Source: Desulfolutivibrio sulfoxidireducens (GTDB lineage: Bacteria; Desulfobacterota; Desulfovibrionia; Desulfovibrionales; Desulfovibrionaceae). Taken from it: 64,000 nt of DNA. The DNA is taken from the NCBI RefSeq assembly GCF_013376475.1, contig NZ_CP045508.1:1299501-1363500 (forward strand). Direction: 5' to 3'. The position numbers and the translations under genes were made by a program. Shown here in pieces: positions 1-64,000 of this stretch. The notes beneath the pieces were generated by a model. That model did not search any database, was not told the origin of the DNA, and was given only the letters and a program-made list of their open reading frames with translations. Within the stretch, counting starts at the first letter, position 1, and every line of letters starts with the position of its first letter.

Positions 1-1081
<1,081 letters not shown>

Positions 1082-1082
<1 letters not shown>

Positions 1083-1774
1083 CAGGATCGTTTGACCTCG
1101 AAACCCGGGATGGACAGGCGATCCTCGATCAGGCGCAGCGCGAAGCCGGCCAGGGTGACCAGGGCCAGATAGTACAGGCCCACGATCACGTACACCTCGG
1201 TGTTCTGGAAGGTGGCCTTGGCGATGCCCCGGCCCACCCCGGTCAGTTCGTTGACGGTGATGATGGAGGCCAGGGACGAATACTTGATCAGGTAGATGAT
1301 CTCGTTGCCGCAGCCTGGAAGGGCCCGGCGGAAGGCCTGGGGCAGGACGATGGACGCCACGCATTGCACCGGGCCGATTCCCAGGGCCTGGGCGGCCATA
1401 AGCTGGCCGCGCTTGATGGAGAGCAGCCCCCCCCGGATGTATTCGGACTGGTAGGCCCCGCTGCACAGGGCGAATCCGATGATCGCGGCCTGAACCGGGG
1501 TGAGCACCAGGGCCGTCCCGGCGATTGTGACGTAGGGCAGGGCGAAATACCAGAAATAGAGCTGCACCACCAGCGGCGTGCCCCGGAAAAGGGCCACGTA
1601 CCAGTCCGTCACCCGGCGTGGCCACGTGCCGCCGTAGACCCGCAGGGTCCCGGCCGAGACCCCGATCAGGACCCCGAGCAGGGCCGAGGGCACGATGATC
1701 TTGATCGTGGCCCAAAGCCCCGCGTTCAGTCCCGGGATGACCCGCTCGAAGGCGAAGGCCAGGGCCTCGTTCAC
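1082..1774 (-). CDS. Amino-acid ABC transporter permease (HisM/GlnP family)
   Basis: Inner-membrane permease of the polar amino-acid uptake class. The protein has an N-terminal hydrophobic segment (GLWATIKIIVPSALLGVLIG), further transmembrane spans, and the conserved EAA-type cytoplasmic loop (AAQALGIGPVQCVASIVLPQAFRRALP) that docks the ATPase. I chose the GTG whose first bases overlap the TGA of the ATPase gene (GTGA), giving about 230 residues, the usual length. A longer upstream GTG start would run into the ATPase gene. It is one of two permeases in the operon, so the transporter channel is probably a heterodimer. Confidence 0.88.
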
Positions 1775-2538
1775 CCGCCCATCTCCCCGGTCAGTTCGTT
1801 CAATTTGGCGCAAAAGGCCATGGTCCGCGAACACGATCCCCGGGCCAGAAGCTCGGCCGGCGCGCCGCGCTCGATGATCCGGCCCCGTTCCATGAACAGG
1901 AATTCGTCGGCCAGGGATGCCGAAAAGCCGATCTGGTGGGTGGCCATGATCATGGTCATGCCCGCGTCGGCCAGATCCCGGATGACCGCCAGGACCTCGC
2001 CGATAAGTTCCGGATCAAGGGCGCTCGTGGGCTCGTCCAGAAGCATCACCGCCGGGTCCATGGCCAGGGCCCGGGCCACGGACACGCGCTGCTTCTGGCC
2101 GCCCGAGAGCTGGGCCGGATACAGGCCGGCCTTGTCCGCCAGTCCCACCCGGGCCAACTCCTCCATGGCCCGGTTGGTTGCCGCGCGCTTGTCCATCTTT
2201 TTGACCTTGATCAGGGCCACGCGCACGTTGTGCATGGCCGTGAGATGGTCGAACAGGTTGAAATCCTGAAAGATCATGCCCACCCGCTGCCTGAGCCAGA
2301 TCAGGTCCTTCCTGCTCTTCCCGTTGATCTCCCGGTCTTCCAGGAACACCCGGCCCTCGTCCGGGGGCAGAAGGAAGTTGATACACTGCAGAAACGTGGA
2401 CTTTCCCGCGCCCGAAGGGCCGATCAAGACCTTCAGGCGGCCCTTTTTCATGGTCAGCGACACCCCGTCCAGGATGCGTTGTCCCCCCAGGTGCTTGACC
2501 ACGTCCTGTACGCGTAAAATCACGGATTCGCTTCGCAT
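1771..2538 (-). CDS. Amino-acid ABC transporter ATP-binding protein
   Basis: Cytoplasmic ATPase of the polar amino-acid (GlnQ/HisP) family, 255 residues, the standard length. Walker A GPSGAGKST lies near residue 40, the signature LSGGQKQR near 150 and Walker B VMLLDEPTSALD near 170, with the H-loop ATHQ after it. The ATG sits one base into the TGA of the upstream permease (TGATG), and its own stop overlaps the next permease start. The four transporter genes and the oxidase therefore form a tightly coupled operon. Confidence 0.93.
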   Translation of the reverse strand: MRSESVILRVQDVVKHLGGQRILDGVSLTMKKGRLKVLIGPSGAGKSTFLQCINFLLPPDEGRVFLEDREINGKSRKDLIWLRQRVGMIFQDFNLFDHLTAMHNVRVALIKVKKMDKRAATNRAMEELARVGLADKAGLYPAQLSGGQKQRVSVARALAMDPAVMLLDEPTSALDPELIGEVLAVIRDLADAGMTMIMATHQIGFSASLADEFLFMERGRIIERGAPAELLARGSCSRTMAFCAKLNELTGEMGG

Positions 2539-3251
2539 CACAACGATCCCTGGTGCGAATAGCCTGCCATGCGCACCTTGGCCTCGAGAATCTTGAGGGC
2601 TTTCAGGCCCGCCCAGGTCAGGAGGAAGAAGATCACTCCGGCCAGAAGCGACAGGGGCAGGGGCTCGTGGGTGGTGGCGGCCACGGACCGGGTCCGGGAC
2701 ATGACCTCCAGAACGCCGATGACGAAGGCCAGGGCCGAGTCCTTGAGCAGGATGGAATATTCGTTGGACCAGGCGGGAATGGACAGGCGCAGGGCCTGGG
2801 GCAGGATGATGGTGGCGATGGCCGTAACGTCGCTCATGCCCAGGGCCCGGGCGGCCTTGAGCTGGCCCTCGGGCAGGCTCTGGATGGCCCCGCGAAAGAT
2901 TTGCGACTGGTAGGCCGCGCTGGTCAGGCCAAGGACCAGGACCGCGGCGGCGAAGGCGCTGTCCAGGTGCAGGAAGGCCAGGGCCGGAATGCGGCTTAAA
3001 TAGGCCAGGATGCCGAAATAAAAAAGGTAGAGCTGCACCAGGATGGGCACGCCGCGAAAAAGCCAGACGTAGAGCGAGACCAGGCGCCGGATCGGCCGCG
3101 CCCCGTAGACCTGTCCCACGGCCAGGGGCACGCCCATGGCCAGGCCCACGGCCATGGCCCCGACGATGAGCCCCAGCGTCCACCAGATGCCGCCCAGGAT
3201 GTAGGGCAGGGCCTCCCACGAGGCGTAAAGGGCCGTCAGCATGCCGTCCAT
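2538..3251 (-). CDS. Amino-acid ABC transporter permease (second permease)
   Basis: Second inner-membrane permease of the polar amino-acid transporter, about 237 residues. It begins MDGMLTALYASWEALPYILGG, followed by a strong hydrophobic span, and has the conserved loop KAARALGMSDVTAIATIILPQ. I chose the ATG at 3251, which follows a purine-rich GGAAGG about a dozen bases upstream. A GTG 48 bases further out would add a charged extension without homologous character. It is separated from the binding-protein gene by ~130 bp with a long hairpin, a common arrangement that lets the binding protein be made in excess. Confidence 0.88.
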   Translation of the reverse strand: MDGMLTALYASWEALPYILGGIWWTLGLIVGAMAVGLAMGVPLAVGQVYGARPIRRLVSLYVWLFRGVPILVQLYLFYFGILAYLSRIPALAFLHLDSAFAAAVLVLGLTSAAYQSQIFRGAIQSLPEGQLKAARALGMSDVTAIATIILPQALRLSIPAWSNEYSILLKDSALAFVIGVLEVMSRTRSVAATTHEPLPLSLLAGVIFFLLTWAGLKALKILEAKVRMAGYSHQGSL

Positions 3252-3309
3252 GGGCGTTTTCGGTGCCTTCCTTTTCGGGGCTGTGTGTCTTGGGAGCACG
3301 ACAGGCGAC

Positions 3310-3354
3310 GGCCCCGAAGGACCCGGACCAGTCGGACCGGGATCGTTCGGGGCC
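3310..3354 (-). other. Intercistronic mRNA hairpin between binding-protein and permease genes
   Basis: Arms GGCCCCGAA (3310-3318) and TTCGGGGCC (3346-3354) are perfectly complementary, with an inner CCCGG/CCGGG stem. There is no U-tract, so it looks like a processing or stabilising structure rather than a full terminator. In binding-protein transporters such hairpins typically raise the level of the binding protein relative to the membrane subunits; that role here is inferred. Confidence 0.6.
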
Positions 3355-3384
3355 GGACGCGGGGCGGATTGTCCGCCCTGGGCG

Positions 3385-4137
3385 CTAGATGTCGTACTTC
3401 TTCTTCAGTTCCTGCCAGTAGGGGTCCTTCATGAGTTGTTCCAGGCCCTTGTTGACGGTGTCCAGGAACTCCTTGTCTTCCTTGCGGATGGCGTAGCCGT
3501 ACTTTTCGGAGGGCACGTCGAAGGTCCCGGCCACCTTGTAGGGCTGGCCCTTCATAAGCTCCTTGGCGATGGAGGAATCCATGCCCGAACCGTCGATGCG
3601 GCCGACCTTGAGGTCTTCCATGGACAGGTCCGTGGAGTCGTAGAGCACCAGTTCGAAGGTGTAGCCCTCCTTCTTGGACAGCTCCTCAAGCAGCTTGTTG
3701 GTCACGGTGCCGCGCTGCACGCCGATTTTTTTGCCGGATTTGAGCATGTCGGCCAAGGGCGTGGCGCAGTCGTTCTTGACCAGAAGGACCTGGGTGACCT
3801 CGTAGTAGGGGATGGTGAAGCTGACGATCTTGGCCCGCTCCGCCGTGGCGCTCATGCCCGAGGCGATGATGTCGATCTTTTTCGCGGTCAGGGCCGGGAT
3901 GATGCCGTCCCAGTCCATGGGCTGGTGTTTGACTTTGAAGCCCATCTTTTTGGCGATCCAGTCCAGGGATTCCACGTCGAACCCGGCGGGTTTGCCGTCC
4001 TTGTCCACGAAGCCGAACGGCGGAAAGCCGAAATCGATGCCGTTGATGTAGGTTTTTTCCTCGGCCCATGCCGCGCCGGCAAAGGCGAAGGCAATGGCCA
4101 CAGCCAGAAGGGTGACGACGCGTAGCAGCTTGAACAT
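3385..4137 (-). CDS. Periplasmic amino-acid-binding protein of the ABC transporter
   Basis: Family-3 solute-binding protein, 250 residues. Residues 1-25 are a classic signal peptide ending in an AWA-type cleavage site. The mature protein starts with an EKTYINGIDFGFPPFGF lobe followed by the hallmark GFDVESLDWIAKKMG, and a SATAERAKIVSFTIPYY segment with the arginine that usually binds the ligand carboxylate. Start ATG at 4137 has an AAGGAAA ribosome site. It is the first gene of the ABC/oxidase operon. The ligand is an amino acid or related carboxylate; sequence alone does not say which. Confidence 0.92.
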   Translation of the reverse strand: MFKLLRVVTLLAVAIAFAFAGAAWAEEKTYINGIDFGFPPFGFVDKDGKPAGFDVESLDWIAKKMGFKVKHQPMDWDGIIPALTAKKIDIIASGMSATAERAKIVSFTIPYYEVTQVLLVKNDCATPLADMLKSGKKIGVQRGTVTNKLLEELSKKEGYTFELVLYDSTDLSMEDLKVGRIDGSGMDSSIAKELMKGQPYKVAGTFDVPSEKYGYAIRKEDKEFLDTVNKGLEQLMKDPYWQELKKKYDI

Positions 4138-4585
4138 GGTATTTTCCTTTTCCGGGGTTTTGGACGCGGCAAACGCACGACCTTGTCCGCTCTGAAACCG
4201 CCCGGAAAAGACGCCGGGCGGGGATGCACCATCCGCCGAAAGGCGCGGAACCGTTACGTCGCATAGCAGAGATGCGCCCGGCGATCAAGGAAATACGCAC
4301 CGGAGGGTGATGGTGGGAGGTGGGACGTCCGACGAGGCCGCACCGTGTAAAAAGGCCTCGGTATTTTTGAAAAGTATAGTTATTTCAAACAATTATTTTC
4401 AAAATTCGCAGTTGTGAATTTCGAGGACTCGACACCAGGGAACATGGCCTGAGCCGATGGATGATTTACGAACTGTAAAGAATCCTGACACCGCAGGGTG
4501 GAAAATTTCCGGTGACCATGCCGGGCTCTTGTGAAAAAAATGACGTGTTTCAAGGTGTTGGACAAAGGGTCGCATCGCTTCGCAA
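4138..4585. other. Divergent intergenic region, no gene seen
   Basis: About 450 bp separating the leftward transporter operon from the rightward regulator operon. It contains a short hairpin (CCGCCCGG at 4198-4205 with CCGGGCGG at 4214-4221) in the leader of the binding-protein mRNA, and an AT-rich stretch at 4350-4415. The end of that stretch (GAATTTCGAGGACTCGACAC) resembles the repeat arm found at 18038-18054. No convincing reading frame was found. Confidence 0.6.
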
Positions 4586-4600
4586 TGGCACGCAAGTTGC
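4586..4600 (+). promoter_or_regulatory. Sigma-54 promoter upstream of receiver/TauE operon
   Basis: TGGCACGCAAGTTGC matches the sigma-54 consensus TGGCACG-N4-TTGC at every defined position, with GG and GC at the required spacing. Predicted transcription start near 4612, 24 bp before the GTG start of the receiver gene. Expression should therefore need an enhancer-binding activator. Confidence 0.85.
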
Positions 4601-4635
4601 CTTGGGGGCCATGCAATCCGATGAAGGAGACACAC

Positions 4636-5058
4636 GTGGACCGAGCCCGCCATACCATCCTCGTCACCGAGCGCAACGCGAACATCCGTGAGCTTCTGCG
4701 CCGTGAACTGGATAGGGCGGGGTATGGCGTGGTCACGGCCGCCGACGCCCCGGAGGCCCTGGAAGTCCTTCGCGCCGAGCCGTCCGTGGACCTGGTCGTT
4801 CTCGACGAGGATCTGCCCGACGCCAAGGGGGATGGGCTCGTGGAGGACCTTCTGGGCGGCACGGGCGGGCCGCCCGTGATCCTGCATGCCTTCTCCCAGG
4901 GGGAGGGCGCGCAACGGGCGGCGGGCCGGGTGGCCGCCGTGGTGGAGAAGGGGGGGGATCTGGAACGTCTTACGGCCGCCGTGGCCAGGGTTTTTGCGGA
5001 CAAAATCAGAACCGTTCCGGGACCCCGGAACACGCGGGGAAGCGACTCCGGCGGGTAG
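4636..5058 (+). CDS. Receiver-domain protein (single-domain response regulator)
   Basis: 140-residue protein consisting of one receiver domain. Phospho-acceptor Asp is D57 in VVLDEDLPD, with an AVVEKGGD lysine near the C-terminus. The acidic pocket at the N-terminus is atypical (ILVTERN instead of the usual DD pair), so Mg binding may be weak. I chose the GTG at 4636 because AAGGAG lies six bases upstream; the ATG at 4621 actually forms part of that ribosome site. The C-terminal ~20 residues are Gly/Ser/Arg-rich. It is driven by the sigma-54 promoter just upstream and is probably co-transcribed with the TauE-type transporter 136 bp downstream. No output domain is present. Confidence 0.8.
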   Translation: MDRARHTILVTERNANIRELLRRELDRAGYGVVTAADAPEALEVLRAEPSVDLVVLDEDLPDAKGDGLVEDLLGGTGGPPVILHAFSQGEGAQRAAGRVAAVVEKGGDLERLTAAVARVFADKIRTVPGPRNTRGSDSGG

Positions 5059-5193
5059 TTTTTTCGCCGCGAGTCGTCTTCCGGTTTGGGCGGCAACGGG
5101 AGCCGGGTCGGATATGGCCGGGGGGCGCCGTGGGCCCCGGGCGCCAGACCGCACAGCCGGTGAGGTCACACTTTCAAAACGGAGGAAGAGGAA

Positions 5194-6456
5194 ATGGGTT
5201 TGGGCAGAAATGTCTTTGAATTCCTCAAATCGGCGTCCATCGCGCACGCCAAGTGGGACATGGAAGTGTCCATGTCCATTGTGCGTAACCGAAAAAAAAT
5301 GTTGTTCCTTCTGATCCTGGCCCTGCCGATTCTGGCGGTGTCCTTTGTCGAGGCCGGCGACATGATCGGCGGCAAGACGGCTTACGCCCCGGCCTTCTAC
5401 ACCACCACCATCTTTTTGGTGTCCATCGCGGTCGGCCTGGCGGCCGGGCTCATTACCGGATGCATCGGCGCGGGCGGCGGCTTCATCATCACCCCGGCGC
5501 TGATGGCCGCCGGCGTCAAGGGCATCCTGGCCGTCGGAACCGACTTGTTCCACATCTTCGCCAAGGCCATCATGGGCACGGCCGTGCACAGAAAGCTCGG
5601 CAACGTGTCGGTCAAGCTGGCCATCGCCTTCCTGGTCGGCTCGGGTGGGGGCACGTTCATCGGCGGAGCCATCAACAAGGGCCTGTACAATAAGGACCCG
5701 CTTCTGTCCGAGCTGTTCATCAGCGTGATTTATGCCATTTTGTTAGGCTTTCTTGGTTTTTACGCCCTGTTCGACTTCCTGAAGTCCAGCCGGGCGCAGA
5801 CGGCCCAGGGCGGCGGCGGGCATGACGCCCACGGCGGCCCAAGCGGGACCACCGGGCTGGCCGTGAAGCTGCAGAACATGAAGATTCCGCCTATGATCAC
5901 CTTCGACGAGGACTTCGTCCCCGGCGGCAAGCGCATCTCCGGCTGGATCGTGGCCGGCGGCGGCGTGGTGGTGGGCATCCTGGCGGCGATCATGGGCGTG
6001 GGCGGCGGTTTCGTGACCTTCCCCATGTTCGTGTACATCTTCGGCGTGTCCTCCATGACCACCGTGGGCACGGACATCCTCCAGATCATCTTCACCGCCG
6101 GGCTTGGGGCCATCGCCCAGTACGCCATCTACGGCTTCGTGTTCTACACCCTGGCCATGGGCATGCTGCTCGGGTCACTTTTGGGCATCCAGATCGGGGC
6201 CCTGACCACCAAGGTGGTCAAGGGCATCCACATCCGGGGATTTTACGCCATGTCCATCATCGCCGGCTTCATCAACCGGGCCGCCGTGCTGCCCAAGAAG
6301 CTGGTCGAACTGGAATACATCGAGATGTCCAAGCCCATGGTCAACAATATCGAGTTCGTGGGCAACATCGTGTTCTGGATCGTGGTGGCCATCTTCGGCA
6401 TCTGGGTCATCGGCAAGTTCGTCACCAACATCTCCACGCTCAGACAGGAGGCCTAG
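5194..6456 (+). CDS. TauE/SafE (DUF81) family membrane transporter
   Basis: Multi-spanning inner-membrane protein of 420 residues, longer than the usual ~260. The two family repeats are visible: GLITGCIGAGGGFIITPAL near residues 81-99, and AAIMGVGGGFVTFP followed by SSMTTVGTD near 265-290. TauE/SafE proteins export or import sulfur oxyanions, sulfonates or organic acids; in a sulfate reducer sulfite or sulfate is an obvious candidate, but that is inference. The N-terminal 30 residues are cytoplasmic and basic, and a soluble Gly/His-rich loop sits between the repeats. An AGGAGG ribosome site follows its stop region for the next gene, which lies four bases away. Confidence 0.85.
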   Translation: MGLGRNVFEFLKSASIAHAKWDMEVSMSIVRNRKKMLFLLILALPILAVSFVEAGDMIGGKTAYAPAFYTTTIFLVSIAVGLAAGLITGCIGAGGGFIITPALMAAGVKGILAVGTDLFHIFAKAIMGTAVHRKLGNVSVKLAIAFLVGSGGGTFIGGAINKGLYNKDPLLSELFISVIYAILLGFLGFYALFDFLKSSRAQTAQGGGGHDAHGGPSGTTGLAVKLQNMKIPPMITFDEDFVPGGKRISGWIVAGGGVVVGILAAIMGVGGGFVTFPMFVYIFGVSSMTTVGTDILQIIFTAGLGAIAQYAIYGFVFYTLAMGMLLGSLLGIQIGALTTKVVKGIHIRGFYAMSIIAGFINRAAVLPKKLVELEYIEMSKPMVNNIEFVGNIVFWIVVAIFGIWVIGKFVTNISTLRQEA

Positions 6457-6460
6457 GGTC

Positions 6461-7183
6461 ATGTTGGCCAATAAAAAAGCTTTTTCCATGGGCATGACGC
6501 TCTTGATATCGTTCGCCGGGGTGTTTTTCCTGATCATGATGCCCATTTTTGGCGACGGCATGACCGGGCTGGATTTCTCCGACGACCTGTTCAACAAACT
6601 GTCCAAGGGATCGTCGTACTTCATCCCGGCCGTCAAGGAACAGATAAAGGAATTTGACGGGAAGCAGGCCAAGGTAACCGTGAAGCTGAAGTCCGAGGAC
6701 GATGCCAAGACCGCCCAGGCCCTTTTGGGTAAGGCCGGTTTCAACGCCCCGGCGACCGGCGACAGCCTGGCCGTGGATGTGGATCTGGGCAAGCTGCTTT
6801 CCAAGGTGGTTGAGGATTCCGACCTCATGTACAAGGACGATGGGGCCAAGGTCGGCGCGTTCTACGGCCTGTCCGGCGACGCCGACGGCAAGAAGGCCAT
6901 GAAGGCCTGGTGGGGGTTTCTGGCCGGGATGATCAAGCCCCTGCAGAAGGAAAAGCAGGTGCCCATGGCCAACGCGGTCAACCTGGTGAACCAGAAGGCC
7001 ATCGAGCCGGCCTACAACTTCTACGGCATCAAGGCCGAGTCCATCCTGGACAAGATTCCCACGGCCGCCGGACTTCTGATCTTCTACGTGATCTACACCA
7101 TGTGGTACGGCTTCGGCATCTTTGAAGTCTTCAACGGCATCGGCCTGTCCATGAGCAAGTCCAAGATCAAAAAGGAAGTGTAG
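6461..7183 (+). CDS. Conserved membrane protein of unknown function paired with the TauE-type transporter
   Basis: 240 residues. One hydrophobic span near the N-terminus (residues ~9-28) and one near the C-terminus (~200-222) bracket a ~170-residue hydrophilic domain with alternating Lys/Asp/Val strands (AKVTVKLKSEDDAKTAQALL). The topology suggests the domain faces the periplasm. It starts four bases after the transporter stop with an AGGAGG site, so the two are made together, and a strong terminator follows. It is probably an accessory subunit of the transporter. I do not recognise a named family. Confidence 0.75.
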   Translation: MLANKKAFSMGMTLLISFAGVFFLIMMPIFGDGMTGLDFSDDLFNKLSKGSSYFIPAVKEQIKEFDGKQAKVTVKLKSEDDAKTAQALLGKAGFNAPATGDSLAVDVDLGKLLSKVVEDSDLMYKDDGAKVGAFYGLSGDADGKKAMKAWWGFLAGMIKPLQKEKQVPMANAVNLVNQKAIEPAYNFYGIKAESILDKIPTAAGLLIFYVIYTMWYGFGIFEVFNGIGLSMSKSKIKKEV

Positions 7184-7203
7184 CCCTTTTCCGGGCCACA
7201 AAA

Positions 7204-7237
7204 AAACCGGCCGGCCCCGCGAGGGACCGGCCGGTTT
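7204..7237. terminator. Bidirectional Rho-independent terminator
   Basis: Perfect 11-bp stem AAACCGGCCGG (7204-7214) with CCGGCCGGTTT (7227-7237), preceded by A's and followed by TTTCTT. It serves the rightward transporter operon and the leftward receiver gene that converge here. Confidence 0.9.
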
Positions 7238-7272
7238 CTTGGGTCTGGAACATGGCGGTCCGCTGGGGCGGA

Positions 7273-7671
7273 CTACTGGATCAGGCTCAGGTTTTTCAAA
7301 AGATGCAGCAGCATGTGCTTGTCGATGGGCTTGGGGACGTAGGAGGTGGCGCCGCCCTTGTAATAGGCCTCCACCACGTTTTTGGGATCGTCCAGGGCCG
7401 TGGTCATGATCACCTTGACCTCGTCCGAGGGCCGGATGTTTTGGGATTTTTCCACGGCCCGGATCTTTTTCAGGGCCTCCTGGCCGTCCATCTCCGGCAT
7501 CATGATGTCCATGCAGATCAGATCGTAGGGCCGCTTGTCGCCAAGCGCCGATTCGAAGGCCTCCACGGCCTCCAGGCCGTTGACCGCGATGTCCACCTCG
7601 CCAAAGGGCGACAGGATCTTTTGCAGCACCTTGCGGCTGGTGAAATCATCTTCCACGACCAGGACTCGCAT
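7273..7671 (-). CDS. CheY-like single-domain response regulator
   Basis: 132 residues, one receiver domain and nothing else. Acidic pair D8/D9 (VLVVEDDF), phospho-acceptor D55 (CMDIMMPEMDG), conserved Thr (MTTALDD) and Lys (VPKPID) are all present, so it should be phosphorylated normally. The ATG has a GGAGGA ribosome site. It stands alone, facing the TauE operon across a shared terminator. Output is presumably by protein-protein contact; its partner kinase is not in view. Confidence 0.9.
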   Translation of the reverse strand: MRVLVVEDDFTSRKVLQKILSPFGEVDIAVNGLEAVEAFESALGDKRPYDLICMDIMMPEMDGQEALKKIRAVEKSQNIRPSDEVKVIMTTALDDPKNVVEAYYKGGATSYVPKPIDKHMLLHLLKNLSLIQ

Positions 7672-7866
7672 CGCGTCCTCCGGGTTTACGGGCCAACACC
7701 CTTTCTTTGTATCCTAGCAGGAAATCCGGAAACTCTTCAAGGGCGCCGGGTCGATCCCTCCGGCCGGCTCCCCGGTTTGGGAGAAACCCGGTCGCTCCGT
7801 TGGGGCTTTGCGGGGGCGGCGTCGGACCACAGCCGGCTGTCCGGGTCGGGAAAACCCCCAGTCAGC

Positions 7867-8442
7867 CTATAGACTGCTTTTGGGGCAGGAATCCTTCAGC
7901 ATGCATACGGCGCAGCCCCCGGCGTAGGGCAGCGGGGTGAATACGGCGTACTGGCGGCTGACGGTCCCGGCCGGGTTCCATTCCAGGCCCAGTTTCTTGA
8001 ACTGGCGCAGCATGTCCCGGTCGGGCTGGGGCAGCGGCGCGCAGCCGCCGTCGGCCACCTCCGGCACGGCCTGGGCCGCCGCGCCCATGACCAGGGCGAT
8101 GGCCAGGTTGTGCAGGGAAAAGCCCTCCGAGGGCGAGCGTTGCCAGGCCGCCTCGACATCGTTTTCCACGGACTCGTCCATGTAGATCAGGGCGTATCCC
8201 TTGCGTCGGCCCAGGTCGAAGCGGTAGCCCCGAAGCGCGGGAGACCAGGCCTCGGCGCGTTCGGCGAGCCGCGCGGCCTCTTCCTCCTCCATGCGCGGCA
8301 GGCCCGCGATTTCCATGTAGTGCAGCATGTCGAAGCCCGGCGTGAGGTCGAGCTTCTCCCGGATGATCTTGCCCAAGGCGGCCTCCGTGCGGCAATTCCC
8401 GCAAGTTCCTTTGTCCTCAAAATCCGCCCGGTGATAAACCAC
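7867..8442 (-). CDS. Conserved protein of unknown function with paired cysteines
   Basis: About 191 residues and not recognised. It has CGNC near the N-terminus and a CAVCMLKDSCP cluster at the C-terminus, suggestive of a metal or Fe-S site, around an alpha-helical middle rich in Glu/Arg. No signal peptide or membrane span. The start is uncertain: I take the GTG at 8442, but the ribosome site is weak. The gene is monocistronic, separated from ilvB by a tandem repeat array and a terminator. Confidence 0.6.
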   Translation of the reverse strand: MVYHRADFEDKGTCGNCRTEAALGKIIREKLDLTPGFDMLHYMEIAGLPRMEEEEAARLAERAEAWSPALRGYRFDLGRRKGYALIYMDESVENDVEAAWQRSPSEGFSLHNLAIALVMGAAAQAVPEVADGGCAPLPQPDRDMLRQFKKLGLEWNPAGTVSRQYAVFTPLPYAGGCAVCMLKDSCPKSSL

Positions 8443-8500
8443 GGGGCCATATCGGGCAAGAACCTTCTATTCCGACTCCCATAGAAACGGTTCCCCAGCC

Positions 8501-8639
8501 ACATGGCGAAGCCGGCCCCGGCGGTCCGCTGGTGCGCCCGCTACAACATGCCTCCCCGCCCGTATGGCGAAGCCGGCCCCAGCGGTCCGCTGGTGCGCCC
8601 GCTACAACATGCCTCCCCGCCCACATGGCGAAGCCGGCC
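8501..8639. repeat. 61-bp tandem direct repeat, 2.3 copies
   Basis: Unit 1 is 8501-8561, unit 2 8562-8622, and a 17-bp third copy 8623-8639, all starting (A/G)(C/T)ATGGCGAAGCCGGCC. Units 1 and 2 differ at only three or four positions. The array is between the Cys-rich unknown gene and the ilvB terminator, and there is no spacer sequence. Confidence 0.9.
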
Positions 8640-8658
8640 AAAATTTTTGAGGGAGGGT

Positions 8659-8696
8659 CCAGGGAGGGAACTTTTTTTAAAAAGTTCCCTCCCTGG
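8659..8696. terminator. Strong hairpin terminator at the 3' end of ilvB
   Basis: An 18-bp perfect stem (8659-8676 with 8679-8696), CCAGGGAGGGAACTTTTT and its complement, closed by two bases. It starts 15 bp beyond the ilvB stop. The adjacent GGCCGCCGGAGGC motif recurs at 23876 and 23929, so this belongs to a dispersed 3'-end element. Confidence 0.85.
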
Positions 8697-8710
8697 CCGC
8701 CGGAGGCCTT

Positions 8711-10411
8711 TTACACCGCGGCCGCCGCCGCCCGCCGCATCTCCGGGACGGGCAGGGTCGCGCCGATCATGCGGGTGTTGGCCTCGCCCGGGGGCACCAT
8801 GGGATAGACAGCGGCCGAGGCGTCCACAGGCACCCGCACCAGGCAGGGGCCACGCAGGCCCATGGCCCGGGCCAGGACCTCGGCCGGATCGCCGCCTTTT
8901 TGCAGATCGAACACCCGCCAGCCAAAGCCCCGGGCCACAGCCGGGAAATCCACTTTGGCGCGGTAGTCCGTGGCGAAGCGCCGGCCGCCCATGAACAGAT
9001 CCTGTTGTTGGCGCACCAGCCCAAGCCCGGCGTTGTCGAAGAGGATCACCGTGACGTTGGCCCGGGACTCGGCGGCCGTGGCCATCTCCTGGATGTTCAT
9101 GAGCAGGCCGCCGTCCCCGCAAAAAAGCGTCACCGGGGTTTTCGGCTCGGCCAACGCGGCCCCGATGGCCGTGGGCAGCCCGAAGCCCATGGTCCCCAGG
9201 CCCCCCGAGGTCAAAAAGCGGCCCGGCCGGGTGAAGGGATAATGGCGCGCGGTCCACATCTGGTTCTGGCCCACGTCGGTGACGATGATGGCATCCTCCC
9301 CGGCCAGGGCCGCCGCCGTGCGGATGATGCTTCGCGGCGAGCCCGGGCGGGCCTCGGGGGCGGCATGCAGCCGCCGCAGGGCGCAGATGCGGGCCATCCA
9401 GGACACGCGGGTCTTTTTCTCAAGAAAGGGTTCCAGGTCGGAAAGAGCCGAGGCCGCGTCGGCATTGATGCCCACGTGGGCGGTTTTTATCTTGTGAATC
9501 TGCCCGGGGTCGATGTCGATGTGCACCACCGAGGCGTCCGGGCAGAAGGCCGCCACCTTGCCCGTGGCCCGGTCGTCGAAGCGCGCCCCCACGGCGATAA
9601 GCGCGTCGCATTCGTGCAGGGCCAGGTTGGCCCAGGGCGAGGCGTGCATGCCGAGCATGCCCAGGCACAGGGGATGGTTCGCTGGGACGGTTCCCAGCCC
9701 CATGAGGCTTTGCACGGCCGGGATGCCGGCCTTTTCCATGATCCGCAACAGGTGGCCGCAGGCCCCGGAGCGGGCCGCGCCGCCGCCGATGTACAGGATG
9801 GGCCGTTTGGCCCGGTTGATGATCCGGGCGGCCTTTTCGATGTCCCCGGGACAGGCCTCGGGGGCCTTGTCCGGGCGGCCGGGCTCGGGCCATTTTTTCA
9901 CGTTCACGATCTCGGTCTGCACGTCCCTGGGCACGTCCACCACCACTGGCCCCGGCCGGCCGGATGCCGCCAGGGAGAAGGCCTCGGGGATGACCGTCAG
10001 AAGCTCGGCCGCGCTTTCGACGCGCCAGGCCTTTTTGCACACCGGGGCGCACACCCCGGCCATGTCCACCTCCTGGAAGGCGTCGGTGCCGATCATGGCC
10101 CGGGGCACCTGGCCGGTGAGGCACACCAGGGGGATGGAGTCCATGGAGGCGTCGGCGATGCCCGTGACCAGGTTGGTGGCCCCGGGGCCGGAGGTGGCCA
10201 GGCACACCCCGGGGACCCCGGTGACCCGGGCCAGTCCCTGGGCCACGAAGGCCGCGCCCTGTTCGTGGCGGCACAGGACGTGACGCAGGGCGCTTTTGGC
10301 CAGGGCGTCGTAGAGCGGCAGGTTGGCCCCGCCGGGGATGCCCGGGACGATGGTCACGCCCTGGCGTTCCAGCAGTGTGGTGATGATCTCGGCTCCGTTG
10401 ATGATGGGCAT
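8711..10411 (-). CDS. ilvB: Acetolactate synthase large (catalytic) subunit
   Basis: Cytoplasmic thiamine-diphosphate enzyme making acetolactate/acetohydroxybutyrate, first committed step of Val/Leu/Ile synthesis. 566 residues, full length. Catalytic Glu lies in CRHEQGAAF near residue 50; the FAD domain occupies the middle; the TPP/Mg motif GDGGLLMNIQE with the following DNAGLG is near 450-480. ATG has an AAGGAG site. A 223-bp leader with a Val/Leu-rich peptide and a terminator lies upstream, as expected for a branched-chain-regulated gene. No small regulatory subunit gene follows; a terminator does, so that subunit must be encoded elsewhere. Confidence 0.95.
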   Translation of the reverse strand: MPIINGAEIITTLLERQGVTIVPGIPGGANLPLYDALAKSALRHVLCRHEQGAAFVAQGLARVTGVPGVCLATSGPGATNLVTGIADASMDSIPLVCLTGQVPRAMIGTDAFQEVDMAGVCAPVCKKAWRVESAAELLTVIPEAFSLAASGRPGPVVVDVPRDVQTEIVNVKKWPEPGRPDKAPEACPGDIEKAARIINRAKRPILYIGGGAARSGACGHLLRIMEKAGIPAVQSLMGLGTVPANHPLCLGMLGMHASPWANLALHECDALIAVGARFDDRATGKVAAFCPDASVVHIDIDPGQIHKIKTAHVGINADAASALSDLEPFLEKKTRVSWMARICALRRLHAAPEARPGSPRSIIRTAAALAGEDAIIVTDVGQNQMWTARHYPFTRPGRFLTSGGLGTMGFGLPTAIGAALAEPKTPVTLFCGDGGLLMNIQEMATAAESRANVTVILFDNAGLGLVRQQQDLFMGGRRFATDYRAKVDFPAVARGFGWRVFDLQKGGDPAEVLARAMGLRGPCLVRVPVDASAAVYPMVPPGEANTRMIGATLPVPEMRRAAAAAV

Positions 10412-10477
10412 GGCCGTGCTCCTTGTGTGGGCCTCGCGCCACGCCGCCTTCGGGAGAGAAAAGGGAAAAAACGAAAA

Positions 10478-10509
10478 ATCCCCCGTCGGCGGTCGCGCCG
10501 GCGGGGGAT
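10478..10509 (-). terminator. ilvB leader attenuator (terminator hairpin)
   Basis: On the minus strand the stem ATCCCCCG/CGGGGGAT (arms 10502-10509 and 10478-10485) with a GC-rich interior is followed by TTTTTCGTTTTTTCCC. It lies between the leader peptide stop and the ilvB start, exactly where a transcription attenuator belongs. Confidence 0.85.
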
Positions 10510-10538
10510 GAAGTGACGAGAAAAGTGCTTTGAGCCCG

Positions 10539-10634
10539 CTACGACGCGACGTGGGTTACCACGCGTACGACGACGCCTAGGACCAGGGCGGTCGCGAAGC
10601 GGTGCGCGGTGGTGCGGGCGGCGGAACGGTTCAT
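10539..10634 (-). CDS. Branched-chain leader peptide controlling ilvB (ivbL-like)
   Basis: A 31-codon reading frame starting ATG at 10634, with a weak GAGG site, and ending TAG at 10541-10539. Its second half reads LVLGVVVRVVTHVAS, that is eight Val and two Leu in 15 residues, then stops about 30 bases before the attenuator stem. This is the architecture of ribosome-mediated attenuation: stalling at Val/Leu codons when charged tRNA is short would prevent the terminator from forming. It is analogous to ivbL of enteric bacteria, though not alignable to it. It is too short for routine gene calling. Confidence 0.85.
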   Translation of the reverse strand: MNRSAARTTAHRFATALVLGVVVRVVTHVAS

Positions 10635-10761
10635 CTGGGCCTCGAAAATGGTTGAAACTGCTTGGTTGATGCCTAGCGTGGGTTGGGCGGGGGCGTCAAG
10701 GGGATTTTGTGGGGGAAGGGGTTACGCTTATCATTGATAGTCAAACTTGATTATTCCAGGC

Positions 10762-10790
10762 TTGGCAGTTGTTATATGCCATGCTATAAT
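10762..10790 (+). promoter_or_regulatory. Sigma-70 promoter for the AT-rich membrane-protein gene
   Basis: TTGGCA (10762-10767), exactly 17 bp, then TATAAT (10785-10790). Predicted start near 10797, giving a ~180-nt leader. A near-consensus housekeeping promoter is unusual among the sigma-54-rich, high-GC neighbours. Confidence 0.75.
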
Positions 10791-10977
10791 TTGAATATGA
10801 CCTGGTCTCGTGTGTTGGTAAGCCTCCGGGTCTCTGGCCGGAACTCGTTGCAAGGATTATGCTTCGGAGAATTCTGTAAGTAATTTCGATATTCTGTGTT
10901 AATCTGTTGATTGTTATATGGAGTAGCACTCGATGTCGGGATGCATAGTCAGCAATCCTTTGGAAAAAGGAGCTTGG

Positions 10978-12699
10978 ATGACAACAGCCAAGTATTGCTA
11001 TGGATTAGTGTGCTTTGTCCCACTGGATTCATCTAGCCCGCGCATCTTTGGGTTTTCTGAATTTCTCACGGGCCTTGCTCTCATGGTCTTGGCTTGGACA
11101 ATTGCAGATGTAAGATATCTATTTCGAATTAGAATCGCACCTTTACCGCTCCTTGGAATAACTTTTGGAGTGGTGGCCTCCGTTGGGTTACTTACACTAT
11201 TGACTGATCTTTGGTGCGCAGAGGGGTGGCTAGTTCCAGAAGGAAGCCTCATTACTCCAGCACTTTGGCAAGCACTCTTAGGTGGTATTCTATTTGTAAC
11301 ATTCTTCACATGGATGTGGTTTGCTTTTATCAGGCCGCCAAAATACGGAAGAAACAACGCAATACGATTTTCACAAACATTGTATCTGGCAATTGTTAGA
11401 GGGGCCTCGGCCGAGTTAGCCGTCATCGCTGATGAGTTAAGACATTCTGTAAAGTCTTTGATACGATATGCGCCAGATATTGAAAATATTAAAAATGAAG
11501 AACTTATTAAAAATACTAAAAACAAGACTACTTTTGCTAATGTTGAAGCATATGCGAATGACCTGCTGCTGCTTGTCGCTGATAAGAGATTCTGCCGTGC
11601 GATTATCGAGACTTCGCCAAGTACAGCGTTAGCCATTTTTCAAGAGATAAGCGAGACAAAGAAATATGGCATCAATATTAAGACATTTGCCAAAAATATT
11701 ATGAACGAAGCGTTGTCAAATAAAGACTCCTTTCTGTTTCATGAGACTGAAGGTTACGAATCAGGCCTGATCGGTTGTCATAAACCTGTGAGCCATGCCA
11801 TGTTTTCAAGCTATGAAATGGTCGAGTCTATGAGGATTCTCTTGGAGCCGGATATACTAGTTCAAATGAAATGCGATGCAACGCAAAACGAAGCATACTG
11901 CCGCGTGGTGTTGATGACATTACAGGATTACATCGCAAAGGGATGTAAGCAACATTCATTTGTTTTGTGGCATGCATTTGAAAATATTGAGAATTCGGTC
12001 TTTTCTATTTACAGGTTGAATGGTGTGGACAAGATGGGTACAGATTGTGATTTGATGTCTAGTCTTAGAGTTGTTGTTAATTTCATTAAGAGTGCTATTA
12101 AGTTGCTTGATGAAAAAGATTTGTCTCGCAAGCAACGATCGAGAAAGTGTAAAAATAGTTATCAAATTGCAGATTCACTGTGTGATCGTATGGCCGAGAT
12201 GATTTATAAAGTAATAGCTTATTCTTCAAGATTGGTTGCGCCACGTCGACAGTGCTGGTGGGTGCATTACAATTTGATTTGGGCAAGATTATTCGGTTTG
12301 AATAATTTAAATAGTCCAACTGGAAAGGTAGTTAAGTTCAAGGTGCGTAGGTTGTTGTATGACGAAATTGTTAAATTGAAAGAATGCCCGAATTTCACGG
12401 GTGCCGGGATTTTGGGTTTCTGTTTGAATGTTTTCGGGCTATCCATCAGTAATAGTGAATATAGTAAAGACGGCAAGCCTCTTCACAAAGCGGTTTTATC
12501 TTGGGCAAGGAAGAATTATGTTTGGCTACACAATGAGTATAAAGGAATTGCCGAAGCATGTCTTGTCGAAGGGATGACATACGATGCTGCGAATCATAGA
12601 TTAGTGAAAACATATCCGGAAAATGGATTACGGCAAGAGCCAAGTCATGATTATTTTGACCTTGAGGTAATCATGAAAGAAGAACACACTATCGTTTGA
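10978..12699 (+). CDS. Orphan AT-rich membrane protein of unknown function
   Basis: About 573 residues. The first ~125 hold three transmembrane spans (around FLTGLALMVLAWTIADV, LLGITFGVVASVGLLTLLTD and LWQALLGGILFVTFFTWMWF); the rest is a ~440-residue soluble, largely helical domain facing the cytoplasm, rich in Lys/Asn. No known domain was recognised. I chose ATG 10978 because AAAGGAG sits six bases upstream; an earlier ATG at 10933 lacks one. The base composition is far more AT-rich than flanking genes, and it has its own sigma-70 promoter and no operon partners. It looks horizontally acquired, and a defence or sensor role is possible but unsupported by any motif. Confidence 0.75.
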   Translation: MTTAKYCYGLVCFVPLDSSSPRIFGFSEFLTGLALMVLAWTIADVRYLFRIRIAPLPLLGITFGVVASVGLLTLLTDLWCAEGWLVPEGSLITPALWQALLGGILFVTFFTWMWFAFIRPPKYGRNNAIRFSQTLYLAIVRGASAELAVIADELRHSVKSLIRYAPDIENIKNEELIKNTKNKTTFANVEAYANDLLLLVADKRFCRAIIETSPSTALAIFQEISETKKYGINIKTFAKNIMNEALSNKDSFLFHETEGYESGLIGCHKPVSHAMFSSYEMVESMRILLEPDILVQMKCDATQNEAYCRVVLMTLQDYIAKGCKQHSFVLWHAFENIENSVFSIYRLNGVDKMGTDCDLMSSLRVVVNFIKSAIKLLDEKDLSRKQRSRKCKNSYQIADSLCDRMAEMIYKVIAYSSRLVAPRRQCWWVHYNLIWARLFGLNNLNSPTGKVVKFKVRRLLYDEIVKLKECPNFTGAGILGFCLNVFGLSISNSEYSKDGKPLHKAVLSWARKNYVWLHNEYKGIAEACLVEGMTYDAANHRLVKTYPENGLRQEPSHDYFDLEVIMKEEHTIV

Positions 12700-12847
12700 T
12701 GTTCTAGGTCATACGTTGTGTTTCAGTGCTGACTATCTGTTTCTGCGTTATTAATTCTTAAGTTCTATTACTGTGGTTGTTCTTATGATTAGTGTACAGT
12801 GTGTACAGTGATAGTATTCACCCGACACCCCCCGTCCCCGAGAGGAA

Positions 12848-13176
12848 TCACCCCGCCCCATTCTCAATCACCTCGGCAGCCCAGGAGTTGAGGCTTTTCC
12901 CTATGGCCGCAGCCGCCATGGCCGTCTTGGCGTGGACTTCCGGCCGGACGCGGATCAACGCTTTCCGGAAGAGGGCTTGTTCGGGGCCGTTCCCCGGACC
13001 TGGCAGGTCTCCAGGTAGTGGTCCACAGCCGCACGAAATTATGCGCGCATGTCCGGCGCCGAGTCGCCGTGAAATCCCACGATATCCGTTATCCCGGCGA
13101 TGTGCCCGACAAGGCGTTCGTCCTCGTCGCAGTACTCGATCCGGGCGGCGTATCCCTTAGAGGTCATTGGCTTCAT
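12848..13176 (-). pseudogene. hicB: Decayed HicB-family antitoxin gene
   Basis: From an ATG with a GGAGGA site the frame reads KGYAARIEYCDEDERLVGHI then AGITDIVGFHGDS, the N-terminal fold of HicB antitoxins, but hits TAA at 13041-13039. The same frame then continues FRAAVDHYLETCQVRG. At about 12960 one base is missing, after which the other frame reads LIRVRPEVHAKTAMAA and KSLNSWAAEVIE, the usual C-terminal ribbon-helix-helix. So there is one nonsense codon and one frameshift. No intact HicA toxin lies beside it. A sequencing error could explain one lesion but hardly both. Confidence 0.8.
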
Positions 13177-13218
13177 ATTTCATCCTCCCGCGGCACATTG
13201 TCGAAATCACTTGGCCGC

Positions 13219-13306
13219 CAACAGGCCGCCCGCTCTTCCCTCCCGGCAAGCCCCGACAGAAACGCCACCCGGGCCTCGTCGCGGGGCGCCATGCTCCGGT
13301 AGCGGT
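13219..13306 (-). pseudogene. Truncated second copy of the nitroreductase gene 3' end (flanking repeat, cargo 1)
   Basis: 88 bp matching 17077-17164 at about 80 of 88 positions. On the minus strand it encodes RYRSMAPRDEARVAF... as in the C-terminus of the intact nitroreductase. It lacks the true stop and instead runs on to WRPSDFDNVPREDEI, with a stop overlapping the hicB start. Similarity ends abruptly on both sides. Together the two copies bracket the serine hydrolase/diguanylate cyclase segment as direct repeats. Confidence 0.85.
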
Positions 13307-13310
13307 TCCC

Positions 13311-15365
13311 TCACGGCGCGTCGGGCTGGCGGCTTGCCGTCCGGTTTCTGCCGGTATTTTTGGCCTGGTACAGACATTGATCGGCCTGTTCGAGCAACCG
13401 GGCGGGAGACGTTCCGGAACCGCAAAACGCGCTCACGACGCCCAGGCTTACGGTGACCCGGTCGGCAACCTCGGAGCGCGCGTGGGGAATGGCCAGCGCC
13501 ATGACGCCTTGACGGATGCATTCCGCCACCTGGATCGCGCCGCCGGGGTCAGTTTCGGGCAGGATGCAGACGAATTCCTCCCCGCCGTAGCGGGCGACCA
13601 GGTCGGCTGGGCGCTTGGCGCATTCCGACAGCACCCCGGCGATGCGCCGCAGGCAGTCATCGCCTTGTTGGTGGCCGTAGTGGTCATTGTAGAGCTTGAA
13701 AAAATCGACATCCAACAGGATAAGCGACAGTTCGACGCCGAGGCGGGCATGGCGGGCGTATTCCCGGGCCAGGGTTTCATCGAACCGTCGCCGGTTGGCG
13801 ATTCCGGTCAAGGCATCGGTGCTGCTTAACGCTTCAAGCTTGCGGTTGGCCTGCGCCAAGGTCAGGTTGGCGATCCGCGCCTCCTCGATAGCCTGGGTGG
13901 TGAGACGCTGATGCGCGTGAAGCTGTTGCACCATGACATTCAAGGAATGCATCATCCGATCCTGAGGGGAACGCGGCGTGACTTGCGCCTGAAGGTCGCC
14001 TGCGGCGATGGCCTCGGCCAAGGCGATGGTCTCGGCATTGGAGCGCACAAGGACATCCAGGGCATGGTTCATGTGCCGCACCTCGAGAATGTCCGGCTGC
14101 CCGGGGGGCATGTCGCCTTCCCCTTCCGGGGGGGCCTCCCCCCTGGCCAGCCGCTGCATGGCGGCCACCAGACGGCTGATCGGATCGGCGACATGCCGGC
14201 TGAGCCGAACCGCCTCGGCACTGGCCAGCAGACCGAACAACAGGCCCGCGCCCCCGATGCTCAAAAGCATGACCAGCGTGGCCCGGCGTTCGGCGTCTCT
14301 GGGGAGCAGCACCGCGATGGACGCCACCGGCCCCTGGCTGTTGCCGAGGGTCATCAGGCTTTCGTAATAGCTTTGCTCGCCCACGGTACGGGACACGACC
14401 CGGCTGGTCCGGGGATTTCCGTTGAAACCGGCATACTCGACGGGCGTAAGGGACGATCCCTCAAGCCGGGAATAGGTCTGCAAGGTGCCACAGGCAAGTT
14501 CGCCATCCACGAAGGCATTGACCTGGGTGCGGGTGAGCGCCGCAAGATACTGGAAGTCACCGTCCGTCATCCGCATGGTCACTTCCACAAGGCCGCTGTT
14601 TTGATCATTGCCGTCCGCTTTGGCGTTCCACGCGAAATAGCCGAAATTGAAAGGCGCGCCATGTATCGGAATGTGCATTCGCAAGGCGGGTATCCGGTCG
14701 AGCAGGGCGAACTGCCCGTGGGAAATTCCAGCCACGGCCGAGGCCGGAATTTCTGTCGCCTGCCCCGGCGGCAGCGCGATGAAATCCAGGTTTCCGGTTT
14801 CCGCTGGGGCGAGGAGCCGGTCTTCGTCTTGGACGACCCGGGCCACCGCGCCCCCGGCCTGCATGAGCATGCGGCGCTGCACGAGCAGGCGCCCGGGCGC
14901 GAATTCCGGCAGATACAGGCCGACGGTGTAGTACAACGGGGCGTCGCTCAAATAGAGCAGCAAAAGCGTCCCCTGCCGGTCGTACAGGGCGATCCGCATC
15001 CCCCCCATCCCCAGGGTCTCGGCCAGGGAGAAAAGCTGATCCGTCAACGGCCTGGCCGTGGCCGTCATCTCGCGCAGGGCGGCGCGTGCGTCCGCGTGTT
15101 CCGGCGTAAGCCCCGCGTTTCGCGCCGAGGCCGCCAGATGAAGTCCGGCGTGAATCGGCGAATTGACCCTCTCGGCCTCGCGGGCGATTTCCCGCTGCCT
15201 GCGCTGCAAACTGTCCTCAAAGAGCGCGAAGGTCGCGTCAACCGTTTGCTGGGCGCGTTGCCGCACGTCATCACTGAATATCCAATAAAAGACGATGGAA
15301 AGGGCAAGCGCAATGGCGCTGATCAGCAGGATCACCCTGATGAGGATGGTAGTGCGCAGTTTCAT
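13311..15365 (-). CDS. Membrane-bound diguanylate cyclase with periplasmic sensor and HAMP
   Basis: 684 residues. TM span at 7-29, a ~330-residue periplasmic sensing region, second TM near 365-390, HAMP linker to ~445, coiled coil, then a GGDEF domain from ~515. The active-site motif is GGEEF, which is catalytically competent, so it should make cyclic di-GMP from GTP. The ATG lies six bases after the stop of the serine hydrolase gene, so the two form an operon. It is part of a segment bounded by nitroreductase-3'-end repeats and its stop is five bases from the truncated repeat. Confidence 0.9.
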   Translation of the reverse strand: MKLRTTILIRVILLISAIALALSIVFYWIFSDDVRQRAQQTVDATFALFEDSLQRRQREIAREAERVNSPIHAGLHLAASARNAGLTPEHADARAALREMTATARPLTDQLFSLAETLGMGGMRIALYDRQGTLLLLYLSDAPLYYTVGLYLPEFAPGRLLVQRRMLMQAGGAVARVVQDEDRLLAPAETGNLDFIALPPGQATEIPASAVAGISHGQFALLDRIPALRMHIPIHGAPFNFGYFAWNAKADGNDQNSGLVEVTMRMTDGDFQYLAALTRTQVNAFVDGELACGTLQTYSRLEGSSLTPVEYAGFNGNPRTSRVVSRTVGEQSYYESLMTLGNSQGPVASIAVLLPRDAERRATLVMLLSIGGAGLLFGLLASAEAVRLSRHVADPISRLVAAMQRLARGEAPPEGEGDMPPGQPDILEVRHMNHALDVLVRSNAETIALAEAIAAGDLQAQVTPRSPQDRMMHSLNVMVQQLHAHQRLTTQAIEEARIANLTLAQANRKLEALSSTDALTGIANRRRFDETLAREYARHARLGVELSLILLDVDFFKLYNDHYGHQQGDDCLRRIAGVLSECAKRPADLVARYGGEEFVCILPETDPGGAIQVAECIRQGVMALAIPHARSEVADRVTVSLGVVSAFCGSGTSPARLLEQADQCLYQAKNTGRNRTASRQPDAP

Positions 15366-15371
15366 GGCGAA

Positions 15372-16634
15372 TCAGTTGAGCGCGGCGGAGACGAGTCGCG
15401 ACACCTCTTCGGAAATCTCCCAGGCGGCCTGGGGGGGCAATACGGTCTGCATCACCAGGACGATCAGCCTGCGCTCGAAGTTCAGGTCCAGGTTCTTGCC
15501 CCCCAGGCCCAGGACGCTGATGGAGCCGGGGTCACGGACGCTGTCCTTGCCGTTGATGAAGCAGCCGAGTCCGTAACGGTCGTAACCCTTTTGGAAGAAC
15601 ACGAAATTTACCACCCCAGGCAAGTCGCCGATCTGGTTTGTGCGAATCTCCTTGACCGATTCGGGCATCAAAATCCGCACCCCGCCGTACTCCCCGCCGT
15701 TGAGGAGCATCTGTCCCATCCGGAAGTAATCGGACGTGGTGGTGAACAGGCCGTTGCCCGACGAATACAGCCTGCGGTTTTTGAAGGTGTAGGGAACGAC
15801 CCTGCCGGTCAGCCGGCGTCCGTCGCCTTCCCAGGAAGGGGCCACGCGCGAGGCTTTTTCCGCCGGTGGATAGAAAAAACTGTCCCGCATCCCCAAGGGG
15901 CCGAAGATATGTTTCTGGTAATATTCGGCCAGGCTCATCCCCGACGCGACCTCAACCACCCTCCCGGCCACATCGTTGCTCAAGCCGTAGCTGAACTCCG
16001 CGCCGGGCTGGAACCGCAGGGGCATTTTTGCCAGGCGGCGTACGTTCTCGGCCAGGTCGAAATCCGGGTCGCCGATGCCGATGTCCACGCCGTAATGGAT
16101 GAACTCGGTATCCATGTACCCCACGATGCCCGTGGTCATGGCCAAGGCTTGGCGCAGGGTGGGGGCGCTTTGCGCCGGCACGAGACGGAAAGGCGGGGTG
16201 GAGCCTTCAGGCAACGGCTCTTTTACGGTGAGGGAAGCGAATTCGGGAATAAATTTTGAGATGGGATCGTCCAGGCGCAATAGGCCCTGCTCCACCAATT
16301 GCATCACGGCAATGCTGGTGACAATTTTGCTGCTGGAATATATCTGGAAAATGGTGTCCGTGCTCATTGGACGGTCGAGATTGGCCCGACCGAAGGCCTT
16401 GTGGTAGACAACTCTGCCGTCCTTGGCCACCAGAACCACCGTGCCGGGAACAATCCGCCCGGCAATTGCCTGTTCGATCAGGGTGTCGATGGCCGCGAGT
16501 TTCTGGGACGACATCCCAACGCTTTCCGGGGCGGCGGTTTTCAGTTCCCCCGCATCCTGGGGGCTTCGCTCACAGGCCCGCAACGGCATGATGCAGAGCG
16601 TAAGAAACGCCAAGGTCATGATTTTAAGACGCAT
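15372..16634 (-). CDS. Serine hydrolase / class C beta-lactamase-like lipoprotein
   Basis: Penicillin-binding-fold hydrolase, about 420 residues. Nucleophile motif SxxK is S100-S-S-K103 (FQIYSSSKIV) and the second motif is in FSYGLSND. A short signal sequence ends at LRAC, so the protein may be a lipoprotein anchored at Cys21. Such proteins act on peptidoglycan peptides, D-amino-acid peptides or esters; beta-lactam resistance is not implied. I chose the ATG at 16634 with GGAGAAGG upstream; a longer start would destroy the signal peptide. It is co-transcribed with the diguanylate cyclase. Confidence 0.82.
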   Translation of the reverse strand: MRLKIMTLAFLTLCIMPLRACERSPQDAGELKTAAPESVGMSSQKLAAIDTLIEQAIAGRIVPGTVVLVAKDGRVVYHKAFGRANLDRPMSTDTIFQIYSSSKIVTSIAVMQLVEQGLLRLDDPISKFIPEFASLTVKEPLPEGSTPPFRLVPAQSAPTLRQALAMTTGIVGYMDTEFIHYGVDIGIGDPDFDLAENVRRLAKMPLRFQPGAEFSYGLSNDVAGRVVEVASGMSLAEYYQKHIFGPLGMRDSFFYPPAEKASRVAPSWEGDGRRLTGRVVPYTFKNRRLYSSGNGLFTTTSDYFRMGQMLLNGGEYGGVRILMPESVKEIRTNQIGDLPGVVNFVFFQKGYDRYGLGCFINGKDSVRDPGSISVLGLGGKNLDLNFERRLIVLVMQTVLPPQAAWEISEEVSRLVSAALN

Positions 16635-17063
16635 AAGCCCGCCTTCTCCTGGATTTCGCATCACGTCAGGTATTTCGTATACGATAACTCCTGAGACGTC
16701 TTCAACCCATGGAGGGAGTCCCAAAATTGATCCGCCGCATGCTCATGCCCGAAATCGAACCCGTCCGGGGAAACGCGGTAGCCGACCCGCGCGGCCCCTT
16801 TCCGGGCGAGGGGATGGCGGTTGCGGCAGGCCCTGTGGCCCATGGAAGGCAAGGCGTTCGTATCGAGGGTTGGAGGCGTCAATCAGCAGGGGCGGGCGGC
16901 GACAGAGCCCCAAAATGGGGGCAGGGCAGGCGTCACGCCGGGAGGCGGGGCCGGTTCACGGGCTGACCACATCGCGTGTGGCGTTTCCGGTTTTTGTGAA
17001 GCCTGGGACAGAAAAGACGAACGCCATGATGGTGTTTGAAAAAAGGGTTTGCGCGGTGCCGCC
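16635..17063. other. Intergenic region, nothing convincing
   Basis: About 430 bp between the serine hydrolase start and the nitroreductase stop. A 73-codon minus-strand frame exists but has no ribosome site or recognisable family. This stretch presumably carries the promoter for the hydrolase/cyclase pair. Confidence 0.5.
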
Positions 17064-17936
17064 TTATTCCCGCCGGCAACAGGCCGCCCGCTCTTCCCCC
17101 CCGGCAAGCCCCGGCAAAAACGCCACCCTCGCCTCGTCGCGCGGCACCATGCGCCGGTAGCGGTAGGCGGGGGTGCCGGCCAGAAGCGCGGCCGGGACCA
17201 CCCGGCCCTCGGGGATGCCAAGCAGGCGGACCAGTTCCGGGCGGTGCTCCAGGGCGAACATGAGATAGCCCGCGAAACAGGTCCCCACGCCGTGGGCATG
17301 GGCCACGATTTCGAACCAGGTCGCGGCGATGACCGCGTCGGTCAGCGGGGTGATCCCCCGGGCCGGGACATGGGCGAACACCACGTGGGGCGCGCCCCGG
17401 GTGACCACGTCCTTGCCCTTGTCCACGGCCCGCGCGGCCCCGGCCAGACCCAGGGTCCGGGACAGGTCGGTCCTGGCCTGGACCTCCTCGCGCATCCATG
17501 CGGCGACGTGGGACAAAAGCTCGGCCACGGCCGGCCGGCCTTCCAGGATGGTCCAGGCCACGGGCTGGTGGTTGTGGCCCGAGGGGGCGTGGCGCGCGGA
17601 GTCCAGGATGGCCGCGAAGGTCTCCCGGGGGACGGTGTCCGGCTTGAAGTTGCGGATGGAGCGCCGGGTTCTGAGGTGATGGGCCAGGGCCTCCGGTGGC
17701 AGGGCCTTTGTGCGGTCGATGGGCGGGAAGTCCTCAAAGGGCAGAAGGCTGTGACGCAAGGCCCCGGTGGGACACACGGCCACGCAGTGGCCGCAGCGGA
17801 TGCAGTGGGCCTCCTTGCCGGCCAGCGGATAGGGCAGGCCCTCGGGGCCGTCCCGGCGCACCAGGCTGGCCGGACAGACCGCCACGCACAGGCCGTCGCG
17901 GCGGCAAAGCGTTTCGTCCACAGTGAAAAGGGGCAT
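17064..17936 (-). CDS. Ferredoxin-nitroreductase fusion flavoprotein
   Basis: 290 residues. The N-terminal ~60 form a ferredoxin domain: CRRDGLCVAVCP then CIRCGHCVAVCP, the first site having three obvious ligands. The rest is a nitroreductase domain with RRSIRNFKP (FMN phosphate binding) near residue 90 and APSGHNHQP. It probably reduces nitro or other electron-poor compounds with ferredoxin electrons in the cytoplasm. ATG has GGGAGG upstream. The last 88 bp but 13 are duplicated at 13219-13306. The C-terminus after the repeat (CRRE) differs from the sequence following the truncated copy. Confidence 0.88.
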   Translation of the reverse strand: MPLFTVDETLCRRDGLCVAVCPASLVRRDGPEGLPYPLAGKEAHCIRCGHCVAVCPTGALRHSLLPFEDFPPIDRTKALPPEALAHHLRTRRSIRNFKPDTVPRETFAAILDSARHAPSGHNHQPVAWTILEGRPAVAELLSHVAAWMREEVQARTDLSRTLGLAGAARAVDKGKDVVTRGAPHVVFAHVPARGITPLTDAVIAATWFEIVAHAHGVGTCFAGYLMFALEHRPELVRLLGIPEGRVVPAALLAGTPAYRYRRMVPRDEARVAFLPGLAGGEERAACCRRE

Positions 17937-17950
17937 TCTCCGGCCTCCCG

Positions 17951-18053
17951 GTGTCGCGTCCCTGAAAGAATGCGACAGTATTTTTCAGGAAAAAAGGAAC
18001 TTTTTTCATGTGTTGTCCTTGAAATTCTGGGCACGGATTTCAAGGACGCGACA

Positions 18054-18054
<1 letters not shown>
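17951..18054. repeat. Inverted-repeat-bounded intergenic element
   Basis: Arms GTGTCGCGTCCCTGAAA (17951-17967) and TTTCAAGGACGCGACAC (18038-18054) match at 16 of 17 positions, enclosing ~70 bp. Internal GCGACAGTATTTTTCAGG (17972-17989) recurs identically at 56325-56342. A relative of the right arm is at about 4414-4438. It is either a small non-coding mobile repeat or a conserved regulatory block. Confidence 0.65.
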
Positions 18055-19901
<1,847 letters not shown>

Positions 19902-20028
19902 GGGTGTCCTCGCGGGGGAAAATAGGCTGTGCGGCGTTACGATCCGGCGACGCCGGAAGGAAGAAGGATGCGGCCGGGCGGCCCTTGTCGTCGAAATTTA
20001 CGGAAAAGACAATCCCCGTCGGCGGTTC

Positions 20029-21741
20029 TTATTCGGCCAGGGGCAGGGTGAAAAAAAACGTGCTGCCCTGGCCGGGGACGCTCTCAACCCAGATGCGCCC
20101 GCCGTGGGATTCCACGATATGCCTGCAGATGGGCAGCCCCAGCCCCGTGCCCTTGGGGCGTTCCGAGGCCCCGTTGCGGACCTGGTTGAACTTTTCGAAG
20201 ATTTTGTGGACGTCGTCGGCGGCGATGCCGATGCCCGTGTCGGCCACGCTTATGCGCAGGAAACCATCCTGGCGCGTGGCCGCGCAGGTGATGGTCCCCT
20301 GGTCGGTGAACTTCACCGCGTTGGAGATGAGGTTCACCAGCACCTGGATGACGCGGTCGCGGTCGCCTGTGACCGGGGGCAGATCCGGCTCCAGGCAGCG
20401 GAGCAGGCGCACGTCCTTGCCTTCAAGAAGAACCGAGGTGGAGGCCATGACCCGGGTGACGAGTTCGGCCGGGTCGATGGTCTCCATGGTGAATTCCATG
20501 CGCCCGGATTCGAGCTTGGCCAGGTCCAGGACGTCGTTGATGAGATTGGTCAGGCGCTCGCCCTCGGCCACGATGATGGCCAGATTGGCCAGGACCTGTT
20601 CGGAGGCCTTGGATGTCCGTGGGTCGCCGCCGGGCAGGTCCGCGAAGATGGCGGCGAGTTTTTTCTGGATGATCTTGGAAAAGCCCAGGACCGAGGTCAG
20701 GGGGGTGCGGATCTCGTGGGAAACCATGGACAGAAAATCCGATTTGGTGCGGTTGGCCGCCTCGGCGATCTCCTCGGCCCGGCGGCGTTCCGCGACCTCG
20801 TGGACCAGACGGGCATTGGCCTGGCTCAGTTCCCGGGTGCGGTCCGCGACCCGCCCTTCAAGCTCGGCGTGGGCCTGGCGCAGGGCCTCCTCGGCGGCCT
20901 TGGCCGCGGTGATGTCCTCGCAGGAACCCTCGAGGTACAGCGGCAGTCCCGAGGGGTCGCGCACCACCCGGACGTTGAGCGAGGCCCAGATGATGCCGCC
21001 GTCCCGGCGTCGGAAACGGACCGGAAAACGCGTGGCCCCGCCCTGGGTCTTGATCAGGTGCATGAGCCGGTCCCGATCGTCGGCGTCGGCGTAGATCTGG
21101 CTGCGGATGTCCGTGACCTCCCGCATGAGCGCTTCCGGGGAGTCGTAGCCCAGGGCCGCGGCCATGGCCGGGTTGGCGCTGGTGAAGCGTCCGGCCGGGG
21201 TGGAGGTGAAAAAACCCTCCACGGCGTTTTCCACGATGCCCCGGTAGCGTTCCTCGGCGCGCTTGAGGGCGCGTTCGGCCTTCTTGCGCCGGGCGATGTC
21301 CCGGGCCACCACCACGGCCTTGCGCACCTGCGGTCCGGAGGCCACCCGGATGGTCATCTCCACGGCCACGGCCGCGCCGTCCGGGCTGGCCAGGTCCAGT
21401 TCCAGGGGAGACTCGGTCCCGCCGGCGGCAAAGGCCTCCTTCACCGGACGAACCGCCCTGGGCCGCAGAAAATCCCAAAACAGCGCGCCTAGAATCCGCA
21501 TCTTGTCCCGGCCGAGCAGGGCCGGCGCGGCCCCGGTCGCGTCCAGGACGACGCCGGTCGTCGCATCCACGAGAAAGATGGCGTCGTTGCTGACGTCGAG
21601 CAGCTCACGGAAACGCTCCAGTTCGGAAAGCCGTTCCTGGAGTTCGGGATAATAGCTCTTGCTCAGGGACTGCTCCCCAAGCCCGATGAGCTTTTCCCGG
21701 GAGGCCTTCCAGTCAGCCTTGGAATCGGCAGGCGGCTTCAT
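20029..21741 (-). CDS. Cytoplasmic PAS-PAS sensor histidine kinase
   Basis: 570 residues with no membrane span. Two PAS domains (about 40-160 and 165-290), a coiled coil, HisKA with phospho-acceptor His in [11 protein letters not shown] near 340, and a HATPase domain with NAVKF, DTGIGI and GTGLGLPIC boxes. It should autophosphorylate in response to a soluble redox or ligand signal. The start overlaps the 3' end of the iron alcohol dehydrogenase gene by 29 bp, so the two are co-transcribed. No regulator gene is adjacent; a single-domain receiver elsewhere could be its partner. Confidence 0.9.
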
Positions 21742-22894
21742 ACAGGGACCGGATGTCCTCGACCGTGGGTTGGCGCGGATTGGTGATCATGCATGGATCG
21801 TTTATGGCCTTGGCGGAGAGTTCGGAGAGTTCGTTCGGGCGCACGCCCAGGTCGCTTAAGGTCTGGTTCACCCCGGCCTCCTTTTTCAGGCGGCGCAGGG
21901 AGGCGATGACGGCGTCCTTTTGTTCGTCCTGGGGCATGTCCGGTTCGATGCGCGCCCCCAGGACGCGTCCGATGTCCGCATAGCGATCGGGGGCCGATGC
22001 GTAATTGTAGCCCACCACATGGTCAAGCAAAATGGCGTTGCACTGGCCGTGGGGCAGGTCCAGAAATCCCCCCAGGCTGTGGGCCATGGCGTGCACCGCG
22101 CCTAAAATGGCGTTGGAGAAGGCCAGCCCGGCATAGAGGCTGGCGAACATCATGCCGCTTCGGGCGTCGGGGTCGTCCGGCCCGCGGATGGCGGCCACCA
22201 GATGGTCCCGGACAAGCTCCACGGCCCTTATGGCGAACAGGTCGGTGACCGGGGAGTGGGCGTTGGAGACGTAGGCCTCGATGGCGTGGGTCAGGGCGTC
22301 GAGGCCGGTGTGGGCCGTGAGTTCCTGGTCCATGGTCATGGTGGGCAGGGGATCGACCAGGGCCGCGTCCGGGATCACGGTCTTGCTGACGATGGCGATC
22401 TTGACCTTGCGCTTGGTGTCGTTGATGATGGCGAACTGGGAGACCTCGGCCCCGGTTCCGGACGTGGTGGGCACGCAGATCAGCGGCGGACCGGGTTTTT
22501 CCACGTTGTCCACGCCCTCGAATTCGAGCACGTGGCGGTTGTTGGCGCACACGATGCCGATGGCCTTGGCGCAGTCCATGGGGCTGCCGCCGCCCACGGC
22601 CACAATGGCGTCGCAGCCCTCGCGGCGATAGACCTCGGCCCCGGCCATGACCTCGTAGTCGCGGGGATTGGGCGAGACGTCGGCGAAAATGGTGGTGGGC
22701 GCCCCGGCCTCGCGCAGGCTGTCGATGACCTGGCCGGCCCAGCCCAGGCGGATGAGGTTCGGTCCGGTGACCACCAGGGCCTTTTTGACCCTCAGGTTTC
22801 TGGCGTAGCGCCCGGCCAGCCGGGCCGCGCCAGGACCGAACACGAATTCCGGGGCCACGAACTTGCGCAGTTCGGTCGTCGCCTCGTGGGTCAC
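21713..22894 (-). CDS. Iron-containing alcohol dehydrogenase
   Basis: 393 residues of the group III Fe-ADH family, cytoplasmic and NAD(P)-dependent. NAD motif GGGSPMDCAKA near 100, PTTSGTGAEVS near 145, and metal-ligand region with DALTHAIEAYVS, HAMAHSLGG and PHGQCNA. The start is GTG with AAGGAG eight bases upstream. A second Fe-ADH lies at 46561-47703; the two differ substantially. It precedes and overlaps the PAS kinase gene. The substrate is probably a short-chain alcohol or aldehyde. Confidence 0.92.
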   Translation of the reverse strand: MTHEATTELRKFVAPEFVFGPGAARLAGRYARNLRVKKALVVTGPNLIRLGWAGQVIDSLREAGAPTTIFADVSPNPRDYEVMAGAEVYRREGCDAIVAVGGGSPMDCAKAIGIVCANNRHVLEFEGVDNVEKPGPPLICVPTTSGTGAEVSQFAIINDTKRKVKIAIVSKTVIPDAALVDPLPTMTMDQELTAHTGLDALTHAIEAYVSNAHSPVTDLFAIRAVELVRDHLVAAIRGPDDPDARSGMMFASLYAGLAFSNAILGAVHAMAHSLGGFLDLPHGQCNAILLDHVVGYNYASAPDRYADIGRVLGARIEPDMPQDEQKDAVIASLRRLKKEAGVNQTLSDLGVRPNELSELSAKAINDPCMITNPRQPTVEDIRSLYEAACRFQG

Positions 22895-23013
22895 GGCAGG
22901 GCTCCTTGTGCGGGCGTGATGGTACGTCGCGTTTTGGGCGTCTTTTCCATCTCAAAACCGATACACGTTTTTTAGCCGCCGGAAAAGCCTGTTCGAAAAA
23001 ACGCACACATCTT

Positions 23014-23787
23014 TCATTTCGCCGCCACGGCCTCCATCCCGGCCACCGCGATCCCCATCTTCCCGAGCCCCCGGCGGACCTCGGCCGAGGTCAAAACGGC
23101 GATCTCCCGTTCCCGGGCGGCACTGTAGGCGGTGATGGCCGAAAGCTCGGCGTCGCTGTGGCCGGGGTGGCACATAAGCTCCACCACGGCCGTGTCCGGC
23201 AGGTCCGCGAAGGCCGCGGCCACGAGGTCCAGGAAACGCTCGGGCGAAAGATCCTCACCGAAAAAATGGGTGATGAAGGCGTCGGCGCAGGGCACCCCGG
23301 CCGCGCGAAGCGCGGCGGCCATGTCCGGATTCGTGGCCCGGGCCGGAATCCCGAGTTCCCGGGCGAATTCCAGGTAGACCGGGAACACGTCGGGCCGCTT
23401 GTGCACATGGTGATGGGTGTCCATGTGCGATGGTTCGACTCCGCGGGATCGCATGAACTCCAGTTGCGCCCGCCACTCCCGGCGCAGCTCATCGGCCGAG
23501 ACCTCTTCGATGTCCATGCGCTTTCTGGCGAAGACCCCCTCGGGGGTCACCAGGGTCGGGACCTCGCCTGGCGGCAGGCAGGGCGGATGCCCTCCGGTCA
23601 ACTGGAAATGGACGCCCATGCGTCCGGAAAGCGCCCCGGCGTAGGTCCGGATGCGGTCCGCCGCGCCCGGGGGGCGGGTCATGGCCGTGGTGGCCCGGAC
23701 CACGCCGTGGTCCATGGCATAGACGATGCCCCGGCAGATGCCGTCGGTCAGCCCGAAATCGTCCGCATTGACCACGAGGCGGCGCAT
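23014..23787 (-). CDS. ChbG/HpnK-type polysaccharide deacetylase (YdjC family)
   Basis: 257 residues. NADDFGLT at the N-terminus supplies metal ligands, with HMDTHHHVHKRP in the middle and VVELMCHPGHSD toward the end, typical of YdjC-fold amide deacetylases acting on N-acetylated sugars or hopanoid glycans. I chose the ATG at 23787 with AAGGAG five bases upstream, discarding a longer frame. It sits alone between the Fe-ADH and the ElbB genes. Confidence 0.85.
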   Translation of the reverse strand: MRRLVVNADDFGLTDGICRGIVYAMDHGVVRATTAMTRPPGAADRIRTYAGALSGRMGVHFQLTGGHPPCLPPGEVPTLVTPEGVFARKRMDIEEVSADELRREWRAQLEFMRSRGVEPSHMDTHHHVHKRPDVFPVYLEFARELGIPARATNPDMAAALRAAGVPCADAFITHFFGEDLSPERFLDLVAAAFADLPDTAVVELMCHPGHSDAELSAITAYSAAREREIAVLTSAEVRRGLGKMGIAVAGMEAVAAK

Positions 23788-23868
23788 ATGGCTCCTTGTC
23801 GTTCTTTCCCCGTTGTTTCCATCAATCGGCGGAGCAGCGTTCCCTTTGTGGGATTCCAAAGGGCAAAG

Positions 23869-23943
23869 CCCTTTGGCCGCCGGAGGCATTTTTTCCTCCC
23901 GCCTCGCCGTCAGGTACCGCGCCCTTTGGCCGCCGGAGGCATT
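23869..23943. repeat. Two copies of a 22-bp 3'-element motif
   Basis: CCCTTTGGCCGCCGGAGGCATT occurs at 23869-23890 and again at 23922-23943, 53 bp apart. The core GGCCGCCGGAGGC is also beside the ilvB terminator at 8695-8707. These look like members of a dispersed intergenic repeat. Confidence 0.8.
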
Positions 23944-23978
23944 TCTTCCCCCGGTCTGTTCGCCTCTCCCTATCAGGT

Positions 23979-24632
23979 TTACCCGGCCCGGCGCACGATC
24001 TCGACCACGAACTTTTCGATGCCCTTTGCCACGTCGGCGATGCCGGGGCCCAGCATGTAGGCCGGGGTGGTCACGAGGTTGAGCCTCTCATCCACCACGA
24101 TGTCGTCCACGGGGCAGTTGACGTGCACCGCGCCTGTTTTTTCTATGGCCTGGGCCGTGCCCATGTCGTTTCCGATGGTCAGGCGGGGCTTTTTGGCCCC
24201 GAGCACCAGGGCCAGGACCACCGGGGCGATGCAGATGGCCCCGACTGGCCTGCCCGCGTCATGCACCTCGCGGATGAGCCGGGCCACCTCGGGATGGGCC
24301 GACCCTCCCGCGCCCCTGGCCGCGAAATCGCACAGGTTCTTGGCCACCCCGTTGCCGCCGGGCAGGATCAGGGCGTCCAGGTCCGCGCCTTTGGCCGTGG
24401 CCACGTCCTTGATATTGCTCCGGGCGATGCGGGCCGCTTCCACAAGCACGCCGCGCCTCTCGCCCATGGGTTTTTTCGTCAGGAAATTCACGGCCTCGAA
24501 GCTCACGTCCGGGGCGTAGATCCGGGTTTTGGCCCCGGCCTGGGCCAGATAGAGCAGGGTCAGGACGGATTCGTGGATCTCCGCGCCGTCGATGTTGCCG
24601 CAGCCGGCCAGGATGACGCCGATGGTGGACAT
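23979..24632 (-). CDS. elbB: ElbB-type DJ-1/PfpI family protein (glyoxalase III-like)
   Basis: 217 residues, the standard ElbB length. It opens GVILAGCGNIDGAEIHE and has the nucleophile elbow in GAICIAPVVLAL (Cys near 135). DJ-1-superfamily cytoplasmic protein linked in enteric bacteria to isoprenoid metabolism and glyoxal detoxification. ATG at 24632 has AGGAGG nearby. It is divergent from the downstream LeuA-like synthase gene, sharing the 24633-24803 promoter region. Confidence 0.88.
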   Translation of the reverse strand: MSTIGVILAGCGNIDGAEIHESVLTLLYLAQAGAKTRIYAPDVSFEAVNFLTKKPMGERRGVLVEAARIARSNIKDVATAKGADLDALILPGGNGVAKNLCDFAARGAGGSAHPEVARLIREVHDAGRPVGAICIAPVVLALVLGAKKPRLTIGNDMGTAQAIEKTGAVHVNCPVDDIVVDERLNLVTTPAYMLGPGIADVAKGIEKFVVEIVRRAG

Positions 24633-24803
24633 GTCCGCCTCCTTGGTGGTTTCGGTGTTCCCAGGGTCTTTTGGCAGGTGCAAGGAGTCCTATCCCCGGG
24701 GAGGGGGATTCGTCAAACCGGATGCCCGGGGATCGGCCCCGGGCCGCGATTTCCACCATCCCCCCGCGTTGCTTTTCCCGGGATTCTGTCGCACACAGGC
24801 GGC

Positions 24804-26021
24804 ATGGCCGGCCAACGCTCCATGACACCGCTTCTTCTGGGCGACACCACCTTGCGCGACGGGGAACAGATGCCCGGGGCCATGCTCGATCCCGCCGACA
24901 AGCTTGCCGTGGCCCGGGCCCTGGCCGAGGCCGGGGTGGACCTGATCGAGGCCGGATTCCCGGCCGTGTCGCGCACCGAGGCCGCGGCCGTGGAGATGAT
25001 CGCCCGGGAGGCGGCGGATTTTTCCGGCCCCGGCGGCGTGGGCGATTCGGGCGGGCCGGTGGTCGCGGCCCTGTGCCGGGCGCTTCAAAAGGACATCGAT
25101 GCCGCCGATCAAGCCTTGGCCGACGCGCCCGCGAAACGCCGGGCGGCCAACATTTTTTTATCCGCAAGCCCGCTGCATCGGCGCTACAAACTGAAAAAAT
25201 CCAAGGCCGACGTCCTGGTCATGGCCGCGCGGGCCGTGGCCTACGCCCGGTCGCGCTTCGAGCTGGTCAATTTCAGCGCCGAGGACGCCAGCCGCACCGA
25301 GCCGGAGTATCTGGCCCGGCTCTATGAGGCCGCGATCACGGCCGGGGCGACCTCCATCGGATTCCCGGACACGCTCGGGGTGCTTACCCCGGACGAGGTG
25401 AAACACCGCCTGGCCTTTTTGCGCGCCCACGTCCGGGGCATCGAATCGGTCCTTCTCGGGGCGCATTTTCACGACGACCTTGGGCTGGCCACGGCCAACA
25501 CCCTGGCGGCGGTCCAGGCCGGGGTGGACATGGTCCACTGCACGGTGGGAGGCATCGGGGAGCGGGCCGGGAACGCGGCCCTGGAGGAGACGGCGGCGGC
25601 GGTGGTCCTGCGTCCGGACATCTATGGCCGGCGGGTGAACCTGGACGCGACGCGGCTTGCGCCCCTGTGCCGGCTGGTCGCGGGCCTGACCGGCGTCCCG
25701 ATTCCGCCGAACAAGGCCGTGTGCGGGGCTAACGCCTTTGCCACGGGCGCGGGCATCCACCAGGACGGGCTTCTCAAGCATCCGGACACGTATCTGCCGT
25801 ATCCGCCCGAGATCGTGGGGGCGGACCCGGCCCGGATCGTGCTCACGAAGCACAGCGGCCGGGCGGCGCTTCGGATGCGGCTTTCGCGGATGGGCGTCGA
25901 GGCGGACGAGGCGCGGCTGGCGGCCATCGGCGAGGCGCTGAAAAACGCGACCAAGGCGGAGTGGGCGGACGAGGAGGGGCTTATGGCCCGGGTGGTCGGG
26001 AAGGTGTCCGGCCCGTCGTAG
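24804..26021 (+). CDS. 2-isopropylmalate/homocitrate synthase family enzyme lacking the regulatory domain
   Basis: 405 residues, a TIM-barrel Claisen condensation enzyme. [16 protein letters not shown] at the N-terminus, [12 protein letters not shown] in the middle, metal-binding [12 protein letters not shown] and [14 protein letters not shown] match the LeuA/NifV/AksA family. It ends shortly after [12 protein letters not shown] and so lacks the ~120-residue LeuA regulatory domain. It could be a feedback-insensitive isopropylmalate synthase, a homocitrate or a citramalate synthase; sequence motifs lean to LeuA-like. The ribosome site is weak (AGGCGG). Bases 25881-25965 near its 3' end are duplicated at 27663-27747. 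Confidence 0.82.
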
Positions 26022-26106
26022 CGCGAAGCGATCCGCGGCGGCGTCCGCCGATCCCGGCGGCGCGCCATGAGACGCTGCATCCGGCAGCCAGGAGGAACGC
26101 GCCCCC

Positions 26107-27651
26107 ATGTTGCTCGATTTCACCACTCTGCTCGTTCTGAACCTCATCGTCAACGTCATCAACCTCGGGGCCATGACGCTGTTGTGGAGGCGTTACAGGG
26201 ACAGATACGCCGGCCTGTCCTTCTGGACCCAGGCCATGGCCGTGCATGTGCTGGGCATCGGCCTCATCCTGTTCAGGACGGCCCTCCCCCTTTTTTTCAC
26301 GGCGGTCGTGGCCAACGGCCTGTTGATGTCCAGCACCCTGCTGATGCTCGCGGGCTTCCAGGGTTTCACCGGGACCGTCGCCCGGCGGACGCACAACCTG
26401 GTCGCCTTCGCCGTCTATCTCCTGTCATTGTCTTATTTCTCTGTCTTGGTTCCGGACATCGACGCCCGCAACATTTGCAACTCGGTCATCATCATTCTCG
26501 TCAACGCCCAGACCTGCTGGCTGCTTTTCCGTCAGGTCCCGGACCGGATGCGCCGGATCACCTTCTACGCCGGGGTGTTGATGGCCTGTTACGTCGCGGT
26601 CAGCCTGGCCAGGATCGTCATCCTGCTGTCGTTTCCCAGGGAATCCGCCCTGTTTCGGTCCGGACTGGCGGACTCCGTGGCCATCGCCAGCTTCATCGCC
26701 CTGCACGTCTGCCTGATCATCGCCCTGGCCCTGACCATCGTCCGCCGGCTGATGGACGACGTGCTGGCCAACGAGGAAAAGTTCGTCAAGGCCTTCCAAC
26801 TGGCCCCCTATGCCCTGATCATCTCCCGGCGCGACGATCTGGGCGTGGTCGAGGTCAACGAGGGATTTTGCGGCATGTTCGGCCACAGCCGCTTCGAGGC
26901 GCTGGGCAAATCCCTGCCGACCCTGCTTTGGCCGGCCGGCCGGCCGGGGGAGTCCCTTCCCCCGGAGGCGTTCACCGGGCCTGGGCATGGAGAAAAGCGG
27001 GAGATACAGGCGCAACGCAAGTCCGGGGAGACGATGATCGGCGAGCTTGTCTCGGAGGAGATCGCCATCGATGGCCAGGCGCACGTGCTGTCCACCATCA
27101 ACGACATCACCGGGGAGAGCCGGCTGCGGCAACGGCTCGAGGAACTGGCCACCACGGACAGCCTGACGGGCCTGCCCAACCGGCGCTTTTTTTACGAGCG
27201 CTTCGACATCGCCCGTCCGCTGGCCGGCAGACGCCGGACCCGCATGGCGGTCATGTCCATCGACCTGGACAGGTTCAAGTCGGTGAACGACACCCTGGGG
27301 CATGCCGCCGGTGACGCGGTGCTCGTCGAGGCCGCCCGCCGCCTGGCGGAAAGCCTGCGCCATGCGGACGTGGTGTCCCGGTTCGGCGGCGACGAGTTCG
27401 TGGTCCTTCTGACCGAGGTGCGTGGGGTGGAGGATGCGTCCCGGGTGGCGGAGAAGATCGTGGCGGCGTTCCGGAGGCCCTTCGAGGTTGCGGGCCGGCC
27501 GGTGGCGATCACGGCCAGCCTGGGGTTCGCCGTGTTCCCGGAGCATGGGGAGGATCTGGAAGCGCTTTTGAAGCGATCCGACGAGGCGCTCTATGAATCC
27601 AAGCGGGCCGGCCGGGACGGATACGCGGTGGCCGGGTGGCCGGGGGGATGA
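26107..27651 (+). CDS. Integral-membrane PAS-GGDEF diguanylate cyclase
   Basis: 514 residues. The first ~215 contain about six membrane spans, followed by a PAS domain (~225-340) and a GGDEF domain (~355-510) with the intact active motif FGGDEF and a TDSLTGLPNRRFF start. It should make cyclic di-GMP in response to a membrane or cytoplasmic signal. AGGAGG lies 12 bases before the ATG. This is the only gene between the two copies of the LeuA-like 3'-end repeat. Confidence 0.9.
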   Translation: MLLDFTTLLVLNLIVNVINLGAMTLLWRRYRDRYAGLSFWTQAMAVHVLGIGLILFRTALPLFFTAVVANGLLMSSTLLMLAGFQGFTGTVARRTHNLVAFAVYLLSLSYFSVLVPDIDARNICNSVIIILVNAQTCWLLFRQVPDRMRRITFYAGVLMACYVAVSLARIVILLSFPRESALFRSGLADSVAIASFIALHVCLIIALALTIVRRLMDDVLANEEKFVKAFQLAPYALIISRRDDLGVVEVNEGFCGMFGHSRFEALGKSLPTLLWPAGRPGESLPPEAFTGPGHGEKREIQAQRKSGETMIGELVSEEIAIDGQAHVLSTINDITGESRLRQRLEELATTDSLTGLPNRRFFYERFDIARPLAGRRRTRMAVMSIDLDRFKSVNDTLGHAAGDAVLVEAARRLAESLRHADVVSRFGGDEFVVLLTEVRGVEDASRVAEKIVAAFRRPFEVAGRPVAITASLGFAVFPEHGEDLEALLKRSDEALYESKRAGRDGYAVAGWPGG

Positions 27652-27662
27652 GCCTTCCGTGG

Positions 27663-27747
27663 TTTTCGCGGATGGGCATCGAGACGGACGAGGCGCGGCT
27701 TGCGGCCATCGGCGAGGCGCTGAAAAACGCGACCAAGGCGGAGTGGG
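27663..27747 (+). pseudogene. Truncated second copy of the LeuA-like gene 3' end (flanking repeat, cargo 2)
   Basis: 85 bp identical to 25881-25965 at 81 positions; it would encode [19 protein letters not shown] and on through NATKAEW. After the repeat the sequence becomes AT-rich and unrelated. With the intact copy it brackets the 26107-27651 diguanylate cyclase as direct repeats in the same orientation. Confidence 0.9.
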
Positions 27748-27775
27748 AGTTCGAGAAGAGGGTTAATACGAATTG

Positions 27776-28192
27776 TTACACTTCAAGTCCAGGTTGTTCA
27801 CTGAAAGGGAGTAATCGGAATAGCGCTCCAGCTAAGCTCATGATTCCTATTCCGCTGACAATATGCTCAGAAATATTTCCGGTTATAAATAGTATTATGG
27901 TCTCAATCAAAATAATCATAGACACAATGGGTGATACAATTACTTTGCTATGAAAATCTGCTTTTCTAGTATGTGCTGGTAAATATATAGAAATTGTTGT
28001 ACAAAGCGAAGCTAACAAGGTTAATAGTGCCGATATAAAAGTGGCATATTTGTCCAACATGGGCCAAGACCACTCTGAATTATGAGATATTGCTATACCA
28101 TAAATCATGATTAAAAAACCAATTCCGCCTAGTACATTTAGCGATGCGATTGTGACTTGCCTGAATAAGAGTTGATATTTCGTAATATGCAT
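27776..28192 (-). CDS. Small four-span membrane protein, unknown function
   Basis: 138 residues with four predicted transmembrane segments (about 15-37, 49-71, 84-105 and 108-127) and almost no soluble part. AT-rich compared with its neighbours. ATG at 28192 has GGGGA about eight bases upstream. No family recognised. It sits between two truncated gene-end repeats (from the LeuA-like and double-cubane genes), that is, in the accessory gap where two convergent genes originally met. Confidence 0.6.
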   Translation of the reverse strand: MHITKYQLLFRQVTIASLNVLGGIGFLIMIYGIAISHNSEWSWPMLDKYATFISALLTLLASLCTTISIYLPAHTRKADFHSKVIVSPIVSMIILIETIILFITGNISEHIVSGIGIMSLAGALFRLLPFSEQPGLEV

Positions 28193-28363
28193 ACGTATGT
28201 CCCCTTTATAGCATTGTTGGTATGATACATAAAGGGAATCCTTTGATCGCTACTCTTTCTAAAAGTATTGAAAGAGACTCTGCATAGGCATACTGTTTAT
28301 TTATACATTAATTATTGAACATTAATAAATATATGTCAATAAATTTGTGTGTAAATATTCTAT

Positions 28364-28567
28364 GTGCGATCCGCGACCGGGGAGGGGAGGTCCGGAGGGA
28401 CAGTGTCCCTCCGGGCGGGGTCCGGGGCGGCAGCCCCGGGGAATCCGGGGACGGCAGCCCCGGTTTTGTTATTCCAACGTCTCCACGAAGGCCTCGACCC
28501 GGGTCTTGAGCTGGCCGATATCCTCCATGCTGTAGCCGGTCTCCAGGGCCAGGGACGGGATGCCCTT
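28364..28567 (-). pseudogene. Truncated second copy of the double-cubane gene 3' end plus its terminator (flanking repeat, cargo 3)
   Basis: Bases 28469-28567 match 29668-29766 at 98 of 99 positions, covering the last 33 codons. The similarity continues through ~105 bp of downstream hairpins (28364-28468 versus 29514-29667). The intact side carries two extra 24-bp hairpin units. The copy stops abruptly at 28567, where the HigBA promoter begins. Confidence 0.92.
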
Positions 28568-28596
28568 TTGTCCGTCAAACCGGGCATGGTCTCCTC

Positions 28597-28624
28597 TTGA
28601 CCTTTGCACTAAAAAAAGTACACT
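28597..28624 (+). promoter_or_regulatory. Putative sigma-70 promoter for higBA
   Basis: TTGACC (28597-28602), 16 bp, then TACACT (28619-28624), about 30 bp ahead of the toxin start and immediately inside the cargo boundary. Confidence 0.55.
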
Positions 28625-28655
28625 TGGTCTTCATATCTCGCCCGGGGGACTGTTG

Positions 28656-29036
28656 GTGAAAAGGCTCGCAGTGCGTTTTTACAAGACGGAAACCGGGAGG
28701 GAACCCGTCCGCGAGTGGCTGCAAGGCCTGGATCGGGAGGACAGAAGGGCTTTGGGCGGGGACGTGAAACTGGTGGAATTCGGCTGGCCGGTCGGCATGC
28801 CGGTATGCGAGGCCATGGGGGACGGGCTTTTTCAGATTCGGACGAACCTTTCGAGCGGGCGGATCGCGCGGATTTTCTTTTGTGCCGAAGAGGGTGGCAT
28901 GTATCTGCTACATGGCTTCATCAAGAAAACACGAAAAACACCGTCCGAAGACCTTGATATCGCCAGGACACGGAGAAAGAATGTTTTGAAATGGTTGGAA
29001 GCAGTCAAGAAAAAGCATAATAATAAGAATTCATAA
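28656..29036 (+). CDS. higB: HigB-type RelE-superfamily toxin
   Basis: About 126 residues: VRFYKTETGREPVREWLQGL at the start, then GLFQIRTNLSSGRIARIFF and LHGFIKKTRKTPSEDLDIA, the phage Gp49-like/HigB fold of ribosome-dependent mRNA interferases. GTG at 28656 (or TTG one codon earlier) follows a GGGGGA site. The toxin gene precedes the antitoxin gene, the order characteristic of higBA. Together they are the only genes between the double-cubane 3'-end repeats. Confidence 0.85.
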   Translation: MKRLAVRFYKTETGREPVREWLQGLDREDRRALGGDVKLVEFGWPVGMPVCEAMGDGLFQIRTNLSSGRIARIFFCAEEGGMYLLHGFIKKTRKTPSEDLDIARTRRKNVLKWLEAVKKKHNNKNS

Positions 29037-29085
29037 TATATCGTTTAGCATTAATTCAACTTTGTATTTGTTACGGAGAAGGATA

Positions 29086-29415
29086 ATGAGTCACGAATGC
29101 CATGATTGCATCGGATCGACTTTCGATGATTTTCTAAAGGATGATGGTACCTATGAGGATTGCCAGGCTGCGGCGATCAAGAAGGTCATTGCCTGGCGGC
29201 TTCGCTGTTTCATGGAATCCGAGAAGGTGACGAAGGTTGAGATTGCGCGGAGGATGGGGACCAGTCGATCTTTTGTGGACAAGATTCTTGACGCCAAGAA
29301 TACATCCATCACGTTGGCCACGATTTTGAAGGTCGCACGGATAATCGGAAAGCCAGTCAAGATTGATTTTGGGGATACTGAAGAGAATTTTGGAAGTCCC
29401 GCGTGTCAGGCATAA
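29086..29415 (+). CDS. higA: HigA-type helix-turn-helix antitoxin
   Basis: 109 residues. An XRE-type helix-turn-helix (VTKVEIARRMGTSRSFVDKI) occupies about 55-75, followed by a short IGKPVKIDFGD tail. The N-terminal ~30 residues contain CHDC. It should neutralise the upstream toxin and repress their shared promoter. ATG at 29086 has GGAGAAGGA upstream; the 49-bp gap from higB is slightly wider than usual. Confidence 0.85.
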   Translation: MSHECHDCIGSTFDDFLKDDGTYEDCQAAAIKKVIAWRLRCFMESEKVTKVEIARRMGTSRSFVDKILDAKNTSITLATILKVARIIGKPVKIDFGDTEENFGSPACQA

Positions 29416-29486
29416 GCGTGTCTTTTTGACCTTTTGAGCATCGCCGCCCATCAGTTCAAAACGGAGCCCGCACAGACCGTCCTCAT

Positions 29487-29530
29487 CCGGTCGCGGATCG
29501 GGACTGCGCAGCAGTGCGATCCGCGACCGG
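29487..29530. repeat. Imperfect palindrome at the inner edge of the cargo 3 repeat
   Basis: CCGGTCGCGGATC (29487-29499) and GATCCGCGACCGG (29518-29530) are perfect complements, 13 bp each, around an 18-base loop that contains CTGCGCAG. The right arm is the first part of the duplicated repeat (also at 28368-28380); the left arm occurs only on the cargo side. Confidence 0.75.
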
Positions 29531-29589
29531 GGAGGGGAGGTCCGGAGGGACACTGTCCCTCCGGGGGGGGTCCGGGGCGGCAGCCCCGG

Positions 29590-29661
29590 GGAATCCTGGG
29601 GCGGCAGCCCCGGGGCGTCCTGGGGCGGCAGCCCCGGGGAATCCTGGGGCGGCAGCCCCGG
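29590..29661. repeat. Three tandem 24-bp hairpin units downstream of the double-cubane gene
   Basis: Units 29590-29613, 29614-29637 and 29638-29661. Each can fold CCGGGGC-ggca-GCCCCGG, with a related partial unit just before. The truncated copy at 28400-28465 has only one such unit after the partial one. They probably act as a multi-hairpin terminator. Confidence 0.85.
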
Positions 29662-29667
29662 TTGGTA

Positions 29668-30942
29668 TTATTCCAACGTCTCCACGAAGGCCTCGACCCG
29701 GGTCTTGAGTTGGCCGATATCCTCCATGCTGTAGCCGGTCTCCAGGGCCAGGGACGGGATGCCCTTGTCTTTGAGGATCGGCTCCATGCGCATGGCCTCA
29801 TTGGCGTAGGGCTGGCAAAAAAGCAGCGTATACTGAATCACGCCGTCGGCGTTGAGGCGGTTGGCCAGTTCCAGGATGTTGCCCGGGCGCTCGGCGTTGG
29901 GCGTGAAGCAGGCACAGTCGATCTTCATGTACCGGTCGGCGATGACGTCGAGGATGTCGTCCACAGTGCCCGTGGCGTCCGGGACCAAGTCGCGGGTGTT
30001 GCGTTCGCCGATGCACGATTCCTCGCCCACGATGACCGCGCCGGAACTCTCCACCACAAAGGGCAGCTTCCAGTTGGGCACGGCCATGGGACAGCCAGAG
30101 AGCAGCACGCGCTTGGTGCCCTTGAGGGCCACGCCCTCACCGGCGGCCACCCGGGCCTCAAGCTCGTCGCACAGGGCGTTGATCTGGGTGGTGAAGCGGA
30201 TGGGGTCGTCGTAGAAGCTGATCTGGTTGATGAGCAGGGAATCGCGGCCGGAGATGGGGGCCGGATCGGCGGCCCGGAGCGCCGACAGCCGTTGCAGGGC
30301 CTTTCGTTTGCCATTGACGATGTCGATGCCCCGCGCCAGGTCCTCGGCGGTGATGGCCTTTCCGGTCAACTCCTCCAGGCGGGCCTTGAACCGCCGCACT
30401 TCCGAGCGCCACAGGGCCTTGGCCGCCTCGGACTTGGTCTGGGGAATCTCCATGACGTACATGGGGGCGTAGGTGGCAAAGGCCTCGTAGGCCTTTTTCT
30501 TGCCGTCGCAGGTGGTCTCCCCGACGACAAGGTCGCTGGATTCCAAATAGGGACACAGGCGGGACAGCTTGAACCCGACGAAGGATTTGATGAGGTCGCA
30601 GGTGTTTCTCGGCACGAGGCGTTCGGCGGACTCCATGCCCACCTCGGCCCCGGCGCACAGGCCGATCTGCACGCAGTTCGCGGCCAGCACCAGCTCCTCG
30701 GGCACGTAGACGCAAAACGTGCCGATGATTTTTTTGCCTTCGGCCTTGGCGTCCTGCAGTTCCTTGATGCGCAGGCCATGCACCTCGCTTAAGACGAAGT
30801 CCATGTACTCCATGCCCTTGAGCCGGTTTTCCTGGCTTAGGTAGATGTCTCCGTAGAATTTTCCGAGCACTTGCAAAAGCCCTTCGTGGGCCGTCAGGTC
30901 GAGATTGAGTTTCTCCCACATTTCGTCGTGTACGCCGGCCAT
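29668..30942 (-). CDS. Double-cubane-cluster type protein (2-hydroxyacyl-CoA dehydratase D-component family)
   Basis: 424 residues of the HgdB/BcrC-like family (pfam HGD-D), soluble. Cys-containing segments characteristic of the Fe-S binding lobes are present: NCVQIGLCAGAE near 100, PRNTCDLIKSF, GETTCDGKKKAYE, LSGCPMAVPNWK and GEESCIGERN. The stand-alone family reduces small substrates at low potential with an ATP-driven activator; no activator gene is in the window. It is divergent from selD, so selenium or sulfur chemistry is a possible theme, but that is only context. The 3' end and terminator are duplicated at 28364-28567. Confidence 0.83.
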   Translation of the reverse strand: MAGVHDEMWEKLNLDLTAHEGLLQVLGKFYGDIYLSQENRLKGMEYMDFVLSEVHGLRIKELQDAKAEGKKIIGTFCVYVPEELVLAANCVQIGLCAGAEVGMESAERLVPRNTCDLIKSFVGFKLSRLCPYLESSDLVVGETTCDGKKKAYEAFATYAPMYVMEIPQTKSEAAKALWRSEVRRFKARLEELTGKAITAEDLARGIDIVNGKRKALQRLSALRAADPAPISGRDSLLINQISFYDDPIRFTTQINALCDELEARVAAGEGVALKGTKRVLLSGCPMAVPNWKLPFVVESSGAVIVGEESCIGERNTRDLVPDATGTVDDILDVIADRYMKIDCACFTPNAERPGNILELANRLNADGVIQYTLLFCQPYANEAMRMEPILKDKGIPSLALETGYSMEDIGQLKTRVEAFVETLE

Positions 30943-31174
30943 GAGATTCCTCCTTGTTGGGGCCTTCCATTCTCGATTGTCATAGGGGCAAAAGGCCCAG
31001 GGTACAAATCGATATTTACGATGGCAAAGACCAAAATTGATTTACAGCGTCGATACAAGAGAGGAGGGAGGCGCGATAATGCGGGTTGTCCTGGCGTACC
31101 GAAAAGAGGTAGAAGGGGAAAACAGCCGAGGGGCCGGGCCTGGACTCTTTCCAGGGCCGGGAAAGGAAGACGCG

Positions 31175-32215
31175 ATGGAACTGGTCAAGACGGTCAAATC
31201 CGCGGGTTGAGCGGCCAAGATCTCTCCGGGGGACCTGGAGGAGGTATTGGCTGGGCTTGTGGCCGCTGATCCGGACAAGCGGCTTTTGACGGGCGCTCAC
31301 GACAGCGAGGACGCGGCGATCCTGCGGTTTCCGCCGGGCAAGGCCCTGGTGCAGACCGTGGACTTTTTCACGCCCATCGTGAACGACCCGTTCAAGTTCG
31401 GGCGCATCGCCGCGGTCAATTCCCTGTCCGACGTCTACGCCATGGGCGGCGAGCCCTACGCGGCCATGAACATCGTGTGCTTTCCCATAAAGCGCATGGA
31501 CAAGGGCATATTGCGCGAGATTTTGCGCGGCGGGCTTGAGGCCATGGCCGAGGCCGGGGCGGTCATGGCCGGGGGCCACAGCGTGGAGGACGAGGAGATC
31601 AAGTACGGCCTGGCTGTGTCGGGGGTGGTCGATCCGGAGAATTTCGCCTCCAACCAGGGCATGCGCCCGGGCGACGCGCTGATCCTGACCAAGCCGCTGG
31701 GGACCGGGGTTTTGGCCACGGCGCTCAAGGGCGACATGGGCGACGCGGCCATGCTCGAGGAGATTCTTTTTCGCTGGGCCGGCCGGCTGAACAAGGTCGG
31801 CGGGGCCGTGGTCCGCGGCCTGAAATTGCGGGCGGCCACGGACGTGACCGGGTTCGGCCTGGGCGGGCACCTTCTGGAACTGGCCGGGGCCTCGAAGGCG
31901 GCCGTGGAACTCGATCTGGGACGGGTCCCTTTTCTGCCCGAGGCTGTGGAGTTCGCGTCCATGGGCATGATCCCGGCCGGAAGCTTCGCCAACCGCAATT
32001 TTTGTAAAAAACACGTGGCGGCGGCCCCGGGCGTCGATCCCATCCTGCTGGATCTGGTCTTCGACGCCCAGACCTCGGGCGGCATGGTCCTGGCCGTGCC
32101 CGGGGAAAAGGTGGATCAGGCCCGATCCATGCTTTTGGCCGGCGGGGACATGGCCGAGATCATCGGCCGGGCCGTGCCCGAAGAACCCGGGTTGGCCCGG
32201 CTGCGGATAGGGTAG
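31175..32215 (+). CDS. selD: Selenophosphate synthetase, itself a selenoprotein (in-frame UGA)
   Basis: Makes selenophosphate from selenide and ATP for tRNA-Sec and selenoprotein synthesis. From ATG 31175 (AAGGAAG site) the frame reads MELVKTVKSAG, then TGA at 31208-31210, then AAKISPGDLEEVLAGLV. The UGA is exactly at the catalytic Cys/Sec position of SelD (xxGUAAK), and the rest is a full SelD to 346 residues with FFTPIVNDPF and DVTGFGLGGH. Without readthrough, annotation would begin at an internal codon (~31247) and lose the active site. An in-frame ATG at 31079 with a stronger GGAGGGAG site could add 32 residues. Confidence 0.93.
31208..31251 (+). promoter_or_regulatory. Bacterial SECIS-like hairpin following the selD UGA
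   Basis: GCCAA (31214-31218) pairs with TTGGC (31247-31251) and TCTCC (31223-31227) with GGAGGA (31237-31242), leaving a G-rich apical loop GGGGGACCT. The stem starts just after the UGA, as SelB-dependent bacterial SECIS elements do. Confidence 0.65.
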
Positions 32216-32223
32216 GCGGCATC

Positions 32224-33561
32224 ATGGAACACGGTCGTGTCCCGCGGCGTTGCGTGCTGGTGGTCCTGGACGGGCTGGGGGATCGGGCCTATGCCCGTTT
32301 CGGCCACAAGACCCCCCTGGCCGCCGCGAAAACGCCCCACCTGGATCGGCTGGCGGCCCTGGGCTGCAACGGCCTGTACCACGCCGGCATCCTGGGACAG
32401 CCCCTGCCCAGCGAAAACGCCCATTTCGCCATGTTCGGCTACGAGCCGTGCGAGTTTCCCGGCCGGGGCCCCCTGGAGGCCCTGGGCGCGGGCATCCCCG
32501 TGGCCCCGGACGAGGTGGCCGCGTTGGCCCACCTGTGCTCCGTGCGGGAGCGCGACGGGTGCCTGTACATGTTTTGCGACAAGCCCGCGCGGGTGTCCGA
32601 TGACGAGGGCCGGGCGCTTTTCGCCGCGGTGGCGGAATTTGAGAGTCGCGGCGTGCGCTTTCGGCTGGTCAGGTACAAGGGATGTTTCGGCATCCTGGCC
32701 CTGGCCGGGTTGCCGGAACTCGTCGGAACCCTCTTCACCGACACCAACCCCATGGTCGACGATCTGCCCATCCCCGAGGTCCTGCCCCTGCGCGGCGCGG
32801 ATGCGGCCAGCGTCAATACCGCCGCCGCCGTCAAGGACTATCTGCTGCACGCCCATGCCGTCCTAAGCGGCCATCCGGTCAACCGCGAGCGCGAAAGGCG
32901 AGGTCTTGACCCCGTCAACGCCCTGGTCACCCAGCGTCCCGGGCGGCTTGCGCCGATTGAGTCCTTTACCGAGCGCCACGGCCTGCGCGGCCTGACCATC
33001 GCCTCCGGGATCATCTGCCCGGGACTGGGCCGCTACCTGGGCATGGACGTGCATCTGTGCCGGGATACGGACGACCCCGGCGCGGACCTGGCCGCACGGC
33101 TGGCCGTCGCCCGGACGGCCCTCGCGGATCACGACTTCATCCATGTGCACACCAAGGCCCCGGACGAGGCCGCGCATACCAAGTCCCCGGAGAAGAAACT
33201 GGCCGTCATCGAGGCCCTGGACCGGGGCATCGGGCAGGCCATCGGCCCCATCCTGGACGACGAAAACGTCATCCTGGCCGTCACCGCCGACCATTCCACC
33301 CCGTCGGCCGGACCGCTCATCCACAGTGGCGAGCCCGTGCCCCTGGCCGTGTGCGGCCAGGGCGCGCGCCGGGACGCCGTGGCGAGCTTCGACGAGATCA
33401 GCGCGGCCGGCGGGGCGCTTGGGCATCCGCGCGGCACCGAGCTTTTGCGCGTGCTTTTAAACGCCATGGACCGGGCCAGGCTCGAGGGCATTCGGGAAAC
33501 TCCCGTGGTGCGCGAGTTCTGGCCGTCGCCCTGCCGGCCCTTCCGGCTGCGCGGGTCCTGA
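32224..33561 (+). CDS. apgM: Cofactor-independent phosphoglycerate mutase, archaeal type (ApgM)
   Basis: 445 residues, alkaline phosphatase superfamily. Metal site residues start at VLVVLDGLGDR; the phosphoryl-acceptor region is LPSENAHFAMFGYEP; the C-terminal metal motifs are DFIHVHTKAPDEAAH and TADHSTPS. It interconverts 2- and 3-phosphoglycerate in glycolysis or gluconeogenesis. It begins eight bases after selD, so they are probably co-transcribed. The same superfamily includes phosphonopyruvate-type enzymes, but the motif order favours ApgM. Confidence 0.88.
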   Translation: MEHGRVPRRCVLVVLDGLGDRAYARFGHKTPLAAAKTPHLDRLAALGCNGLYHAGILGQPLPSENAHFAMFGYEPCEFPGRGPLEALGAGIPVAPDEVAALAHLCSVRERDGCLYMFCDKPARVSDDEGRALFAAVAEFESRGVRFRLVRYKGCFGILALAGLPELVGTLFTDTNPMVDDLPIPEVLPLRGADAASVNTAAAVKDYLLHAHAVLSGHPVNRERERRGLDPVNALVTQRPGRLAPIESFTERHGLRGLTIASGIICPGLGRYLGMDVHLCRDTDDPGADLAARLAVARTALADHDFIHVHTKAPDEAAHTKSPEKKLAVIEALDRGIGQAIGPILDDENVILAVTADHSTPSAGPLIHSGEPVPLAVCGQGARRDAVASFDEISAAGGALGHPRGTELLRVLLNAMDRARLEGIRETPVVREFWPSPCRPFRLRGS

Positions 33562-33590
33562 ATCGAGCCGCAACCCATCGGGAGACGAGC

Positions 33591-34244
33591 ATGCACGAAC
33601 TCGGCGTCATCCACGGCCGGTTCCAGGTCCCCCACAACGACCACTTGGCCTATCTTTTGGACGGGGCCGCGCGGTGCGCGCATCTGGTGGTGGGCATCAC
33701 CAACCCCGATCCCGTGCTCACCGCGCCCGACCCGGCCGACCCCTCCCGGTCCCGGCCGGAAAACAACCCCCTGACCTATTATGAACGTCTTCTCCTCGTC
33801 CGGGCCATGCTGCGCCAGGCCGGACGCCATCCGGATTCGTTCACCATCGTGCCCCTGCCCATCAACCGCCCCGAACTCTACCGGTACTACGTTCCCCTTT
33901 CCGCCGTGTTCTTCCTGTCCGTCTATGACGAGTGGGGCCGCCGCAAACGCGAGCTGTTCACCTCCCTGGGCCTGACCGTGGAGGTCCTTCGGGAGGTGCG
34001 CCCGGAGCAAAAGGGCTTAAGCGCCACGGACGTGCGCTCCCGGATGATCCGAAACGAACCGTGGGAACATCTGGTGCCCCCGGCCGCCGTGGCGCTTCTC
34101 GAAAAATGGGATGTCCCGGGGAGACTGCGCGCGGTGGATGCCACGGGCCAGAGGCCTTCGCGTGAAGAGGCGGCGGCGGAGGCCTTTGCCGCCAAAGGGC
34201 GCGGTCCCGGCCTGCGCCCGGAAAACAACAGCGGTGTTGAGTGA
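33591..34244 (+). CDS. NMN/nicotinate-nucleotide adenylyltransferase-like nucleotidyltransferase
   Basis: 217 residues. The N-terminal GVIHGRFQVPHNDHLAYL carries the HxxH-type (T/H)xxH motif of the nucleotidyltransferase superfamily, most like NadM (GRFQ-P-H-x-GH), although the usual second His is within HNDH. A C-terminal SATDVRSRMI resembles the ISSTxIR motif. It probably transfers AMP to a mononucleotide in NAD synthesis. ATG 33591 has GGGAGACG six bases upstream and lies 30 bp after apgM. The C-terminal ~30 residues are low-complexity. Confidence 0.75.
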   Translation: MHELGVIHGRFQVPHNDHLAYLLDGAARCAHLVVGITNPDPVLTAPDPADPSRSRPENNPLTYYERLLLVRAMLRQAGRHPDSFTIVPLPINRPELYRYYVPLSAVFFLSVYDEWGRRKRELFTSLGLTVEVLREVRPEQKGLSATDVRSRMIRNEPWEHLVPPAAVALLEKWDVPGRLRAVDATGQRPSREEAAAEAFAAKGRGPGLRPENNSGVE

Positions 34245-34679
34245 ACTGGTGCGGCGTTCCGTAAATAAAAATGCATTTTTCTGGGAGGAAAGCCGTTATT
34301 TTCCGTGGCGTGACAACAATCTTTACCAAGAAATAATGCACAGCTTATTGCGGAATATGACACTAGAACCTCTTGCAATGCGATGTCGATAAACAATACA
34401 TCTTATGTTGTTGGCTGGGTCCGTGTGCTGCGACCGAGTTTTTCGTCGATATGGTGGATGTGCGGCCAGTCTTGTTTCCGGACGCGTCAGCCGTCGGTGC
34501 GGCGTGATGAATGGTGAGGCCTTGGCTTGAAAAACGGTGTCATCGATGCGGCATGTCGCTTCGAGGTCCACGTGACTGGAGGCGGGGATGCCGCTTTTTG
34601 AAAATGTCTCGAATGTATCTTTCGCACGAGAAGCGTACAACGCGCTCGTCACGATTGTGCATGGGAAGTGGAGCATTTC
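34245..34679. other. Intergenic region with promoter of the activator gene, no gene seen
   Basis: About 435 bp, AT-richer in its first 150 bp. No sigma-54 consensus and no strong sigma-70 pair were found; short frames present lack ribosome sites. Confidence 0.5.
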
Positions 34680-36068
34680 ATGGAAAAGACTGAACGCTTT
34701 GGCCTGGATTTTTCCACATTCGTGCGGCTTATCGACAACCTCCATGACGAAATCATCATCTACGACAACAACTATCGTATGTTGTACGTCAACAAGGCCT
34801 GTGAACGACATTATGGCTTCACGCAGGAGGAGATGATCGGGCTGCCGTTCTGGGAGGTCGTCCGGAAACACCGCGCCTGGGACCGCTCCGTGCTGCCTGC
34901 GGTATATAAGTTCAAGCGCCCGGTCAAACAGGAGCAGAAAACATACCTTGGCCTTGATGTGTTGAGCATTGCAACGCCGATTCTTGACTGTAATGGAAAT
35001 GTTGAATACGTCTTGTTCAGCATCCGGGACAACTACCATGAAGGAAAAATTCCCTGCCGCGGCGAACTGACAACGGAGCAGGACGAGGTTGAGAATGCCC
35101 CGCCAAGCGACCTCATCTATCACAGCCGGCCCATGGAGATCGCTGTGGAGTCGGCGCGGAAGGTAGCCAGCATCAGTTCCACCTGCCTTCTGCTAGGCGA
35201 ATCCGGTTGCGGCAAGAGTCTGTTGGCGAAATTCATCCATGCCACCGGCAATCGGGCCACAAAACCCTTCGTGGTGGTCAACTGTGCCGCCATTCCCGAA
35301 CACCTCTTCGAATCCGAGCTGTTCGGGCATGTGCGCGGCGCCTTTTCCGGGGCGGTGCAGCGCCGGGGGGGACTCTTCGCCCAGGCCGAGGGGGGGACGC
35401 TGTTTCTGGATGAGATTTCCGAGTTGCCCCTGCCCATGCAACCCAAGATCCTGCATGCGGTCCAGGAACGCGAATACCGCCCCGTGGGCAGTTCCCAGAC
35501 AGTCACGGCGAATGTGCGCATCCTGGCCGCCTCCAACAAAAACCTGGAACACATGGTCCAAAGCGGGGCGTTTCGCCAGGACCTTTTCTTCCGGCTCAAC
35601 GTCTTCGACATCCTGATTCCGCCGCTACGGGAGCGGCGCAACGATATCGTGCCGCTGTTGCACCACTTCCTGAACCGTTTCGGCAAGCAGCACGGCAGGG
35701 GCAAGCGCCTGTCCAGCGACGCCCAGACCCTTTTGTGCCAGTATTCCTGGCCCGGAAACATCCGGGAACTGGCCCATCTGGTGGAGCGCCTCGTGGTCAC
35801 CGTGGAGCCCGAGGAGATCACTGTGGACCACCTTCCGGCTTCGATCTACGAGACCTCGGCCCAGGCCGTGTCCTCGACAATGGGCGAGGAAGGGCTGGAT
35901 GACGCCCTGAGCGCCATGGAACGCAAACTGATCCTGAATGCCCGCGCTCTCCACGGCAGCACGCGCAAGGTGGCCGCTGCCTTGCATATCAGCCAGACCC
36001 GCGCCTCCCGTCTCATTCACAAATACACCTCCAAGACGAAGCGGAAACAACTCATCGAGTCGGAATAG
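34680..36068 (+). CDS. PAS domain sigma-54-dependent transcriptional activator
   Basis: 462 residues. PAS domain about 10-125, AAA+ domain about 145-375 with Walker A LGESGCGKS and Walker B TLFLDEI, and a Fis-type helix-turn-helix at the end (STRKVAAALHISQTRASRLI). It has no receiver, so it is probably ligand- or redox-activated through PAS. The sigma-54 contact loop reads GAFSGA rather than GAFTGA. ATG 34680 has GGAG seven bases upstream. It precedes a sigma-54 promoter and a perfect palindrome and is the likely activator of the transporter/molybdenum-hydroxylase operon. Confidence 0.9.
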   Translation: MEKTERFGLDFSTFVRLIDNLHDEIIIYDNNYRMLYVNKACERHYGFTQEEMIGLPFWEVVRKHRAWDRSVLPAVYKFKRPVKQEQKTYLGLDVLSIATPILDCNGNVEYVLFSIRDNYHEGKIPCRGELTTEQDEVENAPPSDLIYHSRPMEIAVESARKVASISSTCLLLGESGCGKSLLAKFIHATGNRATKPFVVVNCAAIPEHLFESELFGHVRGAFSGAVQRRGGLFAQAEGGTLFLDEISELPLPMQPKILHAVQEREYRPVGSSQTVTANVRILAASNKNLEHMVQSGAFRQDLFFRLNVFDILIPPLRERRNDIVPLLHHFLNRFGKQHGRGKRLSSDAQTLLCQYSWPGNIRELAHLVERLVVTVEPEEITVDHLPASIYETSAQAVSSTMGEEGLDDALSAMERKLILNARALHGSTRKVAAALHISQTRASRLIHKYTSKTKRKQLIESE

Positions 36069-36129
36069 ACTCGCTCCGGCATGATTACGGAGATGAAAAC
36101 ATCCGGCATTCCGAGTCGAAAACGACTCG

Positions 36130-36152
36130 CCGCATGTCTCCGAGACATGCGG
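36130..36152. promoter_or_regulatory. Perfect 23-bp palindrome, probable activator binding site
   Basis: Arms CCGCATGTCTC and GAGACATGCGG with a single central C. It is centred ~112 bp upstream of the predicted sigma-54 start at ~36253, a typical enhancer distance, and just after the activator gene. A second hairpin CGAGTCG/CGACTCG (36112-36129) abuts it, so a terminator role for the pair is the alternative; there is no U-tract. Confidence 0.65.
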
Positions 36153-36225
36153 ACGGTCCAAGTCGAATTTTCATAACCCATCGCCATTACAAGAGAATCC
36201 ATCATTTTCAGTGTCCCTTTGGGCA

Positions 36226-36242
36226 TTGGCATGGCCATTGCT
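36226..36242 (+). promoter_or_regulatory. Sigma-54 promoter for EamA/molybdenum-hydroxylase operon
   Basis: TTGGCATGGCCATTGCT has GG at 36228-36229 and GC at 36240-36241 with correct spacing and only one departure from TGGCACG-N4-TTGC. Predicted start ~36253, leaving a ~207-nt leader containing an inverted repeat CAGGTGTT/AACACCTG near 36391-36414. Confidence 0.82.
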
Positions 36243-36459
36243 CATAAAGGAATACTCTGTCGCCATAGTGGCGATGCGGTATGCCTGAATATGGAGGATG
36301 GACTCTCTGCGGTACGGGTGCCTTACACGTTTCGTGCGTCGGACCCTCATGATGCGGATTATTCGACATAAATGTAAAAGACGCGCAAAATGCAGGTGTT
36401 GCAGATGTAACACCTGAAGGCTGACACTCAATCATTCTATTCAACCTTGGGGAGGGCGC

Positions 36460-37380
36460 ATGTTCAAGGATCCAATTCTCATGGGGAGCATTTATGCCTT
36501 TCTGACCACCATGCTCTGGTCCGGGAACTACGTTGTGGCGCGGCTGGCTGTGGGGAAAATTCCGCCCATAACCCTTGGCGCGCTTCGGTGGAGCGTTGCC
36601 TTGCTGCTTTTGTGCTGTTTCGCGTTGCCAAGGCTGAAGCGCGAATGGCCCATCGCCAAAAGATTCATGATCCCGATCCTGGTGGCCGGCCTCACTGCGG
36701 TCACCCTGTTCAACCCGCTGTGCTACCTTGCCGCGGCCAGCACGTCGGCGCTTAACCTGTCGCTTATTTCCGTCACCACACCCATTTTCATCGTCATGAT
36801 CTCGGCCATGCTCGGCGAAAGACAGACCGCGAATACCTGGATCGGAAGCATCATCGCCCTGATCGGATCCATCTACCTGGTGGCCGAGGGCCAGTTGGGC
36901 CGCCTCATCGGCATGCAGTTCGCGGTGGGCGACGTCCTCATGTTGGCCGCCGCCATCGGCTTCGCCGTCTACAGCATGGTGTTGCGCAAGATCCCCGACG
37001 GGCTGTCGCAAAGCAGTATCCTGACCCTGATGGTGTTTTTCGGGCTGATCATGCTCGTTCCCTTCCTGGGCTGGGAATGGTCCAAGCCCGAGGTCCACAT
37101 CGAGTTCAGCGGCCTGGTGATCTTCAGTGTCATCTACACCGGCGTGGGCAACTCGCTTATCGCCTGGTGGCTGTGGAATCTCTCCCTGGAAAAGGCAGGC
37201 CCCACCCGGGCGGGCATGATCTACTACAGCATGCCCCTGCTCAGTGGAATTTTTGGATATTTCTTCCTCGGCGAGGCCATCGGCCTGGTGCAACTCATAA
37301 GCGGCCTGATGATCGTGGGCGGCATCATCTGGTCCAGCCGCCCGGAGAAGAAGCCCCTCGCGGCCGCCGAGGCCAACTAG
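36460..37380 (+). CDS. EamA-family drug/metabolite transporter
   Basis: 306 residues with ten predicted membrane spans in two EamA repeats (first around TTMLWSGNYVVARLAVG, second around VIYTGVGNSLIAWWLWNLSL). These export amino acids, nucleosides or metabolites. It has a GGGGAGG ribosome site and is the first gene after the sigma-54 promoter, 47 bp before the Fe-S subunit of the hydroxylase. It may export the hydroxylated product or handle the substrate. Confidence 0.88.
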   Translation: MFKDPILMGSIYAFLTTMLWSGNYVVARLAVGKIPPITLGALRWSVALLLLCCFALPRLKREWPIAKRFMIPILVAGLTAVTLFNPLCYLAAASTSALNLSLISVTTPIFIVMISAMLGERQTANTWIGSIIALIGSIYLVAEGQLGRLIGMQFAVGDVLMLAAAIGFAVYSMVLRKIPDGLSQSSILTLMVFFGLIMLVPFLGWEWSKPEVHIEFSGLVIFSVIYTGVGNSLIAWWLWNLSLEKAGPTRAGMIYYSMPLLSGIFGYFFLGEAIGLVQLISGLMIVGGIIWSSRPEKKPLAAAEAN

Positions 37381-37427
37381 CCCGGCCCGCCGAGGCACTG
37401 TCCAACGCCAACACAAGGAATCCGACC

Positions 37428-37931
37428 ATGGAAAATGACAAGCCAACGTTTCGAATCATCCGCCTGACCGTAAACGGGGAGACGCGCGTGCTCCATGTAC
37501 AGCCTCACTGGACCCTCTCCAGGGTCCTGCGTCGGGAACTCGGCCTGACCGGGGCCAAGGAGGCCTGCGGCGAGGGCGCATGCGGCGCCTGCACTGTGTT
37601 GATCGACAACGTCGCCACCCCCTCGTGCATGATCCTGGCCGTGGAGCAGGAGGGCAAAAGCATCACCACCATCGAAGGGCTGTCCAAGGACGGCGTCCTG
37701 CACCCCATCCAGGAGGCCTGGCTTGAGGAATACGGCGCCCAATGCGGCTTCTGCTCCCCTGGTATGATTCTGTCCGCCCTGGGCCTGCTGTACAAGACGC
37801 CCGACCCCGACGAGGAGCGGATCAAGGAGGCCCTGGGCGGAAACCTCTGTATCTGCAGCAACTACGAGCACATCATCGCCGCCGTGAAAAGCGCGGCCAG
37901 GAAGATGGCGAAGGAGGTCCGCCATGGCTGA
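37428..37931 (+). CDS. Molybdenum hydroxylase 2Fe-2S subunit
   Basis: 167 residues, xanthine-dehydrogenase-family small subunit. N-terminal plant-type [2Fe-2S] motif CGEGACGACTVL near residues 46-57 plus C-distal Cys, and the helical second cluster with CGFCSPGMI and CICSNY. It transfers electrons from the Mo centre to FAD. It overlaps the large subunit start by 8 bp. Members normally hydroxylate N-heterocycles or aldehydes. Confidence 0.93.
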   Translation: MENDKPTFRIIRLTVNGETRVLHVQPHWTLSRVLRRELGLTGAKEACGEGACGACTVLIDNVATPSCMILAVEQEGKSITTIEGLSKDGVLHPIQEAWLEEYGAQCGFCSPGMILSALGLLYKTPDPDEERIKEALGGNLCICSNYEHIIAAVKSAARKMAKEVRHG

Positions 37932-40296
37932 CACCACGACGGTCGGAAGGTCCGTGCGCCAAAAGGACGGCCGGCCCCGGGTCACGGGGGCGGCCAGGTA
38001 CTACGCGGACGTTTCCTTCAAGGACCTGCTGCACGTCCGTATCCTGCGTAGTCCGTATCCCGCGGCCGGGATTGTCGGCATGGACGTCAAAAGGGCCGAG
38101 GCCCTCCCGGGTGTTCGACTGGTCATGACCCACAGGAATTTCCCCAGGATATTCCGCACCGCGCTGCACTACGTGGGCGACCTGGTCGCCGCCGTGGTGG
38201 CGGACGATGAGGAGATCGCCGAGGAGGCCCTGGAGCTGATTGCCGTGGAATATGTCGCAAAGCCCTTCGTGCTGGATCTTGCGGAGGCCATCGCGCCGGG
38301 CGCGCCCCAGGCCTTCGAGGGCGAGGAGAACTGCCATGACTGGGAATTCCATGCGTTTTTAAGCGACCGGGATCCGGAGACGCGGCTTTTTAAGACCAAG
38401 ACCCCCTCCGACTACAACGGGTTCGGGGACATTGAAAAAGGCTTTGCCGAGGCCGAGGTCATCGTGGAGCAGAAGGGCTTCCGTTATGCCTTTTGCAAGT
38501 CGCCGGCCATGGAGCCCCGGGGCTGCACCGCCCATTTCGACGGGGTCAAAGTGCAGATGTACACCCATTCCCAGGGCCTGCACGACGAGAAGTACTGCCT
38601 GGCCCAGGCCCTGGGCATCGGCTCGGACAAGGTCAACCTGGTGTCGCCCTTCACCGGGTCCAGTTTCGGCGGGAAAAACGCCGACGTGCTCAACCCCAAC
38701 ATGCCGTCCCACTACCTGGCCATCGCCGGCATGGCCAGCCTGGCCCTGCACAGGCCCGTGCACTGCGGCTATTCCCGCGAGGAGGAGATGCTGTGCGGCT
38801 GGTCGCGCGGCACCATCACCGACGTGAAAATCGGGTTCACCAAAAAAGGCGTTCTGACCGCCATGGATTTCTCCCACTGGCAGGAGGTCGGCGCCAGCGG
38901 CGACAAGTACCCTCCGAAAAACGCCATGCTGGCCACGGGCGCGGTGCTGTATTCCCGCAACTGCGAGCACCTGCGCGGCAAGATCCGCTACGTGTACACC
39001 AATCGGTTCGCCTCGGTGGGCTGGCAGGGCTACGGCGCGCCCGAGGGCATCTTCGCGGTGGAGACCACCATGGACATGGCCGCGGAGAAACTCGGCATCG
39101 ACCCCCTGGAACTGCGCCGGATGAACTGCATGCGCACCGGCGACATCGACGCGGGCTGGGATCCCCTGACCTACAAATCCGCCTACATCTCGTCCTCGGG
39201 CATCGAGGAATGCCTGGACGTGGGGGCAAGGCATCTGGACTGGAAAAACGCCTGGCGGCATCCCAGCCAAAAGACCGGACGCGTCCGCCACGGCCTGGGC
39301 GTGGCCATCTTCGCCATGGGCGCCGGACGCCCCGGCCCCGGCAACTCCAGCGAGGCCATGGTCAAGATCTTCCCCGACGGCACGGCCGCCCTGGTCTGCG
39401 CCGTGGCCGACATCGGCCAGGGGCAGCACACCGTGCAATGCCAGATCGTGGCCGAGGTGCTGGGCATCCCCTACGCCAAGGTCGGACTGGTCTGTCATGA
39501 CACGGACTCCACGCCGTTTGCCACCCTGGTGTCCAACAGTTGCGGGACCTGGATCCAGGGCTGGGCCACCTTTGAGGCGGCCATGGACGCCAAACGGCAA
39601 CTCCTGCGTCTGGCGGCGGACAAGCTGGAGGCAGGGCCCGAGGAACTGGAAGTGTGGGAGGGGGGGGTCCGTCTCATCGCCGCGCCCGGCACGGGCGTCA
39701 CCTTCAAGGAGGCCTTCGGCCCCATCGGACACTACGGCGGGCGGCACGAGATCGTCGGCTACTACGTCAACGACTCCCCCCATCCCAACTGCCTGCGGGA
39801 AGGCCGAAAGGACGAGCTCTACATCCCCAAGGAGAAGGGCGCGCAGTTCATCTCCCTGGACGTGGACACCGAGACCGGCATGGTCAATAACGTCCGGGTG
39901 ATCATGGTCCAGAACGTGGGCCGGGCGCTGCATCCCAAGATCGTGGAGGGCCAACTCCTGACCGCCCGCCACGGGGTGGAGCACGCGGTGCTGGGCGACG
40001 AATGCATCGCGGACCCGCGCCACGGCTGGCTCCTCAATCCCAACTTCATCGACTACAAGCACGCCACGATCATGGATTGCGTCGTGGAGCCGTTCGTCCT
40101 CGAAATCCCCGGGGACCGATCGCATCCGTTCGGGGCCACCGCCTGCGGCGAGGGCGCCGCCTGTCCGACCCTGGCCGCCTTCTCCAACGCCATCTACAAC
40201 GCCACCGGCGTCCGGCTCGTCGAGACGCCGTTCACCCCGGCCAGAATCCTGGCCGGTCTGGGCAAGATCCCGGCCAAAGGGAGAAAAAACGCATGA
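37924..40296 (+). CDS. Molybdenum hydroxylase large (Mo-pterin) subunit
   Basis: 790 residues, xanthine dehydrogenase/CO dehydrogenase superfamily, cytoplasmic, no signal peptide. SPFTGSSFGGKNADV and GQGQHTVQ bind the molybdopterin; the base Glu lies in GATACGEGAACPTLAAFSNA near the C-terminus. It lacks the CO dehydrogenase AYRCSFR loop, so it is not a CO dehydrogenase. The substrate is unknown; the context (BCCT and EamA transporters) suggests a nitrogen heterocycle or betaine-like compound. It follows the 2Fe-2S subunit and precedes the FAD subunit with an ATGA overlap. Confidence 0.92.
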   Translation: MADTTTVGRSVRQKDGRPRVTGAARYYADVSFKDLLHVRILRSPYPAAGIVGMDVKRAEALPGVRLVMTHRNFPRIFRTALHYVGDLVAAVVADDEEIAEEALELIAVEYVAKPFVLDLAEAIAPGAPQAFEGEENCHDWEFHAFLSDRDPETRLFKTKTPSDYNGFGDIEKGFAEAEVIVEQKGFRYAFCKSPAMEPRGCTAHFDGVKVQMYTHSQGLHDEKYCLAQALGIGSDKVNLVSPFTGSSFGGKNADVLNPNMPSHYLAIAGMASLALHRPVHCGYSREEEMLCGWSRGTITDVKIGFTKKGVLTAMDFSHWQEVGASGDKYPPKNAMLATGAVLYSRNCEHLRGKIRYVYTNRFASVGWQGYGAPEGIFAVETTMDMAAEKLGIDPLELRRMNCMRTGDIDAGWDPLTYKSAYISSSGIEECLDVGARHLDWKNAWRHPSQKTGRVRHGLGVAIFAMGAGRPGPGNSSEAMVKIFPDGTAALVCAVADIGQGQHTVQCQIVAEVLGIPYAKVGLVCHDTDSTPFATLVSNSCGTWIQGWATFEAAMDAKRQLLRLAADKLEAGPEELEVWEGGVRLIAAPGTGVTFKEAFGPIGHYGGRHEIVGYYVNDSPHPNCLREGRKDELYIPKEKGAQFISLDVDTETGMVNNVRVIMVQNVGRALHPKIVEGQLLTARHGVEHAVLGDECIADPRHGWLLNPNFIDYKHATIMDCVVEPFVLEIPGDRSHPFGATACGEGAACPTLAAFSNAIYNATGVRLVETPFTPARILAGLGKIPAKGRKNA

Positions 40297-41273
40297 AACG
40301 GTTCACGCACATCGATCCGGCCACAGTCGATGAGGCCGTCTTCCTTCTGGGGGAATACCAGGGCGCGGCCCGGGTCATCGCCGGCGGCAGCGACCTTGTG
40401 GGCGGCCTGAAAGACAACCTGTGGATGCGCTATCCCCAGGCCGTGATCAACCTTAAGCGCATCCCCGGGCTCAGGGACATCCGCGCCGAGGCCGACGGTC
40501 TGCACCTCGGGGCCCTGGCCACCCTGACCGAGGTGGCCGAATCCGCAGCCGTCCGGGACGGCTGGCCGGGGCTGGCCGAAGCGGCCGGACGTACCGGGTC
40601 GCCCCTTTTGCGCAACATCGGCACCATCGCCGGGAACATCTGCCAGGAGAACCGCTGCTGGTACTTCCGGTACCCGCACAAGCTCGGCGGCCGCATCGAC
40701 TGCGTCCGCAAGGGCGGCACGCGCTGTCTGGCCGTGACCGGAGACCATCGCTACCATTCCATCTTCGGCGCGGTGAAAAAATGCATCGCCGTCAACCCCG
40801 GCGACACCGCCCCGGCCCTGGTGGCCCTGGGTGCCGTGGTCAGGACCAGCAAGCGCGCCATTCCCATCGACGGGTTCTTCTCGGCGGAGCTTGGGCCGCA
40901 GTCCACAGTGCTCGATCACGACGAGATCGTCACTGAGGTGTTCGTGCCGCTCCCGGAAAAGGGGGCCGCCAGCGCGTTTAAAAAAATCGCCATCCGCAAG
41001 TCCATCGACTTCGCCGTGGTCAACTGCGCCGCCGCCGTGACCCTTGTCGATGGCGACGTGGCGGCCGCGCGCATCTGCTTAAACGGCGTGCATAACAACC
41101 CCCGCCGGTGCGAAGCGTCCGAAGCCGTCCTGATCGGCCGCCCGCTGAACGAGGAGACGGCCGGGGAGGCCGGGGAACTGGCCGTGGCCCAGGCCAGGCC
41201 ACTTCTGATGAACGCCTTCAAGGTGCCCATGGCCAGGACCATCGTGGCCGACACCCTGCTGGCCTGCGCCTGA
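40293..41273 (+). CDS. Molybdenum hydroxylase FAD subunit with extra Cys cluster
   Basis: 326 residues. FAD motifs AGGSDLVGGLK near 30 and NIGTIAGNICQ near 108. Between them and the C-terminal domain are CWYFR, DCVRKGGTRC and AVKKC, four Cys spaced as in the [4Fe-4S] insertion of the HcrB/PaoB group. That suggests electrons travel to a ferredoxin-type or low-potential partner. The start overlaps the large subunit stop (ATGA). Confidence 0.88.
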   Translation: MKRFTHIDPATVDEAVFLLGEYQGAARVIAGGSDLVGGLKDNLWMRYPQAVINLKRIPGLRDIRAEADGLHLGALATLTEVAESAAVRDGWPGLAEAAGRTGSPLLRNIGTIAGNICQENRCWYFRYPHKLGGRIDCVRKGGTRCLAVTGDHRYHSIFGAVKKCIAVNPGDTAPALVALGAVVRTSKRAIPIDGFFSAELGPQSTVLDHDEIVTEVFVPLPEKGAASAFKKIAIRKSIDFAVVNCAAAVTLVDGDVAAARICLNGVHNNPRRCEASEAVLIGRPLNEETAGEAGELAVAQARPLLMNAFKVPMARTIVADTLLACA

Positions 41274-41393
41274 TCGGAACCACGGCGTCGGAACCGGTTC
41301 GCCCCGCTTGGCGTGCGCCTGATGCGGGGCATGACCCCGGGTGACAGCATCCCGGGCCGGCAAACGCCACCAGCGAAAAAGGACGGACAGGAC

Positions 41394-42020
41394 ATGAACC
41401 AGCGCATAGCCGCCGTCGCCGGACTCATCCTCGCCGCCGGACGCTCCAGCCGGATGGGCAGGGACAAGCTCTCCCTGCCTTTCCGGGGGCTGCCCCTGCT
41501 CCAGCATGTCATCAACGCCGCGCGCGGCTCAAGCCTGGCCCGGGTGGTCGTGGTCCTGCAAAAGGACTCCTGTCTCCCGGGCCTTCTGGACCTGAACGGG
41601 TGTGAGACGGTCCTGGTCTCCCGGCCGGCGGACCAGGCCGCATCCTTTCGGGCCGGACTTCGGGCCGTCATGGACGACGCGGAGGGCTGCATGGTCCTGC
41701 ATGGCGATCAGCCGCTTGTCGTGAAAGAGACGATCGACCACCTGATATGGGCCTATTCCCAGCAGCCCGACTACATGATCGCGCCAGTCCAGGAGGATCT
41801 GCGCGGCACCCCGGTCGTTGTGCCCCGGGGGTGGTTCCCCAAGGCCATGGAGACACAAGGGGACGCCGTGGTTCGAAAGCTGGTGGCCATGCCCGGCCTG
41901 ACCCTGCGGTTGGTGAAAATCCACGACATCGGACCCTATATCGGCATCGACACGGAACATGAATACCGGCGGCTGCTGGCGCGCCATGAGGCCCGCCCGG
42001 CGGCGGGAACCGCGGCGTGA
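41394..42020 (+). CDS. MocA-like molybdenum cofactor nucleotidyltransferase
   Basis: 208 residues. LILAAGRSSRMGRDKL is the NTP-binding signature, VVVVLQ and GDQPLV follow. Members add CMP to molybdopterin for xanthine-dehydrogenase-type enzymes. Located directly after the three hydroxylase genes, so it most likely prepares their cofactor. ATG 41394 is preceded by GGACGGACAGG. Confidence 0.85.
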   Translation: MNQRIAAVAGLILAAGRSSRMGRDKLSLPFRGLPLLQHVINAARGSSLARVVVVLQKDSCLPGLLDLNGCETVLVSRPADQAASFRAGLRAVMDDAEGCMVLHGDQPLVVKETIDHLIWAYSQQPDYMIAPVQEDLRGTPVVVPRGWFPKAMETQGDAVVRKLVAMPGLTLRLVKIHDIGPYIGIDTEHEYRRLLARHEARPAAGTAA

Positions 42021-42130
42021 ACCAGGCATCGGCCAAGCCGTCGCGCCCGGTCCCGAAAAGCGTCGGCCGGGCACGGCGGCGGATCCGCGGTCCCGGTCCC
42101 GAGAGGGCACGTCCCCCTTTTGCAACAGGT

Positions 42131-42159
42131 CGTCCGCAACCGTGACGGTGTTGCGGACG
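42131..42159 (+). other. Perfect hairpin immediately before the BCCT ribosome site
   Basis: CGTCCGCAAC (42131-42140) and GTTGCGGACG (42150-42159), 10-bp stem, 9-base loop. The 3' arm touches the GAGGAGG ribosome site of the transporter. No U-tract. It may be a translational or processing element between the hydroxylase operon and the transporter gene. Confidence 0.6.
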
Positions 42160-42169
42160 AGGAGGCATC

Positions 42170-43744
42170 ATGTCGCAGTATGAACATCCCCAGGTTGTCG
42201 CCGCGTGCGCGGCCTCCCCGGCCGCGAAAAGCCCGATCCGCAAGATGTGCTTTTTGGGAACGATGTTCCTCGTTCTCGCCAGCGGTTTCCCGCTCCTGGC
42301 ATATCCCGAGGCTGGAGAGCGGGTCATCAACAGCCTTTTCACCTTCGTAACGGTCAAATTGGGCTGGCTCTACCTCCTTTCGGGCATGGGCTCCCTGTCG
42401 CTGATCCTGTGGTTCGCGTTTGGTCCGCTTGGTCACAAACGCCTGGGGGAGAAGGTCGAATACTCCACGTTTTCCTGGCTGGGCATGCTGTTTTGCGCCG
42501 GAGTGGGGGCGGGCATCATGTTCGGCGGTTCCATCGACTGGGCGTACTACATGAAATATTCCCTGCAGGGCGCGGCCGTGGGCTCGCTGGAGAACGCCCG
42601 GATGGGGTGCGCCTACGGCATGTTCCACTGGGGGCCGGTGTGCTGGGCCATCTACGCCACCCTGGCCGTGCCCATCGGCTACAGCTACTATGTGAAAAAG
42701 GTGCCCGTTCTGAACCTCTCCCAGGTCTGCGCCGAGCTTTTGGGCGATAGAGCGCACGCCTGGCCCGGCAAGGTCGTCGATATCCTGTTCATGGCCGGAC
42801 TGGTGGGCGGCTCGGCGACGGCCCTGGGTCTGGGCGTTCCCATTGTGGCCGCGGCCGTGGCCTCGGTGGCCGGGATCGAGCTTTCCTTTCCGCTGGAATG
42901 CGCCACCTTGGCCGGCGTGACCCTCATCTTCTCGGTCACCTCCTCCCTGGGCCTGAAAAGGGGCATGTGCAGGCTCTCCGACATCAACGTCTATCTGGCG
43001 TTGGGCCTTTTGGCCTTTGTCTTTCTCGTCGGGCCGACGCTGTTCCTCACGGACATGGGCATCTCTTCCCTGGGCCTTCTGGCCTCCCAATTCGTCCGCA
43101 TGGCCACCTGGATCGACCCGGCGGGAGAAAACGGATTCACCCAGTCCTGGACCGTTTTCTATTACGCCTGGTTTGTGGCCTACGCCCCGTTCATGAGCCT
43201 TTTTATCGCCAAGATCTCCCGTGGGCGGACGGTGCGTCAGGTCGCCCTGGGGCCAGTGATACTGGCCTCTTTGGGCTGTGGCTGCTTTTACATGATATTC
43301 GGTAACTTCGGTCTCCATTTGCAGCTCACGGGCCAGCTCGACGTGGTGAACATGGTCAAGACCGGAAGCGGCGCCACGGCCATCATGGCCATTGCGGATT
43401 TCATCCCGTTTTCCGCACTGTACAGGCTTCTGTTCGCCGCGGTCACCGCCATATGCATGGCGACCACGTTCGACGCGGTGTCATTCGCCCTGGCCGCCAC
43501 CACCACCCGCACGCTCTCCCCGGACGAGGAGCCCGCCCGCTGGAACAGGCTTTTCTGGGCCATCTCCCTGGGGCTTTTGCCCTCGGGCATACTGTTCATC
43601 AATGGCCCGCTGTCCGTGCTCCAGACCGCATCCATCGTGGTGGGGCTGCCCGTGTTGTGCGTCGTCTGGCTCGGCGTGGCCTCGTTTCTTACGGAGTATC
43701 GTCGCACGGGCTGGGTGATCGACCAGACAAAACCGGAGGCGTAG
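42170..43744 (+). CDS. BCCT-family betaine/carnitine/choline-type transporter
   Basis: 524 residues with about 12 membrane spans. The family signature region is visible in GMFHWGPVCWAIYATLAVPIG, and GVGAGIMFGGSIDWAYY carries the substrate-site aromatic residues. BCCT proteins move quaternary ammonium compounds. GAGGAGG lies seven bases before the ATG. It lies 149 bp after the MocA-like gene in the same direction and probably belongs to the same catabolic unit, which would make the hydroxylase substrate a betaine such as trigonelline; this is inference. Confidence 0.88.
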   Translation: MSQYEHPQVVAACAASPAAKSPIRKMCFLGTMFLVLASGFPLLAYPEAGERVINSLFTFVTVKLGWLYLLSGMGSLSLILWFAFGPLGHKRLGEKVEYSTFSWLGMLFCAGVGAGIMFGGSIDWAYYMKYSLQGAAVGSLENARMGCAYGMFHWGPVCWAIYATLAVPIGYSYYVKKVPVLNLSQVCAELLGDRAHAWPGKVVDILFMAGLVGGSATALGLGVPIVAAAVASVAGIELSFPLECATLAGVTLIFSVTSSLGLKRGMCRLSDINVYLALGLLAFVFLVGPTLFLTDMGISSLGLLASQFVRMATWIDPAGENGFTQSWTVFYYAWFVAYAPFMSLFIAKISRGRTVRQVALGPVILASLGCGCFYMIFGNFGLHLQLTGQLDVVNMVKTGSGATAIMAIADFIPFSALYRLLFAAVTAICMATTFDAVSFALAATTTRTLSPDEEPARWNRLFWAISLGLLPSGILFINGPLSVLQTASIVVGLPVLCVVWLGVASFLTEYRRTGWVIDQTKPEA

Positions 43745-43933
43745 GAGATTTCGCAGGTGGTTTTCGCGGATTGAAACCGATACCGTCCAATACATTCGGC
43801 CGCATTCGGCTGGCCGGCGCTGTTCCCTTTCCCACGGAAGCCACCCGGCAAAAGCGCCTTTGCGAAGGCGACGTGCCAGGCCGGGCCTGGCCGGGACACA
43901 CGCGCCGGTCCACACCGCCCCCCCCGCCCCGGC

Positions 43934-45343
43934 TCAAGGCGCCGCGTGGCGTCCGGGCCGCGGCTCCGCCGCCATCCCCCTCGGGGTCTGGCAGACCATG
44001 TCCAGGCCGTATTCCTTGATCTTGCGGTACAGGGTCTTGCGCCCGATGCCGAGCATGTTCGCCGCCAGGGTCCGATTGTTGGACACGTACTCGAGCACGC
44101 GCACGATGAACTCCCGCTCGTGCTGCTCCAGGGTGGGAAAAGGCATGCAGTTCCCCGAATCGTCCAGGCACTTGGCGATGTCGTTGGGCAGGCATTTCCG
44201 GGTGATCAGATCGTTCTCGGCAAGGATGATGCCGCGTTCGATGACGTTGCGCAGTTCGCGGACGTTGCCCGGCCAGTGGTAGGACATCAGACACTGCAAA
44301 GCCTGGCTGGACAGCTTGTAGGGCTGGCGATCCGGATAGAGATGCCCCAGGAAAAACTCCAGCAGCAAGGGGATGTCCTCCTTGCGCTCGCGCAGGGGAG
44401 GTATCTCGATGCGGAAAACGTTGAGGCGATGGAACAAGGCCTCATGGAAGCGCCCCGTCTCCACCTCCTTGACCAGGTTGCGGTTGGTGGCGAAGAAGAA
44501 ACGGATGTTTACGCTCCGCTCGTCCTTGTCGCCCACCCGGCGGTATTTCTGGGACTCCAGGATGCGCAGGAGCATGGACTGCACTTCCAGGGAAAGCTCG
44601 CCCACCTCGTCAAAGAACAGGGACCCGTTGTTGGCCAGGGAAAGCAGGCCGTCCTGGGAATCGACAGCCCCGGTGAAGGCTCCCTTGCAATAGCCGAACA
44701 GTTCGCTACGCAACAGCTCCTTGTTGAACGCGCCGCAGTTCTTGACGATGAGGTGCTTTTCGGCCCGGCTGCTTCTGTGGTGCAGGGCGTTGACCACGAT
44801 GTTCTTGCCCACGCCGCTTTCCCCGGTGATGAGCACCGGGGTGAGGGTCGGCGCGACCTTGTCGATGAGGTAGCGGATCTCCGAGACGGCCGCGGAGTGG
44901 CCGATGAGATGGCTCAGGGGCTCGCTGTTCTTGTTTTGCCGCAACAGATGCAGTTCCTTGTGCAGCATGGAACGTTGATAGGCGCGTTCGATGATCAGGG
45001 TCAGCCGGTCCAGGGAAAAGGGCTTGGTGATGTAGTCATAGGCCCCGATCTTCATGGCCTCGACGGCATTGGTGACCTCGGAATACCCGGTGATCATGAT
45101 CACTTCCACATGGGGCATGGTCTCCCGGAAACGCTCCAGCAACTGCATGCCGTTGCCGTCGGGCAGGCGGACATCCAGGACGATGACGTCGAAATTCTGT
45201 TGCGCCGCCAGTTTCAAGGCCTGGCCCGCGGTCGTGGCGGTCGTGATCTTGCGGTTGGCCGAGGCCATTTCCTTCTGGACGAGCCTGCAGATGGACGGCT
45301 CATCGTCCACCACGAGAATATTGATGAAATCGGAAGTGTACAT
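43934..45343 (-). CDS. NtrC-family sigma-54 response regulator
   Basis: 469 residues. Receiver with D13/D14 and phospho-acceptor D57 (VIVLDVRLPD), AAA+ domain with ITGESGVGKN, intact GAFTGA and SLFFDEVGE, and Fis-type helix-turn-helix (TLAANMLGIGRKTLYRKI). It follows the PAS kinase gene by nine bases, so kinase and regulator form a two-component pair. It is in the operon led by the iron alcohol dehydrogenase, and therefore probably activates the two divergent sigma-54 promoters upstream. Confidence 0.93.
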   Translation of the reverse strand: MYTSDFINILVVDDEPSICRLVQKEMASANRKITTATTAGQALKLAAQQNFDVIVLDVRLPDGNGMQLLERFRETMPHVEVIMITGYSEVTNAVEAMKIGAYDYITKPFSLDRLTLIIERAYQRSMLHKELHLLRQNKNSEPLSHLIGHSAAVSEIRYLIDKVAPTLTPVLITGESGVGKNIVVNALHHRSSRAEKHLIVKNCGAFNKELLRSELFGYCKGAFTGAVDSQDGLLSLANNGSLFFDEVGELSLEVQSMLLRILESQKYRRVGDKDERSVNIRFFFATNRNLVKEVETGRFHEALFHRLNVFRIEIPPLRERKEDIPLLLEFFLGHLYPDRQPYKLSSQALQCLMSYHWPGNVRELRNVIERGIILAENDLITRKCLPNDIAKCLDDSGNCMPFPTLEQHEREFIVRVLEYVSNNRTLAANMLGIGRKTLYRKIKEYGLDMVCQTPRGMAAEPRPGRHAAP

Positions 45344-45352
45344 GGCTCGGCC

Positions 45353-46561
45353 TCATTCCACGCAATACGGCAAGATGGTTTCGAAGGATGCGCCTTCGGC
45401 GTAGGTGCCGTCGACGGTGATCTCGCCTCCATGATTTTTGATGATATTATAACACGTGGAAAGCCCTATGCCTATACCCTGGCCGGCCGGTTTGGTCGTG
45501 AAAAACGGATCGAAGAGTTTGTCCAGGTTATCCTTGGGAATGCCGTGCCCCGTGTCGATGACCTTGAGCAGGACCATGCGGCCCTCGACCGCGGTGTGGA
45601 TGGAAATCTCGCCGGAATCCCTGACCGCGTCCAGGGCGTTGAGCACGAGATTGAGCATGACCTGCATGAGCTCGCCGGGGTGGCCCAGGACGTAGGGCTC
45701 CTTTTCCGAGAGGGAAAGGCTGATCACGTTCCGGGGCAGCCTGGACAGGCGCGGATGTAAAAGCTGCAGGCAGTTCCTGACCACGTCGTTGAGGTTCACG
45801 ATGGAAGAGATGCGGGACCCGCGATGCCCGAAGGTCAGCAGGTTGCGCACAATCTCCGAGCATCTGCTGCATTCCTTGAGAATGATCTCCAGGTATTCCC
45901 TGAACACTTCCTGGATGTCCGGGTGGATGCCGTCCCGCCCCGGATTTTTGGCCAGCTTTTCCAGGCGGTGGAAGAGGGCCTCGGCAAAGCCGCTGATGCT
46001 GGTGAGCGGATTGTTGATCTCGTGGGCCACGCCCTCGGCCAAAACGCCGATGGTGGCCATGCGCTCGGCCTGGAGATATTTCGCCTGGTACTGCTTCTCC
46101 AGGGTCACGTCGCGTTGCAGGAGGATGGCCCGGTTGGGGTGGCCATGGGCATCGCGCATGAGCGAGGCCGTACACTCGATCTGCCTTTTCTCGCCGTTTA
46201 GGGCCATGATCTCCAGGTGGCGGCACACCCGCCCGGCCCCCTCCATGGCCTGGGTCAGGGCGCAGTGCGAACAGGGCCTGTCCTGGCCCTTGAAGATCTG
46301 GTGGCAGGTCCGGCCGTGGGGATCCACGTCGGGAAAGCGTTCCCGGAAGGCGTCATTGACCGAGAGGATCTCGTAGTCGAGCGTCAGCACGGCCATCACG
46401 TCGGGGATGCCGTTTAAGATGGCCTGGATGTCCTGGCGTTTCTGATTCAGTTCGATATTGGAGGCCCGCAGCTCGCTGATGGTCCGCTGCACCTCCTTGA
46501 AATAACCGAGCTTGATCGATTCGATGCCGATGATTTCGTCAAGGCTCGTGGGGTGCGACAT
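45353..46561 (-). CDS. PAS sensor histidine kinase (NtrB-type) with Cys-rich PAS
   Basis: 402 residues, soluble. N-terminal coiled region, a PAS domain ~45-165, HisKA with AEGVAHEINNPLTS, and HATPase with NLVLNALDA, DTGHGI and GIGIGLS. The PAS contains CHQIFKGQDRPCSHC plus another Cys, a spacing suggestive of a metal or redox site. ATG 46561 overlaps the alcohol dehydrogenase stop by one base (TGATG), and the regulator gene follows. It probably senses a metabolite of alcohol oxidation or redox state. Confidence 0.9.
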   Translation of the reverse strand: MSHPTSLDEIIGIESIKLGYFKEVQRTISELRASNIELNQKRQDIQAILNGIPDVMAVLTLDYEILSVNDAFRERFPDVDPHGRTCHQIFKGQDRPCSHCALTQAMEGAGRVCRHLEIMALNGEKRQIECTASLMRDAHGHPNRAILLQRDVTLEKQYQAKYLQAERMATIGVLAEGVAHEINNPLTSISGFAEALFHRLEKLAKNPGRDGIHPDIQEVFREYLEIILKECSRCSEIVRNLLTFGHRGSRISSIVNLNDVVRNCLQLLHPRLSRLPRNVISLSLSEKEPYVLGHPGELMQVMLNLVLNALDAVRDSGEISIHTAVEGRMVLLKVIDTGHGIPKDNLDKLFDPFFTTKPAGQGIGIGLSTCYNIIKNHGGEITVDGTYAEGASFETILPYCVE

Positions 46562-47703
46562 CACCAGGCCTCATAGTAGATGTTGAGGATGTCCTTCCAT
46601 GTCGCCGGACGCGGATTCGTCAAAAGACAGATGTCGTTGACGGCGTTGCGGCTGACCTGGGGCAGTCTGGTCTTGTCCGGGAGGATCTCGCGCAGGCGCG
46701 AGGGCAGGCCGCACTCCTCGCGAAGCTGCTCCACCATCTCGATGCCGAAAAGCGCCGTCTCTTCGTCGTCGGCCAGGGTCCGGCCGGTGATGATCGTCCC
46801 GATCCTGGCCAGCTTCTTCAGACTCACCGGCAGATTGTAGCGCATGACGTGGGGCAGCAGCAGGGCATGGGCCATGCCGTGCACGATGTCGTACATGCCG
46901 CCCAGGGCATGGGCCAGGGCGTGCCCCAGGCCGACGCTGGCGTTGGTGAAGGCCATGCCCGACCAGGAGCCGGCCACGGCCAACTGCTCCAGGTCGTCGA
47001 TGTGCAGCCGGGCGATGGCGGTGCGGATGTGCCGGATGAGCAGGTCCAGGCCCCGCAGGCTCATGACCTCGGTGAAGGGGCTGGCGATGGGCGACACGTA
47101 GGATTCCACGGCATGGGCCAGGGAGTCGAACAGGGGCGGGATGACCAGGTCGCGGGTCATGGTCGTTAAGAGCAGCGGATCGGTGATGGAGATGTTCGGG
47201 ACCAGGGTCCGGCTGATCACGGTCATCTTGAGCCGGCGCTCCACGTCGGTGATGACCGTGAACTGCGAGATGTTGGATTCGCTGCCCATGGTTGTGGGCA
47301 CGAAGACCATGGGCGGCAAGGGGCGCTTGACCAGGTTGGCTCCCTCGTAGTCGCGGATGGTTCCGCCGTTGCTGACCACCAGGGCGATGCCCTTGGCCGC
47401 GTCCATGGGGCTGCCGCCTCCCAGGGCCAGGACCACATCCGCGCCTTCCTTCTTGTACAATTCGGCCCCCCGCTGCACCTGATAGTCGCGGGGGTTGGCG
47501 ACCACATCGTTGAAAAAGACGTAGTCCAGGCGTTCCTCGTCGAGCAGCTCGAAGAGTTTTTGCGTCCAGCCGGCCTCCTCGACCCCGGGATCGGACACGA
47601 CGAAAATCTTGGAGGCGCCCAGACGCTTGGCGAATATCCCGGCGTATTTCAGGCTGCCCCGGCCGAAGATGAGTTCCGGAATGGCGAATTTGAAAATGTC
47701 CAT
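46561..47703 (-). CDS. Iron-containing alcohol dehydrogenase (second copy)
   Basis: 380 residues, Fe-ADH family. Shown by GGGSPMDAAKG, PTTMGSESNISQF, DSLAHAVESYVSP, GHALAHALGG and HGMAHALLLPH. It shares only the family fold with the gene at 21713-22894. It is the first gene of an operon with a PAS kinase and sigma-54 regulator and has its own sigma-54 promoter ~225 bp upstream. ATG 47703 follows AAGAAGC. Probably oxidises a short-chain alcohol. Confidence 0.93.
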   Translation of the reverse strand: MDIFKFAIPELIFGRGSLKYAGIFAKRLGASKIFVVSDPGVEEAGWTQKLFELLDEERLDYVFFNDVVANPRDYQVQRGAELYKKEGADVVLALGGGSPMDAAKGIALVVSNGGTIRDYEGANLVKRPLPPMVFVPTTMGSESNISQFTVITDVERRLKMTVISRTLVPNISITDPLLLTTMTRDLVIPPLFDSLAHAVESYVSPIASPFTEVMSLRGLDLLIRHIRTAIARLHIDDLEQLAVAGSWSGMAFTNASVGLGHALAHALGGMYDIVHGMAHALLLPHVMRYNLPVSLKKLARIGTIITGRTLADDEETALFGIEMVEQLREECGLPSRLREILPDKTRLPQVSRNAVNDICLLTNPRPATWKDILNIYYEAW

Positions 47704-47935
47704 AAGCTTCTTTTTCTTGGGTTTATTGTCGTGCGGCGCGTGTCGCCCGGGGGAGAGACGGATGTGACGGACAGGCCGCCTCGTGGATGGGGGGAGTTCC
47801 AGGCTGTCCAAATACCCCTTGGGCGTTGAGCGCGTCAAGATCGTCCCCTGGCGGCAAAGTCCGGCGGGGTGAGGCGGCCGTGGCCATCCCCCGCGCCGCG
47901 CCGTTCCCTTGCCCCCGCTGTCTTTTCTATTTGTA

Positions 47936-47953
47936 TTGCATCTCCGATGCCAG
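47936..47953 (-). promoter_or_regulatory. Sigma-54 promoter for Fe-ADH/two-component operon
   Basis: Reverse strand reads CTGGCATCGGAGATGCAA: GG and GC at the correct spacing with one mismatch in the -12 TTGC box. Predicted start near 47926. Confidence 0.78.
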
Positions 47954-48115
47954 CCGACATCCCTTGTCCCCGCGTGCCACCGCGCGGCGGTCGCAAGCCC
48001 CGCCGTGCAAGGCGGCCGGGCGCTTCGAGCGCGGCCCCGCCGGGTCCGGCCCGCCCGCGGAACAGGTCCCGTTTTGGGACACCATATCATTATGACCCAG
48101 AGGAATGCGGGCAAC

Positions 48116-48130
48116 GGGTCATTGTGACCC
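48116..48130. promoter_or_regulatory. Perfect palindrome between divergent sigma-54 promoters
   Basis: GGGTCATTGTGACCC, 15 bp, six-base perfect arms around TTG. It is centred ~197 bp from the leftward start and ~175 bp from the rightward start, so one bound activator could serve both. A half-site TATGACCC is at 48091-48098. Confidence 0.7.
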
Positions 48131-48271
48131 GCGTCCGGGCCGACATCGCGGGTCGGAACCGGACGCCGGGTGTGGAGGCTGCGCGACGATTGTGGCTATC
48201 ATCCTGATTTTTTGCCTGAATTTCGTCGGAATACACCGCCGGCCGGGAAAATCGGAACATGGTGTGCGTGC

Positions 48272-48287
48272 TGGCCTTCAAATTGCA
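48272..48287 (+). promoter_or_regulatory. Sigma-54 promoter for Zn-ADH/HdrA/Flx operon
   Basis: TGGCCTTCAAATTGCA: TGGC and TTGC at correct spacing, GG at 48273-48274 and GC at 48285-48286. Predicted start ~48298, 150 bp before the adh start codon. Confidence 0.78.
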
Positions 48288-48447
48288 CTAGTCCGGAGCA
48301 AACGTCGATCGTGGGCCATCACGATTGCGGTATCCGTCTCAAGAAGACATTTTTTGCAATATTGAGGGCTCAAGAATATATATGATGGATATATAATAAT
48401 TTTTCATATCAATGCTCATTAACCATTTTAATACATGGGAGGAATCC

Positions 48448-49500
48448 ATGAAGGCATTCGTTATGCATGGCATTGGCAAGGTTGGCATCGTCGATAAGCC
48501 CATTCCTGAGCCAGGTCCAAACGATGTCATTCTCAAGACCACAAGCGCCCTCATCTGCACCTCCGATGTACACACTGTCGGGGGCGCAATCGGTGACAGA
48601 AAAAATCTTACCTTGGGACATGAAGCCGGCGGCATCGTGTACAAGATCGGCAGTGCGGTCACAGGCTTCAAGGAAGGCGACCGTTGCGTGGTCAACGCCA
48701 TCACCCCGTGCTACAAATGTCAAAACTGCCTGCGCGGATTTCCGTCCCAGTGCGGCGAGGCCTGCGGCGGCTGGAAATACGCCAACATCAAGGACGGCTC
48801 CTTCGCGGAATACTTCCATGTCAATGACGCCATCGCCAACCTGGTCAAGGTGCCCGACGACGTCACCGACGAGGCGGCCCTGTACACCACGGACATGATG
48901 GCCACCGGGTTCATGGGCGCCGAACACGGCAACACCCCCCTGGGCGGCAGCGTGGCCGTCTTCGGCCAGGGCCCTGTGGGCCTCATGGCCACGGCCGGGG
49001 CGCGGCTTCTGGGCGCCGGCCTGATCATCGCCGTGGAGAGCGTGCCCAAGCGGCAGGAACTGGCCAAGTACTACGGCGCCGATGTCATCGTGGACTTCAG
49101 CAAGGTCGACGCCGTGGCCGAGATCAAGCGCCTGACCGGCGGCGAGGGTGTGGACACCGCCATCGAGGCCCTGGGCATGCAGCCCACCTTCGAGAACTGC
49201 GTCAAGGCCACGCGGCCCGGCGGCACCATCTCGAACTGCGGATATCACGGAAAAGGCGAGTACGTGAAGATTCCTCGCGTCGAATGGGGCTTCGGCATGG
49301 CCGACAAGACCATCCGCACCGGCCTTTGCCCCGGCGGCAGCGAGCGCATGGGCCGCCTGTTGCGCCTCATCCAGAACGGACGCATCGATCCCACCAAGTT
49401 GACCACGCATCGCATGCCCTTCTCCGACATCGAAAAGGGCTTCCGGATCATGGCCAACAAGGAAGACGGGGTCATCAAGCCGATGATTCTCTTCTCCTAG
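48448..49500 (+). CDS. adh: Zinc-dependent secondary-type alcohol dehydrogenase
   Basis: 350 residues, medium-chain ADH. Catalytic zinc ligands are in ALICTSDVHT (Cys37) and GHEAGG (His59); structural zinc Cys are in CYKCQNCLRGFPSQC. Rossmann motif GQGPVG near 175. Closest in motif to bacterial isopropanol/ethanol dehydrogenases of anaerobes. ATG 48448 is preceded by GGGAGGA. It is the first gene after the sigma-54 promoter; a GC-rich hairpin separates it from hdrA. The pairing with Flx/Hdr genes matches the ethanol-oxidation locus described for Desulfovibrio vulgaris. Confidence 0.92.
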   Translation: MKAFVMHGIGKVGIVDKPIPEPGPNDVILKTTSALICTSDVHTVGGAIGDRKNLTLGHEAGGIVYKIGSAVTGFKEGDRCVVNAITPCYKCQNCLRGFPSQCGEACGGWKYANIKDGSFAEYFHVNDAIANLVKVPDDVTDEAALYTTDMMATGFMGAEHGNTPLGGSVAVFGQGPVGLMATAGARLLGAGLIIAVESVPKRQELAKYYGADVIVDFSKVDAVAEIKRLTGGEGVDTAIEALGMQPTFENCVKATRPGGTISNCGYHGKGEYVKIPRVEWGFGMADKTIRTGLCPGGSERMGRLLRLIQNGRIDPTKLTTHRMPFSDIEKGFRIMANKEDGVIKPMILFS

Positions 49501-49516
49501 CGCGAGACGGATACGA

Positions 49517-49545
49517 CCGGCCCCGGGGACAAGACCCGGGGCCGG
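49517..49545 (+). other. GC-rich hairpin between adh and hdrA
   Basis: Perfect 11-bp stem CCGGCCCCGGG (49517-49527) and CCCGGGGCCGG (49535-49545), 7-base loop, no U-tract. It probably stabilises the adh end or partly terminates, giving more adh than hdr/flx message. Confidence 0.65.
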
Positions 49546-49663
49546 CGCGCATGATGGACAATTTGATGCGTCGATCGGTATAATCAGGAATACGAATGCA
49601 TGGCCTGTGCGAGTACGGAGTTTTTTCTGGCACGGACCTATCCGCGGGGAGGAATTTAGCCTG

Positions 49664-52600
49664 ATGATCAGCGAAAACAACGTGTTGAATCAAGCCACAG
49701 ACGTCGTCGGAGCGGTGATGGTCGTCGGTGGAGGCATCGCCGGCATCCAGTCGGCGCTCGATCTCGCCAACTCCGGCTTCTTCGTCTACCTCGTGGAGAA
49801 AAGCCCGGGCATCGGCGGGACCATGGCCCAGTTGGACAAGACGTTCCCGACCAACGACTGCGCCATGTGCATCCTCTCGCCCAAACTGGTCGAATGCGGC
49901 CGCCATCTCAACATCAAACTCATGACCCTGACCGAACTGGTGGACGTACGGGGCGAGGTGGGCAACTTCACCGTGAGCCTGCGCAGGAAGCCGCGCTACG
50001 TGGACACCACCAAGTGCATCGCCTGCGGTCTGTGCGCGGAGAAGTGTCCCAAGAAGGTGCCAAACGACTTCAACGCCGGGATCGACAAGCGCAAGGCCGC
50101 CTACATCATCTACGGCCAGACCGTCCCGTTGAAATACGCCATTGACGGCGACCACTGCCTCTACATCCAGAAGGGCAAGTGTCGGGCCTGCGAGAAGTTC
50201 TGCCCGGCCGGAGCCATCAACTTCGCGGACAAGGAGGAACTCTTCGACGTCTCGGTCGGTTCGATCATCCTGGCGCCTGGATTCAAGGCCTTCGACCCCT
50301 CCGTGCTGGCGTCCCTCGACTACGCCGGCATCCCGGACGTGGTCACCAGCCTGGAATACGAGCGCATCCTCTCCGCCTCGGGACCGTACCTGGGCCATCT
50401 GGCCCGGCCGTCGGACCATGCGGAGCCCCAAAAGATCGCCTGGCTGCAGTGCGTGGGGTCGCGCTCCATGAACACCTGCGACAACGGCTATTGTTCCAGC
50501 GTCTGCTGCATGTACGCCATCAAGCAGGCGGTCATGTCCGCCGAGCATGCCTCGGGCAAGCTGGAACAGACGATCTTTTTCATGGACATGCGCACCCACG
50601 GCAAGAACTTCGAGCGGGCCTACGAGGACGCCAAGGTCAAGGGCGTGCGTTTTCTGCGATCCAGGCCCCACACCTTCGTGCCCGGACCGGAGGGCAAGGG
50701 TGTGTCCGTGCGCTATGCCGACGAGTCCGGCCGCGAGATCGTCGAGCTTTTCGACATGATCATCCTGTCCGTGGGCCTGGAGGCCCCCAAGGACGCCGTG
50801 GCCCTGGCCCGGGGCGCGGGCATCGAGCTGGACAAGCACCGCTTCGTCTCCTGCTCGGACTTCGCGCCCGTGGCCGCCAGCCGCAAGGGCATCTACGTGT
50901 GCGGGGCCTTCGACGGTCCCAAGGACATCCCCCAGTCCGTGGTGGCGGCCAGCGCCGCGGCCTGCGGCGCGGGCGGGGATCTGGCCGCGGCCCGGGGCAC
51001 CATGACCCGCCAGCCTGAGGTCGTCACGGCCGTGGACGTGACCGGCGAACCGCCCCGGGTCGGGGTGTTCATCTGCTCCTGCGGCTCGAACATCGCCGGG
51101 GTGGTGGATGTGAAGGCGGTGACCGAATACGCCGCCACCCTGCCCGGCGTGGTCTTCACGGCGAACAACATGTTCACCTGCTCCCAGGACGTGCAGGACA
51201 AGATGGCCGAGGTGATCCGGGAGAAGGGCCTCAACCGCATCGTTGTCGCGGCCTGCACCCCGCGCACCCACGAGCCCCTGTTCCAGGAGACCATGGAGGC
51301 GGCGGGGCTGAACAAGTACCTGTTCGAGATGGCCAACATCCGCAACCAGGCCTCCTGGGTGCATGGCCACGAGCCCGACAAGGCCACCGAGAAGTCCAAG
51401 GACCTGGTGCGCATGGCCGTGGCCAAGGCCATGCTGCTTCAGCCCCTGGCCGAACCCACGCTTTCCATCAACCCCGTGGCCCTGGTCATCGGCGGCGGCG
51501 TGGCGGGCATGGTCGCGGCCCTGGAACTGGCGCGCCAGGGCTTTCCCACGCACATCGTGGAGCGGCGTCCCGAACTCGGCGGCAACGCCCGTTTCCTGAA
51601 CCACACGGCCAAGGGCGGCGACATCGGCGCGTTCCTGGCGGACCTCAAGACCAGGATCGCGGCCGATTCCAGGATCACGGTGCATGCCGCGGCCGAGGTC
51701 AAGTGCGCGGAAGGCTTTGTCGGCAACTTCAAAACCACCCTGGTCACGGCCGAGGGCGCCACGGTGATCGAGCACGGCGCGGCGATCATCGCCACCGGGG
51801 CCCGGGAAAGCAAGCCGACCGAATACGCCTACGGCAAGCACCCCGGGATCATGACCCATCTGGAGTTCGACCGGGTCCTGGCCTCGGGCGCGACCCCCCA
51901 GTGCGTGGTGTTCATCCAGTGCGTGGGCTCCCGTGAGCCCCAGAGGCCGTACTGTTCCCGGGTGTGCTGCACCCACTCGGTGAAGGCCGCCATACACCTC
52001 AAGGAGCGGGACCCCGATTGCCGGGTGGCCATTCTCTACCGCGACATGCGCACCTATGGCGACCGCGAGGAACTCTATACCAAGGCCAGGAAACTCGGGG
52101 TGATATTTATCCGCTACGGCCTGGACAACAAACCCAGGGTCAAGCCCAAGGGGGCCGTTGTCGAGGTCACGGTCAGGGATCACGTCCTTGGCTGGGACGT
52201 GGTGTTTCCGGCCGACGTGGTCAGCCTGGCCACGGCCATCGAGCCCAACGACAACGAGGCCCTGGCCAAGATGTTCAAGATCCCGCTGGATTCCGACGGC
52301 TGGCTCTTCGAGGCCCATCAGAAGCTGCGGCCCGTGGACTTCGCCACCGACGGCGTGTTCATGGCCGGCATGGCCCATTATCCCAAGCCCGTGGAGGAAT
52401 CCATCGCCCAGGCCCAGGCCGCCGCGGCCAGGGCGGTCACGGTCCTGTCCAAAAAGGAGATTACCACGCCGGGCACGGTGGCCTGCATCGACACCACCCG
52501 GTGCACCGGCTGCGGCCTGTGCTGGCAGATCTGCCCGTACGGGGCCATCGGCCAGGACGACAAGGGATTCGCCACGGTCAACGAGGTCCTGTGCAAGGGA

Positions 52601-52696
52601 TGCGGCACCTGCGTCGCGTCGTGCCGCTCAGGCGCCCCCACCCTGCGCGGCTTCACCAAGACCGAGGTCATGGCCCAGATAACGGCGCTCTTGTAA
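49664..52696 (+). CDS. hdrA: Double-length HdrA-type flavin/Fe-S subunit
   Basis: 1010 residues, about 1.5 times a normal HdrA. Residues ~1-460 are one FAD/Fe-S module: GGGIAGIQSALDLANSG, then ferredoxin motifs CIACGLCAEKCP and CRACEKFCPAG, then NGYCSSVCCMYAIK. Residues ~465-1010 are a complete second HdrA: VGVFICSCGSNIAGVVDV, CTPRTHEPLFQ, GGGVAGMVAALELARQG, and a C-terminal ferredoxin domain CTGCGLCWQICP and CKGCGTCVASC. HdrA carries the bifurcating flavin. Here it would link the Flx NADH module to ferredoxin or another acceptor. No HdrB or HdrC gene follows, so the acceptor side is unusual. Confidence 0.9.
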   Translation: MISENNVLNQATDVVGAVMVVGGGIAGIQSALDLANSGFFVYLVEKSPGIGGTMAQLDKTFPTNDCAMCILSPKLVECGRHLNIKLMTLTELVDVRGEVGNFTVSLRRKPRYVDTTKCIACGLCAEKCPKKVPNDFNAGIDKRKAAYIIYGQTVPLKYAIDGDHCLYIQKGKCRACEKFCPAGAINFADKEELFDVSVGSIILAPGFKAFDPSVLASLDYAGIPDVVTSLEYERILSASGPYLGHLARPSDHAEPQKIAWLQCVGSRSMNTCDNGYCSSVCCMYAIKQAVMSAEHASGKLEQTIFFMDMRTHGKNFERAYEDAKVKGVRFLRSRPHTFVPGPEGKGVSVRYADESGREIVELFDMIILSVGLEAPKDAVALARGAGIELDKHRFVSCSDFAPVAASRKGIYVCGAFDGPKDIPQSVVAASAAACGAGGDLAAARGTMTRQPEVVTAVDVTGEPPRVGVFICSCGSNIAGVVDVKAVTEYAATLPGVVFTANNMFTCSQDVQDKMAEVIREKGLNRIVVAACTPRTHEPLFQETMEAAGLNKYLFEMANIRNQASWVHGHEPDKATEKSKDLVRMAVAKAMLLQPLAEPTLSINPVALVIGGGVAGMVAALELARQGFPTHIVERRPELGGNARFLNHTAKGGDIGAFLADLKTRIAADSRITVHAAAEVKCAEGFVGNFKTTLVTAEGATVIEHGAAIIATGARESKPTEYAYGKHPGIMTHLEFDRVLASGATPQCVVFIQCVGSREPQRPYCSRVCCTHSVKAAIHLKERDPDCRVAILYRDMRTYGDREELYTKARKLGVIFIRYGLDNKPRVKPKGAVVEVTVRDHVLGWDVVFPADVVSLATAIEPNDNEALAKMFKIPLDSDGWLFEAHQKLRPVDFATDGVFMAGMAHYPKPVEESIAQAQAAAARAVTVLSKKEITTPGTVACIDTTRCTGCGLCWQICPYGAIGQDDKGFATVNEVLCKGCGTCVASCRSGAPTLRGFTKTEVMAQITALL

Positions 52697-52764
52697 AGAG
52701 CGCGCGGCGGGAAAGGTCCTTTTGCCAAGCACGGGACATCCGCCTTCCCAGGAGAGAGGGAAAC

Positions 52765-53235
52765 ATGAGCGATTGCATGGATAATAACGGCTTCAGGCCG
52801 CGCATAGCGGCTTTTTTCTGCAACTGGTGCACCTACGGCGGCGCGGACCTGGCCGGGGTGAACCGACTCCGGTATCCGGCCGATTTCCGGGTGATCCGCC
52901 TGCCCTGCACGGGCAGGATGAATCCCGAATTCATCCTGCACGCCTTCCGCCAGGGTGTGGACGGCGTGTGGGTGTCGGGCTGCCATCCCGGCGACTGTCA
53001 CTACATCGCGGGAAATATGTATGCCCGCCGTCGTTTCACGATGCTCAAGGAGCTTCTGGAATACGTCGGGCTGGATCCAGGGCGGCTGCACTTCTCCTGG
53101 ATATCCTCGGCCGAGGCGGAAAAGTTCCAGCGCACGGCCAAGGAGGTCATCGAGTCGGTGCGGGCGCTTGGGCCTGTCGATGCGGCGAACGCCGCCACCA
53201 AGACCATGGTCATGGAATTGCGGAAGGTGATCTGA
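52765..53235 (+). CDS. flxD: MvhD/FlxD-type iron-sulfur electron-transfer subunit
   Basis: 156 residues. AAFFCNWCTYGGADLAG and GCHPGDCHYIAGN are the conserved Cys motifs of MvhD-type [2Fe-2S] proteins that dock onto HdrA. Ribosome site GGAGAGAGG before ATG 52765. Its stop overlaps the next start by one base (TGATG). It passes electrons from the Flx module to the HdrA flavin. Confidence 0.9.
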   Translation: MSDCMDNNGFRPRIAAFFCNWCTYGGADLAGVNRLRYPADFRVIRLPCTGRMNPEFILHAFRQGVDGVWVSGCHPGDCHYIAGNMYARRRFTMLKELLEYVGLDPGRLHFSWISSAEAEKFQRTAKEVIESVRALGPVDAANAATKTMVMELRKVI

Positions 53236-54218
53236 TGAAAGCGAGAGCCAAAAAGATACGGGAAATTGCCAGGCGGCTGCTCGCCGAGGGCAAGGTGGAC
53301 GTGGTCGTCGGCTACGCCAGGGGCACCTCGCCCATGCGTGAACAGCCGTTTTTCGCCCGCACCCCCGAGGAGGCCGATCAGTTGACCTGGTCGAGCTTCT
53401 GTGTCGGGAATACGGCGAACTCCCTGCCCCAGATCGCCCGGGCCGGGGAACGCGCGGCCGTGGTCGCCCAGGGCTGCGCCAGCCGCAACGTCGTCGGCCT
53501 GATCGTGGAAAAGCAGGTGCGGCGCGACAAGGTGTACGTCATTGGCGTGCCCTGCCTGGGCATGATCGACGCGCGCAAGGTGGAGGCCCTGATCGCCCGG
53601 TCCGAGGGTCGGCGGGTCGAGGCTGTGGAGGAGGACGGCGAGGACCTGGTGGTGCGCGGCCGGGATTTTGAAAAGCGCCTGAAGCGCAAGGAGCTTTTGC
53701 GCGACAACTGTTACACCTGCCGGCATAGAAACCCTGTCCTGGCCGACGAACTGGCGGCCGAACCGGTGGCGGAGACCGGCGGCGGCGACATCGACGCGTC
53801 CGCCGCCCCCTGGGAAAAGTTCTCCCCGGCCGATCGCTGGGCCAGGTTCCGGGAGACCTTCCAGGACTGCATCCGGTGTTATGCCTGCCGCGACGCCTGT
53901 CCCCTGTGCTACTGCACAACCTGCTTCGTGGACGACTCCAGGCCGCAGTGGCTGGGCAAGACCCAGGACATGACGGACGTGACCTCCTTCCACCTGTTGC
54001 GGGCCTTCCACTGCGCCGGACGGTGCACCGACTGCGGAGCCTGCGAATCGGCCTGTCCCCAGGGCATCAAGGTGCGGCGGCTGACTTCCAAGATCGAGAA
54101 GGACATCCGCACGCTCTACAACTACGAGGCCGGCATGGACCCGGAAGCCGTTCCGCCCATGACCACATTCAAGGCGGACGATTCCGACGACTTCATCAAG
54201 CAGGGCGGTGAGTCATGA
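53235..54218 (+). CDS. Flx-cluster subunit with FrhB-like and 4Fe-4S dicluster domains
   Basis: 327 residues. N-terminal ~165 residues resemble the FrhB/coenzyme F420 hydrogenase beta fold (VGVPCLGMIDARKVEAL). The C-terminal half has two [4Fe-4S] sites, CIRCYACRDACPLCYC and CTDCGACESACPQG. Located between FlxD- and FlxB-type genes with overlapping codons on both sides. It most likely corresponds to the FlxC-type electron-transfer subunit. Confidence 0.82.
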   Translation: MKARAKKIREIARRLLAEGKVDVVVGYARGTSPMREQPFFARTPEEADQLTWSSFCVGNTANSLPQIARAGERAAVVAQGCASRNVVGLIVEKQVRRDKVYVIGVPCLGMIDARKVEALIARSEGRRVEAVEEDGEDLVVRGRDFEKRLKRKELLRDNCYTCRHRNPVLADELAAEPVAETGGGDIDASAAPWEKFSPADRWARFRETFQDCIRCYACRDACPLCYCTTCFVDDSRPQWLGKTQDMTDVTSFHLLRAFHCAGRCTDCGACESACPQGIKVRRLTSKIEKDIRTLYNYEAGMDPEAVPPMTTFKADDSDDFIKQGGES

Positions 54219-55273
54219 TGACGGCATACAAGATACTCGGCAAGGACGCCTTCGACGGTTTCTTCCGCAATCTTGCGGAGGGGCGGGAGGTCTTCGCCCC
54301 GGTCCAAAAAACCGGCAAGATCGTCTGGGCCCCGATACACAGCGCCACGGACGTGGACTGGGGCCTGGACAACACGGACATGTCCCCCAAGGAGTTCTTC
54401 TTCCCCCAGACCGAGTGTCTGATGCGCTTTACGAACACGGACGGGGAAGGCGGCAGGGTCATGGTCCCGGTCGCGCCGTTGGCCACGCCGCGCGTGCTTC
54501 TGAACATCCGGCCCTGCGACGCCAAGGCCTTGCGTCTCCTGGACCGCATCTTCGTCCAGGACGAGACGACCGACGACCCCTACTGGCGTGACAAGCGGGA
54601 AAAGACCACCCTGATCGGCCTGGGCTGCGCCAATCCGTGTCCGGAGTGCTTCTGCACCAGTGCGGGTTGCGGACCCTTCCACGAGGAAGGCCTGGACATC
54701 CTGCTCACGGACCTGGGCGACCGGCTCCTGGTCAAGCCCTTAAGCGGGAAGGGCCAGGCCCTGGTCAAGGACCTGCCCGAGGCCGCGCCCGGGGACGTCG
54801 CCCAGGCCGGGAAGCTCGCGGCCGCAGCCGAGGCCGCCGTGGCCACGTATCCGGGCTTCGAGCCGGCGAAGCTGGCCGGGCGCGCGGTGCTCGACATCTA
54901 TAACCTGCCACTGTGGTCGCGCCTTTCCGAGACCTGCTTGAACTGCGGCACGTGCACCTTCGTGTGCCCCACCTGCCACTGCTTCGACATCCAGGACGAG
55001 GTCAAGGGCGAAGCCGGACGCCGGGTCCGCAACTGGGACACCTGCATGCAGCGGCTTTTTACCGAGCACGCCTCGGGGCACAATCCGCGCGGCGAGAAAC
55101 GCGACCGGGTGCGCCAGCGCTTCATGCACAAGTTCACGTACATTCCCATGAGGCGGGACGGCGAGCTGGGCTGCGTAGGCTGCGGCCGGTGCGTCCGTTT
55201 CTGCCCGACTAACATCGACGTGCGCGAGGTGGTACGGCGCATGTGCGAGGATGTGGAGGCGATGAGCAAATGA
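54215..55273 (+). CDS. 4Fe-4S dicluster subunit (FlxB/AsrA-like)
   Basis: 352 residues. RPCDAKALRLLDRIF and CANPCPECFCTSAGCG near the N-terminal half, then two ferredoxin-like sites CLNCGTCTFVCPTCHC and CVGCGRCVRFCPTN. This is the sulfhydrogenase-beta/anaerobic sulfite reductase A type of electron carrier found with FAD/NAD subunits. ATG overlaps the previous stop (ATGA), and its own stop overlaps flxA. Confidence 0.85.
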   Translation: MMTAYKILGKDAFDGFFRNLAEGREVFAPVQKTGKIVWAPIHSATDVDWGLDNTDMSPKEFFFPQTECLMRFTNTDGEGGRVMVPVAPLATPRVLLNIRPCDAKALRLLDRIFVQDETTDDPYWRDKREKTTLIGLGCANPCPECFCTSAGCGPFHEEGLDILLTDLGDRLLVKPLSGKGQALVKDLPEAAPGDVAQAGKLAAAAEAAVATYPGFEPAKLAGRAVLDIYNLPLWSRLSETCLNCGTCTFVCPTCHCFDIQDEVKGEAGRRVRNWDTCMQRLFTEHASGHNPRGEKRDRVRQRFMHKFTYIPMRRDGELGCVGCGRCVRFCPTNIDVREVVRRMCEDVEAMSK

Positions 55274-56109
55274 ACAATCCCTATCTGCCGTATCCGGTGC
55301 GCATTGCCGACGTGCGCGTGGAGACCGAGGACAAGAACCTGCGTTCCTACTGGCTCACGTTCGAAAACAAGGACGCCGCCGCCGCGTTTCGTTACCAGCC
55401 AGGCCAGTTCGCCGAATTGTCCATCGCGGGTTTCGGCGAGATCCCCATCGGCATCGCCTCAAGCCCCACCGAGGGCCAGGATCTGCTCTTCACGGTGAAC
55501 AAGGCCGGCGTGGTGACCACCAAACTCCACGCCATGCAGCCGGGCGACGTCATGGGCGTGCGCGGCCCCCTGGGCAAGTGCTATCCCCTGGCCGCGTCCG
55601 AGGGCAAAAACATCGTGATCATCGCCGGCGGCTTTGCCGTGACCACGTTGCGGGCCACCATGGTCTGGCTGCTTCATCCGGACAACCGTCCGAAGTACGG
55701 CGACATCACCTTCATCTACGGGGCGCGGGCCCCGGGCATGCTCCTGTACAAGGACGAGATGAGGGCCTGGCAGGGGCGCGACGACGTGCGCTGCCACATC
55801 ACCGTGGACCGGGAGGCGGAGGGTTGGGACGGCCTGGTGGGCTTCGTGCCGGCGGTGACGGAAAGGGTGGCCCCAAGCCCGGACAACGCCGTGGCCCTGG
55901 TCTGCGGCCCGCCGGTCATGATCAAGTACACCCAGCCGGTGCTGGACAAGCTGGGCTGGCGGGCGGAACAGATCATCCTGTCCCTGGAAAACCGCATGAA
56001 GTGCGGCATCGGCATCTGCGGACGCTGCAACGTCGGTCCGTACATGGTTTGCAAGGACGGCCCTGTCTTCACCAAGGCGGAACTGGACGTCCTGCCGAAG
56101 GAATATTGA
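55270..56109 (+). CDS. flxA: NAD(P)H-oxidising FAD/2Fe-2S subunit (FlxA)
   Basis: 279 residues, ferredoxin-NADP reductase fold. FAD site with YQPGQFAELSI and PIGIASSP, NAD domain with AGGFAVTTLRATMVW and CGPPVMIKY, and a C-terminal [2Fe-2S] motif CGIGICGRCNVGPYMVC. It would accept NADH from the alcohol dehydrogenases and feed HdrA. Last gene of the operon; a GC-rich stem (56121-56129 with 56142-56150) follows. Confidence 0.9.
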   Translation: MNNPYLPYPVRIADVRVETEDKNLRSYWLTFENKDAAAAFRYQPGQFAELSIAGFGEIPIGIASSPTEGQDLLFTVNKAGVVTTKLHAMQPGDVMGVRGPLGKCYPLAASEGKNIVIIAGGFAVTTLRATMVWLLHPDNRPKYGDITFIYGARAPGMLLYKDEMRAWQGRDDVRCHITVDREAEGWDGLVGFVPAVTERVAPSPDNAVALVCGPPVMIKYTQPVLDKLGWRAEQIILSLENRMKCGIGICGRCNVGPYMVCKDGPVFTKAELDVLPKEY

Positions 56110-56605
56110 GGGTGGCCGCCGGCGCGCCGCGTCTCCGGACACGGCGCGCCACGGCGGACAAAGGCATCCGGAAGATTCGAGGGAGCGGTCGTCGAAACGG
56201 TTTTTAGGCAGGCCCCGGTGGGGGCGGCATGTCGCGCGGTCCTTTTCCGGGGCCTGCTTCTGACCGTGGATGGACTCGGGCTTTGGCGCCTTGTCGCGCG
56301 CTCTCGCCGTGTCCCTTGGAAAACGCGACAGTATTTTTCAGGCCGGGCCGACAAGCATCCCGACCAGATCGATTTCGCCGCAAATCCATCGCCCAGACCG
56401 CTATGTCACCTGGTGGACAGGCGACGGGCCTCGCCGGACCGCTTCGGAAAGACGCCGACGTCCGGGCCGGCGGTGGCCGGTGACGTCGTTCGCGAATCCG
56501 GTGGCCAGGAGGGTTGACATTATGGTTTAGTAGGTTTACCTTTGGCCGCAACAAGGGTTCGCCCGGGAGCGGGCACGGGATGACCGGCGGGTTTGCGGGG
56601 AGAGT
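56110..56605. other. Intergenic region before marR
   Basis: About 495 bp. It contains the hairpin GGCGCGCCG/CGGCGCGCC just after flxA and the 18-bp sequence GCGACAGTATTTTTCAGG (56325-56342) shared with 17972-17989. A TATGGTTTAG box lies near 56520, similar to one before the exporter gene. No gene was recognised. Confidence 0.6.
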
Positions 56606-57070
56606 ATGGAAACAAAGGACGATCTCATCCTGGCCACGGTACGGCAACTGCGGCGCGTGGCCGCCAAGTTCGCCCGCATTGAGGAACTGCCCATCCAGGT
56701 CGCGGACGGCGTCGAGGTCACGACCCGGGAGGCCCATACCATCGAGGCTGTGGGCAATGGCAAACAGATGAGCGTCACCGATGTGGCCAATGCCTTCGGC
56801 ATCACCAAAAGCGCGGCGTCCCAGATGGTGTCCAGGCTTTGCGACAAGGGATTTCTCGATAAAAAACAGGCCCCGCACAGCAACAAGGAATTCCAATTGA
56901 CGCTGACGCCGCTTGGACAAAAGGCATTTGATGCCCATGAACGATTCCATGGGGAGGATCGGGAGGCCCTGATGGAGCGTTTGCGCGGTTTTTCCCTGTC
57001 CCAGATCGCCACGATTTCCGTGTTGCTTGAGGGCGTTGGGGAAGTGATGGACAAGCGTCTCTCCCGCTAG
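56606..57070 (+). CDS. MarR-family transcriptional regulator
   Basis: 154 residues with a winged helix-turn-helix: MSVTDVANAFGITKSAASQM then SRLCDKGFLDKK. It lies 62 bp upstream of an RND-type exporter in the same direction and is its likely ligand-responsive repressor. ATG 56606 follows GGGGAGAGT. Confidence 0.92.
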   Translation: METKDDLILATVRQLRRVAAKFARIEELPIQVADGVEVTTREAHTIEAVGNGKQMSVTDVANAFGITKSAASQMVSRLCDKGFLDKKQAPHSNKEFQLTLTPLGQKAFDAHERFHGEDREALMERLRGFSLSQIATISVLLEGVGEVMDKRLSR

Positions 57071-57096
57071 AGGGGAATTTTTTTTTCGTTCTATGG

Positions 57097-57109
57097 TTAA
57101 GCTACTTAA
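57097..57109. promoter_or_regulatory. Candidate MarR operator
   Basis: TTAAGCTACTTAA, five-base perfect arms around CTA, in the gap between marR and the exporter. The preceding TATGGTT is repeated upstream of marR near 56520, so both promoters may carry related operators. Confidence 0.5.
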
Positions 57110-57132
57110 TTAAATAAGGCAGGAGAATACCC

Positions 57133-59598
57133 ATGAGAACACTCAAGGCCGCGCTCGTGAACTTTGCGGTCGACCACCCCAGGTGGGTCGCTTTGGGGCT
57201 TTTGGCGAGCATCGTCTTTTTCGCGACGTTTTTCCCGAACATGACCATGGATACGGACCCGGAAAACATGCTCGAGACCACGGAACCCGCGCGGGTCTTC
57301 CACAACGCCGCCAAAAAGCGGTTTGACTTAAGCGACACCATCGTCGTCGGGGTCATCAAGGACAACGACCCGAACGGCGTATTCAATCCGCGGACCCTGG
57401 CCCATGTCTCTGAGCTGACTCGGTTCGCCACAACCCTTCGCTACGAAGACCCCAAGCAGCCGGGAAAAACGACCGGGGTCATCGAGGTGGACATGGTCGC
57501 GCCCTCGGTGGTGGACCACCTGCGCCAGGCCGGGCCGGGGACCATCGCCTTCGAATGGCTCATGCCGCGGGCCCCGGCCACCCAGGCCGAGGCCCTGGCC
57601 ATCCGCGACAAGGCTATGTCGAACCCGCTTCTCGTGGGACAGATGGTCTCGGCCGACGGCAAGGCCCTGTGCCTGTACCTGCCCCTGACGGACAAGCTTC
57701 TAAGCTACGATGTCTATACGGCGCTTCAAGGAAAGATACGGGAATTCGGCGGTACCGAGGACTGGCACATCGCCGGGCTGCCCGTGGCCGAGGGGGCCAT
57801 CGGCGTCGAGATGTTCAGCGAGATGGTCGTCGCCTCGCCCCTGACCATGGCCCTTATCTTCGGCATGCTCTATGCGATGTTCCGCAAATGGAGCCTGGTC
57901 GTCCTGCCCATGCTCATCGCCACGGCGACGGTGGCGGCCACCCTGGGGGCCATGATCGCCCTGGGCTTTCCGGTGCATATCCTAAGCTCCATGCTGCCCA
58001 TCTTTCTCATGTCCATCTCTATCTGCGACTCCATCCACGTCCTCTCGGAGTTCTTCGATGTCTACACCGAGGAGAAGGGGCGCAAGGAAAGCGTCAAGGA
58101 GGTCATGAACACGCTTTTCATGCCCATGCTGTACACCTCGCTGACAACGGCCGCCGGTTTTTTTTCCTTCGTCACCACGGACATTCCCCCGGCCAGGGTC
58201 TTCGGCGCGTTCGTCGGGGTGGGGGTCATGTTCGCCTGGATCATCACCATCCTGTTCGTGCCCGCCTACATCATGCTTCTGCCGGAGCGCATGCTGCGCA
58301 ATTTCGGCCTGACGGCGCAGGGGGGAGTGCGGGAGTCCCTGCTCACGCGGCTGCTGCATGGCCTGGGCGAATTCGCCTGCCGGCGGGCCAAGGTGGTTCT
58401 GGCGCTTTTCGGCGTAGGCATTGTCGCCTCCATCTGGGGCATGTCTCAGATCACCATCAACGACAACTACGCCAAGCGTTTCAGCGTCGGCCATCCCATC
58501 CGCGAGGCGGACTCGGCGCTCAACAGGCATTTCGGCGGAACGTATACGGCGTCGCTCGTGCTGGAGGCGAAAAACGGGGAGGAGGTCTTCAAGCGGCCGG
58601 ACGTGCTCACCTACATGGCGGCCATGCAGGCCTGGCTGGAGGGGAACGGGTACATCGGCAAAAGCACGTCGTTGGCCGACATCGTGCGCAAGGTGCATCA
58701 GGAGCTCGTTGACGGCAGTCCCGGGAATTTCCGGATACCGTCGAGCCAGGGGGCCGTCTCCGAGTGCGTCATGCAGTACCAGCAAAGCCACAAACCGCAC
58801 GACATCTGGCACTTCGTGACCCCTGAATTCGATTCGGCCAACATCTTCATGCAGTTTCAAAGCGGCGACAGCACGCGCACCGAGGCGGCCGTCAAGGCCA
58901 TCGAGGGGTACATCGAACGCAACAAGCCGCCCGTGGACCTGTCGTACCGATTCGCCGGCCTGCATTACATCAACTACATCTTTCAGGGGAAAATGTTCTG
59001 GGGGATGCTCGGTTCCCTGGCCGGGAGCTATGTCATCGTCCTTCTCATGATGATCGTGCTTTTCCGGTCCGCCCTCTGGGGATTTTTGTGCATGATCCCC
59101 CTGACGCTGACGATTCTGTTCATCTATGGGGCGCTTGGGTTTTTCGGCCTGGACTACGACATGCCCGTGGCCGTTCTGGGGGCCATCTCCCTGGGCATCG
59201 CTGTGGATTTCGCCATTCATTTCCTGGAGCGCAGCCGGCAGATCACCTCGGAAACCGGCTCCTGGGAGAAGACCGCCCCGAGGATGTTCGGCGAACCGGC
59301 CCGGGCCATCAGCCGCAACGTCATCATCATCGCCCTCGGATTTTTGCCCATGCTGGTCGCCGCGTTGGTCCCCTACAAGACGACCGGCCTCCTGCTTTTC
59401 TCCATCCTGACCGTCTCCGGCCTGGTCACGCTGGTCCTGCTGCCGGCCCTTTTGACGGTGGGGCGGGGGTGGTTTTTCCGGGCCAGGCGTTTCTCCTTCC
59501 CCGGCGCCGCCGGCTCGTCGCGCGACGTCCCGGCGCTGGCCCTGGCCAGGATCGGGGCCGCGAAACGCGACGCGGCGGATGACGCCGGGAGGGAATAG
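57133..59598 (+). CDS. RND/MMPL-family exporter
   Basis: 821 residues in two repeats, each with one N-terminal span, a periplasmic domain and five further spans; SISICDSIHVLSEFF and GIAVDFAIHFLE mark the TM4-type helices. It belongs to the MMPL/HpnN-like branch associated with a LolA-like periplasmic protein and an outer-membrane protein, which follow here. Probably exports a hydrophobic compound or lipid. AGGAG lies before the ATG. The last ~50 residues are a basic tail. Confidence 0.9.
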   Translation: MRTLKAALVNFAVDHPRWVALGLLASIVFFATFFPNMTMDTDPENMLETTEPARVFHNAAKKRFDLSDTIVVGVIKDNDPNGVFNPRTLAHVSELTRFATTLRYEDPKQPGKTTGVIEVDMVAPSVVDHLRQAGPGTIAFEWLMPRAPATQAEALAIRDKAMSNPLLVGQMVSADGKALCLYLPLTDKLLSYDVYTALQGKIREFGGTEDWHIAGLPVAEGAIGVEMFSEMVVASPLTMALIFGMLYAMFRKWSLVVLPMLIATATVAATLGAMIALGFPVHILSSMLPIFLMSISICDSIHVLSEFFDVYTEEKGRKESVKEVMNTLFMPMLYTSLTTAAGFFSFVTTDIPPARVFGAFVGVGVMFAWIITILFVPAYIMLLPERMLRNFGLTAQGGVRESLLTRLLHGLGEFACRRAKVVLALFGVGIVASIWGMSQITINDNYAKRFSVGHPIREADSALNRHFGGTYTASLVLEAKNGEEVFKRPDVLTYMAAMQAWLEGNGYIGKSTSLADIVRKVHQELVDGSPGNFRIPSSQGAVSECVMQYQQSHKPHDIWHFVTPEFDSANIFMQFQSGDSTRTEAAVKAIEGYIERNKPPVDLSYRFAGLHYINYIFQGKMFWGMLGSLAGSYVIVLLMMIVLFRSALWGFLCMIPLTLTILFIYGALGFFGLDYDMPVAVLGAISLGIAVDFAIHFLERSRQITSETGSWEKTAPRMFGEPARAISRNVIIIALGFLPMLVAALVPYKTTGLLLFSILTVSGLVTLVLLPALLTVGRGWFFRARRFSFPGAAGSSRDVPALALARIGAAKRDAADDAGRE

Positions 59599-59690
59599 GC
59601 AGCGCGGCAAGAAGCCGTGGCGTGAAAGGGCGCGCCGACATGTGCCCAAAAAAGAAAGAGAGAGTGAACATGAAAGCGGTATTCGGATTT

Positions 59691-60952
59691 GAGATCGTTG
59701 CGCGAAAAATGGCACAAATCTGTTGTAATTTTAGGCAATTGTGCTATGTTTTCTCCATCAAAATGATGGAGGCGATCATGAACGAGCGCAATTCCAAAAA
59801 GCCCGGCATTGCCGACTACGTCGTGTCCCGTCGCAGGCACAAGGAATGCTTCCTGGACGAAATAGATCGCCTCATTGACTGGAAGCCGTTTGAGAAGCTT
59901 CTTCGGAAAAAGCTTAGCCGGGTTGCCAATGCCGTTGGCAATCCCGCCTATGCGCCGTTGCCGATGTTTAAAATCCTTCTGCTCCAGAGGTGGTACAACC
60001 TGAGCGATGCGGCGGTGGAAGAATGCTTGTACGATCGGTTGTCCTTTGTCCGGTTCGTGCGCCTCTCCCTTGATCATGACCAAGTGCCCGATTCCTCGAC
60101 CATTTGCCGGTTTCGGCAGAGCCTGCTTGAAAAAAACGTCTTGAAGCGGCTTCTGGACAAACTCAACCATCAACTCCAGCGGCGCGGCATACTGGTACGT
60201 GAAGGAGCCATCGTGGACGCGAGCGTCATCACCTCCTCGCGCCGCCCCCTCAAGGTGATCGATATTCTTCCCGAAGACCGCGAGGAAGATGACGACGAGG
60301 CGTCGGACGTAACCATCAGCTACTCCGATGACGCCGATGCGGCCTGGTTGCGCAAAGGGAACCGGGCATATTACGGCTACAAAGTCCATGCGGCCACGGA
60401 CAGCCGGGACGGCTTTCTCCTTGGCGGCCATGTCACGCCGGCCAACCATTCGGATACGCAGGAATTCGTGGATATTCTGGATGAGATTGGCCCCATGCCA
60501 GGGGGCCGCATCTACGCAGACAAGGGATACAGCAGCCAGTTGAACAGGCATGTGCTCCAAGCCCGGGGACTTGCTGACGGCATCATGCATAAGGCCGCTC
60601 GCAACCGTGCGCTGAACCCCGCCGAAAAAGCGGCAAACCGCCAAGTCAGCAGTGTCCGGTCGAAGGTGGAACGGGCTTTCGGAACGCTCAAGCGAGGTTA
60701 TGGATTCTTCCGGACGCGTTACCTTGGGGTGCCCAAGGTCGAGCTTGAATTTTTACTCAACGCCATGGCCTTCAACCTAAAAAAGGCGGCGCTCAAAGCG
60801 GCATGCTGAGGAACACTTACGCCAACGGGGTGACGAGCGCCGCCGCAAGGCGAAGCAAGATCATCGCTGTCGGCTAAACAACGGCGGAATAAGACGTCCG
60901 AGACCTTTCGGAAGAATTCCGTAACGACATCATAGGATTGTGCAGCGGTCTC
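59691..60952 (+). mobile_element. IS5-type insertion sequence
   Basis: Terminal repeats GAGATCGTTGCGCGAA (left, from 59691) and the complement of the right end GAGACCGCTGCACAAT (ending 60952), 12 of 16 matching. The flanking target duplication GATTT lies at 59686-59690 and 60953-60957. One transposase gene inside. Complete element, about 1.26 kb. Confidence 0.85.
59778..60809 (+). CDS. IS5-family transposase
   Basis: 343 residues. N-terminal DUF772-type region (PLPMFKILLLQRWYNLSDAAVE), then DDE residues in IVDASVITSS and ADKGYSSQ and the final Glu in KVERAFGTLKRGYGF. ATG 59778 has GGAGG seven bases upstream. Intact and probably active. Confidence 0.92.
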   Translation: MNERNSKKPGIADYVVSRRRHKECFLDEIDRLIDWKPFEKLLRKKLSRVANAVGNPAYAPLPMFKILLLQRWYNLSDAAVEECLYDRLSFVRFVRLSLDHDQVPDSSTICRFRQSLLEKNVLKRLLDKLNHQLQRRGILVREGAIVDASVITSSRRPLKVIDILPEDREEDDDEASDVTISYSDDADAAWLRKGNRAYYGYKVHAATDSRDGFLLGGHVTPANHSDTQEFVDILDEIGPMPGGRIYADKGYSSQLNRHVLQARGLADGIMHKAARNRALNPAEKAANRQVSSVRSKVERAFGTLKRGYGFFRTRYLGVPKVELEFLLNAMAFNLKKAALKAAC

Positions 60953-61769
60953 GATTTGTGTTGATGGCATTCAGTCTGTTTGGCGTCTCGGGGCGTTGCG
61001 TCGCCGGCGATGATGCCCCGTCCGTTGAAACCATCGTCGCCAGGTCGAACCATGCCTCCCTGTATCAGGGCGCGGATTGCCAGGGAACGACGACCATGAC
61101 CATCACCGACAAGCAGGGCCGGGTTCGCAAGCGGCAGTTCAACATGTTGCGGAAAAACGGCGACACGCGGGACAAGGAGCAGAGGTACTTCGTCTATTTC
61201 ATCGAACCGTCGGACGTGCGCAAGATGGTCTTTATGGTGCACAAGCATGTGGGTCTGGAAACGGATGACGACCGCTGGCTGTATATGCCGAGTCTCGATC
61301 TGGTCAAACGCATCGCGGCCAGCGACAAGCGCACGAGCTTCGTCGGTTCGGATTATCTCTACGAGGACATCTCCGGCCGCGGTCCCGAGGAGGATACCCA
61401 CGAGCTGCTTGAAACAACGGACACGTCGTATGTCGTGAAAAACACCCCCAAAAAGCCGGACGCGGTGGAGTTCGCCTCCTACGTCGCCCACATCGACAAG
61501 ACCACCTTTCTTCCCATGAAGATCGAATACTTCAAGGCGGACAACCGGCCGTACCGGGTCATCGAGGTCCTGGACGTCGCGTCCGTCGAGACCACGGAAA
61601 ACGGCGCGCGGACCACCTATCCGACGGTCGTGCGCTCCGTGGCCAGGGACCTGGAAAGCGGCGGGCGGACGGAAATGGTGTTTTCCAATGTCCGCTACAA
61701 TGCCGGCCTCACGGACGAGCTCTTCACCGAGCGCTATCTGCGGCGCGCGCCCAAAGAGGTCTTGCAATA

Positions 61770-63017
61770 ATGGGCGCGGCCTTTTCGGCCGGGGTCTGGC
61801 GGGGGGCGTTCTCCCGCCTGGCCCTGGCGGCCCTGGTGCTGGCCGTCGCGGGCGAGAGCCTGGCCGCGTCCTTCTGGGACCAGTTCAGCACGCCCGAGGT
61901 GCATGGTTTCCTGGAGGTCCGGGCCGGCTGCCGCACCCAGCCCGATCCCAATGAAAAGGAGGCCTCCATCCTGGAGACGCGGCTTCAGGGCGAGGTGTCC
62001 ACACAGACGGACTGGGCCCAGTTCAAGTACAAGGGGGATGTCTGGTACGACGGCATCCTGGAACAGGTGCGCTATGACACCCGCGAGGCCTGGCTGTTCC
62101 TGCGCCCCAGCGAAATTCTCGACATCAAGATCGGGCGGCAGGTGCTGACCTGGGGCACCGGCGACCTGGTCTTCCTCAACGACCTGTTCCCCAAGGACTG
62201 GCAGTCCTTTTTCATCGGTCGGGACGCCGAGTACCTCAAGGCCCCCTCCGAGAGCGTCAAGGTCAGCCTTTTTTCCGATGTCCTCAACGCGGATTTCGTG
62301 TTCACGCCGCTTTTCGCCAGTGACCGGTTCATCACCGGGCGATATGTCTCGTACTGGAACGGGGCCCTGGGGCATTTGGCCGGAAACGAATCCGAGCTGG
62401 ACTATGAAAAGCCGGACCAGTGGTTCACGGACGCCGAATACGCGGCGCGCCTGTACCGCAGCGTGGGGGCCTACGAACTGGCCCTCTACGGATACTTCGG
62501 CTTCTGGAAGAATCCCGGCGGCATTGCCGCTTCCGGGGAATACATCTTCCCGCGCCTGCACGTCTACGGCGCCAGCGCCCGGGGACCGGTGGCCGGCGGC
62601 ATCGGGAACATCGAGGTGGCCTACTACGATTCCATCGAGGACCCAGACGGGCGGGATCCGAACATCAACAACTCCGAAATGCGCTATCTTGCCGGCTTCG
62701 CCCGGGAAATCAGCCGGGATTTCAACGCCAGCGTCCAATATTATGTGGAACAGCTCCTTGGCTACCATGACTACCGGGCAAGCTTCGCGGGCGATCAGCC
62801 CCGGGACGAGGTGCGGCATGTGCTGACAATGCAGCTCATAAAACTCCTCATGAATCAGAATCTGGAACTGTCGCTTTCCGGCTACTGGTCTCCAAGCGAT
62901 AGCGACGCCTACCTGCGGCCGAAAATCCTCTACAAGTGGACCGACAACATCAACCAGGAGGTCGGGGCCAATATATTTTGGTTCTTCTGGGAATTCCGGG
63001 AAGGAAAAGTGATTTGA
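61770..63017 (+). CDS. Outer-membrane beta-barrel protein of the exporter operon, probably 3'-truncated
   Basis: 415 residues, signal peptide to about residue 33 (ALVLAVAGESLAAS), then aromatic-rich amphipathic strands (GRQVLTWGTGDLVFLNDLFP) resembling DUF1302-type porins. It would provide the outer-membrane step for the MMPL/LolA-like system. ATG overlaps the preceding stop (TAATG). It ends EFREGKVI rather than with the terminal Phe normal for barrels, exactly where the ISL3-type element begins, so the last strand is probably lost. Confidence 0.78.
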   Translation: MGAAFSAGVWRGAFSRLALAALVLAVAGESLAASFWDQFSTPEVHGFLEVRAGCRTQPDPNEKEASILETRLQGEVSTQTDWAQFKYKGDVWYDGILEQVRYDTREAWLFLRPSEILDIKIGRQVLTWGTGDLVFLNDLFPKDWQSFFIGRDAEYLKAPSESVKVSLFSDVLNADFVFTPLFASDRFITGRYVSYWNGALGHLAGNESELDYEKPDQWFTDAEYAARLYRSVGAYELALYGYFGFWKNPGGIAASGEYIFPRLHVYGASARGPVAGGIGNIEVAYYDSIEDPDGRDPNINNSEMRYLAGFAREISRDFNASVQYYVEQLLGYHDYRASFAGDQPRDEVRHVLTMQLIKLLMNQNLELSLSGYWSPSDSDAYLRPKILYKWTDNINQEVGANIFWFFWEFREGKVI

Positions 63018-64000
63018 GACAACGGTAACTCTCCGATATCTCGAAGGTTGCGAAGCCAAACGAGAGCAAAGGAGAGCACCGTTGTCCGGATCAGAGATTA
63101 CCCGGCTTCTGGGCGGCTGGGAAGGATATCGTATCGGGACGGTCCAGCGTTTCGAGGCTGGCGAGAAAGGGCTGCAAGCCGAAGTCTGGATCGAGCTTTT
63201 GCCGCTCAAGCGAAGACGGATGCGTTGCAGCGGGTGCGGAAGACTCGTGAGCAAGGTCCACGATATCGAGGAGCGGTGGATTCGCGACCTGCCACTTCTG
63301 GACACGGCAACGTGGCTTCTGGTCTGGCGACGCAGGGTTCGTTGCCCGGATTGCGGGGCAAAGCTTGAGGAGTTGCCTTGGGTTGGGCGCTACTCGCGAG
63401 TGACCAAGCGCTTGGCCGAAAGCATCGGCAGGTTGTGCGAGGTGGCTTCCATCAAGCATGTGGCCTCGTTCTTCGGCATGAGTTGGTGGGCGGTCAAGGC
63501 CGTGGACAAGCAATACCTTGCTGAAAAGCTCGGACCTGCGGACGTGAGCAACGTGAGTGCCATCGCCATGGACGAGTTCGCCATCCAGAAGGGGCATCGC
63601 TACGCCACGGTGATCGTGGAGCCGTACATCAAACGCGTGCTCTGGGTCGGCCGGGGCCGAAGCCGCGAAAGCATCCGGCCGTTCTTTGAACTGCTTGGCC
63701 CGGAAGGTTGTCAAGCCATCAAAGCCGTGGCCATGGACATGAACGGCGCTTACGAGGCGGAGGTCCGGGCTTGGTGCCCCGATGCTGCAATCGTCTACGA
63801 CCTGTTCCATGTGGTCATGAAGTACGGCCGCGAAGTCATCGATCCGGTCCGCCGCGCCGAAGCCAAACGTGCCGAGGGTGACAGGCAGGCATGCAAGGTG
63901 ATCAAGGGCTCGCGCTGGCTACTGCTGCGAAACAAGCGAAACATCGAGAGCCAGGACGACAGGATCAGGCTCTATGATCTGCTCGAAGCCAACCGGAACT
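63018..64000 (+). mobile_element. ISL3-type insertion sequence, right part beyond the window
   Basis: Left boundary placed just after the barrel gene stop, where GAGACAACGGTAACTCTCC begins. The exact end cannot be fixed because the right terminal repeat is not in the window. Confidence 0.7.
63082..64000 (+). CDS. ISL3-family transposase, 3' end beyond the window
   Basis: TTG start with AAAGGAG upstream. It opens LSGSEITRLLGGWEGYRIG, followed by the zinc-ribbon typical of ISL3 (RCSGCGRL, later RCPDCGAKL), a helix-turn-helix, then the DDE domain beginning AIAMDEFAIQKGHRYATV and continuing AVAMDMNGAYE. About 306 codons visible with no stop. Confidence 0.9.
   Translation, partial: MSGSEITRLLGGWEGYRIGTVQRFEAGEKGLQAEVWIELLPLKRRRMRCSGCGRLVSKVHDIEERWIRDLPLLDTATWLLVWRRRVRCPDCGAKLEELPWVGRYSRVTKRLAESIGRLCEVASIKHVASFFGMSWWAVKAVDKQYLAEKLGPADVSNVSAIAMDEFAIQKGHRYATVIVEPYIKRVLWVGRGRSRESIRPFFELLGPEGCQAIKAVAMDMNGAYEAEVRAWCPDAAIVYDLFHVVMKYGREVIDPVRRAEAKRAEGDRQACKVIKGSRWLLLRNKRNIESQDDRIRLYDLLEANRN

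Follow-up and report, generated by a model that had tools for sequence, protein, structure and literature searches.

Genes flanking the intergenic region

The window, i.e., the whole stretch of DNA analysed (64,000 bp), corresponds to positions 1299501-1363500 of the complete 4.16 Mb chromosome of Desulfolutivibrio sulfoxidireducens. By its relatives, the DNA is placed in the Desulfovibrio group, near Solidesulfovibrio. Coordinates below are window positions. Two gene clusters diverge from a 744-bp intergenic region, and the gene content that a first-pass annotation had assigned to each of them proved right:

43934..45343, minus strand: NtrC-type response regulator (receiver, AAA+ domain with GAFTGA, Fis-type HTH with an RKTLYRK helix)
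45353..46564, minus strand: soluble PAS histidine kinase, with three conserved cysteines (C-xn-PC-x2-C) in the PAS domain
46561..47703, minus strand: Fe-ADH, ErcA-like, constantly associated with the kinase and regulator genes; metal ligands kept
48448..49500, plus strand: Zn-dependent medium-chain dehydrogenase (Zn-ADH), secondary-alcohol (isopropanol) dehydrogenase-like
49655..52696, plus strand: long HdrA (1013 aa), with a cysteine at residue 72
52750..53235, plus strand: FlpD/MvhD-like (FlxD) subunit
53232..54218, plus strand: FrhB-like iron-sulfur protein (FlxC-like)
54215..55273, plus strand: FlxB-like iron-sulfur subunit (sulfhydrogenase beta type)
55264..56109, plus strand: FlxA-like NAD-binding flavoprotein (sulfhydrogenase gamma type)

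The leftward unit (Fe-ADH, PAS kinase and regulator, hereafter the cassette) was found in about 30 related loci. The RKTLYRK helix is constant among the aligned regulators. The C-xn-C-x2-C pattern of the PAS domain is kept in the other kinases aligned, and these cysteines could possibly form a redox or metal site. Among 14 families, ErcA (NCBIfam NF041833) is the best match of the cassette Fe-ADH, at 396.6 bits, which is below the family cut-off of 550. The protein retains the metal ligands of Fe-ADHs and shares only about 37% identity with Fe-ADH2, a second type of Fe-ADH encoded in related loci; no close Fe-ADH2 orthologue was found in this genome (best match 43%). Since the cassette Fe-ADH accompanies the kinase and regulator irrespective of the operon attached, a regulatory role is plausible, and the protein may act as an ErcA-like regulatory partner instead of carrying the main catabolic activity.

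The best PDB matches of Zn-ADH, extending over residues 1-349, are secondary-alcohol (isopropanol) dehydrogenases of the TbADH type. Equivalents of the catalytic zinc ligands, which we take to be numbered Cys37, His59 and Asp150, are aligned. The NADP-binding Gly-Ser-Arg is absent (AVESVP vs AVGSRP in the PDB relatives), and the replacement of its glycine by glutamate suggests that Zn-ADH uses NAD. A search of the operon products and of the Zn-ADH-HdrA gap, which is only 154 nt, revealed neither HdrB nor HdrC; ORFs of both types occur in the equivalent gap of one related locus (L127). Residue 72 of HdrA is a cysteine here and in the genome designated G002. Most of the close homologues found (L213-L222) carry an in-frame TGA at this position (TNDCAM-stop-I) and are hence probable selenoproteins. 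A TGA-containing HdrA paralogue is present at G000:C1:2161072-2164089.

Promoters and palindromes of the intergenic region

The following elements lie between Fe-ADH and Zn-ADH:

47937..47953, minus strand: leftward sigma-54-type promoter CTGGCATCGGAGATGCA, core TGGCATCGGAGATGCA at 47952-47937
48087-48098, unstranded: palindrome TCATTATGACCC, revealed by repeat finding, 32 bp to the left of GGGTCATTGTGACCC centre to centre
48087..48127, unstranded: composite enhancer-like element TCATTATGACCC-N17-GGGTCATTGTGA, the right palindrome of which runs on to 48130
48116-48130, unstranded: palindrome GGGTCATTGTGACCC, named in the first-pass annotation, centre 48123
48271..48287, plus strand: rightward sigma-54-type promoter CTGGCCTTCAAATTGCA, core TGGCCTTCAAATTGCA at 48272-48287

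Both of the divergent sigma-54-type promoters described earlier are present, and both feature -24 GG and -12 GC elements at the correct spacing. The -12 G of the leftward promoter, which faces Fe-ADH at 47703, is at 47938, and transcription is predicted to start at about 47926; its -12 element reads ATGCA vs the canonical TTGCA (A for T). The rightward promoter faces Zn-ADH at 48448, with the -12 G at 48285 and a predicted start at about 48297. The genome contains rpoN, and the GAFTGA motif of the regulator is that of a sigma-54 activator. Six TGGCNYNNNNNNTGCW sites are found in the 64 kb vs 2.7 expected; at the expected frequency, the probability of two divergent sites in 744 bp is about 5e-4 (Poisson estimate). 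No sigma-70-like promoters were found in the intergenic region, where counts were at shuffle level, and no Rfam families were detected there. The Zn-ADH leader (48300-48447), which starts right after the promoter, has a GC content of 36% (63% in the window; 33% in the G002 leader), and this AT-rich segment could carry some other control.

The first-pass annotation had regarded a single palindrome, nearly equidistant from both starts, as a shared enhancer. A shared element is present, and GGGTCATTGTGACCC is unique, as the pattern GGGTCANNNTGACCC occurs at this single place in the 4.16 Mb genome (reversed control, 0). The element comprises two palindromes, not one, whose inner half-sites face each other at a distance of three helical turns. 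As a strict pattern, the composite likewise occurs at 1 place in the genome (reversed control, 0). Near-equidistance holds for the midpoint of the composite (48107), from which the right -12 G lies 178 bp away and the left one 169 bp; the single palindrome, at 162 and 185 bp, is less evenly placed. A conserved twin palindrome at such distances is, by sequence, a candidate site for a remote activator.

Elsewhere in the window, a second sigma-54 activator (34668-36068) features a PAS domain, GAFSGA and a Fis-type HTH. After its gene comes the window's highest-scoring sigma-54 site, TTGGCATGGCCATTGCT (36226-36242); an EamA-like transporter gene and a xanthine-dehydrogenase-type operon lie downstream of this site. 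An inverted repeat, GAGTCG...CGACTC, is located between the activator gene and this site.

Conservation of the twin palindrome

Five divergent loci were aligned: those of this genome, of G002 and G001 (same genus) and of G058 and G046 (another family). Both palindromes and the rightward -24/-12 elements occupy equivalent positions in the alignment, and mean column identity elsewhere is 49%. The spacing between the palindromes is 32 bp in all five loci; one group of other loci features a 34-bp spacing.

A matrix trained on few sites assigned 19-38 bits to further, untrained sites beside the same regulator, while the background maximum in 1.01 Mb of other bacterial DNA was about 14.2-14.6 bits. 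For a held-out test, a matrix built solely from the five divergent loci was applied to 28 other regions, some of which are near-identical, one of which (L208) had been found via the motif itself and one of which (L176) had a widely set gap; the top position fell in the expected gap in 25 of the 28, vs 1.05 expected by chance. A recognisable composite is absent from three related regions (L120, L040 and L179). A sequence-only model searched against 59 genomes retrieved mainly cassette sites, about one per genome, and had one match in this genome (E 6e-4).

Some searches were set aside. The loose GGTCATNNTGACC scan with 2 mismatches gave more than 2000 matches per strand genome-wide and was uninformative. 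Strict-pattern matches in the G053 repeats, G047:C44, G038:C7, G009, G029 and G036:C1 had matrix scores close to background and were left out of the count. Nor do Zn-ADH relatives elsewhere point to the control region; for instance, the G048 protein (79% identical) is accompanied by neither HdrA nor a nearby composite. No relative was found in viral contigs.

Operons attached to the control region

The operons joined to the cassette, all of which have alcohol- or aldehyde-oxidation functions, differ among lineages. G002 shares with this genome the set formed by Zn-ADH, long HdrA, the FlpD/MvhD-like protein, FlxC, FlxB and FlxA. The attached genes of G001, G058 and G046 encode an iron-sulfur protein, a tungsten-type aldehyde:ferredoxin oxidoreductase (AOR) and a B12/radical-SAM protein; no AOR orthologue above threshold was found in this genome or in G002. 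Another group carries a divergent Fe-ADH2 gene, and most other family members carry Fe-ADH2 downstream of the regulator, followed by Hdr and Flx genes where the contig allows. In the regulator tree, the two Zn-ADH loci and the AOR group are sisters (joint support 0.999), so the tree does not give the direction of the operon swap.

A composite outside the cassette was identified in G026 (L208 9888-9928), before moeA and a gene for a molybdenum aldehyde oxidoreductase (Mop). This element, TCGTTTTGACCC-N17-GGGTCAAAACGA, is perfectly palindromic and is accompanied by a separate sigma-54 promoter 191 bp away, and moeA-mop is likely a further target of this regulator family. A G039 site before moeA-mop (L209 6765-6801; E 0.05, sigma-54-like site at 104 bp) was too weak to be counted.

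The claim of an ethanol/alcohol regulon is supported by comparison as far as alcohol and aldehyde oxidation is concerned. Ethanol itself is unproven, because the solved structures nearest to Zn-ADH are those of secondary-alcohol dehydrogenases, the operon lacks HdrB and HdrC, and a close orthologue of the ethanol Fe-ADH is absent from the genome.

Promoters of related loci and alternative explanations

Related regions were scanned with a generic sigma-54 matrix that had been assembled by hand after the published consensus; the threshold was the 99.99% background level. A promoter directed towards the attached operon exceeds the threshold in 32 of 32 regions, at about 178-205 bp from the composite midpoint in most of them, and the rightward promoter has an equivalent in G002, G001, G058, G046 and the Fe-ADH2 loci. 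Cassette-ward promoters are much rarer, which bears on an alternative reading: sigma-54 and the enhancer might control rightward transcription only, with the left -24/-12 elements arising by chance and Fe-ADH, kinase and regulator expressed constitutively from some other promoter. Most related loci indeed have no good cassette-ward site, and none was found by the same matrix scan in G001 and G058. Loci of the Fe-ADH2 type have the enhancer downstream of the regulator gene, a position from which it could not act on the cassette promoter as it would here, and Kazakov et al. (PMC4641369) gave DVU2405-DVU2399 alone as the target of the Desulfovibrio vulgaris activator DVU2394. Yet a good cassette-ward promoter lies 169 bp from the midpoint both here and in G002, its -24/-12 letters kept while the spacer has changed (P about 0.001). 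A weaker candidate occurs at 172 bp in G046, and the intergenic region offers no sigma-70-like promoter to take over. We therefore regard one-sided control as unlikely, though it is an alternative of some weight. Positive autoregulation, which the first-pass annotation had put forward without restriction, is thus predicted as a lineage-specific property: its sequence backing is limited to this genome, G002 and, more weakly, G046, and it does not hold generally among the related loci.

Other readings concern the palindromes. The dyad GTCA-N3-TGAC is generic, and that the adjacent regulator binds it is itself a prediction from sequence; the palindromes might thus be bound by an unlinked regulator, e.g., of the CRP/FNR or Rex type, and merely lie close to both promoters. 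This is improbable, as the composite occurs mainly beside this regulator family, with a fixed 32-bp (or 34-bp) spacing and a fixed distance from the sigma-54 promoter that is typical of NtrC-type enhancers. The same recurrence beside regulator orthologues makes the adjacent NtrC-type regulator, as originally proposed, the likely binder. That short motifs merely came together by chance in GC-rich intergenic DNA is hardly credible. Single short motifs are not rare (six sigma-54-like sites were reached in 5 of 100 window shuffles), but the held-out test contradicts such a reading, as do genome-wide uniqueness, matrix scores over background and conservation in independent genera. All things considered, we estimate at roughly 0.8 the probability that 47936-48287 is a bidirectional sigma-54 control region in which regulator-bound twin palindromes drive both operons.

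Comparison with known systems

Among the closest known systems is that of DVU2394. DAP-chip and EMSA linked this regulator to the adh-hdr operon DVU2405-2397 (PMC3333781), and it has been described as a sigma-54 activator of DVU2405-DVU2399 (PMC4641369). An NtrC-type regulator, a target comprising ADH and Hdr/Flx genes and sigma-54 dependence, which is predicted here, are common to the present locus and to DVU2394/DVU2395 with DVU2405-2397 of D. vulgaris Hildenborough. An ADH and Hdr/Flx proteins are indeed encoded by the target operon here, the ADH being of a different class, and the Fe-ADH2-hdr-flx loci analysed have the same gene content as the adh-flx-hdr operon DVU2405-2397. The regulator is probably of the DVU2394 type, as judged from a cassette common to the 30 or so loci, all of them other than the Hildenborough locus, and from one regulator tree. 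Unlike in the DVU2394 system, the target here consists of Zn-ADH and a long HdrA without HdrB/C, is divergent from the cassette, and is matched by a second sigma-54 promoter facing the cassette. The DVU2394 site was reported to be a direct repeat conserved no further than D. vulgaris Miyazaki (PMC3333781). The site found here, a twin palindrome, has no obvious match to that repeat, but a twin palindrome is also a direct repeat of palindromes, and both descriptions may concern one kind of site.

Pseudomonas ercA adjoins a sensor kinase gene and has a reported role in regulating ethanol use (PMC12997753). The ErcA/ErcS pair, as described there, likewise ties an Fe-ADH-like gene to a sensor kinase within an alcohol-oxidation network. 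In contrast, the cassette couples a soluble PAS kinase to an NtrC-type regulator, and its Fe-ADH is under the NCBIfam ErcA cut-off. FlxABCD-HdrABC of D. vulgaris (Ramos et al. 2015, cited in PMC10084766) similarly combines HdrA and FlxA/B/C/D-like proteins with an adjacent ADH; the operon described here differs in the absence of HdrB and HdrC and in its long HdrA, most homologues of which are probable selenoproteins. Sigma-54 and the AdhR activator control alcohol dehydrogenases in Clostridium beijerinckii as well (PMC7017808); organism and genes are different, and the likeness is one of description only.

Proposed mechanism and significance

Observed are the sites with the spacing between them, the fact that they recur beside one regulator family, and the swapping of operons. 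From these sequences we infer binding by the regulator, sigma-54 use, an inducer, looping and a feedback loop, as follows. The phosphorylated regulator (45343-43934) would bind the paired palindromes at 48087-48130 and, through DNA looping and its AAA+ domain, would open the rightward promoter about 178 bp away, switching on the Zn-ADH/HdrA/Flx operon. The leftward promoter, at about 169 bp, would also be opened in this lineage, and expression of Fe-ADH, kinase and regulator would establish positive feedback. The inducer would be an alcohol or an aldehyde, possibly sensed via the PAS kinase and the ErcA-like Fe-ADH. Across the order, the cassette, probably of the DVU2394 type, would have kept its enhancer while being joined to different alcohol- or aldehyde-oxidation operons according to lineage.

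A bolder scheme, which we advance tentatively, is that the cassette and the twin palindrome form a portable alcohol/aldehyde sensor, with Fe-ADH as part of the sensor, its state read by the kinase via the cysteine-bearing PAS domain, and at least four oxidation operons plugged in.

Very probably, an alcohol-linked two-component regulator activates alcohol-oxidation genes through a conserved twin-site switch. A regulator family whose D. vulgaris site was reported as conserved in no more than one relative would gain, in the composite, a DNA target common to the order; the composite would also be a means of finding regulon members in new genomes. For sulfate reducers, this implies that one control unit may serve different alcohol- and aldehyde-oxidation enzymes.
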